IMG/VR virus record: IMGVR_UViG_3300018080_000059
Location: 1 to 40,996 of that record
Origin: a virus
Reading direction: 5' to 3' (one strand)
Length of the DNA stretch: 40,996 nucleotides
Within the stretch, counting starts at the first letter, position 1. Each line of letters starts with the position of its first letter. The notes beneath the pieces are model-generated. The model searched no databases, was not told where the DNA came from, and was given only the letters and a program-made list of their open reading frames with translations. The position numbers were made by a program, and so were the translations under genes. Below are positions 1 to 40,996 of the stretch, piece by piece.

Positions 1-123
1 TTCTTTTATAATGTCTTAAAGCCGGTTCACCGCCTCCAGATGCCTGGATTGAAGCAAATACATCGAGATCCTGGCCGAAACAAACAGTATTAATTCCCGC
101 CGTTGAAGCAGATGCCTGCTCAA
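1..123. repeat. Left copy of 123-bp direct terminal repeat
   Basis: Bases 1-123 are identical to 40874-40996. The repeat lies inside the fibre gene and keeps its reading frame, so the contig closes into a circle of 40,873 unique bases. It is either an assembly overlap of a circular or circularly permuted genome, or true terminal redundancy. The sequence alone cannot separate these, but a repeat ending inside an open reading frame favours assembly overlap. Confidence 0.95.
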
Positions 124-3100
124 GTATTTCATATCTTTCATTTTTAACGTCCAGAATTTCAATGCCTCTTATGTCTGAAGTTCCCGTCTGGCCATATCCA
201 ACAACAATATAATGATACGCAATTCCGTTTTTCCAGATTGTTTTAACATCAAAATTATTCAGATATTGATTTGAAAATCCAGTAAATACTTGTGTGGCAA
301 CGCCAGTCTGTTGAGCCCAATCAATACTGGAATAATCATCATAAATTTTTCTTATATCTCCAAAGACATAAATTCCACCTGATGCATTTGCGATTCTTCC
401 TTCAATATAAGAAAAATCATCAGCAATTTTATTATATCTATAAACTGAATCTGTAGCTCTTGTATAGCTTATGCCAGCTTTCCATAATATAACTCCTGTA
501 TTTTCATAACCTCCATACGCAACATAAATTTCTGAATTATCAATTTCTGTTTCAGTCCCTTGATGTTCTTCTGGTTTTACAGAAGTATCCTGTTTACAAT
601 GAGCTGTCCTTAGATTTATTCCTGCTATTGCAATTTGATCGTTTATTACAGATCCCCATATATTTCCAGAAGTAGAATGAAACAAATTTCTGTCCTGAAT
701 CGTAAGAACGCTTTTTTTTAATCCAGAAGCATTAAGATGTGATATTTCATCGTTTATAAAATCAATTACAATCATTCCTCCGTTTGAAGCAATAAATATT
801 TTATCGTCGCAAACATCTAATCCATAATATGTTATAACTGATACAGAAGCATCAATAACACCATAATTAACATCAGTATTCGGTTTATTAAAATGCATAA
901 ATTCTGTATTTGTTTCTGCATCAATTACGGTTAAACCACCATTTGTCAAAAGATATATTCCATCAAGAGGTAAAACATTATGCTGACTTGAATATGCTGA
1001 AGTAGCATATTTTCTGCGATATCTCACTCCGCCGTGTCCGCTATAATAATCATAGCATGTGGCTGGATAAGTTTTTAATCGTGTTCCATCAGCCCTTGAA
1101 TTTCCGTAATCTCTTATTGCTCTTTGATTTAATCCTGTTAAATTCTTGTCTGTGGCCGACGCTACAGCTTTTTTATGAAACAATTTAACAGTACCCTGAT
1201 ATGACACAATATCGCCATTAGCATCAAATGTTATTCCATCCGTTGCATGTGAATATCCGAACTGACCTATTATAGCCGGTTGATTTCCATTTGTTTGATA
1301 ACGTGATATTGGAAAATCTATAATTGGACCTGTTCCGGCAGCTCCGGCTCTGCATAAATATAATTCTCTTGAATTATTTGGATTAAATGCAAAATTACAA
1401 CCAGTGCCAGATTCAAGCAAATAATAATATGGAAGTTCAAAAATAACTCCGTTGTCAACGCCTGCAAGCGTGCCTTCACGAATAGCGGTATTGCTTTGAT
1501 CAGCTATGATATAATTGCTTTCACCCGGTATTTTTGCAATTCCTCTCGGATTAAGTCCAGTTCCAAGGGATAATATTTTGTCGGATACTTGAAACGCGTA
1601 ATTCCCGTCCATTTCAGAGGCATCAAAATATAAAGCTCCATCATTCGTTGATCCATCAACAGAGATTAAAACCTTGCTCGCTCCAGAATTATAATCAATT
1701 CCCCATATAGCAGTCACGCCCATGCCAGATCCATCGGTAAAAGTCGTACTCTGAGGCGTTCCAGAGGTTCTTTCCGTTGTTAAATCGGCTTCAAAAACTT
1801 TAATTTCCATGTTTCCATAAGTGACCAGATAACCGTCAACAGTTCCAGAATCGAGAAGATTTTCGACAAAAACAAGATCCATCACTTCAGTTGTTTCAGG
1901 ATTAGGAATTATTCCAATTGTTTGTCCTAATAATGTACGAGTATTTTTAATAGCGTATTTTTCGATGTTGTATGAAAAACTTGAAACCGCGTATAAATCT
2001 CCATTTTTAATCTCAAGGGCCTGAACATTATCAGTGTTATAATATAGCTCCGGCAATCTATTGTATCCCTCAGATCCATCAATCTTAATTTTTGTAACAG
2101 CATTCTGACCAATATCTGAAATAAAGAAATCTGTTCCATCATAAGCAATTCCACGGCAATCATTATCATCAACAAAACCGTCAATATTAATTTGTGAATC
2201 CCATGCTGAGAAAGTTGAAATGACTATTTTCCCGATTAAATTCGCATCGTAACAAACAACATAAAGATTTGTTCCATCATTGCAGATTCCGATAGGATTG
2301 TCATATGTTGAATTACCGGCAACAGCGGAAGAATCAGAAATTGAATTTCCAGAAGCTTCCCCTCCCAGAGTGTCTCCAGAAGACGAAATTAAATGTTTTG
2401 TTACTCTTCCATATGTTGAATAATCATTGTCCGTAACATAAAGATAATTTCCATCAACTGTGCAATCTGAGAGATTTGATTGATTATCTATCACCCACCA
2501 GCCGAGAGCTTTTGAAAAGTCTTCTGAAACCTGAAAAATTCTGTCAGAGGCATCAACAACCCACCATACTTCGCGTGTCGAATCCCAACATATTCCAGAA
2601 GGATTTGTTACAACCGGAATGCGCCATGTATCAATCTTTTCACCATAGAAATAATAAGGAGCTGGTTGAAGGATCCCGGTCTTTTTATATGTACTCTCTC
2701 TATCTTCCTGAAAATAATTTCCTGCATTCTCCGCAAATAATCCCTCCCTTAAATTTCCATTTATCTGAGCAAGAGTTAAAGAAGATGTCTCAATCCCTGT
2801 GTCTTCATTGTCTTTATTCATGAAAAGCTCAGTATACAATCCATATTCTCCCGCAAATTCTCCATATTCTTGATTTATAGCAAGCTCTGTGACAATTCTT
2901 TGCAAGTCATCAATTCCTCCTGCCTGCGCTTCCTGCGCCGTTTGAGTAGCAAATGTATTGTCGCAATAATATTTTGTAGTAAATTGACCGTCTAAAGTCG
3001 AATTTAGTGTAGCTCCAGATCCAGATTTAAGGGGAAAGCTTGAAAATGTTTTAACCCCTGCAACGGTCTGAGCGTTGGTTAAATCAATTTTTTCTTCACG

Positions 3101-3424
3101 AAACCAACGTCCTGTATCTCCTGTGTCCTGCAATATATGTATATCATCCGGGGTTGAAGAATCACCAAGTTTAAACACATAAAGACCTTTTTCAGCCTTT
3201 GCTATTCTTACAGTGTTATCAGCCGGGCTCGATATGGCCTTAATCGCCGCGATATCAGCAACAACTAAGTATGAAGCTTCATCAACATAAGCCTCCATTT
3301 GATCTTTTCTGACTGCGCTTTCATCCTGCGTAGCTGTTGCGACTTCAACCTCTGCAAGCGTTGGAGCCTGAGAAGTAACCAGAGAATCGTTAAAATTTAT
3401 TACTTTAATTCTATTTGCACACAT
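1..3424 (-). CDS. Giant tail fibre / receptor-binding protein, N-terminal 1,141 residues (continues across the circle junction)
   Basis: I checked this minus-strand frame codon by codon from the ATG at 3422-3424 to base 2 and found no stop. It runs off the left edge and resumes in frame at the right edge (40873 down to the stop at 39687), for a total of 1,536 residues. A purine-rich Shine-Dalgarno (AGGGGG) lies just upstream. The N-terminal part is probably the tail-attachment and shaft region. From about residue 275 there are repeats of the type NPxGICxDxxxxxLYVVxxxxxxIxKI and RGIAYDGTDFFISD, which look like NHL-type beta-propeller blades. It follows the tail hub genes, where fibre genes normally sit. 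The role in host recognition is inferred from position, size and repeat content; no catalytic motif was seen. Confidence 0.8.
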   Translation of the reverse strand, partial: MCANRIKVINFNDSLVTSQAPTLAEVEVATATQDESAVRKDQMEAYVDEASYLVVADIAAIKAISSPADNTVRIAKAEKGLYVFKLGDSSTPDDIHILQDTGDTGRWFREEKIDLTNAQTVAGVKTFSSFPLKSGSGATLNSTLDGQFTTKYYCDNTFATQTAQEAQAGGIDDLQRIVTELAINQEYGEFAGEYGLYTELFMNKDNEDTGIETSSLTLAQINGNLREGLFAENAGNYFQEDRESTYKKTGILQPAPYYFYGEKIDTWRIPVVTNPSGICWDSTREVWWVVDASDRIFQVSEDFSKALGWWVIDNQSNLSDCTVDGNYLYVTDNDYSTYGRVTKHLISSSGDTLGGEASGNSISDSSAVAGNSTYDNPIGICNDGTNLYVVCYDANLIGKIVISTFSAWDSQINIDGFVDDNDCRGIAYDGTDFFISDIGQNAVTKIKIDGSEGYNRLPELYYNTDNVQALEIKNGDLYAVSSFSYNIEKYAIKNTRTLLGQTIGIIPNPETTEVMDLVFVENLLDSGTVDGYLVTYGNMEIKVFEADLTTERTSGTPQSTTFTDGSGMGVTAIWGIDYNSGASKVLISVDGSTNDGALYFDASEMDGNYAFQVSDKILSLGTGLNPRGIAKIPGESNYIIADQSNTAIREGTLAGVDNGVIFELPYYYLLESGTGCNFAFNPNNSRELYLCRAGAAGTGPIIDFPISRYQTNGNQPAIIGQFGYSHATDGITFDANGDIVSYQGTVKLFHKKAVASATDKNLTGLNQRAIRDYGNSRADGTRLKTYPATCYDYYSGHGGVRYRRKYATSAYSSQHNVLPLDGIYLLTNGGLTVIDAETNTEFMHFNKPNTDVNYGVIDASVSVITYYGLDVCDDKIFIASNGGMIVIDFINDEISHLNASGLKKSVLTIQDRNLFHSTSGNIWGSVINDQIAIAGINLRTAHCKQDTSVKPEEHQGTETEIDNSEIYVAYGGYENTGVILWKAGISYTRATDSVYRYNKIADDFSYIEGRIANASGGIYVFGDIRKIYDDYSSIDWAQQTGVATQVFTGFSNQYLNNFDVKTIWKNGIAYHYIVVGYGQTGTSDIRGIEILDVKNERYEILEQASASTAGINTVCFGQDLDVFASIQASGGGEPALRHYKR

Positions 3425-3433
3425 ATTAGCCCC

Positions 3434-5125
3434 CTATACCCTTCTGGCAGATACCCCTGTATCATTTATTGATTTACTTAATTGTATCAATTCACATTTA
3501 TTCCCGTCAACCTCTATAAAATCACCTGACTTTTTATCATCAATCTGCAATTTAACGGTGAAATTTTCAAAGATAGCCGGGTGTTTATAATAATCGATAT
3601 AATCTTCCCCGAGATCCTCGGCCTCAGCCTCTAAAAGCAAGACTGATTCAATCGTATGTGAGTTTGAAGTTTTATGAAGATATAATGCGTCGTCGTCCGT
3701 AACAGTCTTTGATCTGGATGTATCTCTCTTTTCATTGAAATTGAAATTAACAATTATCATCGATGCCATATCTGGGGTTTCAGCGGATCTGATACGATTC
3801 TGTAAATCGTAATCTGCATCTAAATTTATATCTGATGATCCTTCGGAATAAATATCATATCGTATCAAAAAATCATTATCCATTGATAGAAAACCGAGCA
3901 CAGAAGCATTTATTTTTTCAATAACTTCTTTTGCTGTTGGTCTTTCACCGTCAACATATTGAGGCATTGAGAATGCAATTTCATAATTATTTGCTGTTTT
4001 AGCATCTGAAAAACTGGTTAAATCAAGCCCTGAAGAAGAAAACCCGATAGTTGTCAAGATATCTTTGACAATATCTGAGGCATTATCCATTAAATTAGAT
4101 GAACCGTCCATTTTACCACGAACAAGCGTATAAACTTCTTCAGCTCCCTGCAAAAGATCCGTCCAGCCAAGTAAAGTCTCAAGATTGGAAACAAAAGTTA
4201 TTTCGTTTTTATCTCCGTTTAAAGTATAATGAGTTGTTTCTGTTAATTTTGTTTCACGAACCCAGACTTCATCAACAGCGTAATTCGGATGTTCAGATAT
4301 TTTCCACACCCTGTTATCAGAAGTTGTCGGATTATCGTCTTCATAATCGATATTTACACATTTGACCATACATTCGCCATAAATTTGTCTGATAATTCTT
4401 CCGACAAACGCAGGATCACAATTCGGATAGTCAGTTATATTGTATTCAGCCGTTTGAACAGATTTATTCAAAAGTCTTACGAAATCTTTTGCCCGGAAAG
4501 AGACTTTTTGCCTGTCTACAGACCAATCATAAACCTGTCCGCTAAAGACCTTATGTACTTCCTGGACGCTTTCTTCACCGAGAAATCTGTATATTTTAAC
4601 GTCTTTCTCAAAGAAGGAATAGTCCCGGTTTTCCACAAGATCGCCCAGAGATTCAAAATACTCCTCATTTGTGTCGATAAGCTGAAAATCAGCGTCTGCA
4701 ACAAGTGAGATTCCCTGCATTTTGTCTTTCTGGGTTCTGGAAAAACCGGGGTTTCCTTTGATGCGGGGTTCGAAGTACACGACTTCGGCGCTTCCCGTAA
4801 GGTCTAAATCCTTCGGTAATTTAAAACCCCTATCACCAAAATACATATTAAAAAAAAGTGTAAAATAATCAGTTGAAGGTAAATACACATAAACTATACC
4901 AGAATCATAATAATATTTAGTTGTATCATCAACAGCTCCGATTGAGCCCACAAGCGTTAATTCAGTGCCATTTCTTTCAATCGTTTCCGGGATCCGCGTC
5001 GTAGTAATCTGGTAAATATTTCCAGAATATAGCGTGAACCCGGTTAATTTCTGAGCCGGTGTCATTATAATTAAAGAATTTTTAGTTAAATAAGTTTTGA
5101 TTTTATAATCAATCGATATTGACAT
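3434..5125 (-). CDS. Putative tail hub / tail-tip structural protein (563 aa)
   Basis: The protein is rich in beta strands and aromatic residues, with no signal peptide or membrane segment. It sits between the distal-tail-like gene and the giant fibre gene, the usual place of the hub that closes the tail tube and holds the fibre. Its ATG overlaps the stop of the upstream gene by one base (TAATG), indicating translational coupling. Its TAG stop is nine bases before the fibre start. I do not recognise a specific family; the hub assignment rests on position, length and composition. Confidence 0.5.
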   Translation of the reverse strand: MSISIDYKIKTYLTKNSLIIMTPAQKLTGFTLYSGNIYQITTTRIPETIERNGTELTLVGSIGAVDDTTKYYYDSGIVYVYLPSTDYFTLFFNMYFGDRGFKLPKDLDLTGSAEVVYFEPRIKGNPGFSRTQKDKMQGISLVADADFQLIDTNEEYFESLGDLVENRDYSFFEKDVKIYRFLGEESVQEVHKVFSGQVYDWSVDRQKVSFRAKDFVRLLNKSVQTAEYNITDYPNCDPAFVGRIIRQIYGECMVKCVNIDYEDDNPTTSDNRVWKISEHPNYAVDEVWVRETKLTETTHYTLNGDKNEITFVSNLETLLGWTDLLQGAEEVYTLVRGKMDGSSNLMDNASDIVKDILTTIGFSSSGLDLTSFSDAKTANNYEIAFSMPQYVDGERPTAKEVIEKINASVLGFLSMDNDFLIRYDIYSEGSSDINLDADYDLQNRIRSAETPDMASMIIVNFNFNEKRDTSRSKTVTDDDALYLHKTSNSHTIESVLLLEAEAEDLGEDYIDYYKHPAIFENFTVKLQIDDKKSGDFIEVDGNKCELIQLSKSINDTGVSARRV

Positions 5126-5610
5126 TAACCGTAATCCCTTCCGAAAACCTGCAGAACAGCTCTCGGATACCGGGAAAAATTGCGACCATGTGTATCTTCC
5201 AGCGTTGGAGAGTCATTGTCATTTGTAGGTTTAGGATAATCAACTATAACATTTAGATGATTGCTGTCATCACGTCCTGCAAAATAAGTTGAATCAGGAA
5301 GGACTCTGAGATAATAATTTGTGCTCGTTTTTATCGCTTCGCCGTCAAAATCGAATTTTATCCATGACATATTGTAATCATCGTCAGTTCCTACATAATC
5401 TGATTCTGTAGCATAATCGCAATTTAAACTATTTGATTCTGCCAGAACAGTATCTTTTGCTTCATTCAATATCTGGAGTTTCATTGTCCCGGGAGGATTG
5501 CCATATTTTAAGAATCTTGTTCTGATTGCGTTCAGATTTGTGCTTTTATCTGTGTTGAATGGAATATCAAGAGATTCATCAATAAGCTCAACTACAGTAA
5601 AGGTGCTCAT
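5125..5610 (-). CDS. Unknown tail protein, 161 aa
   Basis: I do not recognise this protein. It is acidic, predicted beta-rich, and has segments such as ILNEAKDTVLAES and TNYYLRVLPD that read like a beta-sandwich. That fold is common in accessory carbohydrate-binding modules of tail tips. It starts one base after the preceding gene's stop and its own stop overlaps the next ATG by one base, so it belongs to the tail-tip cassette. A virion role is likely from context; the exact function is unknown. Confidence 0.5.
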   Translation of the reverse strand: MSTFTVVELIDESLDIPFNTDKSTNLNAIRTRFLKYGNPPGTMKLQILNEAKDTVLAESNSLNCDYATESDYVGTDDDYNMSWIKFDFDGEAIKTSTNYYLRVLPDSTYFAGRDDSNHLNVIVDYPKPTNDNDSPTLEDTHGRNFSRYPRAVLQVFGRDYG

Positions 5611-6399
5611 TTATACAGCCTCCTCGACAACGATTCTGATACTGTAAGCATCATAAAATGAATTAATCAATACAGGTTCACTTGCAAATCTGACATATCT
5701 TGTTAATTCTGATTGATCGTCGGATATTTTTAAATCAGGATCTAAATGAAGATAAAACGGTTTATGTTGCCCTACATCCCTGAAAAGTTCATTTAGATTA
5801 TCTCTTTCTGCTTTTGTCATATATTCGAGATCAAAAGTCCATCTATCTCGCTGAGTTTTGACATCAAACCAGGGTTCGTTTCCATCGGAAACTACTCTTT
5901 CAGAATCGTCTATTTTTGCATCTTCCCATCCGAATTTAACGTCAGTTGATTCGAAATCAACAGATTCTCCAAGAAAAAGATTTCCTATTTCGAGGAAATT
6001 CTCAATATTGTTTGAATCTGATATTAAAACCTGCCAGAACCTGCATGATCCTATATATGGAGACATAAATTTTGTGATTAAAGATTCATGCCAATCAATT
6101 GTCTCATCAACTTCTGGAGTCGTCCAGTTTCCATCATTGCAGCCCTGTAATTGAATTGAAGCTTTTGGGGAAAGCTGTATTCCTCTCTGTTCATTAACCA
6201 GAAAAAATGCTGTTGGCCTTACCTGATAACCACAATCAAACCTTAAATATTGACTTGTAAGACTTCCTTCGGCGGATCTCCATGATTTAGACCTGAAAGG
6301 CTGAATTATGTTTTCTTTTGGAAAATTTGTTTGTTCCGAGCTTGCTATTATTGGGCTCGCATCTTCTAAAAAATTAACATACGAAAAAGCTACACTCAT
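5611..6399 (-). CDS. Putative distal tail protein (Dit-like) with galactose-binding-like N-terminal half, 262 aa
   Basis: This is the first gene after the tape measure, the position of the distal tail protein in siphoviruses. The N-terminal half (about 1-150) contains the pattern SKSWRSAEGS...YLRFDCGY...FFLVN, resembling an F5/8-type C or discoidin beta-sandwich. The C-terminal part (about 170-262) has WTFDLEYMTKAERDNLNELF followed by KPFYLHLDPD, typical of tail-tip proteins that sit on the tube end. It overlaps the tape measure stop by four bases (ATGA). Function is inferred from position and fold pattern. Confidence 0.55.
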   Translation of the reverse strand: MSVAFSYVNFLEDASPIIASSEQTNFPKENIIQPFRSKSWRSAEGSLTSQYLRFDCGYQVRPTAFFLVNEQRGIQLSPKASIQLQGCNDGNWTTPEVDETIDWHESLITKFMSPYIGSCRFWQVLISDSNNIENFLEIGNLFLGESVDFESTDVKFGWEDAKIDDSERVVSDGNEPWFDVKTQRDRWTFDLEYMTKAERDNLNELFRDVGQHKPFYLHLDPDLKISDDQSELTRYVRFASEPVLINSFYDAYSIRIVVEEAV

Positions 6400-9300
6400 G
6401 CAACAACCCTCGCCAGATAACCGTCGTCCTTCATTTCAAGTAATACTTCAGCAAGTTTATGTTTCCCGACCTGTAAAGGAACAGATATTGTTTCCGGCCC
6501 GCGTGGCCCGAAATTACCTGTAACTATAGTTTCCCAGAGCTTTCGTTGCTGATCTCTATTCAATACCATTTCATCTTTATTTGCCCTGATTAATGTTCTA
6601 TCTCCGAATCTATCTCTGCCAGCGATTAAACCATATTGGGCTTTTTGAAGTTTTTCCATTCTGCCTATAATTCCGCCATATTTGAAAAGACCTCCAACAA
6701 CAGGAATACTTGAACCCACGGATTTAATTGTTCCGCCAACGACAGGAACTTTGCTGACCAGGCCTCCGACAATTCCGCCGCCTGTAACTGTTTTCGCTAC
6801 TTCTTTTAATCCATCCAAAATAGATTTAAAAACATCGCCAACATCCTTAAAAACGTCGCCGATATCTTTCATAATATCCGCAAAATTTCCGAATATTTCA
6901 GCAAATTTTAATTTTACACCTTTTATAAATGCCCGGATAATTCTGGGAACTCCCTGAATAATAGCAGTTATAAATGCGCCTGCAACCCTCAGCCAAAAAA
7001 CAGGATCTCCCATTGTTATCAAAATGCTATTTGCCAGAGCATCAACAACTGCACTCCAGAATGTTGGGTCACTCATTATATCAACAATTGCTTGCAAGAA
7101 TGCCGGCATTGCATTTCTGAGAGCTGAAATAATTCTCGGTATGGCCCGGACAAGTTTATCAATAAATATCGGTATATTTTCAGCCAGCATAATAGGAAAA
7201 TCAACAAGAAATCCGACGAATTCATCCATTTGTTTTCTAAATTCTTCTGTTGATTTTCCGAAGAAATCAACAAACATTCCAGCGGCTTCACCCCCTGCAG
7301 GCCCGGCGATAGCTGTTGCTGCTAACTGTGCAAGAGCTTTTGCAACCTCTTTTCCGCCTGCTGCTCCTCCGGCAACAGTTCCAGCTACTACTCTTTCCGC
7401 AGTTGCGCCTCCAAATTCTCTTATCTTAAGAGCAATTCTGGCTTTAGCTTCTGAGGTTATTTGTTTTTCTTTCTCTCTGATTTTTTCAAGTTCTTTTATA
7501 TAGTCTCTTTGAATTTCAAGATTATTTTTGTTTGCCTCAGCGTTTTTCTTTGCCGCATCTGTAGCTAACTCTTGTGCGTTATATATTTTAAATATTTCTC
7601 CTGTAATATCTTTCATTACTGATTCAACGACTCTCAAAGATTTTTCCTGAGCTTCTGTATTTGCAGTCATCTTTTCCGTTGATTTTTTTGCTTCATTTAT
7701 TTCAGCCGCATATGCCGTTGAAATAATATTAAATTTTGAAGCTATTTTTGCTATAAATGCACCCGCGTTTGCAAATGCCAGTCTTACAGATACAATTGCT
7801 TTTTTAATATAAATTACGGTCTTTAAAAAGCCTTTAGCCATACTTAATATTGCTAAAGTAACAAGTCTTACAGAAATTAATAAAGCGCCTTTTAGAAAAT
7901 TACCAATGGCTAAAAATTCTATCTTAACAGCCCTAATTATTGGCCCTGTTTCCTCAAACCATTTAACGAGATCCTGCCATATTGTACTAAATATTTTAGT
8001 TTTCTTCTCTATCAATACAAAAGCTTTATATAACAAATAACATGCAGCAATTACCAATCCTATTTTAATAGCGATTATAGCAAACGGAGCAATTAATATT
8101 AGAGCTTGTTTTAAAACAAAACTCATTCCAGCACCAATTAATCCCAAAACAGAATTAATTGTTAATCCAGTTGTTGAAATAGTTAAAAAAGCTTTCTGTA
8201 ATGTCGCCGCCGCAAGTGTGCTTACAGAAGCTAATTTTTTAGTTATAAGCGTACAATTTGCAACCTGTCCGGCAAAATTCTGTATGTAATTATTTTTCAA
8301 AACTATGTTTAATGCTTTTATCGAAGTTGTTACAAAAACAATAGCAAAAGCCCATTTGAAAAATATTCCTGTTGCCTGTAAAGCCCTTCCGCTTAACGCG
8401 GTTAAAAATCCGCCTACTGACAAAAGAGATTTAGACGTTTTTTCCAGGGTTTCAAGTAAATATGTCCATGCTACATTAACTTTTTGTTCAATTAACTCTG
8501 CACCTATTCCCATCGCGGTATTTATATTTGTCCATGCAACTTCTTGTCTCGCTAATTGTTGTTTTATTGTATTTGCTGTTTCGGCTACAAGGCCATTGAG
8601 TACAGCTGATTTTTCAAGCAATGCATTATATCTTATCATTATTTGTTCGCCGAATGCCAGTTTTTCAAAATGTCCATGTGCCGCTTTTCCTGCTTTTGTG
8701 GTAGCAATTGCATGTTGAGTTAAATTAACACCCATATTTTGAAGCATCTGGGTTTGTCCATTAAGTGCCTCTAATACAGCTAAAGTAGATTGAAACAAAT
8801 CTTTATGATTCGCTTTTGCTAAAGAAGAAATTACGGGAAGTAATGATTTCATCTGTGCTTTTGTTAATCCAATAGAATCACCAAATCTTAGAAGCTCTGA
8901 AACACTTCTCTGTGTAACTTCAATATTAAATCTTTGAGTTTTTGAAAATTCATCAACAATAGCGTTCCATTCTTCAAATGTTCCTGTCATTCCCTGTGAA
9001 GATTCATTAAGGCTCTCAACAATAAATTGAAATGATGCAGTTGTTTCTTGTAGCTGTGCCATTTCATCAACGCTTTTTTGCATGGCTGTAACAAGACTTG
9101 TTCCAATAGCATAAATTAAATCTCCCAGAAGAGTTAAAATTTGTCTTATCAAAAGCGCTAATCCGCCGAGAGCCAATGTTAAAGCTATTAATCCGCCTCC
9201 GGCCATTTGAATCATAATATTGTCGTTTTCTATTAAATGAAGGCCCAACAAACTAAAAATACCTGCCGCTGCTGATGCTCTTGTTACAAGGCCAAATAAA

Positions 9301-10184
9301 CCTTTTTTAAATAGTTCAGTATGCTTTGCACCGTCAACAAATGATTTTCCGACGCTTTTAGAAATTGTCCATGTTTTTCGCATTACATTTGCACTACTAT
9401 TTAAAACATAATTTGTCTTAGACATTGCATCTGCAAATCCAAAAACAGCGCCCTGTGTTTTTACAATACCCTTTCTGAACAATTCAGACATTTTCGGGAA
9501 TTTTGTTCCCATATTTACGACATGTCTTTCTAGTGTCGAAAATTTAAGACCGAGATTAACGACAGAATCTTCAACAAACTTAACAACTTTTGCCGAAGAA
9601 CTCAGGGCGACAAACGCTCCTCCCAGAAGACCAATTTTTGTTATAATATCGACAATAGCTCTTCCAGCCGCATTTATTCCAGTAATCTCTAAGAATGCAC
9701 CTGTAAAAGAGCCATATTTTTCTTGTACCTCATCGATTGTGTTTCCAAGAAATTCAACTTTTGTTTTAAATATATCTATGTTTTTTGCAATGGTTAAAAA
9801 TAAACCACCTGTTTTTGAAAAGCCCTTAAATTTTAAAAGTATACCGATAATTGTTAAAAATTTGATTAATTTATTATAATCAAAATTAATAAGTATATTA
9901 TAAAATGTCTTTACAACTTCAGTGGTTTCATTAAAAGCATCTGCAACACGTCTTATTTTTTCACTTAATTTTGTTTGTTCTTTTGCTGTAATTTCTGTTG
10001 ATTTTGCTACCTGCTTTTGCACCTGTGCATTAGTCTTTTGAGACTTATTCATTTTCTCTAAAAGATCAATGTGCTTTTCTTGAGCTTCAATAAGTGCAAG
10101 TAGTTTTTCGTCAATTGCGTCAAGTGCCTTTGATGCCCTGTCCTGCGCCTCAATAATCCATTCAATTCTTAGATCTTCTTCCAT
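6396..10184 (-). CDS. Tail tape measure protein, 1,262 aa
   Basis: This is the longest single-piece ORF. It begins with a helical segment rich in Lys, Glu and Gln (about 1-95), has several long hydrophobic stretches (near 330-370, 600-640 and 690-740) and Ala/Gly-rich helices, and ends with a Gly/Val-rich region (near 1145-1180). This is the usual tape measure architecture. It sits directly downstream of the G/GT chaperone pair and upstream of the distal tail genes. At about 1.5 angstrom per residue the helix would span roughly 190 nm, predicting a long flexible tail. Its ATG lies inside the end of the frameshifted GT frame. Confidence 0.9.
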   Translation of the reverse strand: MEEDLRIEWIIEAQDRASKALDAIDEKLLALIEAQEKHIDLLEKMNKSQKTNAQVQKQVAKSTEITAKEQTKLSEKIRRVADAFNETTEVVKTFYNILINFDYNKLIKFLTIIGILLKFKGFSKTGGLFLTIAKNIDIFKTKVEFLGNTIDEVQEKYGSFTGAFLEITGINAAGRAIVDIITKIGLLGGAFVALSSSAKVVKFVEDSVVNLGLKFSTLERHVVNMGTKFPKMSELFRKGIVKTQGAVFGFADAMSKTNYVLNSSANVMRKTWTISKSVGKSFVDGAKHTELFKKGLFGLVTRASAAAGIFSLLGLHLIENDNIMIQMAGGGLIALTLALGGLALLIRQILTLLGDLIYAIGTSLVTAMQKSVDEMAQLQETTASFQFIVESLNESSQGMTGTFEEWNAIVDEFSKTQRFNIEVTQRSVSELLRFGDSIGLTKAQMKSLLPVISSLAKANHKDLFQSTLAVLEALNGQTQMLQNMGVNLTQHAIATTKAGKAAHGHFEKLAFGEQIMIRYNALLEKSAVLNGLVAETANTIKQQLARQEVAWTNINTAMGIGAELIEQKVNVAWTYLLETLEKTSKSLLSVGGFLTALSGRALQATGIFFKWAFAIVFVTTSIKALNIVLKNNYIQNFAGQVANCTLITKKLASVSTLAAATLQKAFLTISTTGLTINSVLGLIGAGMSFVLKQALILIAPFAIIAIKIGLVIAACYLLYKAFVLIEKKTKIFSTIWQDLVKWFEETGPIIRAVKIEFLAIGNFLKGALLISVRLVTLAILSMAKGFLKTVIYIKKAIVSVRLAFANAGAFIAKIASKFNIISTAYAAEINEAKKSTEKMTANTEAQEKSLRVVESVMKDITGEIFKIYNAQELATDAAKKNAEANKNNLEIQRDYIKELEKIREKEKQITSEAKARIALKIREFGGATAERVVAGTVAGGAAGGKEVAKALAQLAATAIAGPAGGEAAGMFVDFFGKSTEEFRKQMDEFVGFLVDFPIMLAENIPIFIDKLVRAIPRIISALRNAMPAFLQAIVDIMSDPTFWSAVVDALANSILITMGDPVFWLRVAGAFITAIIQGVPRIIRAFIKGVKLKFAEIFGNFADIMKDIGDVFKDVGDVFKSILDGLKEVAKTVTGGGIVGGLVSKVPVVGGTIKSVGSSIPVVGGLFKYGGIIGRMEKLQKAQYGLIAGRDRFGDRTLIRANKDEMVLNRDQQRKLWETIVTGNFGPRGPETISVPLQVGKHKLAEVLLEMKDDGYLARVVA

Positions 10185-10973
10185 GCTTAACCGGCTTCGT
10201 TTTCTCTTTCAAATCCTTATCAAAATATTCCGAAGAAACTGTCATAAAAATTTTAAATGCCTGAAAATGGAGTGATCTGATTTCCCGGGGTGAAATAGAG
10301 ATTCCCAGCTCTTTTTTAGCCTTGAAATCTTGAAATTTTGTCCATAATTCCCGGGAAAAATCAGTAATAAATCCTTCCGGACATTCAAAAATGACTTTAT
10401 CTTCGATCTCATATTTATATTTTACAGTACCGATTTCAAAAACAAAAGAAGATTTTTTTTGCCCTTTTACATTTCGATAATACTGGCCCTTACAATTACG
10501 TGCTTTTTGTTGATCCGGTCTGCATTCATCGCAATTATAAGCCTTGTATGCTCCGGTTTCGACATACCATGCAAGGCATCTTAATTTTTTCTTTCTTCAT
10601 CTGTCAGACTATTTGACGCATCAAGAGCATTCGTAATTTCTTCATATAATCCTTTAAGGTGTGGAATATAATACATTTCTTCCATTGTCTTGATGTCTCT
10701 TTCCTCTTCTCCATCAATAACGCTTACGTTCTTTATGTCTTTGACCTGTGCGTTAATCATTGAAAGTTGAGCCTTACTATATCCGAGCCCTTTTTGTGTC
10801 CGGAAACCTTTTCTTTGCTTATCAATCATCATGTCGGTCATTTTGTCATGGTCTGCCTGAGAAATATACTTAATCATGCAGGAAACTCGATCTTTTTTTG
10901 AACAAGCTTTATTGTCCATAAATTCAGGTTCGAAATAAACCCAATCTTTCTGAATATTAACTTTAATTGCCAT
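10162..10973 (-). CDS. Tail assembly chaperone GT, -1 frameshift product of about 270 aa
   Basis: The frame minus one to the G gene is open from the end of G to a TGA at 10162-10164. It has no usable start codon of its own (its first in-frame ATG is close to the end), so it is best explained as a frameshift extension. Slippage on A AAA AAT (10590 down to 10584) joins 130 residues of G to about 140 more, beginning LRCLAWYVETGAYKAYNCDEC. In lambda-like phages G and GT are made in a fixed ratio and load the tape measure for tube assembly. Here the extension overlaps the tape measure start by about 23 bases, as expected. Confidence 0.75.
10581..10973 (-). CDS. Tail assembly chaperone G (130 aa)
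   Basis: This small, charged protein sits between the tail tube and tape measure genes, the conserved position of the tail assembly chaperone. It starts at an ATG behind a GGGGG Shine-Dalgarno that directly follows the terminator-like hairpin after the tube gene. Its last codons, AGA AAA AAT TAA, contain the slippery heptamer that leads into the GT frame. No family motif stands out in the sequence itself; the assignment rests on position, size and the frameshift. Confidence 0.7.
   Translation of the reverse strand: MAIKVNIQKDWVYFEPEFMDNKACSKKDRVSCMIKYISQADHDKMTDMMIDKQRKGFRTQKGLGYSKAQLSMINAQVKDIKNVSVIDGEEERDIKTMEEMYYIPHLKGLYEEITNALDASNSLTDEERKN
10584..10590 (-). promoter_or_regulatory. Slippery heptamer A AAA AAT for -1 ribosomal frameshifting
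   Basis: Read on the minus strand, the heptamer is in the correct phase for the G gene (codons AGA AAA AAT) and is immediately followed by the G stop codon TAA. Back-slippage of both tRNAs by one base re-pairs on AAA AAA and continues with TTA into the 140-codon GT frame. Confidence 0.75.
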
Positions 10974-10988
10974 GAATTACCCCCTCAC

Positions 10989-11025
10989 AAAAAGGGGCTC
11001 TTTCACACAATGCGAGGCGAGCCCC
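10989..11025 (-). terminator. Terminator-like hairpin after the tail tube gene
   Basis: On the minus strand a 7-bp perfect stem (GGGGCTC / GAGCCCC, arms at 11019-11025 and 10994-11000, 18-base loop) is followed by five T. The Shine-Dalgarno of the chaperone gene follows directly. The 70 bases between the tube stop and this hairpin hold no gene. It probably limits read-through from the highly expressed tube gene into the chaperone and tape measure genes. Confidence 0.6.
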
Positions 11026-11095
11026 GATGACCTCTCAAATGATGCCGACACCCAACATGGCCCGTGAGAAGGCATGCCAGGCGCCGACAAAGCGT

Positions 11096-12265
11096 TTAGA
11101 CGAATCCTAAAAAGATTTCGTTCAAACCGGTTGACCTGTGAGCCCGAACGACGGCATTTTCAACCAGGATGTTATCTTCTTCGCCGCGTGGCAGTTCAGC
11201 AAAATAACAATTTGGCATATAAACACCCATGCATTTTCCAGCCTCATAGTCTCCGGATGAATCCTTTTTCCCTGCAACGAGTACAAAAGCAAAATCTGTC
11301 AGATCCTGATATTTGTCCTCATTGTCCACGTTTGCGTCGTCAGCATATAGCATAATTGCTACTTCTGTGCTTCTGGCACCAACGCGAGAGCTTACTTTTC
11401 CGCTTCCTTCTTTTGCGGAAAGAACCTCTTTAATTTCGTTTGAAATTGTAAGAGTTCCAGATTTAAAATCAACCTTTGTTCCTGCTATCCAGCATTCGAC
11501 ATCAAGACCGACCAGGCCTTCACCCGACATCAAAGATGGAGAATGCGGAGCAACACCATTGATATAATCTGTTGACAGACCGCTAAAAGCTACTTCAGCT
11601 TTTATGATCTGCCCGGTTTCAATTGTTAGAGTAAGAGTTTCGACAAGCGCGCCGATAGCTCTTTCACGGTTTTTATTTCCATGATAGAGCCCGAAAGTTC
11701 CGTGTTTATGGTCTGAATTTTCGCCTTTATAAAGAATACATTTTCCGAGATTCACAGAAGCTCCGGGAGCATTGTCAAGTGCAGGTTCAATAGTCAAAGC
11801 ATCAGATGCTATTGATTTTATTGGCCTTATTGCGTAATCATTTACGCTATCTTTAACGAGCAAAAATTGACCAACTTCGAAATTAGAACCTTCGCCAGTG
11901 TCAACATTTATGACAGTTGTCGTTGATGCTGCCACGGTGTCATATTCTGTCGCATTGACAGTTGTTCCTCCGAGAGCAGTTTCAACAATAGCGTCGAAAT
12001 CAGGAGCTGTTCCCTCTGTCCCTGAATGCCTCCATTCAAAAGAACAGCCGCCTGATGCTTCCTGTAAGCCATGTTGACCTTTAGCGCGGCCTATATATTC
12101 GCTTATTAAATCAGAATCCAGAACTTCCTTTGAAGAGTCAACGGATGGCCCTTCAGAAACTGCGAAATACCCGTCAGTGTCACTGGTAGGTAAAACAGCG
12201 GTTCCAGGTGTGGTTTCATGTTTGAAATAAGCGATTGTCGATTTGGTATTAATTCCAATTGACAT
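11096..12265 (-). CDS. Major tail tube protein, 389 aa
   Basis: The N-terminus (KSTIAYFKHETTPGTAV) and the internal block with EASGGCSFEWRHSGTEG and LTLTIETGQ have the look of siphovirus tail tube proteins, which form stacked hexameric rings. It lies between the tail terminator-like gene and the G/GT chaperones. An insertion near residues 100-165 (VAASTTTVINVDTGEG... with VGQFLLVKD) may be an extra beta domain on the tube surface. A GAGG-type Shine-Dalgarno precedes the ATG, and a terminator follows the gene, as expected for an abundant virion protein. Confidence 0.8.
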   Translation of the reverse strand: MSIGINTKSTIAYFKHETTPGTAVLPTSDTDGYFAVSEGPSVDSSKEVLDSDLISEYIGRAKGQHGLQEASGGCSFEWRHSGTEGTAPDFDAIVETALGGTTVNATEYDTVAASTTTVINVDTGEGSNFEVGQFLLVKDSVNDYAIRPIKSIASDALTIEPALDNAPGASVNLGKCILYKGENSDHKHGTFGLYHGNKNRERAIGALVETLTLTIETGQIIKAEVAFSGLSTDYINGVAPHSPSLMSGEGLVGLDVECWIAGTKVDFKSGTLTISNEIKEVLSAKEGSGKVSSRVGARSTEVAIMLYADDANVDNEDKYQDLTDFAFVLVAGKKDSSGDYEAGKCMGVYMPNCYFAELPRGEEDNILVENAVVRAHRSTGLNEIFLGFV

Positions 12266-12279
12266 AATTTCACCTCGCT

Positions 12280-12723
12280 TTAATAACTAATGTCTGTTAA
12301 ATACCTTACATCAAAATTAACATCGATCTGGACATGCTTTTTACTCTCAAATAATACAGGTTGTCGAAGGGAGTAGTTCTCAACAATCTGAACCGAGCCG
12401 TTTAATTGGGTAGCATTAAAAAACGACTCTACAAGAGTATCAATGTCCTCGTAGATGTCATCGACCGTAGTCGATACATCGTCAGCGGCTCTGACAGGCA
12501 AAGCATACGTCAGAATCACTGTTATTCTGCCCGACGTTGTAACTTTTCTTGTTTGACCGCGAACGCTGCGCCCTTCGGCCCAACGCACCCCGTAACCTTT
12601 ATCGAGCAGTCTCTCAGGATTGCTCTGCACATCAAACACATTCTCAAGCTCTCTGTAGCCTTCGCCCGAAAGCAGGGAATTGATGCGGGTGCGCGCAGCC
12701 GTCCTGATTGATTTTAAACCCAT
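12280..12723 (-). CDS. Putative tail terminator / tail completion protein, 147 aa
   Basis: Its size, alpha/beta composition and position directly before the tail tube gene match tail terminator (gpU/Gp17-like) proteins that cap the tube at the neck. Segments such as GRITVILTYALPVRAADD and DIYEDIDTLVESFFNA read as the central strand-helix unit. Its ATG lies directly against the stop of the preceding gene. The call is from context and composition, not from a signature motif. Confidence 0.5.
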   Translation of the reverse strand: MGLKSIRTAARTRINSLLSGEGYRELENVFDVQSNPERLLDKGYGVRWAEGRSVRGQTRKVTTSGRITVILTYALPVRAADDVSTTVDDIYEDIDTLVESFFNATQLNGSVQIVENYSLRQPVLFESKKHVQIDVNFDVRYLTDISY

Positions 12724-13587
12724 TTAGTACCTCTTTATTCTTGAAACAATCGCAGATGTTTGCTCTTGTGTGCTTAATTTTTCATCTTTGTTGTGATCTA
12801 TTCCTTTAATTTTTGTCCTGATTTTGTTTGTATAAAGCTCTTCAAAATCTTTTCTGAGGGCATTAAGATCCGGGGAAGACCTCATCGGATATAAAATATT
12901 TATGAGTGTTTTTAGTGTGGTTAAATCTGATATTTCATCGAAATCTTTTACCTGCATTTCGTAATCTATGAGTTCCTGAATTTTCAAATCGTCCGCAACA
13001 TCTTTCGTTGACATTTCAATTTCTTTGTACCAGTGAGTTTGGCCGGTGGGTAAATATTTTGAATTTGTGCATTCTGACCAGCGAGTGAGAAGCATTCTTT
13101 CGTGTGTCCATATAAGACCTAACCAATCGATAGCCGTTGCAGAATTAAGCTCAGCGCTCGATTTTAGCCTGAGCCAATATAAACCATTGCCGTCGCCCGA
13201 AGCTACGCCGTCAGGCAATTCTGGCAAGGAATTAACCTGATTTTTAACCCAATCATCAGGAAGATCCCATTCGATAAATCCATCCTGTGCAAGAGATTTC
13301 GCGCCGACTCTTGTTTCATCCCTGAAATTTTTAACCGCTTTCCAGCCGTCAGTTTCCCCGGCGTAATACTCAGCACTTAAAATTCCATCCTGGTCATTTG
13401 CGGTTTCAATTTTCAAGAATCTTGCGGCAAATGTATGAGGAGCACCGATATAAACATAATCTTCTAATGGAACAAGAGGGCAAAGCATCGTGTCAGTATT
13501 CCATTCTCGCATTGCAAAAGTATATTCACTGAAAGACGAATTATCGTCGTAAAGTATCCTGTTGAATTTATTGATTAAAAGATGCAT
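12724..13587 (-). CDS. Unknown virion-region protein with a C-terminal EF-hand-like loop, 287 aa
   Basis: I do not recognise the family. The first about 170 residues are aromatic and beta-rich (for example DGWKAVKNFRDET and NGLYWLRLKS), like a ligand-binding or decoration module. The C-terminus at about 264-275 reads DHNKDEKLSTQE, which fits the spacing of a calcium-binding EF-hand/dockerin loop (acidic or Asn at 1, 3, 5; Ser at 9; Glu at 12). It lies between the head accessory genes and the tail terminator, so a neck or head-tail role is plausible. Its ATG overlaps the stop of the tiny basic gene upstream by one base. Confidence 0.5.
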   Translation of the reverse strand: MHLLINKFNRILYDDNSSFSEYTFAMREWNTDTMLCPLVPLEDYVYIGAPHTFAARFLKIETANDQDGILSAEYYAGETDGWKAVKNFRDETRVGAKSLAQDGFIEWDLPDDWVKNQVNSLPELPDGVASGDGNGLYWLRLKSSAELNSATAIDWLGLIWTHERMLLTRWSECTNSKYLPTGQTHWYKEIEMSTKDVADDLKIQELIDYEMQVKDFDEISDLTTLKTLINILYPMRSSPDLNALRKDFEELYTNKIRTKIKGIDHNKDEKLSTQEQTSAIVSRIKRY

Positions 13588-13691
13588 TACTTCCTTCCTC
13601 TTCCTGTTTTACGAGTTTTTTTGCAGCCCCCGCGCCCGCGATTCAAGCGCCTTCCTTTTCCGGAGCCGTCTTTTTTTGGTCTTCCTTTCAT
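13587..13691 (-). CDS. Tiny Arg/Lys/Gly-rich protein, 34 aa
   Basis: The ORF runs from an ATG at 13691 to a TAA at 13587-13589. It encodes a very basic peptide containing GRPKKDGSGKGRR and RGRGGCKKTRKTGRGRK. It begins as ATGA inside the stop of the preceding tiny gene and its stop overlaps the next ATG (TAATG), so it is tightly coupled on both sides. It lies in the -1 frame of its upstream neighbour, so it could also be made as a frameshift extension. RNA or DNA binding or packaged-genome condensation are possible, but nothing proves a function. Confidence 0.5.
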   Translation of the reverse strand: MKGRPKKDGSGKGRRLNRGRGGCKKTRKTGRGRK

Positions 13692-13807
13692 TTTTTCTTT
13701 TTTCCTTTCTTCCTTTTTTTCATTGCAGCTTTACAAACAGCCCATGGATTTTTCACCCCGCCTTTTCTTTTAAGTTTCCTTACACATCTATCTAATTTTT
13801 TTGGCAT
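13688..13807 (-). CDS. Small Lys-rich protein with KNPWAVC motif, 39 aa
   Basis: This ORF starts at the ATG 13807 and ends in a Lys-rich tail before TGA at 13688-13690. The central GGVKNPWAVCKAAMKK is reminiscent of very short conserved proteins in phage virion clusters. It overlaps the end of the coiled-coil gene upstream by 20 bases in another frame. The tail codons GGA AAA AAG contain a strong -1 slippery heptamer. Function is unknown. Confidence 0.5.
   Translation of the reverse strand: MPKKLDRCVRKLKRKGGVKNPWAVCKAAMKKRKKGKKKK
13697..13703 (-). promoter_or_regulatory. Possible second -1 frameshift site A AAA AAG
   Basis: On the minus strand the codons GGA AAA AAG hold the heptamer A AAA AAG in the correct phase, two codons before the TGA stop. 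A -1 shift would enter the frame of the downstream 34-aa ORF and fuse the two tiny proteins. The same overlap also allows plain ATGA re-initiation, so frameshifting here is only a possibility. Confidence 0.35.
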
Positions 13808-13997
13808 TTAAAACCTCACCAATTACTGGTTTAACCTCTTTCCGATATTCTTTGATTTCTTTCTCTAAATCTTTATATGCTGTTTTTACTTTTGTAATTT
13901 CTTGCTTTGTCTTCTCTGGTAAATCAAGAGAATCTTTTAATTCCTGCAAAGCTATCATTAAGTTTTCAAGTTTTGCCAGAACAACTCTTTTTTCCAT
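13788..13997 (-). CDS. Small coiled-coil protein, 69 aa
   Basis: The ATG at 13997 (MEKRVVLAKLENLMIAL) is chosen because GAGG lies six bases upstream; a TTG four codons earlier lacks a Shine-Dalgarno. The protein is almost entirely charged heptad-like helix (KTKQEITKVKTAYKDLEKEI). It starts one base after the stop of the LamG-like gene and is part of the virion operon. A minor structural or chaperone role is possible; I know no specific family. Confidence 0.55.
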   Translation of the reverse strand: MEKRVVLAKLENLMIALQELKDSLDLPEKTKQEITKVKTAYKDLEKEIKEYRKEVKPVIGEVLNAKKIR

Positions 13998-13998
13998 G

Positions 13999-15828
13999 TC
14001 AATCCTCAACAGCTATTAAGGTTAAATCTTTTAAATCTACAGTTGCCTGATTTGGAAGTTCGGTATAAAAACTTTCACTTCCGATTTTAAGTTCAATGTA
14101 TTTGTTGTCCGGCTGCAAATAAACTTCACCTGAAAACCAGCCGTCAGCGTTTGTTGTCCCGAGAAGTTTCCATTCATGATTTATAAAAACACCTTCACTT
14201 ATATATCCTGTTGGATATGGCCGTGCCTTAATCTGAACCTCGGATTCAGCGCCGGAAAAATTATATATAAATCCTTCAATTTCTATTATTGTCGGTTCAT
14301 TCGGATCTGCTATTACAGTATCATATGTTATAGAATTAAGATCGAGTTCAGGCGTTACCTGATCGTCGGAAGTATAAAGAAACGCATGTAATTGTACTGT
14401 TGCCCTTGTGCTCAAAAATTCTTCAATATTTGTGCTTATTTCACTAGCAGTATTTGCCTGAGAGTAAGTTCCATTAGAATTTTGAAGTCCTCCGGAATAA
14501 TATTTTTCAGTTCCATCAACCTCTATTGTATATTTACATTCAGTATTTGTCGGTTTTGTAGCTGTTTCAGAAAATGTTAATAATTCACTTGATTTAAAAG
14601 TTGTATTTATATTTATTTTTTGTGCATCTGTTGAATATCCTATGTCAACATTCATGTTTGCCGTTAATTCATCAACGTAGTCCTGAACACTATTCCCGGC
14701 TTCGAAATGTACTTTAAATTGTACGTATTCCTCGCCATCAATATCTAAACTACCACAATTTGTATTAAACGTTGTAGCATCATTGGCCTGAGAATATGTT
14801 CCATCGCTAATTTCCCATGAATCACCGTCCCAATATAAATAATTTCCTGATCTTCCTATTTGCAAAGTATATCTCGGAGTTCCGCCCTCCGTTGTTGAAA
14901 ATGTGTTGAATAATTTAATTGTTCCTATCCCAGAATGTTGCATTTCTGGAAGAGTTGCGTTTGTTGTAGCATATATTGTTTCAGATAAAGTATAGCCTGG
15001 CGTGTAATTAGAAGTATGTTGAACTGTATTAAAAATAACAAGATCCTCAATTTTAAAATCGGATATTGCTCCTTTATTATAATCATTTCCAATTCGCAAA
15101 AGTCCTATGTTTGAATCTCTTGTTCCGGTACTGGTTCCTGTGGTTCCGCTCTGTATTCCGTCTATAAATAATCTATTTGCACCGGTAGTAAGATCCCAAT
15201 TAACCTCTATTTCATAGGTTGTTCCAGAAACAGGATTCCATACACCACATAATTGTTCGACAATTAAAGCGCCAGTGCTGTCATACATATGTAGTCTTAA
15301 ATAAGGTCCTGAGTTTGAATGTCGCAATTGTATCAAGTTCTTTGCATCATTATTAGCTTTGCAGATTGCAAAAAACCAGCGGTCATTTGGAGGAGCACCA
15401 GAATAATTAGGTGTAACTTTAAATTTTACTGCACCTACTTGTTGACTGTCTGCATTCAAATCAGCGTCATAATCCACATATCTTTCATCATTATGAGCAA
15501 GATCAAGTTTTTCCCCAGATATAGACGCTCCACCGTATGCTGTGCCTGTTAGCACACCGCCACCCCAACTACCATTAATACTCGATGTATATGTTGCACC
15601 AAAACTAAAATTAGCTGGCCTCTGGTCTTTTTGTTGTATTTTACCACCTGAAAATTCAGCTTTAGAGCTATCATAAGTAAAATCAGTATCGTCGACAAAA
15701 TCCTCTGTAAAATCTAAATTATCCTGTTGCATTTTCAGTCTTGCAACGCCGCCGGTAATTTCAACCTTATCAGAATCGTAAGAATAATTTGACGGTGTGG
15801 TATATGGGATATTTAATGTTGCACTCAT
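13999..15828 (-). CDS. LamG/concanavalin-like virion protein, 609 aa (candidate head fibre or decoration)
   Basis: Residues about 90-280 (QQVGAVKFKVTPNYSG, WFFAICKANND, YEIEVNWDLTTGANRLFIDG, LLRIGNDYNKGAISDFKIEDLVIFN) form the strand pattern of a laminin-G/concanavalin-like jelly roll. The N-terminus carries two related units (NYSYDSDKVEITGG and DFTYDSSKAEFSGG). The middle has two similar stretches (DGTYSQANDAT and NGTYSQANTAS). The C-terminus has a further beta module (FIYNFSGAESEVQIKARPYP). It lies between the capsid genes and the tail genes, not in the fibre cluster, so a head-attached fibre or neck whisker is the best inference. It overlaps the upstream gene by four bases. Confidence 0.6.
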   Translation of the reverse strand: MSATLNIPYTTPSNYSYDSDKVEITGGVARLKMQQDNLDFTEDFVDDTDFTYDSSKAEFSGGKIQQKDQRPANFSFGATYTSSINGSWGGGVLTGTAYGGASISGEKLDLAHNDERYVDYDADLNADSQQVGAVKFKVTPNYSGAPPNDRWFFAICKANNDAKNLIQLRHSNSGPYLRLHMYDSTGALIVEQLCGVWNPVSGTTYEIEVNWDLTTGANRLFIDGIQSGTTGTSTGTRDSNIGLLRIGNDYNKGAISDFKIEDLVIFNTVQHTSNYTPGYTLSETIYATTNATLPEMQHSGIGTIKLFNTFSTTEGGTPRYTLQIGRSGNYLYWDGDSWEISDGTYSQANDATTFNTNCGSLDIDGEEYVQFKVHFEAGNSVQDYVDELTANMNVDIGYSTDAQKININTTFKSSELLTFSETATKPTNTECKYTIEVDGTEKYYSGGLQNSNGTYSQANTASEISTNIEEFLSTRATVQLHAFLYTSDDQVTPELDLNSITYDTVIADPNEPTIIEIEGFIYNFSGAESEVQIKARPYPTGYISEGVFINHEWKLLGTTNADGWFSGEVYLQPDNKYIELKIGSESFYTELPNQATVDLKDLTLIAVED

Positions 15829-16187
15829 TCTTTAATTACTCCAGAACAATAAACCTGAATTGTTGCACTTCCAATGCCATATATCTCAGAACCTTTTTTT
15901 ATATTTATTTCCAAATAAGTATTTTCAATCAAAGGAAAAGTGTTGTTCCCATCTTCTGTTATTGTGTTGTCTTTCCCGATATAAAGAATTTCGCTTGCAG
16001 TTTTATGAAAAAGAATTATTCCATCTTTCGCATTATCAGGAATTTCTATTTTTTTTGCACTCGTAGTTATTTCAGTTTTAACTGCATCAAAAGTATTTCC
16101 TCTCAGGGTTTCTCTGATTTTCACAGTCCCATCGTTATAGAACTTTTTCTTCTCTAAGCTTCTTATGTTTTGTTCAGTTACAGTCAT
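15825..16187 (-). CDS. Unknown small virion-operon protein, 120 aa
   Basis: The C-terminal half (ASEILYIGKDNTITEDGNNTF...IYGIGSATIQVYCSG) looks like a single beta barrel of the kind seen in head decoration or attachment proteins. The gene begins right after the hairpin at 16199-16223 with a GGGG Shine-Dalgarno, and its stop overlaps the LamG-like gene start by four bases. This suggests the two products act together. Family not recognised. Confidence 0.5.
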   Translation of the reverse strand: MTVTEQNIRSLEKKKFYNDGTVKIRETLRGNTFDAVKTEITTSAKKIEIPDNAKDGIILFHKTASEILYIGKDNTITEDGNNTFPLIENTYLEINIKKGSEIYGIGSATIQVYCSGVIKE

Positions 16188-16198
16188 TTATTACCCCA

Positions 16199-16223
16199 TA
16201 AAAGAAGGGTGAACGTTCACCCT
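16199..16223 (-). terminator. Terminator-like palindrome after the decoration-like gene
   Basis: A perfect 18-base palindrome (AGGGTGAAC / GTTCACCCT, 16206-16223) is followed on the minus strand by TCTTTTAT and then the GGGG Shine-Dalgarno of the next gene. Stem strength is good but the U-tract is interrupted, so partial termination or mRNA 3'-end protection is more likely than a hard stop. Confidence 0.55.
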
Positions 16224-16241
16224 CCCTTATTTGGCAATAAA

Positions 16242-16667
16242 TTAATTCCCGCCCGAAACGAGTAGGCTTATGGCCAGCTTCCCGGCTGTAAGCGCTGCCG
16301 TTGCGATTGTGAGATCAATCTGAACGCCTGTTGAAGAATCAACTTTATAACGCTTGCTAGCGTCATTGGTATCATCCCAGAGCAGAGCGCCTTTTTCCTG
16401 ATCTCCGGAAACATCTTCGAGGGCATCATATGCAGCCTGAGCCAGAAAACCGTCAGTATCTCCGCCATTTACGCCGATTTCGACTGTTGCCGCACCGGCA
16501 GAGGTCGGAGCCGTTATCTGCTCAACAACAATGTCATGAACAATAACATTGTCTTTGAGTTCAAACAGATCAATTGCGCCTATGGCGCCTCCATCCTCGG
16601 CGAAATCATAAAAAACGGTTATCCATTCAGGTGCATTTCTGTACCCTTCAAATACAACTTTGCTCAT
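16242..16667 (-). CDS. Putative capsid decoration-type protein, 141 aa
   Basis: The protein is acidic and Ala/Gly-rich with alternating strands (IVHDIVVEQITAPTSAGAATVEIGVNGGDTDG; VQIDLTIATAALTAGKLAISLLVSGGN). It contains no Lys/Arg-rich or membrane segment. Its position two genes after the major capsid gene, and the terminator placed after it, fit an abundant small virion protein such as a capsid decoration or head fibre base. It overlaps its upstream neighbour by four bases. Assignment is inferred. Confidence 0.5.
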   Translation of the reverse strand: MSKVVFEGYRNAPEWITVFYDFAEDGGAIGAIDLFELKDNVIVHDIVVEQITAPTSAGAATVEIGVNGGDTDGFLAQAAYDALEDVSGDQEKGALLWDDTNDASKRYKVDSSTGVQIDLTIATAALTAGKLAISLLVSGGN

Positions 16668-16981
16668 GATTTTACCTCACTGTTTAAATTCATGGTCTTT
16701 TCAACGGTCTTATTCTTTAACGAGTGCCGTTTACTTACTCGCGGTTTTTTGCCTGTCTGAATATTTCTCAATTCTTTTTCGAATCCCTTAACAGGCTGAG
16801 GGATTTTATTGTCTTCGTGTGAGGGTTCATAATAAATAACCCTGATCTCTCTTGAGGGAGAAATTACGGCATGAATTATTACCGGTTTATCCAGACTTTT
16901 GATATGTTCGCATATCTGTAAATCTGGATCGCCGTTTTCATTCCTTGCCTTAAAATGCATTAAATGTGTAAAACCTGCCAT
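16664..16981 (-). CDS. Unknown protein next to major capsid, 105 aa
   Basis: The N-terminal half has a compact alpha/beta look (MAGFTHLMHFKAR...DKPVIIHAVISPSREIRVIYYEP). The C-terminal half is basic and probably disordered (TGKKPRVSKRHSLKNKTVEK). The ATG sits behind a GGAG that directly follows the A/T-rich hairpin straddling the capsid stop codon. Family not recognised; a head accessory role is only suggested by position. Confidence 0.45.
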   Translation of the reverse strand: MAGFTHLMHFKARNENGDPDLQICEHIKSLDKPVIIHAVISPSREIRVIYYEPSHEDNKIPQPVKGFEKELRNIQTGKKPRVSKRHSLKNKTVEKTMNLNSEVKS

Positions 16982-16992
16982 AATAACTCCAA

Positions 16993-17015
16993 ATAATACT
17001 TAAATTAAGTATTAT
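16993..17015 (-). terminator. AT-rich stem-loop spanning the capsid stop codon
   Basis: ATAATACTT and AAGTATTAT form a perfect 9-bp stem with a five-base loop. It covers the last codons and TAA of the major capsid gene and is followed on the minus strand by TT and the GGAG Shine-Dalgarno of the next gene. It may protect the capsid message end or reduce expression of the downstream gene. The stem is AT-only in most positions, so strength is modest. Confidence 0.4.
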
Positions 17016-17844
17016 AAAATTTATAAAGTCTCAATTCATCCATAAGTTTCCAATCAAAAAGCATGTCACTTCTGATTCTTACAGATGGAACTTTTGTTGC
17101 CGGTTCAAGATCCATTTCTTTGTAGCTTGCTCCTTTTTGAACTGCGAGAGTCATAAAAGAAGGATGCCAGAAATAAGCTTCCTGAGCCCCGAAAAGATTG
17201 GATTCAATTATTTTGAAACCATAAACTTTTCTCTTAATCATTCCATCAATAAGTGGAGAATCGCCTTCTGTTGCAAAATATTCTTTTGAAATTACCTCAT
17301 TTTCATCAAGCAAATTTTTCATGTAAGTAGATCCCATGAAACAAACTCTTGTGCCGTCGTTTGGCACATTTGAATCATTCAGGGTTTTTCTTACGGTGGT
17401 AAAATCAGTTATTGCGATTGAAGCGTTTCCGCTGTCATCATTGGTCGTGGCTACCATTCCAGAAATCAGACTTTCTTCCATCTTTTTCATGATTTTATAT
17501 CTGATTTTGTTCCTTACCTGATCCTGATAGGCAGGATTTGAAATGTAACGAGCCCAATCTGTAATTTTAATCGATTTTACAGCTTTTTTCTGTATTATCA
17601 GATCAATATTACCGACAGCGGTTTCCCCATCGTTATAGGGTTGATTATCACTGGTTAAAATTTCAGCGTCAGTATCAGACGTAACCTCTGGAATATGAAC
17701 AGTATCGCCCCATGTGTTAACTTCTCCTTCATAATCCCTGTTTACATACTGAGAAACGCCCAGCTCGACCTCAAGGTCTTTATAAAACTTTGACGCCCAT
17801 ACTTCTTTGATTATGGGTGAAAGTTCAGCTTTTGTCATTAACAT
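17005..17844 (-). CDS. Major capsid protein, HK97-fold type, 279 aa
   Basis: The N-terminal segment (IIKEVWASKFYKDLEVELGVSQ followed by YEGEVNTWGDTVHIPEV) and the block KSIKITDWARYISNPAYQDQVRNKIRYKIMKKMEESL are typical of major capsid proteins that start without a large delta domain. A separate scaffold gene lies directly upstream, as expected. The ATG at 17844 is preceded by GGAGG with seven-base spacing, the best ribosome site in this region. It assembles the icosahedral shell around the scaffold. The HK97-fold statement is from family knowledge. Confidence 0.85.
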   Translation of the reverse strand: MLMTKAELSPIIKEVWASKFYKDLEVELGVSQYVNRDYEGEVNTWGDTVHIPEVTSDTDAEILTSDNQPYNDGETAVGNIDLIIQKKAVKSIKITDWARYISNPAYQDQVRNKIRYKIMKKMEESLISGMVATTNDDSGNASIAITDFTTVRKTLNDSNVPNDGTRVCFMGSTYMKNLLDENEVISKEYFATEGDSPLIDGMIKRKVYGFKIIESNLFGAQEAYFWHPSFMTLAVQKGASYKEMDLEPATKVPSVRIRSDMLFDWKLMDELRLYKFYNT

Positions 17845-17865
17845 GGTAATTCCTCCGTGTAAGTT

Positions 17866-18603
17866 TTAAGAAAGCTTACCTTCAGAATTTAATTGCCTAA
17901 TTCTTTTCTGGTAAGCCGGATAATCTTTAACTCTTAGCTCCTCCAGATAACCTGTAGGATCTTTTTCGAAAGATAACTGCTCTTGATCTTTTGGCAAACC
18001 AGGAGTATTCGAATTTACAGGAACAATCCTTTTTTTATAAAAAAAATGGTTAAATTCAGGTTTGTTCTGATGAATGTCGAAAAATCTATCAATACCAACA
18101 ATTTGGCCGGTATTTTGATCTCGCTGAATCATTTCTGTATCGCCAAGTGCTAACAATTGGTCATAATGTTCACAGCCCCTGCGCACAGCTTCTTTTGCAG
18201 CAAGATTCATGACATCCCTTTCAAACACTTCATTTTGAATCTTCTGATTTTCTTCCTTTAATTCTTTATTTTCCTGCTCCTTAATTGCCAAAAGCTCCTC
18301 AGTGTTTTTTGTTTCCTTCAAATACTTTTCCTGAAATTCTTTAGCTTTTCTCTTGTTAGAAGTTGACTCATTAAACATACGGTCATTTCTGATACGCAGT
18401 TGAGAGTTTTCCTGTTCAAGAGCGCCAATCCTTTCATTTAAAGTTTCAAGTGAAACCTCTTTCTTCCCATCGTTTTGACCGTTCACGGGTTCATTCTGGT
18501 CATTTTCTCCGGGATCTTGCGACTTCTCGCCTTCATTTGGTGCCTTCGCACCGGCGTTTCCCTCTGCATTCGCATCAGGTGCCTGATTGCCTTCTAGTGT
18601 CAT
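17866..18603 (-). CDS. Capsid scaffold protein, 245 aa
   Basis: The first 50 residues are a low-complexity acidic region (GNQAPDANAEGNAGAKAPNE and similar). A long heptad coiled coil follows at about 50-150 (LNERIGALEQENSQL...LAIKEQENKELKEENQKIQ), and then a basic-acidic tail. This is the standard composition of a phage scaffold, and the gene lies immediately before the major capsid gene. A GGGGG Shine-Dalgarno precedes the ATG. It would direct shell curvature and leave the procapsid during maturation. Confidence 0.8.
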   Translation of the reverse strand: MTLEGNQAPDANAEGNAGAKAPNEGEKSQDPGENDQNEPVNGQNDGKKEVSLETLNERIGALEQENSQLRIRNDRMFNESTSNKRKAKEFQEKYLKETKNTEELLAIKEQENKELKEENQKIQNEVFERDVMNLAAKEAVRRGCEHYDQLLALGDTEMIQRDQNTGQIVGIDRFFDIHQNKPEFNHFFYKKRIVPVNSNTPGLPKDQEQLSFEKDPTGYLEELRVKDYPAYQKRIRQLNSEGKLS

Positions 18604-18622
18604 TTGCTACCCCCTAAATTAA

Positions 18623-18650
18623 ATTATAAAGTAAAAACCTGTTTCTTCAA
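18623..18650 (-). promoter_or_regulatory. Candidate internal promoter before the scaffold and capsid genes
   Basis: On the minus strand TTGAAG (18650-18645), a 16-base spacer and a perfect TATAAT (18628-18623) lie just upstream of the scaffold gene. The predicted start near 18616 leaves a very short leader that still includes the GGGGG Shine-Dalgarno. It could boost scaffold and capsid expression. The -35 match is only partial. Confidence 0.4.
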
Positions 18651-18658
18651 ACAAATTT

Positions 18659-19183
18659 TTAACTTTTAAGTTTGTTCTTTACATATTTTAAATAATCAGC
18701 CTTTATTAATGGTCTTACTTCTCGTAAAATTTTTTCTTTGTCTGCTTTTGTTAATCCGAGAAATTGACGTTTTACCAAACCGATATCTTTCCGCCATATT
18801 CCCTCATGTGCTCCCCTGGATTTTCCGATATCACCTTCATGTACAGCAAGTTTAAAGCTTCCGTTTGAATATAATCTTTCAGTATGTATGCCGTCCAGTA
18901 AATCACCTGAAACGGTTAAATCTGGCGGAGATACAGGGAGCCCCATTTTGCGTCTTTTTTCAGCATATTTTCTTTCATAGCCTTTAAATCTGATCGATTT
19001 TCCTGTTCGGTCAGCTCCAAAACCACGTCGGGTTCTTTCTCTTATAACATCAGCGGTAATATCAGCTATTTTTTGTTGAGTTTTTACATCAAGAAACGAA
19101 AAGGTTTTTATGTCTTCAAAACTTCCTTCGATTATTTCCCTTATTTTGAAAACCCTTGCTCTTGATCTCTCCCCGATTGCCAT
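18659..19183 (-). CDS. Head/tail morphogenesis protein with RQFLGLT motif, 174 aa
   Basis: The N-terminal part is basic and helical, the middle has LTVSGDLLDGIHTERLYSNGSFKLAVHEG, and near the C-terminus KRQFLGLTKADKEKIL occurs. The R-x-FLGLT signature with a preceding xxHE...W segment is characteristic of the phage virion morphogenesis / tail completion group. ATG 19183 is preferred over a GTG two codons upstream because AAGGA lies at better spacing. The gene overlaps the 3' end of the portal gene by about 68 bases in another frame. It probably acts at the head-tail joint. Confidence 0.6.
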   Translation of the reverse strand: MAIGERSRARVFKIREIIEGSFEDIKTFSFLDVKTQQKIADITADVIRERTRRGFGADRTGKSIRFKGYERKYAEKRRKMGLPVSPPDLTVSGDLLDGIHTERLYSNGSFKLAVHEGDIGKSRGAHEGIWRKDIGLVKRQFLGLTKADKEKILREVRPLIKADYLKYVKNKLKS

Positions 19184-20762
19184 TCTCACTTTCCTTTATT
19201 TCTTCGTTAGCCTTATCGACACCGGCTTTCATAAAAAGCTCTTGTTTTTTGCGTTTAGCTTCCTGAATTTTATTCTCTCTTTCAATTGCCTGTTTTTCGT
19301 TCATGCCTTCGTTAAATCTCGTATGTTTTTCGTGTGGCAAAATAAAACCCTTTTCCTCTAAGAAGTCGATTGATTCGGCCTTTTCCTTCTCTGTGGTAAT
19401 TGGCTTTATAGTGTTAAATTTAATGACAAGCCTATATTTCTTATCGAGATCCGCCCTGTTTACTTTTGGATAATCTTCAGGATATGTTTTTGTATCCATA
19501 AGATATGCAATAAGTTTCAGGACAATATTTAAAGTTTTTTGTTCCCCTAGCCTGTATTTTTTTCTTTGATCTTCGATGTTTGTGATTACCTCAGAATCCG
19601 CTATCAGCCTATCAATTGCGCTTGCAAAATGTTGCACTGACAGCTCGGCTGAAACTTTATCTGTTGAAAGATCATTAGTGCTTAAAAGTAGCCTTATAAG
19701 CGAAACAGCGATTTCAAGATGACCTTTTAAATCAGGTCTTGCATTTGCAAAATCAAACCTTGATTTTCCATCTTTATTTTTTATGAAAATAGCATGAGTT
19801 GGCCCGGTTTTTTCTATTGTTGGAGGTTTATCACTGTCATAATAAATTACTGCTTGCCCGAACCCCTGTTCTTTTGCGATTGTTACGAGATCCGATAAGA
19901 CAACGCATATTTCATGGCCCTGCTCTGAAATCTCAGAAGGCCCGAGAGGATAAAAATGTCCATTCGTTTTAACCTTATATTGGACAAAATTCATTATTCC
20001 GTAAGGATTTTCGTTTTCTTCATTTTCTTCCTGTTTTGGTATTACATATTTAAACTCCATAAGCTGATTGTCTTTTATCGTTTGACTATCAACTGTTGAT
20101 CTGAGCCTGAGCCTGTAAAAATCAAAATGTTTTTCTTTACTCCAAACCGTATAACATCCATCGATATCATAATATTCCAGAAATTCCGTTGTCCCATCAA
20201 ATATTCTGGAAGATTCGGTTAATGGCGTTAATTCATTTCTCCATGCAATAACTTCAGCTTTTGATCTTGATTGATTTGGAAATGCAGTAAATAAATGGCA
20301 GGGCATATTTTTAAATCTAATTTTGCCTTCATCGTCAACATAAACAAATTGTTCTACATATCTGTGATTTATAAAAAGCGTGTTAAGTTCCTGCATTATA
20401 TTGTTAAAATCGCTTTCGGTGTCATCGACATCCGAATATATATAATTAATCAGATCCGTAATCGGCTGATTTATGGTTTTTCCATCAGTGTTGTAAACTT
20501 CTCGTGTCGCGCCATTTGCATAACAACGTGCCAATTTTCTAAGTATTTTTTCAGCTATCCGGACATCCATTATGTTCATGCCGTCGTATGATTCAGGATA
20601 TCTTGATTTTAAAGTTTCAAGGATTTTTTCGGCCTGAGCCCCGTTTGACAGTTCATAGGCTCTTAATTGTTTTTGAGTTCTTGTTTGATTTTCTCCAGAT
20701 TCGATGTTTTCAACAATCCGTTGCAATGTGGCTTCGGATTCGAGATCATAAAGTATTGCCAT
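19116..20762 (-). CDS. Portal protein, 548 aa
   Basis: It follows the large terminase and precedes the morphogenesis, scaffold and capsid genes, the canonical portal position, and its length is typical. The N-terminal and middle parts (ILRKLARCYANGATREVYN, NNIMQELNTLFINHRYVEQFVYVDDEGKIRFKNMP, FTAFPNQSRSKAEVIAW) resemble the wing and stem region of siphovirus portals. The C-terminus is Lys/Gln-rich (KIQEAKRKKQELF). The dodecamer forms the DNA entry pore. No Shine-Dalgarno is visible upstream; a promoter ends almost at the ATG. Confidence 0.8.
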   Translation of the reverse strand: MAILYDLESEATLQRIVENIESGENQTRTQKQLRAYELSNGAQAEKILETLKSRYPESYDGMNIMDVRIAEKILRKLARCYANGATREVYNTDGKTINQPITDLINYIYSDVDDTESDFNNIMQELNTLFINHRYVEQFVYVDDEGKIRFKNMPCHLFTAFPNQSRSKAEVIAWRNELTPLTESSRIFDGTTEFLEYYDIDGCYTVWSKEKHFDFYRLRLRSTVDSQTIKDNQLMEFKYVIPKQEENEENENPYGIMNFVQYKVKTNGHFYPLGPSEISEQGHEICVVLSDLVTIAKEQGFGQAVIYYDSDKPPTIEKTGPTHAIFIKNKDGKSRFDFANARPDLKGHLEIAVSLIRLLLSTNDLSTDKVSAELSVQHFASAIDRLIADSEVITNIEDQRKKYRLGEQKTLNIVLKLIAYLMDTKTYPEDYPKVNRADLDKKYRLVIKFNTIKPITTEKEKAESIDFLEEKGFILPHEKHTRFNEGMNEKQAIERENKIQEAKRKKQELFMKAGVDKANEEIKESENGNRGEIKSKGFQNKGNNRRKF

Positions 20763-20766
20763 ATAT

Positions 20767-20794
20767 TTATTGTAACGTATGTCATTTTGAAGTC
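20767..20794 (-). promoter_or_regulatory. Candidate promoter giving a near-leaderless portal transcript
   Basis: On the minus strand TTGACT (20794-20789), a 16-base spacer and TACAAT (20772-20767) match sigma70 elements. The expected start, five to seven bases after the -10 box, coincides with the portal ATG at 20762-20760. No ribosome binding site lies between. Confidence 0.45.
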
Positions 20795-20807
20795 AAAGCA
20801 AAATTTT

Positions 20808-22037
20808 CTATCTTATTCTGACACTTTGAAAAGAATCTGACGACGGTTTAATAAATGGGAAGAAATACCATAATAAATAACCGAGTCCGGCGGATAAATG
20901 ACCACGCGTGCCCCCGGCTGTGTCCTCAAGGTCTGTGCCTTCCTTATAGCCGATTTGCTCAAGATCAATCATAAGATTTTCGCATTTCGGCGAAATCTCA
21001 ACCCATCCCTTGTGAAGGCAATTATTAACACAATTATAACGGTCCCGGCGAGCCGGGTTTGTTTGCTCAATAACTGTAAAACCAGCTTCTCTCAGTATCG
21101 AATGGTCTGACTCCCCGGCGCTTGATGTTTTCAGGGCTTTTCCTGTCGAATCCGGAACTATATAAATTGTAGCTCTCGGATATAAAATTTTTATTTGTTC
21201 GCACATTTCATGAGTATTCGATGATTTTATTTCTATTTCGTTTACGATTTTAATTTTATAATCAACATATTGGCCCACAACAGCGGTCATCGGGTTTACA
21301 TTAAAATCCATGCCTATATGAAGGGGAAATCTTTCATCATAGACATGTAAAAGCCGGTGTCTTCTGCGATCAAATGTATAATAAATAGGCAGAACATGGA
21401 TATTTATAAATTGTCCGTCCATTTCTTGCTTAATTAACAGCTCATCATAAGAATCCTCAAGAATGTCTGCATAATCTTCCGGTAAATGCGGATTTTCCCG
21501 GGTTTTTGCGCCAAACATGCAATATTTATCAGATTTCTTTTTCCCGTCGAAATAATCTTTCAGCCAGTTAAACCCGCATGGGGTTGTTGTATACAATAAA
21601 TGCGGGTTTTTGGCTTTTTTCGCTCTTATTCTTCCGACAACGACCTTATGGGCTTTAAGTTTCATGTCCCTTACTTCGTCGATCCATCCCCATGCAAGTT
21701 CTGTGCCTCTCAATCTGTCATATTTTTCCATGCTTCGACAAAGTATTTTACAGCCATTCAGATATAAAATTCCCTTCGATTCTTTGTAGACATAATTAAT
21801 CCCGAGTTCATCATAAATTTGAAATACCCCCTCAAGCGTTGAATCTCTTAGCTGACTGTATGTATTTGCTCCGACAAGACCTAATGTACCTGGATTATCT
21901 TTCGTCATTTTCAGGACGAAATGTGCGCCCGTGTATGTCTTTCCAGATCCCAGGCCGCCAATAAATCCAGTATGTCTGACATTTGAATTTATCGATTGCC
22001 ATTGCGGCAACATCAGCTCAATTGTGTTTGTTGGCAT
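20808..22037 (-). CDS. terL: Terminase large subunit, 409 aa
   Basis: The ATPase domain carries a Walker A GGLGSGKT at 27-34 and a Walker B ending WGWIDE at 116-121. The ATP-coupling motif region LLYTTTPCGFNWL follows at about 147-159. The C-terminal nuclease domain has the first acidic residue in HIGMDFNVNP (Asp244) and a second in YIVPDSTGKAL (Asp296). The enzyme packages DNA into the prohead and cuts concatemers. It overlaps the end of the small gene before it, so translational coupling is likely, since no clear Shine-Dalgarno is visible. Confidence 0.95.
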   Translation of the reverse strand: MPTNTIELMLPQWQSINSNVRHTGFIGGLGSGKTYTGAHFVLKMTKDNPGTLGLVGANTYSQLRDSTLEGVFQIYDELGINYVYKESKGILYLNGCKILCRSMEKYDRLRGTELAWGWIDEVRDMKLKAHKVVVGRIRAKKAKNPHLLYTTTPCGFNWLKDYFDGKKKSDKYCMFGAKTRENPHLPEDYADILEDSYDELLIKQEMDGQFINIHVLPIYYTFDRRRHRLLHVYDERFPLHIGMDFNVNPMTAVVGQYVDYKIKIVNEIEIKSSNTHEMCEQIKILYPRATIYIVPDSTGKALKTSSAGESDHSILREAGFTVIEQTNPARRDRYNCVNNCLHKGWVEISPKCENLMIDLEQIGYKEGTDLEDTAGGTRGHLSAGLGYLLWYFFPFIKPSSDSFQSVRIR

Positions 22038-22266
22038 AATAATTGTAAATTAATTGTTTAATTTTTCTTTTTGATATAATGGCCTTAGTTAATGAATCTT
22101 CTTTTTTAATAAAATGACAGCCATTCATCCATATAACGATATTGTATTGATTTGTTGACGCTTTTTCTATTTCAACTGATTGAATATTCGGTATTGAAAA
22201 TAATTGTTCACCAAATTCTATAACCGGGTTTATCACAATTTCTCCAGAAAAGTTAAAAGAAGCCAT
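22018..22266 (-). CDS. Unknown small protein between terminase genes, 82 aa
   Basis: The protein looks like a small alpha/beta domain: strands in FNFSGEIVINPVIEF and YNIVIWMNGCHFIKK and a basic helix at the end (SKRKIKQLIYNYYANKHN). It overlaps both neighbours, which marks it as part of the packaging transcript. I do not recognise it. Confidence 0.45.
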   Translation of the reverse strand: MASFNFSGEIVINPVIEFGEQLFSIPNIQSVEIEKASTNQYNIVIWMNGCHFIKKEDSLTKAIISKRKIKQLIYNYYANKHN

Positions 22267-22418
22267 ATTGCGGCAAAATTTAAAATGAGCATAACGATAA
22301 AAACAGTCCTGGGTGTTTCGAGTTCATTCTTTTCTCTCAGATCAAAATAACTATTCCATGCTGAGATAAATGAAAAATTTATTAATAAAAAAATGAAAAA
22401 ATAAATATAGTTAACCAT
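22233..22418 (-). CDS. Small two-helix membrane protein, 61 aa
   Basis: Two hydrophobic segments (YFFIFLLINFSFISAW at about 5-20 and TVFIVMLILNFAAIWLLLTFL at about 37-58) flank a short charged loop (DLREKNELE). The architecture matches small phage inner-membrane proteins, including class II holins, but the location between the terminase genes is unusual for a holin. It overlaps both neighbours by a few bases. Confidence 0.45.
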   Translation of the reverse strand: MVNYIYFFIFLLINFSFISAWNSYFDLREKNELETPRTVFIVMLILNFAAIWLLLTFLEKL

Positions 22419-22944
22419 TTTTCGGCTCTCCTTTAACTGTATAATTTATAATCACGGGCTGCGTATTGTCAATATCGTCTTCCCTGAACATTCCGTGATG
22501 TTTGCCCAGAAGTTCAAGAGCTTTTAGTTTGTCGTGTAGCTCTATTTTTGTCATGACCTTTCCTTCACTTATTCCTTTTACGGCTGCCGTTTTCTTTCTG
22601 GAAAGATGTTCGATGTTTTTAAAATTCAGCTTCCCGTCTATTATTTCAACAAAATCCTTAATGTCTGAATATGCAATTATTTCAAGCTCATTTATAATTC
22701 TGGCCCGTTTCAACATACTTTTTTTCTTCTCTTCAGCAAGCTCATCTTCTATGAATGCCACAACTTTAGGCTCTTTAAGCATGTTGCATGCCTGAGTATG
22801 AGCTGTTTTTTCGCTATATCCTGCTTTTTTTGCGGCTGCTGTTGCGTTAAAGCCATTAGAAAGATATTCTAAACAAAATCGACGCATTCTGAGAGTAAAT
22901 TTTCTGTCCTTCGACACTTCCCCCCCATTCGAGGCGGTGCGCAC
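22411..22944 (-). CDS. terS: Terminase small subunit, 177 aa
   Basis: An N-terminal helix-turn-helix region (RMRRFCLEYLSNGFNATAAAKKAGYSEKTAHTQACNMLK) is the hallmark of Terminase_2-type small subunits, which recognise the packaging start site. The coiled oligomerisation helix follows (FIEDELAEEKKKSMLKRARIINELEIIAYSD) and then a C-terminal segment for contact with the large subunit. The start is a GTG at 22944 without a strong Shine-Dalgarno, so the exact N-terminus is uncertain. A good promoter lies just upstream. Confidence 0.85.
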   Translation of the reverse strand: MRTASNGGEVSKDRKFTLRMRRFCLEYLSNGFNATAAAKKAGYSEKTAHTQACNMLKEPKVVAFIEDELAEEKKKSMLKRARIINELEIIAYSDIKDFVEIIDGKLNFKNIEHLSRKKTAAVKGISEGKVMTKIELHDKLKALELLGKHHGMFREDDIDNTQPVIINYTVKGEPKNG

Positions 22945-22967
22945 AACTTCTTGTGTCGCACACTTTA

Positions 22968-22997
22968 ATTGTAGCGTGGTTTTGTGTTGCCTGTCAA
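22968..22997 (-). promoter_or_regulatory. Promoter for the packaging/virion genes
   Basis: On the minus strand a perfect TTGACA (22997-22992), an 18-base spacer and TACAAT (22973-22968) lie upstream of the small terminase. The predicted start is near 22961. This is the strongest leftward promoter found and would drive the packaging and morphogenesis genes separately from the left early genes. Confidence 0.6.
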
Positions 22998-23011
22998 ATT
23001 TTATGTAATGT

Positions 23012-23037
23012 GGCGGGGATTCCGGGTTGTCCCCGCC
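23012..23037 (-). terminator. GC-rich hairpin between left early genes and the virion promoter
   Basis: GGCGGGGA / TCCCCGCC form a perfect 8-bp stem with a 10-base loop. A second smaller hairpin (GCCC atcac GGGC, 23048-23060) lies next to the end of the upstream gene. There is no U-tract, so this is either a Rho-type or pause structure or a protein site. It separates the transcription units on either side. Confidence 0.4.
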
Positions 23038-23059
23038 GGGGTTCGTTGCCCATCACGGG

Positions 23060-23485
23060 CTAAATGTGGAATTTTTTCCACAAAGCGATTAATCTTGCTC
23101 TGATTTTCTCATCATGTGAAACATAGTGTGGAAAATCTTTGAGTTTTTTTCTTATAAATCCGAAATTTTGTCCTGAAAGGATTAATTGTTTTTCTTCAAA
23201 TTGTCCTTTTTCCTTCCATTCTTCTGATGCTTTTTTAAACTCATCCATTTTTGCAGTATGTTCCTTAAGCTCATCTTCCGTGAGCTTTTCACCTGTTTTC
23301 AAAACTCTATGTTTTGGCATTTCAGGCGCTTTCTTCACTTCTAACGAGTTGATATGTTCAAGGTTTTCGTGAATTTCTTTTACGGTTTCCGCACCTGCTC
23401 CCTGCCTTGAGGAAAATCCGCATGTGTCTTTGATTACTCTTAGTTCCCACGGTGAAATTAATACATTTTTGGTTTCCGTGTTCAT
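23060..23485 (-). CDS. Unknown charged helical protein, 141 aa
   Basis: The start MNTETKNVLISPWELRVIK is chosen because GGAGG lies just upstream and the ATG overlaps the previous stop (TGATG). A neighbouring ATG one codon earlier is equally possible. The middle is strongly charged and helical (EDELKEHTAKMDEFKKASEEWKEKGQFEEKQL), and the C-terminus has a conserved-looking KDFPHYVSHDEKIRARLIALW. It lies in the same leftward cluster as the Acb2-like gene. Function unknown. Confidence 0.5.
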   Translation of the reverse strand: MNTETKNVLISPWELRVIKDTCGFSSRQGAGAETVKEIHENLEHINSLEVKKAPEMPKHRVLKTGEKLTEDELKEHTAKMDEFKKASEEWKEKGQFEEKQLILSGQNFGFIRKKLKDFPHYVSHDEKIRARLIALWKKFHI

Positions 23486-23715
23486 CATACCTCCAATTTT
23501 TTGAGCCATTTTTCGCAACGCTGAACAATGCCTTCCGGAGCATTTTCCTCTTTTGCGACCTTCAAAAGATTTGTTATTGCCTGTCTGAGCTTTGAAGGAA
23601 CTGGCTCTGTTGGCTCTGGCCCTCTTTCTGCCATTTCAGCCGGTTTTTCAGGCTCTTTTTGGGGTTCACTTTGTGTTTTTTCTGGCTCTGCTTTTAAATC
23701 TTTGTTTTCTTCCAT
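23485..23715 (-). CDS. Acidic Pro/Glu-rich small protein, 76 aa
   Basis: The ATG at 23715 is chosen because AAAGGG lies at good spacing, and it starts 14 bases after the Acb2-like stop. The N-terminal half is low complexity (EPEKTQSEPQKEPEKPAEMAERGPEPTEP). The C-terminal half is a helical unit (SKLRQAITNLLKVAKEENAPEGIVQRCEKWLKKLEV). The helical unit could be a small binding domain on a flexible acidic arm. Family not recognised. Confidence 0.5.
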   Translation of the reverse strand: MEENKDLKAEPEKTQSEPQKEPEKPAEMAERGPEPTEPVPSKLRQAITNLLKVAKEENAPEGIVQRCEKWLKKLEV

Positions 23716-23729
23716 GTTTTTCCCTTTCT

Positions 23730-23936
23730 TTAATTTCTTGCCACGGACGCATTGGCCCACATTACAGCCTCTTCAATTTTTGTCAAGGCTAAACTCTTTT
23801 CCCTGCCAGCAGGGCAATTTTGCAAAATTTCCTGAGCGAACATTTTTCCATATTCACGTATTGATTTATATTTCTCAATATGAATTGTTTCAGGCTTATG
23901 ATAAGTAAAAATATTTTCTAAATCATATTCGTTCAT
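23730..23936 (-). CDS. acb2: Acb2-family anti-CBASS cyclic-nucleotide sponge, 68 aa
   Basis: The sequence shows the family pattern: an N-terminal helix ending IFTYHKPET, then EKYKSIREYGKMFAQEIL, then a charged turn (CPAGREKSLAL) and the C-terminal helix KIEEAVMWANASVARN. Family knowledge: Acb2 proteins are small helical hairpins that assemble into hexamers and bind cyclic di- and trinucleotide signals, so CBASS effectors are not activated. The aromatic-basic residues FTYH and KY..IRE fit the ligand pocket region. It overlaps the preceding gene by four bases. Binding specificity cannot be read from sequence. Confidence 0.8.
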   Translation of the reverse strand: MNEYDLENIFTYHKPETIHIEKYKSIREYGKMFAQEILQNCPAGREKSLALTKIEEAVMWANASVARN

Positions 23937-24160
23937 TTCTTTTTCCTCTTTCCAAAAAAATCATAATTAAATCTATGTAAAGCGCTATCGAGAGTTTTCG
24001 ATTTATTTTTTTTATATTTCCCGGTTGTGGCATGAATCGAAACTCTCATCGCGCAGTAATAAATTACGCGTTTTGGCAAACACATCCACGCAATCCAAAT
24101 AGAAATACGGTCCTTCAATTTCATCCTTCGCTTAAATTCTCTTAATTCTTCCTGAGTCAT
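23933..24160 (-). CDS. Small phage-conserved protein with ATTGKY motif, 75 aa
   Basis: The central block LKDRISIWIAWMCLPKRVIYYCAMRVSIHATTGKY matches a widespread but uncharacterised family of short phage proteins with the pattern W-x-LP..x-YxCAxRxxxHATTGKY. The first half could be an amphipathic or membrane-associated helix, and the C-terminus is basic. It overlaps the Acb2-like gene by four bases, so the two are translated together. The family assignment is from memory of the motif; function is unknown. Confidence 0.6.
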   Translation of the reverse strand: MTQEELREFKRRMKLKDRISIWIAWMCLPKRVIYYCAMRVSIHATTGKYKKNKSKTLDSALHRFNYDFFGKRKKK

Positions 24161-24648
24161 GCTCGCCGCCTCCGTTTAGCTGGAAATCTTCCTGATTTTA
24201 TTTTGCTATATCTCTTGAAATCTTCTTTGTACTCAGAAAAATATATATGTTCAGCATTACCCCATTTAACTTTTTCATTCTCATCGAAGATTTTTTTATC
24301 TCCAGAATGAAACGAAAGCCTTGTGCTCAAAAATTCGGCATATTCTTTCGCTTTGTCTAGCGCAATGCGATAACAAGGGCCTTTATATACTTTCAGAAAG
24401 TCGATAAGGATATCATAATCACTCGCAATTTTTACTAGCGCGTCGTAATTATTGAATATCTTTGCGATTTCTGCTCTTGACTGTTCAAAAGTGTCATCTT
24501 TTTTTACACATGGTTCGAAATGAGGAAGCGCTGGTTCAGGATATTTTCCGTGATGAAGTGACTTTTCCGTGATGTAAACCCATTTCACATTGTGCTGGAT
24601 TTTACGGTTTCTGAGAATTTTTAACACAAAATCGAGTATTTCAGCCAT
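24157..24648 (-). CDS. Unknown protein with basic C-terminus, 163 aa
   Basis: The ATG at 24648 follows the previous stop by one base and is preferred over a TTG four codons upstream. The N-terminal part resembles a small alpha/beta fold (AEILDFVLKILRNRKIQHNVKWVYITEKSLH) and the C-terminus is a nuclear-type basic run (RFPAKRRRRA). It lies between the ATTGKY protein and the PGPNEAW protein and may be a phage early gene. I do not recognise it. Confidence 0.45.
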   Translation of the reverse strand: MAEILDFVLKILRNRKIQHNVKWVYITEKSLHHGKYPEPALPHFEPCVKKDDTFEQSRAEIAKIFNNYDALVKIASDYDILIDFLKVYKGPCYRIALDKAKEYAEFLSTRLSFHSGDKKIFDENEKVKWGNAEHIYFSEYKEDFKRYSKIKSGRFPAKRRRRA

Positions 24649-24649
24649 T

Positions 24650-25228
24650 TTATTTCTCAATCCGTTTTACGATGTCGTTTCCGATAAACGGTAAAATATT
24701 ATTGATTTCATCATGTTGCTCATATGGAAGCAATTCTGACGCTTTGCTTTCATCAATGAGTTTTAATTTCAGAGCTTCTTTAACTGCGGGAGCCCGTTTT
24801 GACTTATCAAATCCAAGTGAAAGCTCCCATTCCGGGAGTTCGTTTTTGTCCATTGCCTCAGATAAAAGTTTCTTATATTTTTCTAAAAAAGTAACTCTTG
24901 CGGCGACAAGATCCCTGTTTTCGATCAATGGGAGTGCAATAAAAAAAGCTTCTTTCATTTGTTTTGTCCATACGACTGAATCATCTTCGTGAATCGGCAT
25001 TTTAGCCCAGGCCTCATTTGGTCCTGGATGTTGTCCCGGGATCCTATCTTTGATTTCTGAAATCGTAGGGAAATGATTCAATGTTGATCTGCATTTCCTG
25101 AGAGATTCCAGAAGATTCTCTTCGTCGTATATTGAAATGTCAGAAATTAAGCCCTGTAATGCTCTTTTTGTCATTTTTTTGTCATAAAGTTCACACATGT
25201 ACTCAAGCGTTTCCATTAATTTTTTCAT
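24650..25228 (-). CDS. Phage replication-associated conserved protein (PGPNEAWA type), 192 aa
   Basis: The segment FPTISEIKDRIPGQHPGPNEAWAKMPIHEDDSVVWTKQMKEAF is a recurrent signature of an uncharacterised phage family that sits next to replication initiator genes. The helical C-terminal half follows (AARVTFLEKYKKLLSEA). It overlaps the initiator-like gene upstream by 26 bases, so the pair is co-translated. A role as helicase loader or initiator partner is inferred from that pairing. Confidence 0.5.
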   Translation of the reverse strand: MKKLMETLEYMCELYDKKMTKRALQGLISDISIYDEENLLESLRKCRSTLNHFPTISEIKDRIPGQHPGPNEAWAKMPIHEDDSVVWTKQMKEAFFIALPLIENRDLVAARVTFLEKYKKLLSEAMDKNELPEWELSLGFDKSKRAPAVKEALKLKLIDESKASELLPYEQHDEINNILPFIGNDIVKRIEK

Positions 25229-26132
25229 AATTTTCCTCCATCATTTTCGATACTTCTCTGAAAGCGTCTCTGTTTGTTTGCATTTTGTCAACCTGAGTTG
25301 CTTTTGTAGTTGTTATATTAATACCGGTTTCCGCTGATGTTAATATTTTCTGATAATCTGTAATGCATAAACCGATGTCGTGAGCCTTTTTTATATAAAA
25401 CTGGTCATTGATTGTTAAATAATGTTTTACGATTTTGCAAGCGTTTTCTTTTCCTACGAGATAAATAAGCCTTTTGCACTGACTATTTGTTTTTGAATTT
25501 CTTATCGGGGAAGTTCTATATTTGCGCTCATACGCGTCAGCGTATGAAAACCAGACCTCTGAGCCTGGAGTTGTTGGTTTTGAAACTTTGCTTTTGCAAC
25601 ATATTAATTTCTTTTCTTCTATAAGATCATAATAGGATGAATTACTATTATTAGAGTTATATTTAGAAGTAGAGGAAGAGGAAGAGGAAGAGGAAGAGGG
25701 TTCGGTGCCGTTCGGTAGCGTACGAACGGGCGTTCGATCTTTGTTCGGGTTTTTAGGGTTTTTTTGTAAATTTCTTGCGTTGCAGGGAATTGCAGATCCG
25801 AATTTCTTTTTTCTTATTTCAGCACTCTTTTTCCCTGCCTTCCTGCGCTGCTCTATACCCTTGAAAATCCATTCAAAATTTCTTTTAGAGCCTTTAACAT
25901 AATAACCATTTTTTCGTTTTTCAACAAATTCAAAATCTATTAATTCATCAGGGAAACCATAAAATTCATAAGATTTGCTCGGAATTATTGTTTTGTCTTT
26001 CCTATAATGCTCTTGAGCAAAACGCCATAACAAAACAAGCCAGCCAAGCGCAGTAGCCTCCCCCAATTTTACAGACAATTTTTTATACCTCGGATCTGTG
26101 AAAAGGCTTTCTTCAATGTTGATGCGCGGCAA
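25203..26132 (-). CDS. Replication initiator-like protein with poly-Ser linker, 309 aa
   Basis: The N-terminal about 110 residues (MPRINIEESLFTDPRYKKLSVKLGEATALGWLVLLWRFAQEHY and following) have the winged-helix look of phage replication initiators. A Pro/Asn/Ser-rich linker with nine consecutive Ser follows. The C-terminal domain has the pattern W..Y..AY..KY..SPIRN...N, GKENACKIVKHYLTINDQFYIKKAHDIGLCITDY seen in such proteins. The start is a TTG behind a very strong GGGGGGAG site, and a terminator-like hairpin lies directly before that site. It is the first gene of the leftward operon. Confidence 0.6.
   Translation of the reverse strand: MPRINIEESLFTDPRYKKLSVKLGEATALGWLVLLWRFAQEHYRKDKTIIPSKSYEFYGFPDELIDFEFVEKRKNGYYVKGSKRNFEWIFKGIEQRRKAGKKSAEIRKKKFGSAIPCNARNLQKNPKNPNKDRTPVRTLPNGTEPSSSSSSSSSTSKYNSNNSNSSYYDLIEEKKLICCKSKVSKPTTPGSEVWFSYADAYERKYRTSPIRNSKTNSQCKRLIYLVGKENACKIVKHYLTINDQFYIKKAHDIGLCITDYQKILTSAETGINITTTKATQVDKMQTNRDAFREVSKMMEENYEKINGNA
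25671..25699. repeat. Hexanucleotide microsatellite encoding the poly-Ser linker
   Basis: The plus strand reads near-perfect tandem GAGGAA units, which on the coding strand are alternating TCT and TCC serine codons. Such repeats are prone to slippage and could vary linker length between isolates. Confidence 0.8.
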
Positions 26133-26144
26133 TTTACTCCCCCC

Positions 26145-26190
26145 AAAAAAAAGCCTCCGGCCTGCAATGTTCGTAAGAATACAGGCCGGA
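26145..26190 (-). terminator. Leader terminator/attenuator before the replication initiator
   Basis: On the minus strand a 9-bp perfect stem (TCCGGCCTG / CAGGCCGGA, arms 26182-26190 and 26156-26164) is followed by GGC and eight T, then at once by GGGGGGAG and the TTG start at 26132. Inside the loop TATTC and GAACA can add a second stem. It is the strongest intrinsic terminator in the window and lies in the leader, so it must be read through or regulated for the leftward operon to be made. Confidence 0.7.
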
Positions 26191-26255
26191 TTTATATAAA
26201 TAACCGGAGTGGTTTTTATATCAAGTTGTCTTTAATGCATACGAACATGAATCGG

Positions 26256-26283
26256 ATAATAGTTTTTTTCTGAAGTTTTGCAA
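26256..26283 (-). promoter_or_regulatory. Candidate leftward promoter of the divergent region
   Basis: On the minus strand TTGCAA (26283-26278), a 16-base spacer and TATTAT (26261-26256) lie upstream of the initiator-like gene. The predicted start near 26249 yields a leader of about 117 bases that contains the terminator hairpin. A weaker alternative lies at 26195-26224, but its start would fall inside the hairpin. Confidence 0.4.
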
Positions 26284-26324
26284 GAAATATTTTTGATGAA
26301 TTTTTTAGCAAATGAAAAACAACC

Positions 26325-26373
26325 ATACTGAAAAGACCTGTCAGAATAAAAATTAAGTATACTGAACCATGGT
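26325..26373. promoter_or_regulatory. Operator-like repeats in the divergent region
   Basis: ATACTGAA occurs twice in direct orientation (26325-26332 and 26359-26366), 34 bases apart, and is joined by two perfect 8-base palindromes (AGTATACT 26356-26363; ACCATGGT 26366-26373). They lie between the leftward and rightward promoters, the natural place for a regulator site. A protein partner is unknown. The rest of 26284-26421 shows nothing further that I can support. Confidence 0.3.
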
Positions 26374-26421
26374 ATGACTATAATTTAAGCAGATATCTAT
26401 AAAAGTTTACAAGTTTATTTG

Positions 26422-26449
26422 TTGACAAAAAATATTAATGAAGTATAAC
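26422..26449 (+). promoter_or_regulatory. Main rightward early promoter
   Basis: A perfect TTGACA (26422-26427), a 16-base spacer and TATAAC (26444-26449) form a near-consensus sigma70 promoter. The expected start near 26456 lies downstream of an in-frame ATG at 26438, so that ATG is not used and the first gene starts at 26480. Confidence 0.7.
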
Positions 26450-26479
26450 AGTGTCATATTTAACCGGAGATCACGAAAA

Positions 26480-26644
26480 ATGTATCAAGTAAAATTAAAT
26501 TTTTACGATGGATCAAGCGAAATTGTATCATTTGATACTCAGGCGCAAGTTGATGCGTTTGAGGTAATAATGCACACGTCATGCGCCCTTTATGTTAAAT
26601 CTTACGAAATTCTGGAGAAAAAATGTCAAACGAATTTAAATTAG
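26480..26644 (+). CDS. First early protein, unknown, 54 aa
   Basis: The ATG at 26480 is chosen because it lies after the predicted transcript start and has GGAG about ten bases upstream. The product MYQVKLNFYDGSSEIVSFDTQ... is a small beta-strand/helix protein ending in KKCQTNLN. Being the first gene after the strongest early promoter, it may act on the host. No family recognised. Confidence 0.5.
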   Translation: MYQVKLNFYDGSSEIVSFDTQAQVDAFEVIMHTSCALYVKSYEILEKKCQTNLN

Positions 26645-26841
26645 TATTCGAAAGGAAATTGTTGGATCTCTGCGCGGCTGAAAACACAAGATTGTTGAAA
26701 TTATCGTTTGAAGATAATAAAGAAAAACCGGCATTTTTGGTTGAGAAGGGAAGATTACAAATTCTTAATGAATTTGTTGATCTTCTACATAAATTTGATA
26801 ATAACAGAGGAGTAAAAATTGAAAATAGCAATAATAAATAA
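26623..26841 (+). CDS. Unknown early protein, 72 aa
   Basis: This charged, mainly helical protein (MSNEFKLVFERKLLDLCAAENTRLLKLSFEDNKEK, then LQILNEFVDLLHKFDNN) overlaps the end of the preceding gene by 22 bases. It is preceded by GGAG at good spacing. It ends in an Asn/Lys tail. Function unknown. Confidence 0.45.
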   Translation: MSNEFKLVFERKLLDLCAAENTRLLKLSFEDNKEKPAFLVEKGRLQILNEFVDLLHKFDNNRGVKIENSNNK

Positions 26842-27004
26842 TGAAAAGTTTTTACTGGATCACAATGAAAGAGTTTTTCATATAGTTGTTGAAAATGAAA
26901 AATATCATCTTTACGGATTAAATTCGAACCTTGTAGATGATTTTATTTGTACCAGAGACAAATTTGAACAAATATTGATTTTTTTAAAGGAGAATATTGA
27001 ATGA
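26819..27004 (+). CDS. Unknown early protein, TTG start, 61 aa
   Basis: The start is a TTG preceded by GAGGAG at five-base spacing; no in-frame ATG with a ribosome site is available. The product alternates short strands and helices (KIAIINNEKFLLDHNERVFHIVVENEKYHLYGL) and ends in an acidic helix. It overlaps both neighbours. Family not recognised. Confidence 0.45.
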   Translation: MKIAIINNEKFLLDHNERVFHIVVENEKYHLYGLNSNLVDDFICTRDKFEQILIFLKENIE

Positions 27005-27174
27005 ATATAGATGAAAAAACCGTACGCGAAACAATTACTGTTTTCATGGAAGAATTTGAAAAGATGGATTCGGATGTAGAATTTTGTTGTTATTCATGTT
27101 TCTTGTTGGATCTTATTGGTAAAGTAGAAAAAAGATTTAAACTACAGAAAGGATTTACAAAAAATGAATGTTGA
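27001..27174 (+). CDS. Unknown Cys-containing early protein, 57 aa
   Basis: This short gene starts as ATGA inside the preceding stop and ends at a TGA at 27172-27174, overlapping the exonuclease start. It encodes an acidic helix (DEKTVRETITVFMEEFEKMDSD) followed by FCCYSCFLLDLIGKVEKRF. The three clustered cysteines suggest a metal site or disulfide, but this is not established. Overlapping junctions on both sides support it as a real gene. Confidence 0.5.
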   Translation: MNIDEKTVRETITVFMEEFEKMDSDVEFCCYSCFLLDLIGKVEKRFKLQKGFTKNEC

Positions 27175-28045
27175 AGAATTAAAACTGCTCGCACAAAATG
27201 ACAAATTACATGGAATTTACTCGAAAGAAGACATCGATATTGACACATATCATGCGCCTGATTGTCCAGGAATAAGCAAAACAGGATTAGACATGATTAA
27301 TCGGTTTCCTGCATATTATAAATATTATTATCTTGATGGAAATATGGAAGAAAAAAAAGAAACGCCAGCATTGATTTTCGGAAAAGCAATTCATACCGCT
27401 GCCTTTGAACCTGAAATTTTCGACAAAACGTATACCTCTGATGATTTCGCTATTTCAAAAGGATCTCGGGCAACAAAGGCATACAAACAGGAAAGAGAAA
27501 AGTATAAATTTGAGAATCCGAATAGTATCATTTTAAGTGTTGATGTTTTCGATCACGTTATGAAAATGCGCGAAACGCTTGAAAAGCATCCATGGACCAA
27601 AAACGCATTTAGAAATGGGAACGCAGAGCAAACGATATTCTGGAAAAAATCTGAAATATTGTGTAAAACAAGGCCAGATTATATACATAAAGATGGATAT
27701 ATAATTGATCTAAAAACAACAACGGACGCATCAGAAGCAAGCAAGGCAATAGCAAACTTCAGATATTTCGTCCAGGAAGCAATGCTCAGGAAAGGAGCTG
27801 AAGCAGTAACGGGAAAAGAATTTAAAGTTATTTTTGTGTTTATCGAGAAAGAGCCTCCCTATGGCATCAGGATTGTAAATCTTGATTCTAATGCTCAAAT
27901 TCACGGCGAAAAGATTTTTGACAGAAACCTCAGGGGTTATAAAGACTGTTTAAAAAATAATTACTGGCCCGGATATCCGAATATTGTTGAAACTGTTGGA
28001 TTGCCGAAATGGATTTATTATCAAGAAGAAAATGAATGTGATTAA
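27164..28045 (+). CDS. RecE-like exonuclease (PD-(D/E)XK), 293 aa
   Basis: The C-terminal nuclease domain of the exonuclease VIII family is evident: GKAIHTAAFEP at 73-83 (His77), Glu155 in AEQTIFW, then CKTRPDYI with Asp172 and IIDLKTT with Asp182 and Lys184. These are the metal and catalytic positions of the fold. The protein is of the short, phage-encoded type lacking the large N-terminal part of RecE. It precedes a RecT-like gene, so the pair forms a two-component recombination system that resects double-strand ends and anneals the exposed strand. Confidence 0.85.
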   Translation: MNVEELKLLAQNDKLHGIYSKEDIDIDTYHAPDCPGISKTGLDMINRFPAYYKYYYLDGNMEEKKETPALIFGKAIHTAAFEPEIFDKTYTSDDFAISKGSRATKAYKQEREKYKFENPNSIILSVDVFDHVMKMRETLEKHPWTKNAFRNGNAEQTIFWKKSEILCKTRPDYIHKDGYIIDLKTTTDASEASKAIANFRYFVQEAMLRKGAEAVTGKEFKVIFVFIEKEPPYGIRIVNLDSNAQIHGEKIFDRNLRGYKDCLKNNYWPGYPNIVETVGLPKWIYYQEENECD

Positions 28046-28065
28046 AAACATAGCATTGATTATTG

Positions 28066-28093
28066 TTGACTAATAAATTAGTTAATATATAAA
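28066..28093 (+). promoter_or_regulatory. Promoter before the RecT-like gene
   Basis: TTGACT (28066-28071), a 16-base spacer and TATAAA (28088-28093) lie in the 71-base gap between the exonuclease and annealing-protein genes. A GAGGG Shine-Dalgarno follows before the ATG at 28117. It would add extra expression of the annealing protein. Confidence 0.55.
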
Positions 28094-28116
28094 CAAATTT
28101 AACCTGAGAGGGCAAA

Positions 28117-29073
28117 ATGAATCAAAAAAATACTGAAAATTTACCAGACATCAGGGCTAATACTGACGGTCAGCTTGTTGGAAAATCGCTCGCCGAGCAA
28201 ATGAGAATTGCAAAATATTATGTTGCTTCAGGATTGCTTCCGAAAGGTCTGAATACCCCGGAAAAAGCAATGATAGGGCTTCAATATTGTCATGCTTTAG
28301 GCTTAAAACCAGCAACAGCATTAAGGCAGGTTTGCGTCGTTAATGGAAAACCTACAATTTACGGTGATTTGCCGCTCGCAATTGTTCGGCAATCAGGAAA
28401 ACTTAAATCAATAACAGAAAGGATTATAGACAAAGAAGGAAAAGAAATATCCCCTATTAATAACAATCTGGCAGAGCTGGTTTTTGCTGGTATCTGTCAG
28501 GTTGTTAGAGCCGATACAGGGGAAAAGATCGAAAGGTTTTTTACGATTGAAGACGCAAAAAGAGCAGGGCTTTTGACATCTGATTGCTGGCGAAAATATC
28601 CAAAAGACATGTTAAAATATAGGGCTCGTGGGCAGGCCCTTAAAGATGGGTTCTCGGATGTACTTTCCGGCGCTGCGATTGCTGAATATGATTACGGAAT
28701 TATGCCAGAAGTTGAACCGACAAAGACAATTACTGCTAATCCGAAAGAAAATAAAGAGGCAACAGAAAAATTTTTAGACATTACTGTTGATGAAAATATT
28801 CCAGAAAATGAAGTTCATTTCGTTGATAAAACAGGAAATACAACAGGTAAAATCGTTAATATTGATACACCAGAAAATGATGAAAATTTTGATACATGTA
28901 TGGTTCCTGAATTTGAGAACACACAGAAAAAGGAAGAAGAGCCAGAGATTGATATAATACCACCCGGCAAAAGATGCGTGAAAATAGATCAAGAATGCAC
29001 CGGTTGCGGGGAATGTGAAGAAAAAAATCCAGATTCCTGGGAATGGTTCCCGAGACTAATCATTTCTGGTTAG
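28117..29073 (+). CDS. RecT-like single-strand annealing protein with Cys-rich tail, 318 aa
   Basis: The N-terminal about 200 residues carry the RecT pattern: KAMIGLQYCHALGLKPATALRQVCVVNGKPTIYGD, then KSITERIID, and FTIEDAKRAGLL...WRKYPKDMLKYRARGQALKDGFSDVLSG. It binds single strands made by the neighbouring exonuclease and anneals them. After an acidic linker the last 35 residues hold Cys287, Cys294, Cys297 and Cys300 (CTGCGEC), a CxxCxxC arrangement that RecT proteins normally lack. It might bind zinc or an iron-sulfur cluster. Confidence 0.85.
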   Translation: MNQKNTENLPDIRANTDGQLVGKSLAEQMRIAKYYVASGLLPKGLNTPEKAMIGLQYCHALGLKPATALRQVCVVNGKPTIYGDLPLAIVRQSGKLKSITERIIDKEGKEISPINNNLAELVFAGICQVVRADTGEKIERFFTIEDAKRAGLLTSDCWRKYPKDMLKYRARGQALKDGFSDVLSGAAIAEYDYGIMPEVEPTKTITANPKENKEATEKFLDITVDENIPENEVHFVDKTGNTTGKIVNIDTPENDENFDTCMVPEFENTQKKEEEPEIDIIPPGKRCVKIDQECTGCGECEEKNPDSWEWFPRLIISG

Positions 29074-29087
29074 AACCCGCCGTTTTA

Positions 29088-29133
29088 CCGGGGTTGTTCA
29101 ATGCGGTTAAACAAAGAACCCCGGACGATTTTT
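29088..29133 (+). terminator. Terminator-like hairpin after the RecT-like gene
   Basis: CCGGGGTT (29088-29095) and AACCCCGG (29117-29124) form a perfect 8-bp stem with a 21-base loop, followed by ACGA and five T. The AAGGAG ribosome site of the next gene begins within the next ten bases. It probably reduces read-through into the downstream early genes rather than blocking it. Confidence 0.55.
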
Positions 29134-29147
29134 AAAAAGGAGATAAC

Positions 29148-29483
29148 ATGTCAAAAGAACATAAAGAAGACCAAAAAATAATAAAAGAAAAAACTTCAAA
29201 ATTGTTAGATGAAATTTACGATTTTGCAAATAATAAATGCAACGTTCCGGTTGTTGCAGGCTTAGAGATTTCATCAAATATTTTCACAAATTCAATTATT
29301 AAATTTGTGAAAACACCAAAAGAAAAAGACAAACAAGTATTTATTGATTTATTAACGGAAAATCTTTATACATTGTTAAATCTGACTTTTTCTAGTAATG
29401 GCATAGGTTTGTCGGTTATTAAATTGCACCCGGATCAAAAATTTTTTGAAGAGAATAAAAACAGACTGGAGATAATAAAATGA
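29148..29483 (+). CDS. Unknown early protein, 111 aa
   Basis: A mostly helical protein with a Lys/Glu-rich start (KEHKEDQKIIKEKTSKLLDEIYDFANN) and a hydrophobic middle (VPVVAGLEISSNIFTNSIIKFV). AAGGAG precedes the ATG. Its stop overlaps the ATPase gene start by four bases (ATGA), so the two may work together. Family not recognised. Confidence 0.45.
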   Translation: MSKEHKEDQKIIKEKTSKLLDEIYDFANNKCNVPVVAGLEISSNIFTNSIIKFVKTPKEKDKQVFIDLLTENLYTLLNLTFSSNGIGLSVIKLHPDQKFFEENKNRLEIIK

Positions 29484-30706
29484 AAATAATTGAAATGACA
29501 GCGGAAAACATTAAAAAGATTAAAGCAATAAAAATCACGCCAAAAAACAATATGGTTGTTATTGAAGGGAAAAATGCAGCGGGGAAGACTTCAGCTCTTG
29601 ATTGCATAGCATATGCTCTGGGAGGGAAAAAATTAATTCCGGATAGTCCAATAAGGGACGGTGAAGAAAAGGCTTTTGTTGAAATGACAATCGGAGATTA
29701 TAAAATTTCTCGTACATGGACAAAGAAGGGAACATATTTAAAACTTGAAAATAAAGATGGTTTTAAATCTTCAAACCCTCAAAATATGCTAGATGCAGTA
29801 ATCGGGGATCTATCTTTTGATCCTATGAAATTCTGTAATTATTCTAAAACAGAAAGAATTGATATTTTAAAAAAAATTTGCGGCCTTAATTTTTCGGATC
29901 TCGAAAAAAAGCATAAGGAAAATTATGATGAAAGAACATATTTGAATCGCCAATTGAAAGACATAGAAGCACAGATTAAACCATATGAAAATACAATAAA
30001 TTTAACAATGGAAGCAGATTTAAAAACAAACATGAGAAGCATTGAAGAAGTAGAAGAAGAAAGAAAAACAATCGAAAAATCAAATAAATATATTGATGAT
30101 ACAAAAGCAAAGCAAAAAAATATTCTTGCGAAAATTAAAGAAAAACAAATTCAATTAACGCAATTAGAAACAGAAATTTATAATTTAAGGCAAGAGGAAA
30201 AAGAGCTAAATAATACCGATATTCCAGAATATAGAAATACCTCAAATTTAGCAGAAGAAATTCATAAAATAATTGAATATCAAAAGAAGCAAGAGCAATA
30301 TAAATTATACGACAATTTATTACAGAAAAAAAATAATATAAAAGATAAAATTAATGAAGCAGAAAAAGAAATTCATGTTGCTAAAGAAGAAAAAGGAAAC
30401 AGAATTAAAAATGCTAAAATGCCGATTGCGGGTTTAGGATTTTCAACAGGAGATGTTTCATATAATGGTGTAGAGTTTTCTGAAATTTCAAGCGCACAGA
30501 AAATAAAAATTTCAATGGCGATTGCAATGGCGCTCAATCCAAAAATTAAAATTATACGAATCCTCAACGGATCTTTGCTTGATTCAGACACAATGAAAGA
30601 AATTGAAACAATAGCCAAAGAAAAAGATTTTCAAATTTGGGTTGAAAGGGTATCTGACAAAAAATCAGATAATTGCATTTATATTGAGGAAGGCGAAATT
30701 AAATGA
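29480..30706 (+). CDS. SMC/Rad50-like ATPase, 408 aa
   Basis: A Walker A GKNAAGKT at 30-37 near the N-terminus, a central coiled coil (about 150-310) and a C-terminal half-site (EFSEISSAQKIKISMAIAMAL, then KIKIIRILNGSLLDSD) give the split ABC-ATPase layout of AAA_23/Rad50-type proteins. The coiled-coil arm is short. At the Walker B acidic position the sequence reads ILNGSLLD, with Asn363 where phage relatives, as I recall them, have Asp. It follows the recombination genes and probably acts in DNA end processing. No partner nuclease of the SbcD type is present. Confidence 0.75.
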   Translation: MKIIEMTAENIKKIKAIKITPKNNMVVIEGKNAAGKTSALDCIAYALGGKKLIPDSPIRDGEEKAFVEMTIGDYKISRTWTKKGTYLKLENKDGFKSSNPQNMLDAVIGDLSFDPMKFCNYSKTERIDILKKICGLNFSDLEKKHKENYDERTYLNRQLKDIEAQIKPYENTINLTMEADLKTNMRSIEEVEEERKTIEKSNKYIDDTKAKQKNILAKIKEKQIQLTQLETEIYNLRQEEKELNNTDIPEYRNTSNLAEEIHKIIEYQKKQEQYKLYDNLLQKKNNIKDKINEAEKEIHVAKEEKGNRIKNAKMPIAGLGFSTGDVSYNGVEFSEISSAQKIKISMAIAMALNPKIKIIRILNGSLLDSDTMKEIETIAKEKDFQIWVERVSDKKSDNCIYIEEGEIK

Positions 30707-30891
30707 TTGAAAGACTACAAAAAGAATTGAAAAAAGATAAAAATTATTTTTACGCATGGCAATCTAATATTGCAATGGCTTTTATTGATGAATTTAGAAG
30801 AGAAGCAAAACGCGGTCCATCATATAAAGAACTACACAAAATTGCGAATAATGCGGCTAAAAATTTTTTAAACGATCTTTTAAGGGGTTAA
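30703..30891 (+). CDS. Small phage-conserved protein, 62 aa
   Basis: The motif FYAWQSNIAMAFIDEFRREA resembles a short phage-conserved family of unknown function that is common in early operons. It is basic overall and overlaps the ATPase gene by four bases (ATGA). No enzyme motif is present. Confidence 0.5.
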   Translation: MIERLQKELKKDKNYFYAWQSNIAMAFIDEFRREAKRGPSYKELHKIANNAAKNFLNDLLRG

Positions 30892-30896
30892 ATTAA

Positions 30897-31268
30897 ATGA
30901 CATACAAAACGACAAAAAGACATTTTGAAATTTTTAAAAAAGAGTTTCTCAAATGGCGTGATTTTTGGGGTTTGTTTCAATATAGAGTTTATTTTTATCA
31001 TGGAGATATCGACGCCTGTTACGGCAGATGTGATGCAGATTTAGGAGCCATGCATGCAACAATTACGTTATCAGATGAATGGCCTAAACCCATCAACGAT
31101 TATAGCATAAAGCAAACAGCTTTTCATGAATGTTGTGAATTATTGCTTGCAAGATTCAACGTTAATGCTTATTACAGACATGCGACTAAAAACGATATAG
31201 AAGAATCAAATCACGAAATAATAAGAACATTAGAAAATAAAATATTTGAAAGGAGTATTAAAAAATGA
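30897..31268 (+). CDS. Unknown protein with HExxE-type motif, 123 aa
   Basis: The middle holds TAFHECCELLLARFNV, followed 25 residues later by ESNHEIIRTLENKIFER. This recalls small phage proteins with an HExx(E/H) helix and a downstream His-Glu pair, possibly a metal site. The upstream part (WGLFQYRVYFYHGDIDACYGRCDAD) is strand-rich. It is similar in layout to minimal metallopeptidases, but the full HExxH motif is missing, so an enzyme call is not justified. AAGGGG precedes the ATG. Confidence 0.45.
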   Translation: MTYKTTKRHFEIFKKEFLKWRDFWGLFQYRVYFYHGDIDACYGRCDADLGAMHATITLSDEWPKPINDYSIKQTAFHECCELLLARFNVNAYYRHATKNDIEESNHEIIRTLENKIFERSIKK

Positions 31269-31987
31269 CAGAAGAGAAAAAGGAAAACAAAAAAAAAGTT
31301 AATGATGGAATTAAAGGAGAAATCACAGAGGAAGAATTAAAAAAAACCAAAGAAAAAAACCCTCTGGTAAATATCACAGTTGAAGCTCCTCTTAACGATA
31401 AGGAATTGATCGAATATGCAAATAAGGCAGGTGATTTAAATCAGGAATATGCAGAACTTGAACTTAAAAAGAAAAAAATTCAGGAAGAAAAGAAGGCAGC
31501 ACTTGATAAAATCAACGGTGAAATTACAGAAAAATTTAATGATCTCAGGGATGTTTTAAAATGCATTAAATCTGGAAGAGCTTCAAGGGTTGTTGCCGCT
31601 GAGAAAAAATTCAATGTTGAAATGGGAGAAACAGAATACTGGTATAATGGCGAAATCGTTAAACATGCACCAATGACAGAAGATGAAAGACAGCTTCATA
31701 TGGATCTGACAGGCGACAAATATCCTGAAGAAAACACAACTCCAGGCTTTAAAGTTCCTGAATGGTTAAGACGCGGCGAATTTGTTGATTATGTTAAAGA
31801 AGGTAAAGAAGAGCCGATTTCAGATTGTAAAATCGAAGATATTCAGATCAAAAAAGATGAAAAGACAGGAGAAATCACAAAAATTGACGTAAAACTTGAT
31901 AAAGTCAGCGAATATGTTGATTTCTCAGAGATTGAACCATTAGAGGAGATTGAAGAAGATGGCGAAGAAGAAAATTCAGATAATTAA
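31265..31987 (+). CDS. Unknown early protein with coiled coil, 240 aa
   Basis: The N-terminal about 90 residues form a charged coiled coil (EYAELELKKKKIQEEKKAALDKINGEI). The centre carries VVAAEKKFNVEMGETEYWYNGEIVKHAPMTEDERQLHMDL, and the C-terminus is very acidic. The segment with MTEDERQ resembles a phage-conserved early family of unknown function. AAGGAG precedes the ATG, which overlaps the preceding stop. Confidence 0.5.
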   Translation: MTEEKKENKKKVNDGIKGEITEEELKKTKEKNPLVNITVEAPLNDKELIEYANKAGDLNQEYAELELKKKKIQEEKKAALDKINGEITEKFNDLRDVLKCIKSGRASRVVAAEKKFNVEMGETEYWYNGEIVKHAPMTEDERQLHMDLTGDKYPEENTTPGFKVPEWLRRGEFVDYVKEGKEEPISDCKIEDIQIKKDEKTGEITKIDVKLDKVSEYVDFSEIEPLEEIEEDGEEENSDN

Positions 31988-32138
31988 AATTTACGTCAAT
32001 GAATCAACAGAAAGATTTCATGCGCATAAAATTGCTGATTCCTGCTTTACAAAACAGGAATATTACGGCAAAATAATGGAACTGGCCCGGAAAAATTTTA
32101 AAAAATGGAATTTAAAAGATGAACTTGCAATTCTTTGA
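31959..32138 (+). CDS. Unknown basic protein, 59 aa
   Basis: The start at ATG 31959 is chosen because GAGGAG lies ten bases upstream; a TTG three codons earlier is too close to that site. The product (MAKKKIQIIKIYVNESTERFHAHKIAD and following) is basic with an alpha/beta look. It overlaps both neighbours. Family not recognised. Confidence 0.45.
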   Translation: MAKKKIQIIKIYVNESTERFHAHKIADSCFTKQEYYGKIMELARKNFKKWNLKDELAIL

Positions 32139-32262
32139 AACAGTAATTTCAACGATCTTTCTTGCGATTGTGTTTTATTTCATAATCGCAATTATCGGGT
32201 TAACGTGGCATTTCTTTAAGCGCTTTATTTTTTGGGGGGAAGATGAGAAGGATTATCATTGA
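32119..32262 (+). CDS. Candidate holin: single-helix membrane protein, 47 aa
   Basis: The ORF MNLQFFETVISTIFLAIVFYFIIAIIGLTWHFFKRFIFWG... has one long hydrophobic helix (about 8-33) followed by a basic-aromatic stretch and a charged tail. It overlaps the amidase start by 20 bases, and holin-endolysin adjacency is a common lysis arrangement. It could act as a pinholin-sized or class III-like holin, but other small membrane roles are possible. The Shine-Dalgarno is weak. Confidence 0.5.
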   Translation: MNLQFFETVISTIFLAIVFYFIIAIIGLTWHFFKRFIFWGEDEKDYH

Positions 32263-32803
32263 TTCAGGTCATGGAGGAATTGACAACGGAGCATCAGCCG
32301 AAATATTTGGCAGGAGAGTTTACGAGAAAGACTTAAATTATGTAATGGCAACACTTGTCACTAATATGTTGTCAGGAATTCCAATCAATGATATCTGGTT
32401 AAATCCAGAACATATCAGCAATCCAACACCATTAAAACATAGACTTGATTTTGTTAATAAAGAGGATGTATTTATTTCAATACATCATAATTCGTATAGA
32501 ACAAGCCAGCCGAATGGATTTGAGATTTTTCATGGATCTATAGGAAATCATGCAGAACAGAGTAAAATTTTAGCTCAATATGTTCATTCACAAATCAAAA
32601 ATGCTTTCCCTGAAAGAAAAAGTCGAGGGGTTAAAGTCAATAATCGGCTTTTCTTAATTAAAAATAGTCCTTGCGTTACAATATTAATTGAATGCGGTTT
32701 TATGTCTAATTATCATGAATTAACAAGGATGATTCTCCCGCATAATTTGATTAAAATGGCTGAATCAATCGCTCAGGGTGTTATGTATTGGTGCGAAGCA
32801 TGA
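32243..32803 (+). CDS. Endolysin: N-acetylmuramoyl-L-alanine amidase (Amidase_3), 186 aa
   Basis: The motifs of the zinc-dependent amidase are complete: IIIDSGHGGIDNGA (His10), VYEKDLN (Glu28), FISIHHNS (His81) and ILIECGFMSN with the catalytic Glu150. The enzyme cuts the amide bond between muramic acid and the stem peptide. There is no signal peptide or cell-wall binding domain, so it would need a holin to reach the wall. A GGGGGGAAG ribosome site precedes the ATG. It lies in the early rightward operon instead of the late cluster. Confidence 0.92.
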   Translation: MRRIIIDSGHGGIDNGASAEIFGRRVYEKDLNYVMATLVTNMLSGIPINDIWLNPEHISNPTPLKHRLDFVNKEDVFISIHHNSYRTSQPNGFEIFHGSIGNHAEQSKILAQYVHSQIKNAFPERKSRGVKVNNRLFLIKNSPCVTILIECGFMSNYHELTRMILPHNLIKMAESIAQGVMYWCEA

Positions 32804-33027
32804 GCCCACGCTGGACATATAAATGTTCAAAATGTGATTATGAATGCGACATAGAGGCTAAAAGACTTGAAGAAACTTTTGAAAAAGAAGATTGCCCGAA
32901 ATGTCGCGGAGAAAATACTTTTATAAGGCAATTTCCTTTAACAAACTGGAAACCGTTCAAGGGCAGCTCTAAATTGAGTTATAGAACTTCTGGTATTGAA
33001 GGATACGACAGCAAATATACTGATTAA
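32800..33027 (+). CDS. Small zinc-ribbon protein, 75 aa
   Basis: Two CxxC knuckles (YKCSKCDYECD and EDCPKCRGE) frame a 15-20 residue loop, the classic zinc-ribbon pattern. The C-terminus has a Trp/Lys-rich region (TNWKPFKGSSKLSYRTSG). The ATG overlaps the amidase stop (ATGA). This resembles FmdB-type small zinc-ribbon proteins. A regulatory or nucleic-acid-binding function is likely but unproven. Confidence 0.6.
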   Translation: MSPRWTYKCSKCDYECDIEAKRLEETFEKEDCPKCRGENTFIRQFPLTNWKPFKGSSKLSYRTSGIEGYDSKYTD

Positions 33028-33034
33028 GGTTAAA

Positions 33035-33601
33035 ATGTATGAACTTGTTGAAAGAAAATGTGCATGCGGATGCGGAAAAACTTTCAAGTGTTTTCCAAAT
33101 TCTCCACAAAAATATTTTGGCCGGGAGCATGAACCGTTTGTTAAACTTACATCTGAAGAATATCTGCGAAAAAGACGTGATGCTAAAAATAAATATTTTA
33201 CAAGAGCAATAAAAATAAAAAATGCTCTAAAGAGGGAAGCAATGGGAAGAAAATTAAACGTGAACAGAGACACATTAATTGAATATGTCAAAGAATTAAG
33301 AGAAAAAGGAATGGGACCTACAGAAATAGTAGAGCATTTAAAAAAGAAAAAAATAAATTTCACAGATGGAAGCGAAATTTCACCTACAACTATTTCATAT
33401 TGGTCTAATGTTGAAAAATATACATCAAATAGAGAAGCTACAAAAAGAAAAAAAGAGAAAAAGCAAAAAGAGGTTGAAGAGAAAATCGAAGAAGAAGAGA
33501 TTGAAGAAGAAGACGATGAACTCAGTATAATTATAAGTGTACTCAATTCTAATCTTGATCCAGATAAGAAAAAAGATATTATAAGAAAAATCTTGAATTA
33601 A
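33035..33601 (+). CDS. Putative DNA-binding protein, zinc finger plus helix-turn-helix, 188 aa
   Basis: The ATG at 33035 with AAGG upstream is chosen; an upstream TTG lacks support. The N-terminus has ERKCACGCGKTFKCFP...YFGREHEP, like a small zinc-binding unit. The middle has a helix-turn-helix-like segment (LREKGMGPTEIVEHLKKKKINFTDGSEISPTTISYW) similar to resolvase or sigma-type recognition helices, and the C-terminus is Glu-rich. It could be a regulator of late transcription, since no other regulator gene is recognisable. Confidence 0.5.
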   Translation: MYELVERKCACGCGKTFKCFPNSPQKYFGREHEPFVKLTSEEYLRKRRDAKNKYFTRAIKIKNALKREAMGRKLNVNRDTLIEYVKELREKGMGPTEIVEHLKKKKINFTDGSEISPTTISYWSNVEKYTSNREATKRKKEKKQKEVEEKIEEEEIEEEDDELSIIISVLNSNLDPDKKKDIIRKILN

Positions 33602-33621
33602 TTTTTAAAAAGGATATAAAA

Positions 33622-33843
33622 ATGAAACATTCGATTTGCAAGGGGTGCGGGAAAAAGATTTTCTGGGGAATAACTCATGAAGGGAAAAAGATTCCGCTTG
33701 ATGCAAGCGCGCCAGTTTATCATTTCAATCCTGATGAATATGGCGAAACAATTGTGAAAGCGAAAGATATGTATGTCAGCCATTTTTCCACATGCAAACG
33801 AGCCAATGATTTCAGCGCATCAAAGAGAAAAAAACATGACTGA
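33622..33843 (+). CDS. Small phage zinc-finger protein, 73 aa
   Basis: The pattern CKGCGKKIFWGITHEGKKIPLDASAPVYHF followed by SHFSTCKRANDF is a known phage-conserved layout: a CxxC pair, then an HFxTC pair, forming one zinc site. AAGGA precedes the ATG. Function of the family is not known. It overlaps the next gene by eight bases. Confidence 0.6.
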   Translation: MKHSICKGCGKKIFWGITHEGKKIPLDASAPVYHFNPDEYGETIVKAKDMYVSHFSTCKRANDFSASKRKKHD

Positions 33844-34096
33844 ATGTCCTCTTTGCGGAAAAGAAGTTCTAGCATTACAAAGGCATCATAAATTTTCTCA
33901 ATCGAAAAGAAATAAAGAACTTTATCCTGATTTTATAAACGATACTCGAAATATTCAATATGTCTGCGCTGATTGCCACGTCGGACACAGAAGTCATAAA
34001 CTTGTTCATTGGTCTGAGCTTGCATTTTGTGAAGTTATGGGAATAATCCCCAGAAGTAAAACAGGATTGATGCTTTATGAAAGGTTAATAAAATGA
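33836..34096 (+). CDS. HNH-type small protein, 86 aa
   Basis: The start at 33836 overlaps the preceding stop. The sequence has ECPLCGKEV, then RHHKFSQSKRNKELYPDFIND, then IQYVCADCHVGHRSHK. The two CxxC pairs and the His residues fit the zinc-supported HNH/treble-clef fold of phage endonucleases. A separate role in packaging (as in HNH partners of terminase) is unlikely from its position in the early operon. Catalysis is inferred only. Confidence 0.55.
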   Translation: MTECPLCGKEVLALQRHHKFSQSKRNKELYPDFINDTRNIQYVCADCHVGHRSHKLVHWSELAFCEVMGIIPRSKTGLMLYERLIK

Positions 34097-34371
34097 CTTT
34101 TGATGAATGGTTTAATGATGTCTTTAAATCAACGGTTAAAACACAACAAGAAAAAGAATATCTTAACAAAATGAGAATTATTTTGCATCGTTGTTGGTCG
34201 GTGTCACGGCAAATAGCCAAAAGACAGCGCACAGAGGAAATTGTAGAAATCATAAAAAATTGTGTTGTTAGTGCATCTATTATTAACGGGAAAGAGACAG
34301 ATCAAAAGTATAAATTTATTGAAATAAGAGCAATTGATGAAATCAAACAAAAATATTTGGAGGGAGAATGA
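34093..34371 (+). CDS. Unknown early protein, 92 aa
   Basis: A mainly helical protein with a basic centre (MRIILHRCWSVSRQIAKRQRTEEIVEIIKNCVVSASI) and an acidic end. Its ATG overlaps the previous stop (ATGA) and its own stop overlaps the next ATG, so it belongs to the early operon. Family not recognised. Confidence 0.45.
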   Translation: MTFDEWFNDVFKSTVKTQQEKEYLNKMRIILHRCWSVSRQIAKRQRTEEIVEIIKNCVVSASIINGKETDQKYKFIEIRAIDEIKQKYLEGE

Positions 34372-34568
34372 AAGAAAAAATTTATAACATGAAATTGCAT
34401 GAAGTGTTCAGGCCAGAATGTGATGTATATTTAGAAATTTTAAGAGTGCCCGGAGGATGGATTTATAATCAACATCAACCATATAGCAGGCAAGATCAGC
34501 CTGGGGGGGCTGATTATCAATTAACATCCACGTTTATTAGATTTAATAATGAATTTCAGGATGTATAG
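34368..34568 (+). CDS. Unknown small protein, 66 aa
   Basis: The central stretch VPGGWIYNQHQPYSRQDQPGGADYQLTSTFIRFNNEF resembles a group of short phage early proteins with a WIY...F signature. A GGAGGGAG ribosome site precedes the ATG. Function is unknown. Confidence 0.45.
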   Translation: MKEKIYNMKLHEVFRPECDVYLEILRVPGGWIYNQHQPYSRQDQPGGADYQLTSTFIRFNNEFQDV

Positions 34569-34602
34569 TAAACTGGAAACAAAAATACCTGGAGGGAGAG
34601 GG

Positions 34603-34965
34603 GTGAGGATAATATGTAGCTATTGTAAAAAGCCAGCTTCTCTTGTAACCGGAGAAGAGATATATCCTCATCGAAAAGACTTATATCATAAATTTTTTTG
34701 GCTTTGTAAACCGTGTGATGCATATACTGGGTGTCACCGAAACACAAATAAACCGCTTGGGCGGCTGGCTGGCCCGGAGTTAAGAAAATTAAAAGTTATG
34801 GCACATTCAGCCTTCGATCCATTATGGAAAAATGGTAAAATGAAAAGGAAAGATGCCTATAAATGGCTATCAGATCAGCTTAAAATAAATTTTTCTTTTT
34901 GTCATATTGGATATTTCGATGAACAAATGTGCAAGAAAGTTATAGATGTTTGTAAAAATATTTAA
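34603..34965 (+). CDS. DUF3268-family zinc protein, 120 aa
   Basis: The GTG at 34603 is chosen because GGAGG lies seven bases upstream; ATG codons further up lack ribosome sites. The family pattern is clear: CSYCKKPASLVTGEEIYPHR, WLCKPCDAYTGCHRNTNKPLGRLAGPELR, AHSAFDPLW, AYKWLSDQL, and FCHIGYFDEQMCKKV. The Cys and His pairs form a zinc site. The family is widespread in phages and of unknown function. Confidence 0.75.
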   Translation: MRIICSYCKKPASLVTGEEIYPHRKDLYHKFFWLCKPCDAYTGCHRNTNKPLGRLAGPELRKLKVMAHSAFDPLWKNGKMKRKDAYKWLSDQLKINFSFCHIGYFDEQMCKKVIDVCKNI

Positions 34966-34980
34966 ATATCTGGAGGGGAG

Positions 34981-35178
34981 ATGATTCCAATATTTGTTAT
35001 GTTTTTGATGTTTAATGCAGCATTGATAAATGAAACACTGATTAATGAAGAGAAAGAAGCGCAGATTATACAACTTGAGTTAGAACTTCATGAATGTCAG
35101 GATAAATGGTTAAACGATCTGGTAAAGAAACATTATTATAAACATAGATGTAATGAAGGAAAATCAATTGACGATTGA
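34981..35178 (+). CDS. Unknown protein with hydrophobic N-terminus, 65 aa
   Basis: The first 16 residues (MIPIFVMFLMFNAALI) are hydrophobic, like a signal anchor, followed by a Glu/Lys-rich helix (EEKEAQIIQLELELHECQDKW) and a basic tail. GGAGG with four-base spacing precedes the ATG. A small membrane-anchored coiled-coil protein is the best description. Confidence 0.45.
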   Translation: MIPIFVMFLMFNAALINETLINEEKEAQIIQLELELHECQDKWLNDLVKKHYYKHRCNEGKSIDD

Positions 35179-35187
35179 AATGACAAA

Positions 35188-35454
35188 ATGAAAACACACG
35201 ATCTTAAAATTTGGCCCAAAAATTTTACTGAAGTTGCATCAGGACGAAAAAAGGCTGAAGTCAGAGAAAATGACAGGGATTTTAAAGTAGGCGACCAATT
35301 GCTTTTAAGAGAATGGAGCCCGTTGACAAATGAATATACTAGTCAAAGCTTACTTGTAAAAATCACGCATATATTGTCATTGACAGATTTCAATGCTGTG
35401 ATGCCAGGTTATGTTGTATTATCAATAGATGAAACATCTGGAGGAATAAATTGA
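35188..35454 (+). CDS. DUF3850/ASCH-like RNA-binding protein, 88 aa
   Basis: HDLKIWPKNFTEVASGRKKAEVRENDRDFKVGDQLLLREW followed by LLVKITHIL and GYVVLSI is the signature of the DUF3850 group, an ASCH/PUA-like beta barrel expected to bind RNA. The conserved G-x-K-x-x-E-x-R-x-NDR core is intact. It lies just before a RusA-like gene. Role in phage biology unknown. Confidence 0.8.
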   Translation: MKTHDLKIWPKNFTEVASGRKKAEVRENDRDFKVGDQLLLREWSPLTNEYTSQSLLVKITHILSLTDFNAVMPGYVVLSIDETSGGIN

Positions 35455-35828
35455 AAAGCATAAAAATAGAGGTCCCTTATGATTCGGTTCTTTCGAAAAA
35501 TCGCATGTATGTTTTCACGAGAAAAAGCCAATATAGAAAGATCCCAAATTCACAACATGAAAAAGCGAAAGATTATATTACAACTTTATTCAGGTCAAAG
35601 TTATCTAATAATCCGCATCCCCAAAAATCTAAAACTTATATTGATGTTGTCGCTTTTAAGCCTAATATGCGCGGCGATGCTTCTAATCTCATTGACGGTA
35701 TATGCGATGCTATTAAAAAATGCTTCAACTTTGATGACAATTATTTCTCTGGCTCATGGGATTGGTTTATAGATAAAAAAAATCCGAGGATTGAAATAAC
35801 TGTTAAATATGAGGATGAATTATTTTAA
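35451..35828 (+). CDS. RusA-like Holliday junction resolvase, 125 aa
   Basis: The pattern MRGDASNLIDGICDAIKKCFNFDDNYF contains the acidic cluster (Asp76, Asp82, Asp86, Asp95/96) characteristic of RusA-type dimeric resolvases. The N-terminal strand VPYDSVLSKNRMY is also typical. Start is a TTG with GGAGG at five to six bases, overlapping the preceding stop. It would resolve branches made by the RecE/RecT-like pair before packaging. Confidence 0.75.
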   Translation: MKSIKIEVPYDSVLSKNRMYVFTRKSQYRKIPNSQHEKAKDYITTLFRSKLSNNPHPQKSKTYIDVVAFKPNMRGDASNLIDGICDAIKKCFNFDDNYFSGSWDWFIDKKNPRIEITVKYEDELF

Positions 35829-36434
35829 ATGGAAATTATAAAAACAATAAGCTTTTCGCAACAAGAAATTTTATCAAACATAATGAAATTATATTGTCCG
35901 GATGGATTTGAATGTGATCCAACATATTCAAAAGGATTTTTCTATAAAAATTTAAAAAAGCCTGAGCACAAATTCGACATAAATCCTCAAACCGACGATA
36001 CAATAAAAGCATGTGCAACAAAACTTCCTTTAAAAAATCGAAGCATTAATAATATTGTTTTTGATCCTCCGTTTGTTGCAACGACATCAAAAATGATAAA
36101 ACCGGGATCCAATATAATTCAAAGCAGATATTCAGCTTTTCCAGACATGCTTTCCCTCAGGTCATTTTATTTCAATTGTCTTGTTGAATTTCATAGAGTA
36201 TTAAAACTTAATGGAATTTTGATTTTTAAATGTCAGGATAGCGTGTCTGACAGCAATCAATACATGAATCATTGTCATATATGGCATATGGCCAGGGATA
36301 TCGGTTACAAAGAACTTGATTTATTTATTCTACTCGCTAAAAATCGATTGATAAGTGGAAACATGCATAAGCAGCAACATGCCAGAAAGTTTCATAGTTA
36401 TTTCTTGGTGCTTCTAAAACAGGCCAGAAAATAA
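35829..36434 (+). CDS. DNA methyltransferase, DPPF type, 201 aa
   Basis: The catalytic motif FDPPF lies at 78-82. The N-terminal part (DPTYSKGFFYK) and the later HRVLKLNGILIFKCQDSVS fit the AdoMet-binding fold of the N6-adenine/N4-cytosine class. It lacks a separate target-recognition domain, as usual for small phage methylases. It may modify phage DNA against host restriction, but the target base and sequence cannot be read from the gene. It is the last gene of the rightward operon. Confidence 0.7.
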   Translation: MEIIKTISFSQQEILSNIMKLYCPDGFECDPTYSKGFFYKNLKKPEHKFDINPQTDDTIKACATKLPLKNRSINNIVFDPPFVATTSKMIKPGSNIIQSRYSAFPDMLSLRSFYFNCLVEFHRVLKLNGILIFKCQDSVSDSNQYMNHCHIWHMARDIGYKELDLFILLAKNRLISGNMHKQQHARKFHSYFLVLLKQARK

Positions 36435-36436
36435 AA

Positions 36437-37156
36437 TTATTTCAATAAATCGAATTTCATATATTTAAAAATATCAGATGTAGTTTTAAAATATTCGGCG
36501 AAAACAGCTTCAAAATACTTATTTATACCCGGGATTCCTTCAAAAAAGGCTGCCTTTTTGAATGAAATCTTAGCTAATTTTGTCCAGAATGTCGGTTTTT
36601 TTTCTGCCTGAACAAGAAAAATATAATATTTTACTTTATTTGTTGATGACTCCTGTATTTTTTCAACAAGATCCAGTTTCACAGAAAGATAAAAGAAAAT
36701 GTCAGTTATCCAGTAAAGAGGTTTTAAATTATATGCCCTGAAAATAGGCGATAAATGATGCGGTTTCATAAGAATATGTTCAAAATTCGGATAAAAGCCA
36801 AAACGTAGCAACAATCCAATCAAAAACCTGCGTAAAAATTCATTGTCTTTAGCCAGAGCTGCGAAAATGTTACAGGGCAATGTCTGGTCAGGGTTTGTTC
36901 CTTTTCGCGGATTACAGCCAAATTTCGAAAGGATTTTGTCATAAATGCATTTGGTCCAGCCTTCAGAATTTGACCAGAAATAAGAAGGATCTTTTATCGG
37001 CCAAAAAATAGATTTGAACAGAACTTTTTTAACAGGCTCAAAAACACGTTTTGCCATTCCAGTATGGCCCATAAAAACGTAAGTCAGGGCATAAAAAGCC
37101 ATATTATGTGCGACATCACGTGTTCCAATAAACAATCCGTTTTTATCGTAAATCAT
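36437..37156 (-). CDS. Unknown protein, 239 aa, last gene of the leftward run
   Basis: The protein is basic and aromatic, with short hydrophobic stretches (FLIGLLLRFGFYPNF, LYWITDIFFYLSVKLDLV) and a start RDVAHNMAFYALTYVFMG. I do not recognise the family. It sits behind a strong terminator (37178-37208) with its own GGAGG ribosome site, and it ends two bases from the methyltransferase stop on the other strand. It could be an accessory or host-takeover gene. Confidence 0.5.
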   Translation of the reverse strand: MIYDKNGLFIGTRDVAHNMAFYALTYVFMGHTGMAKRVFEPVKKVLFKSIFWPIKDPSYFWSNSEGWTKCIYDKILSKFGCNPRKGTNPDQTLPCNIFAALAKDNEFLRRFLIGLLLRFGFYPNFEHILMKPHHLSPIFRAYNLKPLYWITDIFFYLSVKLDLVEKIQESSTNKVKYYIFLVQAEKKPTFWTKLAKISFKKAAFFEGIPGINKYFEAVFAEYFKTTSDIFKYMKFDLLK

Positions 37157-37177
37157 AAATCCTCCGAATGGATTAGT

Positions 37178-37208
37178 AAAAAAACGCCGGGCTCATAACA
37201 CCGGCGTT
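37178..37208 (-). terminator. Intrinsic terminator upstream of the last leftward gene
   Basis: On the minus strand AACGCCGG and CCGGCGTT (arms 37201-37208 and 37183-37190, ten-base loop) form a perfect 8-bp stem followed by a run of seven T that begins in the stem. A second small hairpin (CCGAG ggtgg CTCGG) lies just upstream. The GGAGG site of the next gene follows within 25 bases. Confidence 0.7.
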
Positions 37209-37259
37209 ATATATCCGAGGGTGGCTCGGAAATGAAATTTTCTGCTTACCAACATAATA

Positions 37260-37475
37260 TTAATTCGGTTTTGTTTCGTCAAGTTTTTTAATCTTTTCAA
37301 GGTTTGCGTTTCTCTGTGATTGATAAGATTCTCTCAGCCTTGTTGCACTTTTCATGTGTGGTTCCATAGCTTTCACAAAATTAAGATATGCTTTCTTTGC
37401 TGCCTTTGAAGATTCTGAATAATCAAGATACCAGCCGAGAATTTTTAAAAGAATTGTAACTATTGTTTCTCCCAT
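37260..37475 (-). CDS. Small helical protein, 71 aa
   Basis: The N-terminus (MGETIVTILLKILGWYLDYSES) could be an amphipathic or short membrane helix, followed by a basic coiled-coil region (KSATRLRESYQSQRNANLEKIKKLDE). AAGGGG precedes the ATG and a terminator follows the gene. It belongs to the membrane/lysis-type cluster, but no family is recognised. Confidence 0.45.
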   Translation of the reverse strand: MGETIVTILLKILGWYLDYSESSKAAKKAYLNFVKAMEPHMKSATRLRESYQSQRNANLEKIKKLDETKPN

Positions 37476-37508
37476 TTATAACCCCTTTATAACTATTATT
37501 TTTTATAT

Positions 37509-38192
37509 TTATAACTCTCTTAAAGGTATTTCTTCATAACCTATTGTATCTAATCTGTGTTCCCTGTGTGGCTCAGCTATTTCCATGAAATTATAAACGC
37601 ATTCTCTTCTCGGCATTTTAAACTTAAAAGATTTATTATCCGTGGTTTCGAAAACAATGTTTTTGCAAAAGTCTTTTTTCGCATTCTCAGGGGAAACTAC
37701 AACTTCAGTTGTAAAAACAATTCGCTCGATAAGTTCATATTTTGTTTGACAAATTGATACTCCAACATTCTTTAATATCTTTCCGTTACAATAAATAGTT
37801 GCTGGCAATGTCGCATCTTTTGTTTTTATATCCATAAATGCAAAAGAATGTTTTCCCTTAATATCATATCCCGCGACCTGAATCGGACAAGATCCAGAAA
37901 ATTCATCCGGAGAAGAAGGAGCATATTTTAGTTTAACCTTTTTCTTATTTAAAAATGTATGCGCTTCTTCCTGGGTTATTTCTCGATGACACGTCGAAAA
38001 CGTAAATAAATCAAGTTTTCCGGCTGACTTAAACTCGATCTCGTTTTCTTTAGTATTTGGGATTACTGCGACACCTTCATATTTTTCCCCATCAATTTTA
38101 ATCTGCATGTCTCTTTTATAATAAATCTCTGGATCTAATTCTTGATGGACAGTTGCACAACTGATTATAAAAATAAAAATTAAAAATTTCAT
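37509..38192 (-). CDS. Lipoprotein, 227 aa
   Basis: The start at 38192 is chosen (GAGG at good spacing). It gives a short signal peptide MKFLIFIFIISC with a lipobox-like IISC, Cys12 being the predicted lipidated residue. The mature part is beta-rich with several cysteines (FSTCHREITQEEA, FSGSCPIQVAGYDIKG, YCNGKILKNVGVSIC) that could form disulfides in the periplasm. Phage lipoproteins of this kind can block re-infection or act in lysis. The role here is unknown. Confidence 0.6.
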   Translation of the reverse strand: MKFLIFIFIISCATVHQELDPEIYYKRDMQIKIDGEKYEGVAVIPNTKENEIEFKSAGKLDLFTFSTCHREITQEEAHTFLNKKKVKLKYAPSSPDEFSGSCPIQVAGYDIKGKHSFAFMDIKTKDATLPATIYCNGKILKNVGVSICQTKYELIERIVFTTEVVVSPENAKKDFCKNIVFETTDNKSFKFKMPRRECVYNFMEIAEPHREHRLDTIGYEEIPLREL

Positions 38193-38217
38193 AAATCCCT
38201 CAACAGGTGCATGCATA

Positions 38218-38397
38218 TTACCTCCAGATAATCTTATCTTTTGTAATTAATCTCAAAAATATAAAAACAAACGCTATAAAGCAAGCCCAGATCCCGGGAT
38301 GCTCAGACGCATATTTCTGGACAAGGGGACTAAAAGCTAAAAGGGCAGCCTGTATTAAAGCTGCCCAGAAAGTTTTACTTTTAAAAATAAATTTCAT
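38218..38397 (-). CDS. Small holin-like membrane protein, 59 aa
   Basis: The ORF encodes MKFIFKSKTFWAALIQAALLAFSP, then a second hydrophobic stretch ACFIAFVFIFLRLI and a basic end (TKDKIIWR). The KSKTFWA start and two-helix layout with a Pro-containing middle are common in short phage membrane proteins, some of them holins. Its ATG overlaps the preceding stop (TAATG). It overlaps a terminator-like hairpin in its own sequence. Confidence 0.55.
   Translation of the reverse strand: MKFIFKSKTFWAALIQAALLAFSPLVQKYASEHPGIWACFIAFVFIFLRLITKDKIIWR
38330..38366 (-). terminator. Intragenic terminator-like hairpin in the holin-like gene
   Basis: GGGCAGC and GCTGCCC (arms 38360-38366 and 38343-38349) form a perfect 7-bp stem with a ten-base loop. 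On the minus strand TTTTAGCTTTT follows. It lies inside the 59-aa membrane protein gene, so it could reduce expression of the distal codons and genes, or be coincidental to coding. Confidence 0.35.
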
Positions 38398-38717
38398 TAT
38401 TCTGTCGGTTTTGCTGCCTCAGCGGCTTTTGCGGCTTCACGGAGTTTTGATATTTCATCAAAAGCTCTTTCGCCTTCAATCGCCCAGGCCAGAAGGAATT
38501 TTGATCTTGCCTGATCCCATTCATCGTCAAGTTGATCCATTCCAGTGACCATTGTCGGAAGATTTGCAACAGCGCTCGTCAGAACTGCCGGAATATCAGC
38601 GCCTGCCTGAAAACCGTCCTGCAAAGCCTTATAGCTTGCAACGACGATATTTGCAGATCCAGCGGCAATTTCTGTAATTTCTTTCGGTAGCTCAACTGCT
38701 TTAGTGATTGTTTCCAT
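38397..38717 (-). CDS. Unknown small Ala-rich protein, 106 aa
   Basis: The start at 38717 has GGGGAGG with seven-base spacing. The product is Ala-rich and helical (ELPKEITEIAAGSANIVVASYKALQDGFQAG, FLLAWAIEGERAFDEISKLREAAKAAEAAKPTE) with no clear signal peptide. It resembles small phage proteins of unknown role located near lysis genes. It is translationally coupled to the holin-like gene. Confidence 0.5.
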   Translation of the reverse strand: METITKAVELPKEITEIAAGSANIVVASYKALQDGFQAGADIPAVLTSAVANLPTMVTGMDQLDDEWDQARSKFLLAWAIEGERAFDEISKLREAAKAAEAAKPTE

Positions 38718-38799
38718 TTCATTACCTCCCCGTTTATAAATTAAAGCAAACAAATATTAAAGACATTATATATCCAACAGAGGATTTTTTGCCAGAAAT

Positions 38800-39222
38800 T
38801 TATTGGATCTTCACACCTGATATCGCACTCGGTGGAGTTAGATCGAAAAAATATGTGACGACGCCCCCCACAACGTCGCCCATACATTTTGATTCATTCT
38901 GGTTATAATCAACGGCAGATACACATAAATCGTAAGATTTTCCTTCAGTTAAAACAAGTTCTGCCATTACATTTGAATCTTTTAATATTAATTCTACAGA
39001 ATCAGGAGCAATATCAATATAAGGCTTTTCTCTGCGAACAATGGTTGTCCCTGCTTCTTTTGCATAAATTCTTATCTTATCGAGATCCCCGTCTGCATTC
39101 GGGTGCAAATCCCAGACAAGTTTAGAATCATGGACATAATCATCGCTAAAACTTTCCCCAAAAGCTTTAAAACAGAAAAAAGTAAGAACTCCAACAAGAA
39201 TCATAAAAAAAATTTTTTTCAT
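38800..39222 (-). CDS. Secreted protein with fibronectin-like domain, 140 aa
   Basis: A cleavable-looking signal peptide (MKKIFFMILVGVLTFFCFKAFGES) is followed by an FN3-like beta sandwich pattern (SKLVWDLHPNADGDLDKIRIYAKEAG, AELVLTEGKSYDLCVSAVDYNQNESKC). This implies export to the periplasm or cell surface of a Gram-negative host. GGAG precedes the ATG, and the start overlaps the previous stop. Confidence 0.55.
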   Translation of the reverse strand: MKKIFFMILVGVLTFFCFKAFGESFSDDYVHDSKLVWDLHPNADGDLDKIRIYAKEAGTTIVRREKPYIDIAPDSVELILKDSNVMAELVLTEGKSYDLCVSAVDYNQNESKCMGDVVGGVVTYFFDLTPPSAISGVKIQ

Positions 39223-39446
39223 AATGTCTCCTTATTTTTTTTTATTAATAAAATTAAAAACTGATTAACTGCTTTTCTAATGAATTTTATATCGTCGCGC
39301 ATTTCTTTTATTTCAGTCTTAATGTCGTCTCCGAGAGTTTTGACCTCTGTTTTGCTGGCATAAGTATTATGCATAGTAAAAGAAAGCGTCAGGGTTCCTG
39401 CAATTATCGATAAACATATTAGAAAAATCTTAACCGATGTTTTCAT
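39219..39446 (-). CDS. Membrane-anchored coiled-coil protein, possible inner spanin, 75 aa
   Basis: The ATG at 39446 overlaps the preceding stop (ATGA). One N-terminal transmembrane helix (VKIFLICLSIIAGTLTLSF) is followed by a charged coiled coil (KTEVKTLGDDIKTEIKEMRDDIKFIRKAV) and a second short hydrophobic stretch near the end. The topology resembles an inner-membrane spanin, but a paired outer-membrane spanin is not certain; the lipoprotein at 37509-38192 is much larger than usual. Confidence 0.4.
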   Translation of the reverse strand: MKTSVKIFLICLSIIAGTLTLSFTMHNTYASKTEVKTLGDDIKTEIKEMRDDIKFIRKAVNQFLILLIKKNKETL

Positions 39447-39676
39447 CTTAATTCTTTCACTAATAATTCTACAAGCTTTCTGTTGAATTTGCAAATCTTA
39501 ACCAAAATCTGCTTTGCTTCCGCAAGGTTACTGGTGTTTTGAGCATCAATAATTAAATTGTCCAGAAAGTTATAAATCTTTTTTATTTTCCCTCCGGATT
39601 GTGTTGCGATTTCGATTTCATCTTTTTGTACCTGTTTTGAGAGCCTGTGAATTTTTGAATTAGGATCATATACCAT
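39443..39676 (-). CDS. Unknown small helical protein, 77 aa
   Basis: A charged, helical protein (SKIHRLSKQVQKDEIEIATQSGGKIKKIYNFLDNLI, then EAKQILVKICKFNRKLVELLVKELR). A GGGGG Shine-Dalgarno is followed by a TTAA spacer and the ATG, ten bases after the fibre stop. It could be a fibre assembly chaperone by position, but this is conjecture. Confidence 0.45.
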   Translation of the reverse strand: MVYDPNSKIHRLSKQVQKDEIEIATQSGGKIKKIYNFLDNLIIDAQNTSNLAEAKQILVKICKFNRKLVELLVKELR

Positions 39677-39686
39677 TTAACACCCC

Positions 39687-40996
39687 CTATGCAGCCGGTA
39701 AATCAATTAAATAAATACCAATATCGTTAACATATGCTTTTTCGAGTCCTGTCGTTCCTACAGGATAATCAAAGTCAACACGAAATTTTCCAGATTCTCC
39801 CTGTTGAACGAATTTAACTCTTATATTATCTGTCCCTGAAGGTGGTTCATTGCCCGGGGTAAAAGTAATTGTGATTTCTCCGCTTCCAGGCGTGTCATGG
39901 TTCCAGTGAGTTTCTTCTATTTTTGGTGTCCAGCCTCCGTCATTAACTTCAACCGATATTATATCAGCGGCAAGATTTGTTGAAGGAAATTGAAATTCAT
40001 CCTCTGATCCCGTTCCTGAAAAATATTGATAATCTGTCCAGATATATTGGCTTATGGCTTCAGAAGCAAATTCATGCCAGTGTTTTGTTGATTTATCCTG
40101 ATCGTTTGAAAAACTATAAGTAATTGTTGGATTGGCCCTGTCTGTAGCTGTCTCAATAAGTTCAACGCATCCAGTAAATTCAAAATAATAATCAGTTGAT
40201 AATGAGTTTTTGTCGCTTCTACAGGTTAATGTCACAGCATGAGTTTCAGCGTCTAATCCCTGAATAACGATTATGTCTTGATATATAGATTCGAGAGAAT
40301 ATAAATCATAAACAACGTCAATATTCCCAGATGTATTAACAACATTAACGTCAATCTTTCCTGAATTGCTGCCTCTCTCAACATAAATCATTATAGCTGT
40401 GCAATCGTCCTCAGTTGTCCATTCAACTTTAGGTTGAGTTCCACCTCCAGATTGTCCTTGAACCGATCTATAATTACCCCCGAAATTTTGAGCCTGGGTT
40501 GAAACAGATCCCCATGAATTTGAACTTCCATTAGTGAAAGTAAATCCAGCGTCTGAAACGTCTGATTTGATTTCTCTATTTCTTGCTTTTCCGCTAGGAG
40601 CCGGTAAGCCTGAAGAATCGTTTGCGATGTAAAACATTTTTTCAGCCTGGTCTATGTCATAAGCAGTGCATTCATATCTTGATGCAGCTCTCGGAAAATC
40701 AATTGCTTGTATCCCGTCATCGTTAGAAACAAACAACGTGTTATTGCTAAACATAAGACCTGAAAAACCGCTGATAATGTCATCATGAAGAAATATATAA
40801 ATATCTGAGTTTTCATCAAAAAGTAATCTGAACCAATTTCCATCATATGCCATATAGTCAGTTGAATGGTTTTTTCTTTTATAATGTCTTAAAGCCGGTT
40901 CACCGCCTCCAGATGCCTGGATTGAAGCAAATACATCGAGATCCTGGCCGAAACAAACAGTATTAATTCCCGCCGTTGAAGCAGATGCCTGCTCAA
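39687..40996 (-). CDS. Giant tail fibre / receptor-binding protein, C-terminal part
   Basis: This frame enters from the right edge and is the in-frame continuation of the gene that starts at 3424. Residues beyond the shared 123 bases read KNHSTDYMAYDGNWFRLLF, so the ATG at 40851-40853 is internal and not a separate gene start. The 395 residues after the left edge of the map end in LIDLPAA and a TAG. The sequence is beta-rich: a propeller-like segment (NNTLFVSNDDGIQAIDF), a disordered Gly/Ser stretch and a C-terminal sandwich (YQYFSGTGSEDEFQFPSTNL, GSGEITITFTPGNEPP). Receptor binding is inferred. Confidence 0.8.
   Translation of the reverse strand, partial: EQASASTAGINTVCFGQDLDVFASIQASGGGEPALRHYKRKNHSTDYMAYDGNWFRLLFDENSDIYIFLHDDIISGFSGLMFSNNTLFVSNDDGIQAIDFPRAASRYECTAYDIDQAEKMFYIANDSSGLPAPSGKARNREIKSDVSDAGFTFTNGSSNSWGSVSTQAQNFGGNYRSVQGQSGGGTQPKVEWTTEDDCTAIMIYVERGSNSGKIDVNVVNTSGNIDVVYDLYSLESIYQDIIVIQGLDAETHAVTLTCRSDKNSLSTDYYFEFTGCVELIETATDRANPTITYSFSNDQDKSTKHWHEFASEAISQYIWTDYQYFSGTGSEDEFQFPSTNLAADIISVEVNDGGWTPKIEETHWNHDTPGSGEITITFTPGNEPPSGTDNIRVKFVQQGESGKFRVDFDYPVGTTGLEKAYVNDIGIYLIDLPAA
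40874..40996. repeat. Right copy of 123-bp direct terminal repeat
   Basis: This is identical to bases 1-123. See the left copy for interpretation: the repeat closes the map within the fibre gene. Confidence 0.95.

Follow-up and report, generated by a model that had tools for sequence, protein, structure and literature searches.

Two tail assembly chaperones, a short form G and a longer fusion G-T, are very probably made from a single start by programmed -1 ribosomal frameshifting in the viral record analysed here, a stretch of 40,996 bases that we refer to in its entirety as the window. The genes concerned stand in the order tail tube, G, -1 frame T and tape measure, with a G-phased slippery sequence close to where G terminates (Table 1). 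Most ribosomes would read G and terminate at its TAA, giving a protein of 130 aa; in a minority, the tRNA-Lys on AAA and the tRNA-Asn on AAU would slip together, one base back to AAA AAA, and translation would run through 140 further codons of the -1 frame to give a G-T fusion of ~270 aa. If Asn enters the chain ahead of the slip, the junction peptide of this fusion would be ERKNLRCLAWYVE. On the lambda model, the G portion would coat the tape measure protein and the T portion would recruit tail tube subunits, and it is from this model that we infer chaperone functions for G and G-T.

The record is probably a complete genome because its two ends are identical, consisting of a 123-base direct repeat at positions 1-123 and 40874-40996. 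The G+C content of the window is 36%, and its structural genes, comprising a terminase, a coat protein (P22-type Pfam match), head-tail genes, the tail tube, G and the tape measure, lie on the minus strand.

Table 1. Positions of the tail chaperone genes, the proposed slip site and the adjoining features in the window.
Feature	Position	Strand	Basis
Tail tube protein (Phage_tube_2), directly upstream of G	11096..12265	-	Pfam PF18906, E 7.4e-18
Shine-Dalgarno-like GAGGGGG of G, 6 nt upstream of ATG	10980..10986	-	Sequence
G, tail assembly chaperone short form (putative), 130 aa	10581..10973	-	ATG ORF between tail tube and tape measure
Slippery heptamer A AAA AAT, G-phased, proposed -1 slip site	10584..10590	-	Sequence; relatives with XXXYYYZ at the same position
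TAA stop of G, adjoining the heptamer 3'	10581..10583	-	Sequence
Predicted hairpin GCCUUG...CAAGGC, possible frameshift stimulator	10541..10577	-	RNA fold
T, -1 frame extension, 140 codons + stop, without own start	10162..10584	-	ORF; C-terminal domain aligned with relatives
G-T fusion, ~270 aa, via -1 slip (predicted)	10162..10973	-	Inference from parts
Tape measure protein, 1262 aa, directly downstream	6396..10184	-	PHROG tail / tape measure matches, E 9e-7 and 8e-5; length; position

Anatomy of the site and coding signal in the -1 frame

The 3' end of G reads GAA AGA AAA AAT TAA, with zero codons between the heptamer and the stop. The initial annotation had placed a phased slippery heptamer directly before the G stop, as the sequence AGA AAA AAT TAA confirms; its phrase "one codon from the stop" was right about the adjacency but wrong about the spacing. 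The -1 frame is open from position 10596, two codons 5' of the heptamer and after a TGA, and its stop at 10164-10162 falls ~20 nt within the tape measure ORF, which starts at 10184. It was thus correctly described at the outset as a frame open for 140 codons that ends just inside the tape measure gene and lacks a start. The overlap bounded by the G stop and the upstream -1 stop measures ~15 nt, and the heptamer is the sole phased XXXYYYZ in it. At codon 24 of G there is a second phased A AAA AAA, where the -1 frame is shut after 7 codons, so that a slip would only truncate G.

The main genes scanned contained ~120 phased XXXYYYZ heptamers, a single one of which led into a -1 frame of 140 codons, all others giving 40 or fewer. 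An open frame of 140 codons appeared in 1 of 20,000 first-order Markov sequences of matched composition. Scored against the phage's own codon usage, the -1 frame reached +0.142 log-odds per codon, compared with 0.06 to 0.34 for the true frames of known genes and at most 0.075 for wrong frames; the other two frames across the T region scored -0.07 and -0.01. In the -1 frame, which counts 145 codons, ATG first occurs at codon 117 and TTG at codon 128. Because of this rarity, codon usage and lateness of start codons, chance and an independent start are poor explanations for the frame.

Searches of Pfam, PHROG and NCBIfam assigned neither G nor T to a family of known function, and structure models of the two proteins, of middling confidence (pLDDT 67-69), had no PDB match. 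Pfam matches of G to Prismane and Ntox8 fell below the cut-off and were judged to be due to chance, and PHROG 11314, a family of function unknown, matched T and one relative weakly. Profiles were also built from the relatives described below, to which both proteins show weak sequence similarity: the G profile matched window G at E 3.4e-4 (best of 2000 shuffles, 0.049), and the profile of all relatives' T proteins matched residues 82-127 of window T at E 0.012 (best of 2000 shuffles, 0.47), although a narrower T profile did not detect it. The alignment of T C-termini contains one invariant glycine, which the window shares (K-E-L-G), and the basic tails are alike. On these alignments, a helical domain common to the relatives is likely to make up the C-terminal half of T, preceded by a Cys-rich extension peculiar to the window phage. 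This extension occupies the first ~70 residues of T (10375-10584, minus strand), has a C-x2-C...C pattern that is absent from the relatives' T domains, and is possibly metal-binding.

Recurrence of the arrangement in uncultured relatives

Direct searches of viral contigs and cultured phages with G and T returned no relatives, nor did the tail tube and the tape measure as single queries. A terminase search yielded 80 viral contigs, nine of which had a recognisable tail tube; an alignment of all nine tubes was too divergent for scanning, and a four-tube alignment was used instead, which retrieved 80 loci in related uncultured viral contigs. The genome contigs searched contained no relative, and cultured phages searched with the relatives' tube and T proteins gave no match. 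The 2.6 kb downstream of each tube was scanned for an ORF of at least 60 codons ending with a phased heptamer and a -1 frame that continued for 45 codons or more past it. Run on lambda as a control, the scan recovered the known site GGGAAAG; it missed HK97, whose annotated frameshift lies outside the strict criteria, and so is not exhaustive. One locus (L098) was left out because its heptamer leads straight into the tape measure gene and is likely an ordinary gene junction. With it and duplicates removed, 55 distinct loci were obtained, the window included.

Most of the 80 related contigs share the order G, -1 T and tape measure. In each of the 55 distinct loci, a -1 ORF of ~70-185 codons follows and overlaps the G ORF, and a phased heptamer stands close to where G terminates: AAAAAAG in 19, GGGAAAC in 13, AAAAAAA in 9, GGGAAAG in 7, AAAAAAC in 3, AAAAAAT in 2 (L090 as well as the window) and unusual sequences in the other two. 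Elsewhere in the relatives' G genes, phased heptamers occur at 0.7% of codons. The initial annotation had named the lack of a conserved -1 frame in related genomes, together with a lack of fusion peptides, as grounds against its reading, and 55 distinct loci conserve that frame; its attribution of the site to the siphovirus G/GT tail chaperone frameshift is supported by the gene order, the coding -1 frame and this recurrence. The relatives' T proteins sort into several families, of which the largest comprises 43 members.

Where a canonical heptamer is missing, the -1 overlap is mostly retained, and several such loci have GGGGGAA or a similar sequence beside the stop. The GGGGGAA near the G stop of L121, L122, L175, L176 and L109 does not conform to XXXYYYZ; it is the "fivetwo" motif known from SEA-PHAGES genomes (PRFect paper). 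For L109, the heptamer listed by the scan, 36 codons from the stop, is probably not the true site, GGGGGAA being likelier. At L169:3988-4585, G and T form a single continuous frame of 199 codons, and a fusion there needs no frameshift. In IMGVR_UViG_3300006527_000002 (L177 and L090, ~16,800-18,600), a second tail-tube-like domain lies in a 946-codon ORF downstream of the first tube gene and is followed by a G with A AAA AAT TAG. An extra gene of ~480 codons, nearly the size of the tube gene, stands between tail tube and G at L008:17822-19255 and L009:7879-9315.

Proposed slip site, neighbouring stop and competing explanations

The final T of the heptamer, which had been singled out as a variation, is indeed rare at the slip site (2 of 55 loci), whereas an Asn codon in the A site is common (18 of 55; AAT in 2 and AAC in 16). 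In E. coli, slippage is far more efficient at A AAA AAG than at A AAA AAC, a poor slip site (review PMC5009743), and the last codons of A AAA AAT and A AAA AAC are read by the same tRNA. We therefore expect a modest slip rate at the window site, which would fit a low proportion of G-T of the lambda type, where G:G-T is 30:1 (review PMC5009743).

Both the adjoining stop and a predicted hairpin starting 6 nt 3' of the heptamer may slow the ribosome at the slip site. The fold of positions 10600-10540 had an energy of -12.0 kcal/mol (z -1.94), a result that is modest on its own, given that 9 of 200 shuffles were as good and that z was -1.05 on another stretch. In the relatives, the 50 nt from 4 nt past the heptamer were more structured than shuffles (mean z -0.95; 22 of 55 below -1.5), and in one subgroup several members keep a stem-loop with differing stem sequences. 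The latter observation comes from single folds; a consensus structure calculated on the automatic subgroup alignment had an energy of 0, probably as a result of stems being shifted by a base or two. No Shine-Dalgarno-like stimulator was found upstream of the window heptamer, and no Rfam family matched the window.

The heptamer lies 0-1 codons from the G stop in 47 of the 55 distinct loci. The count takes the heptamer nearest the stop, and many overlaps are short; placement was therefore assessed in those 26 distinct loci whose overlap spans no fewer than 6 codons, 19 of which lay at 0-1 codons where 3.9 were expected under uniform placement; these loci are related rather than independent, and the nominal significance is too strong. 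Published mean distances from heptamer to stop are 36 nt in the set of Xu et al. and 26 nt in the SEA-PHAGES set (PMC10885494), against 0 nt in the window and 0-3 nt in most of its relatives. Across the loci compared, stop adjacency is a habit of the lineage, a mild variation not peculiar to the window phage; the initial annotation was right that it departs from the textbook arrangement, but within this lineage it is the rule.

Such spacing could mean that the stop is essential, in a stop-dependent form of the programmed frameshift, a sub-case compatible with the main reading, in which the slip follows translocation, during slow termination, when the tRNAs occupy the E and P sites. The excess of loci at 0-1 codons speaks for this, but in most loci a sense codon intervenes between heptamer and stop, which puts the stop outside the A site when the slip occurs. 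The spacing may instead be fixed by the conserved start of T, and the kinship of the supporting loci weakens their count. We regard the stop-dependent form as rather unlikely. Tentatively, and against our own expectation, the neighbouring stop might be a working part of the signal in this lineage, slow termination allowing the slip and the G:G-T ratio following termination speed, unlike in lambda.

Explanations that dispense with a ribosomal slip fare worse. RNA polymerase might add a base on the A run, after which T would be read by ribosomes that do not slip; the site has six consecutive A, and several relatives have seven to nine. However, transcriptional slippage has in published cases required a run of more than seven A (PMC3711429), GGGAAAC or GGGAAAG occupies the position in many relatives, where there is no homopolymer and polymerase slip is not expected, and the 3' RNA structure of the relatives is of the kind that stimulates ribosomes, leaving transcriptional slippage very improbable. 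We give still less credence to T being a gene of its own, reached by reinitiation or coupling once G has terminated. The G stop does sit right where the -1 frame begins, an arrangement found in coupled genes, but ATG, GTG and TTG are absent from the first 116 codons of the frame, and the relatives keep at this position a phased heptamer that coupling would not need. An assembly error, by which an A lost or gained in the homopolymer split one continuous G-T gene, could draw on the A6 run and on the single frame of L169, yet the two-frame arrangement recurs in dozens of independent contigs, those with GGGAAAC sites included, and such an error is hardly to be credited. The anatomy of the site, the coding signal in the -1 frame and the retention of that frame among relatives together make a programmed -1 ribosomal slip at A AAA AAT the best explanation.

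Relation to known recoding systems and significance

The likeness to lambda G and G-T is one of architecture. In both, the genes lie between tail tube and tape measure, the -1 slip site (a proposed one in the window) is an XXXYYYZ heptamer near the end of G, and T ends just inside the tape measure gene; the lengths are also similar, with 140 aa for G and 144 codons for T in lambda against 130 and 140 in the window. The systems differ in the heptamer, G GGA AAG in lambda and A AAA AAT here, and in its distance from the stop, which by the same scan is 5 codons in lambda and 0 in the window. No sequence similarity of window G or T to named families was detectable. Tail chaperone genes are in general more alike in order than in sequence. 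The same architecture and presumed role are found in HK97 gp13/gp14 and, more widely, among frameshifted tail chaperones of long-tailed phages.

E. coli dnaX (A AAA AAG) likewise combines an A-rich heptamer with a downstream hairpin. Its frameshift site also has an upstream Shine-Dalgarno stimulator (PMC3711429), whereas none was seen in the window; the last codon of its heptamer is Lys AAG rather than Asn AAU, and its product is a truncation, in contrast to the longer fusion predicted here.

The window site is almost certainly a fresh example of known lambda-type recoding rather than a new system. With it, an unannotated chaperone pair and the whole uncultured lineage carrying that pair are added to a recoding event long known from lambda. 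Because none of the lineage's T domains is named by function in the family libraries searched, annotation pipelines will miss them. The tight spacing of slip site and stop across the lineage also constitutes a natural data set for the question of whether a neighbouring stop tunes bacterial -1 frameshifting.
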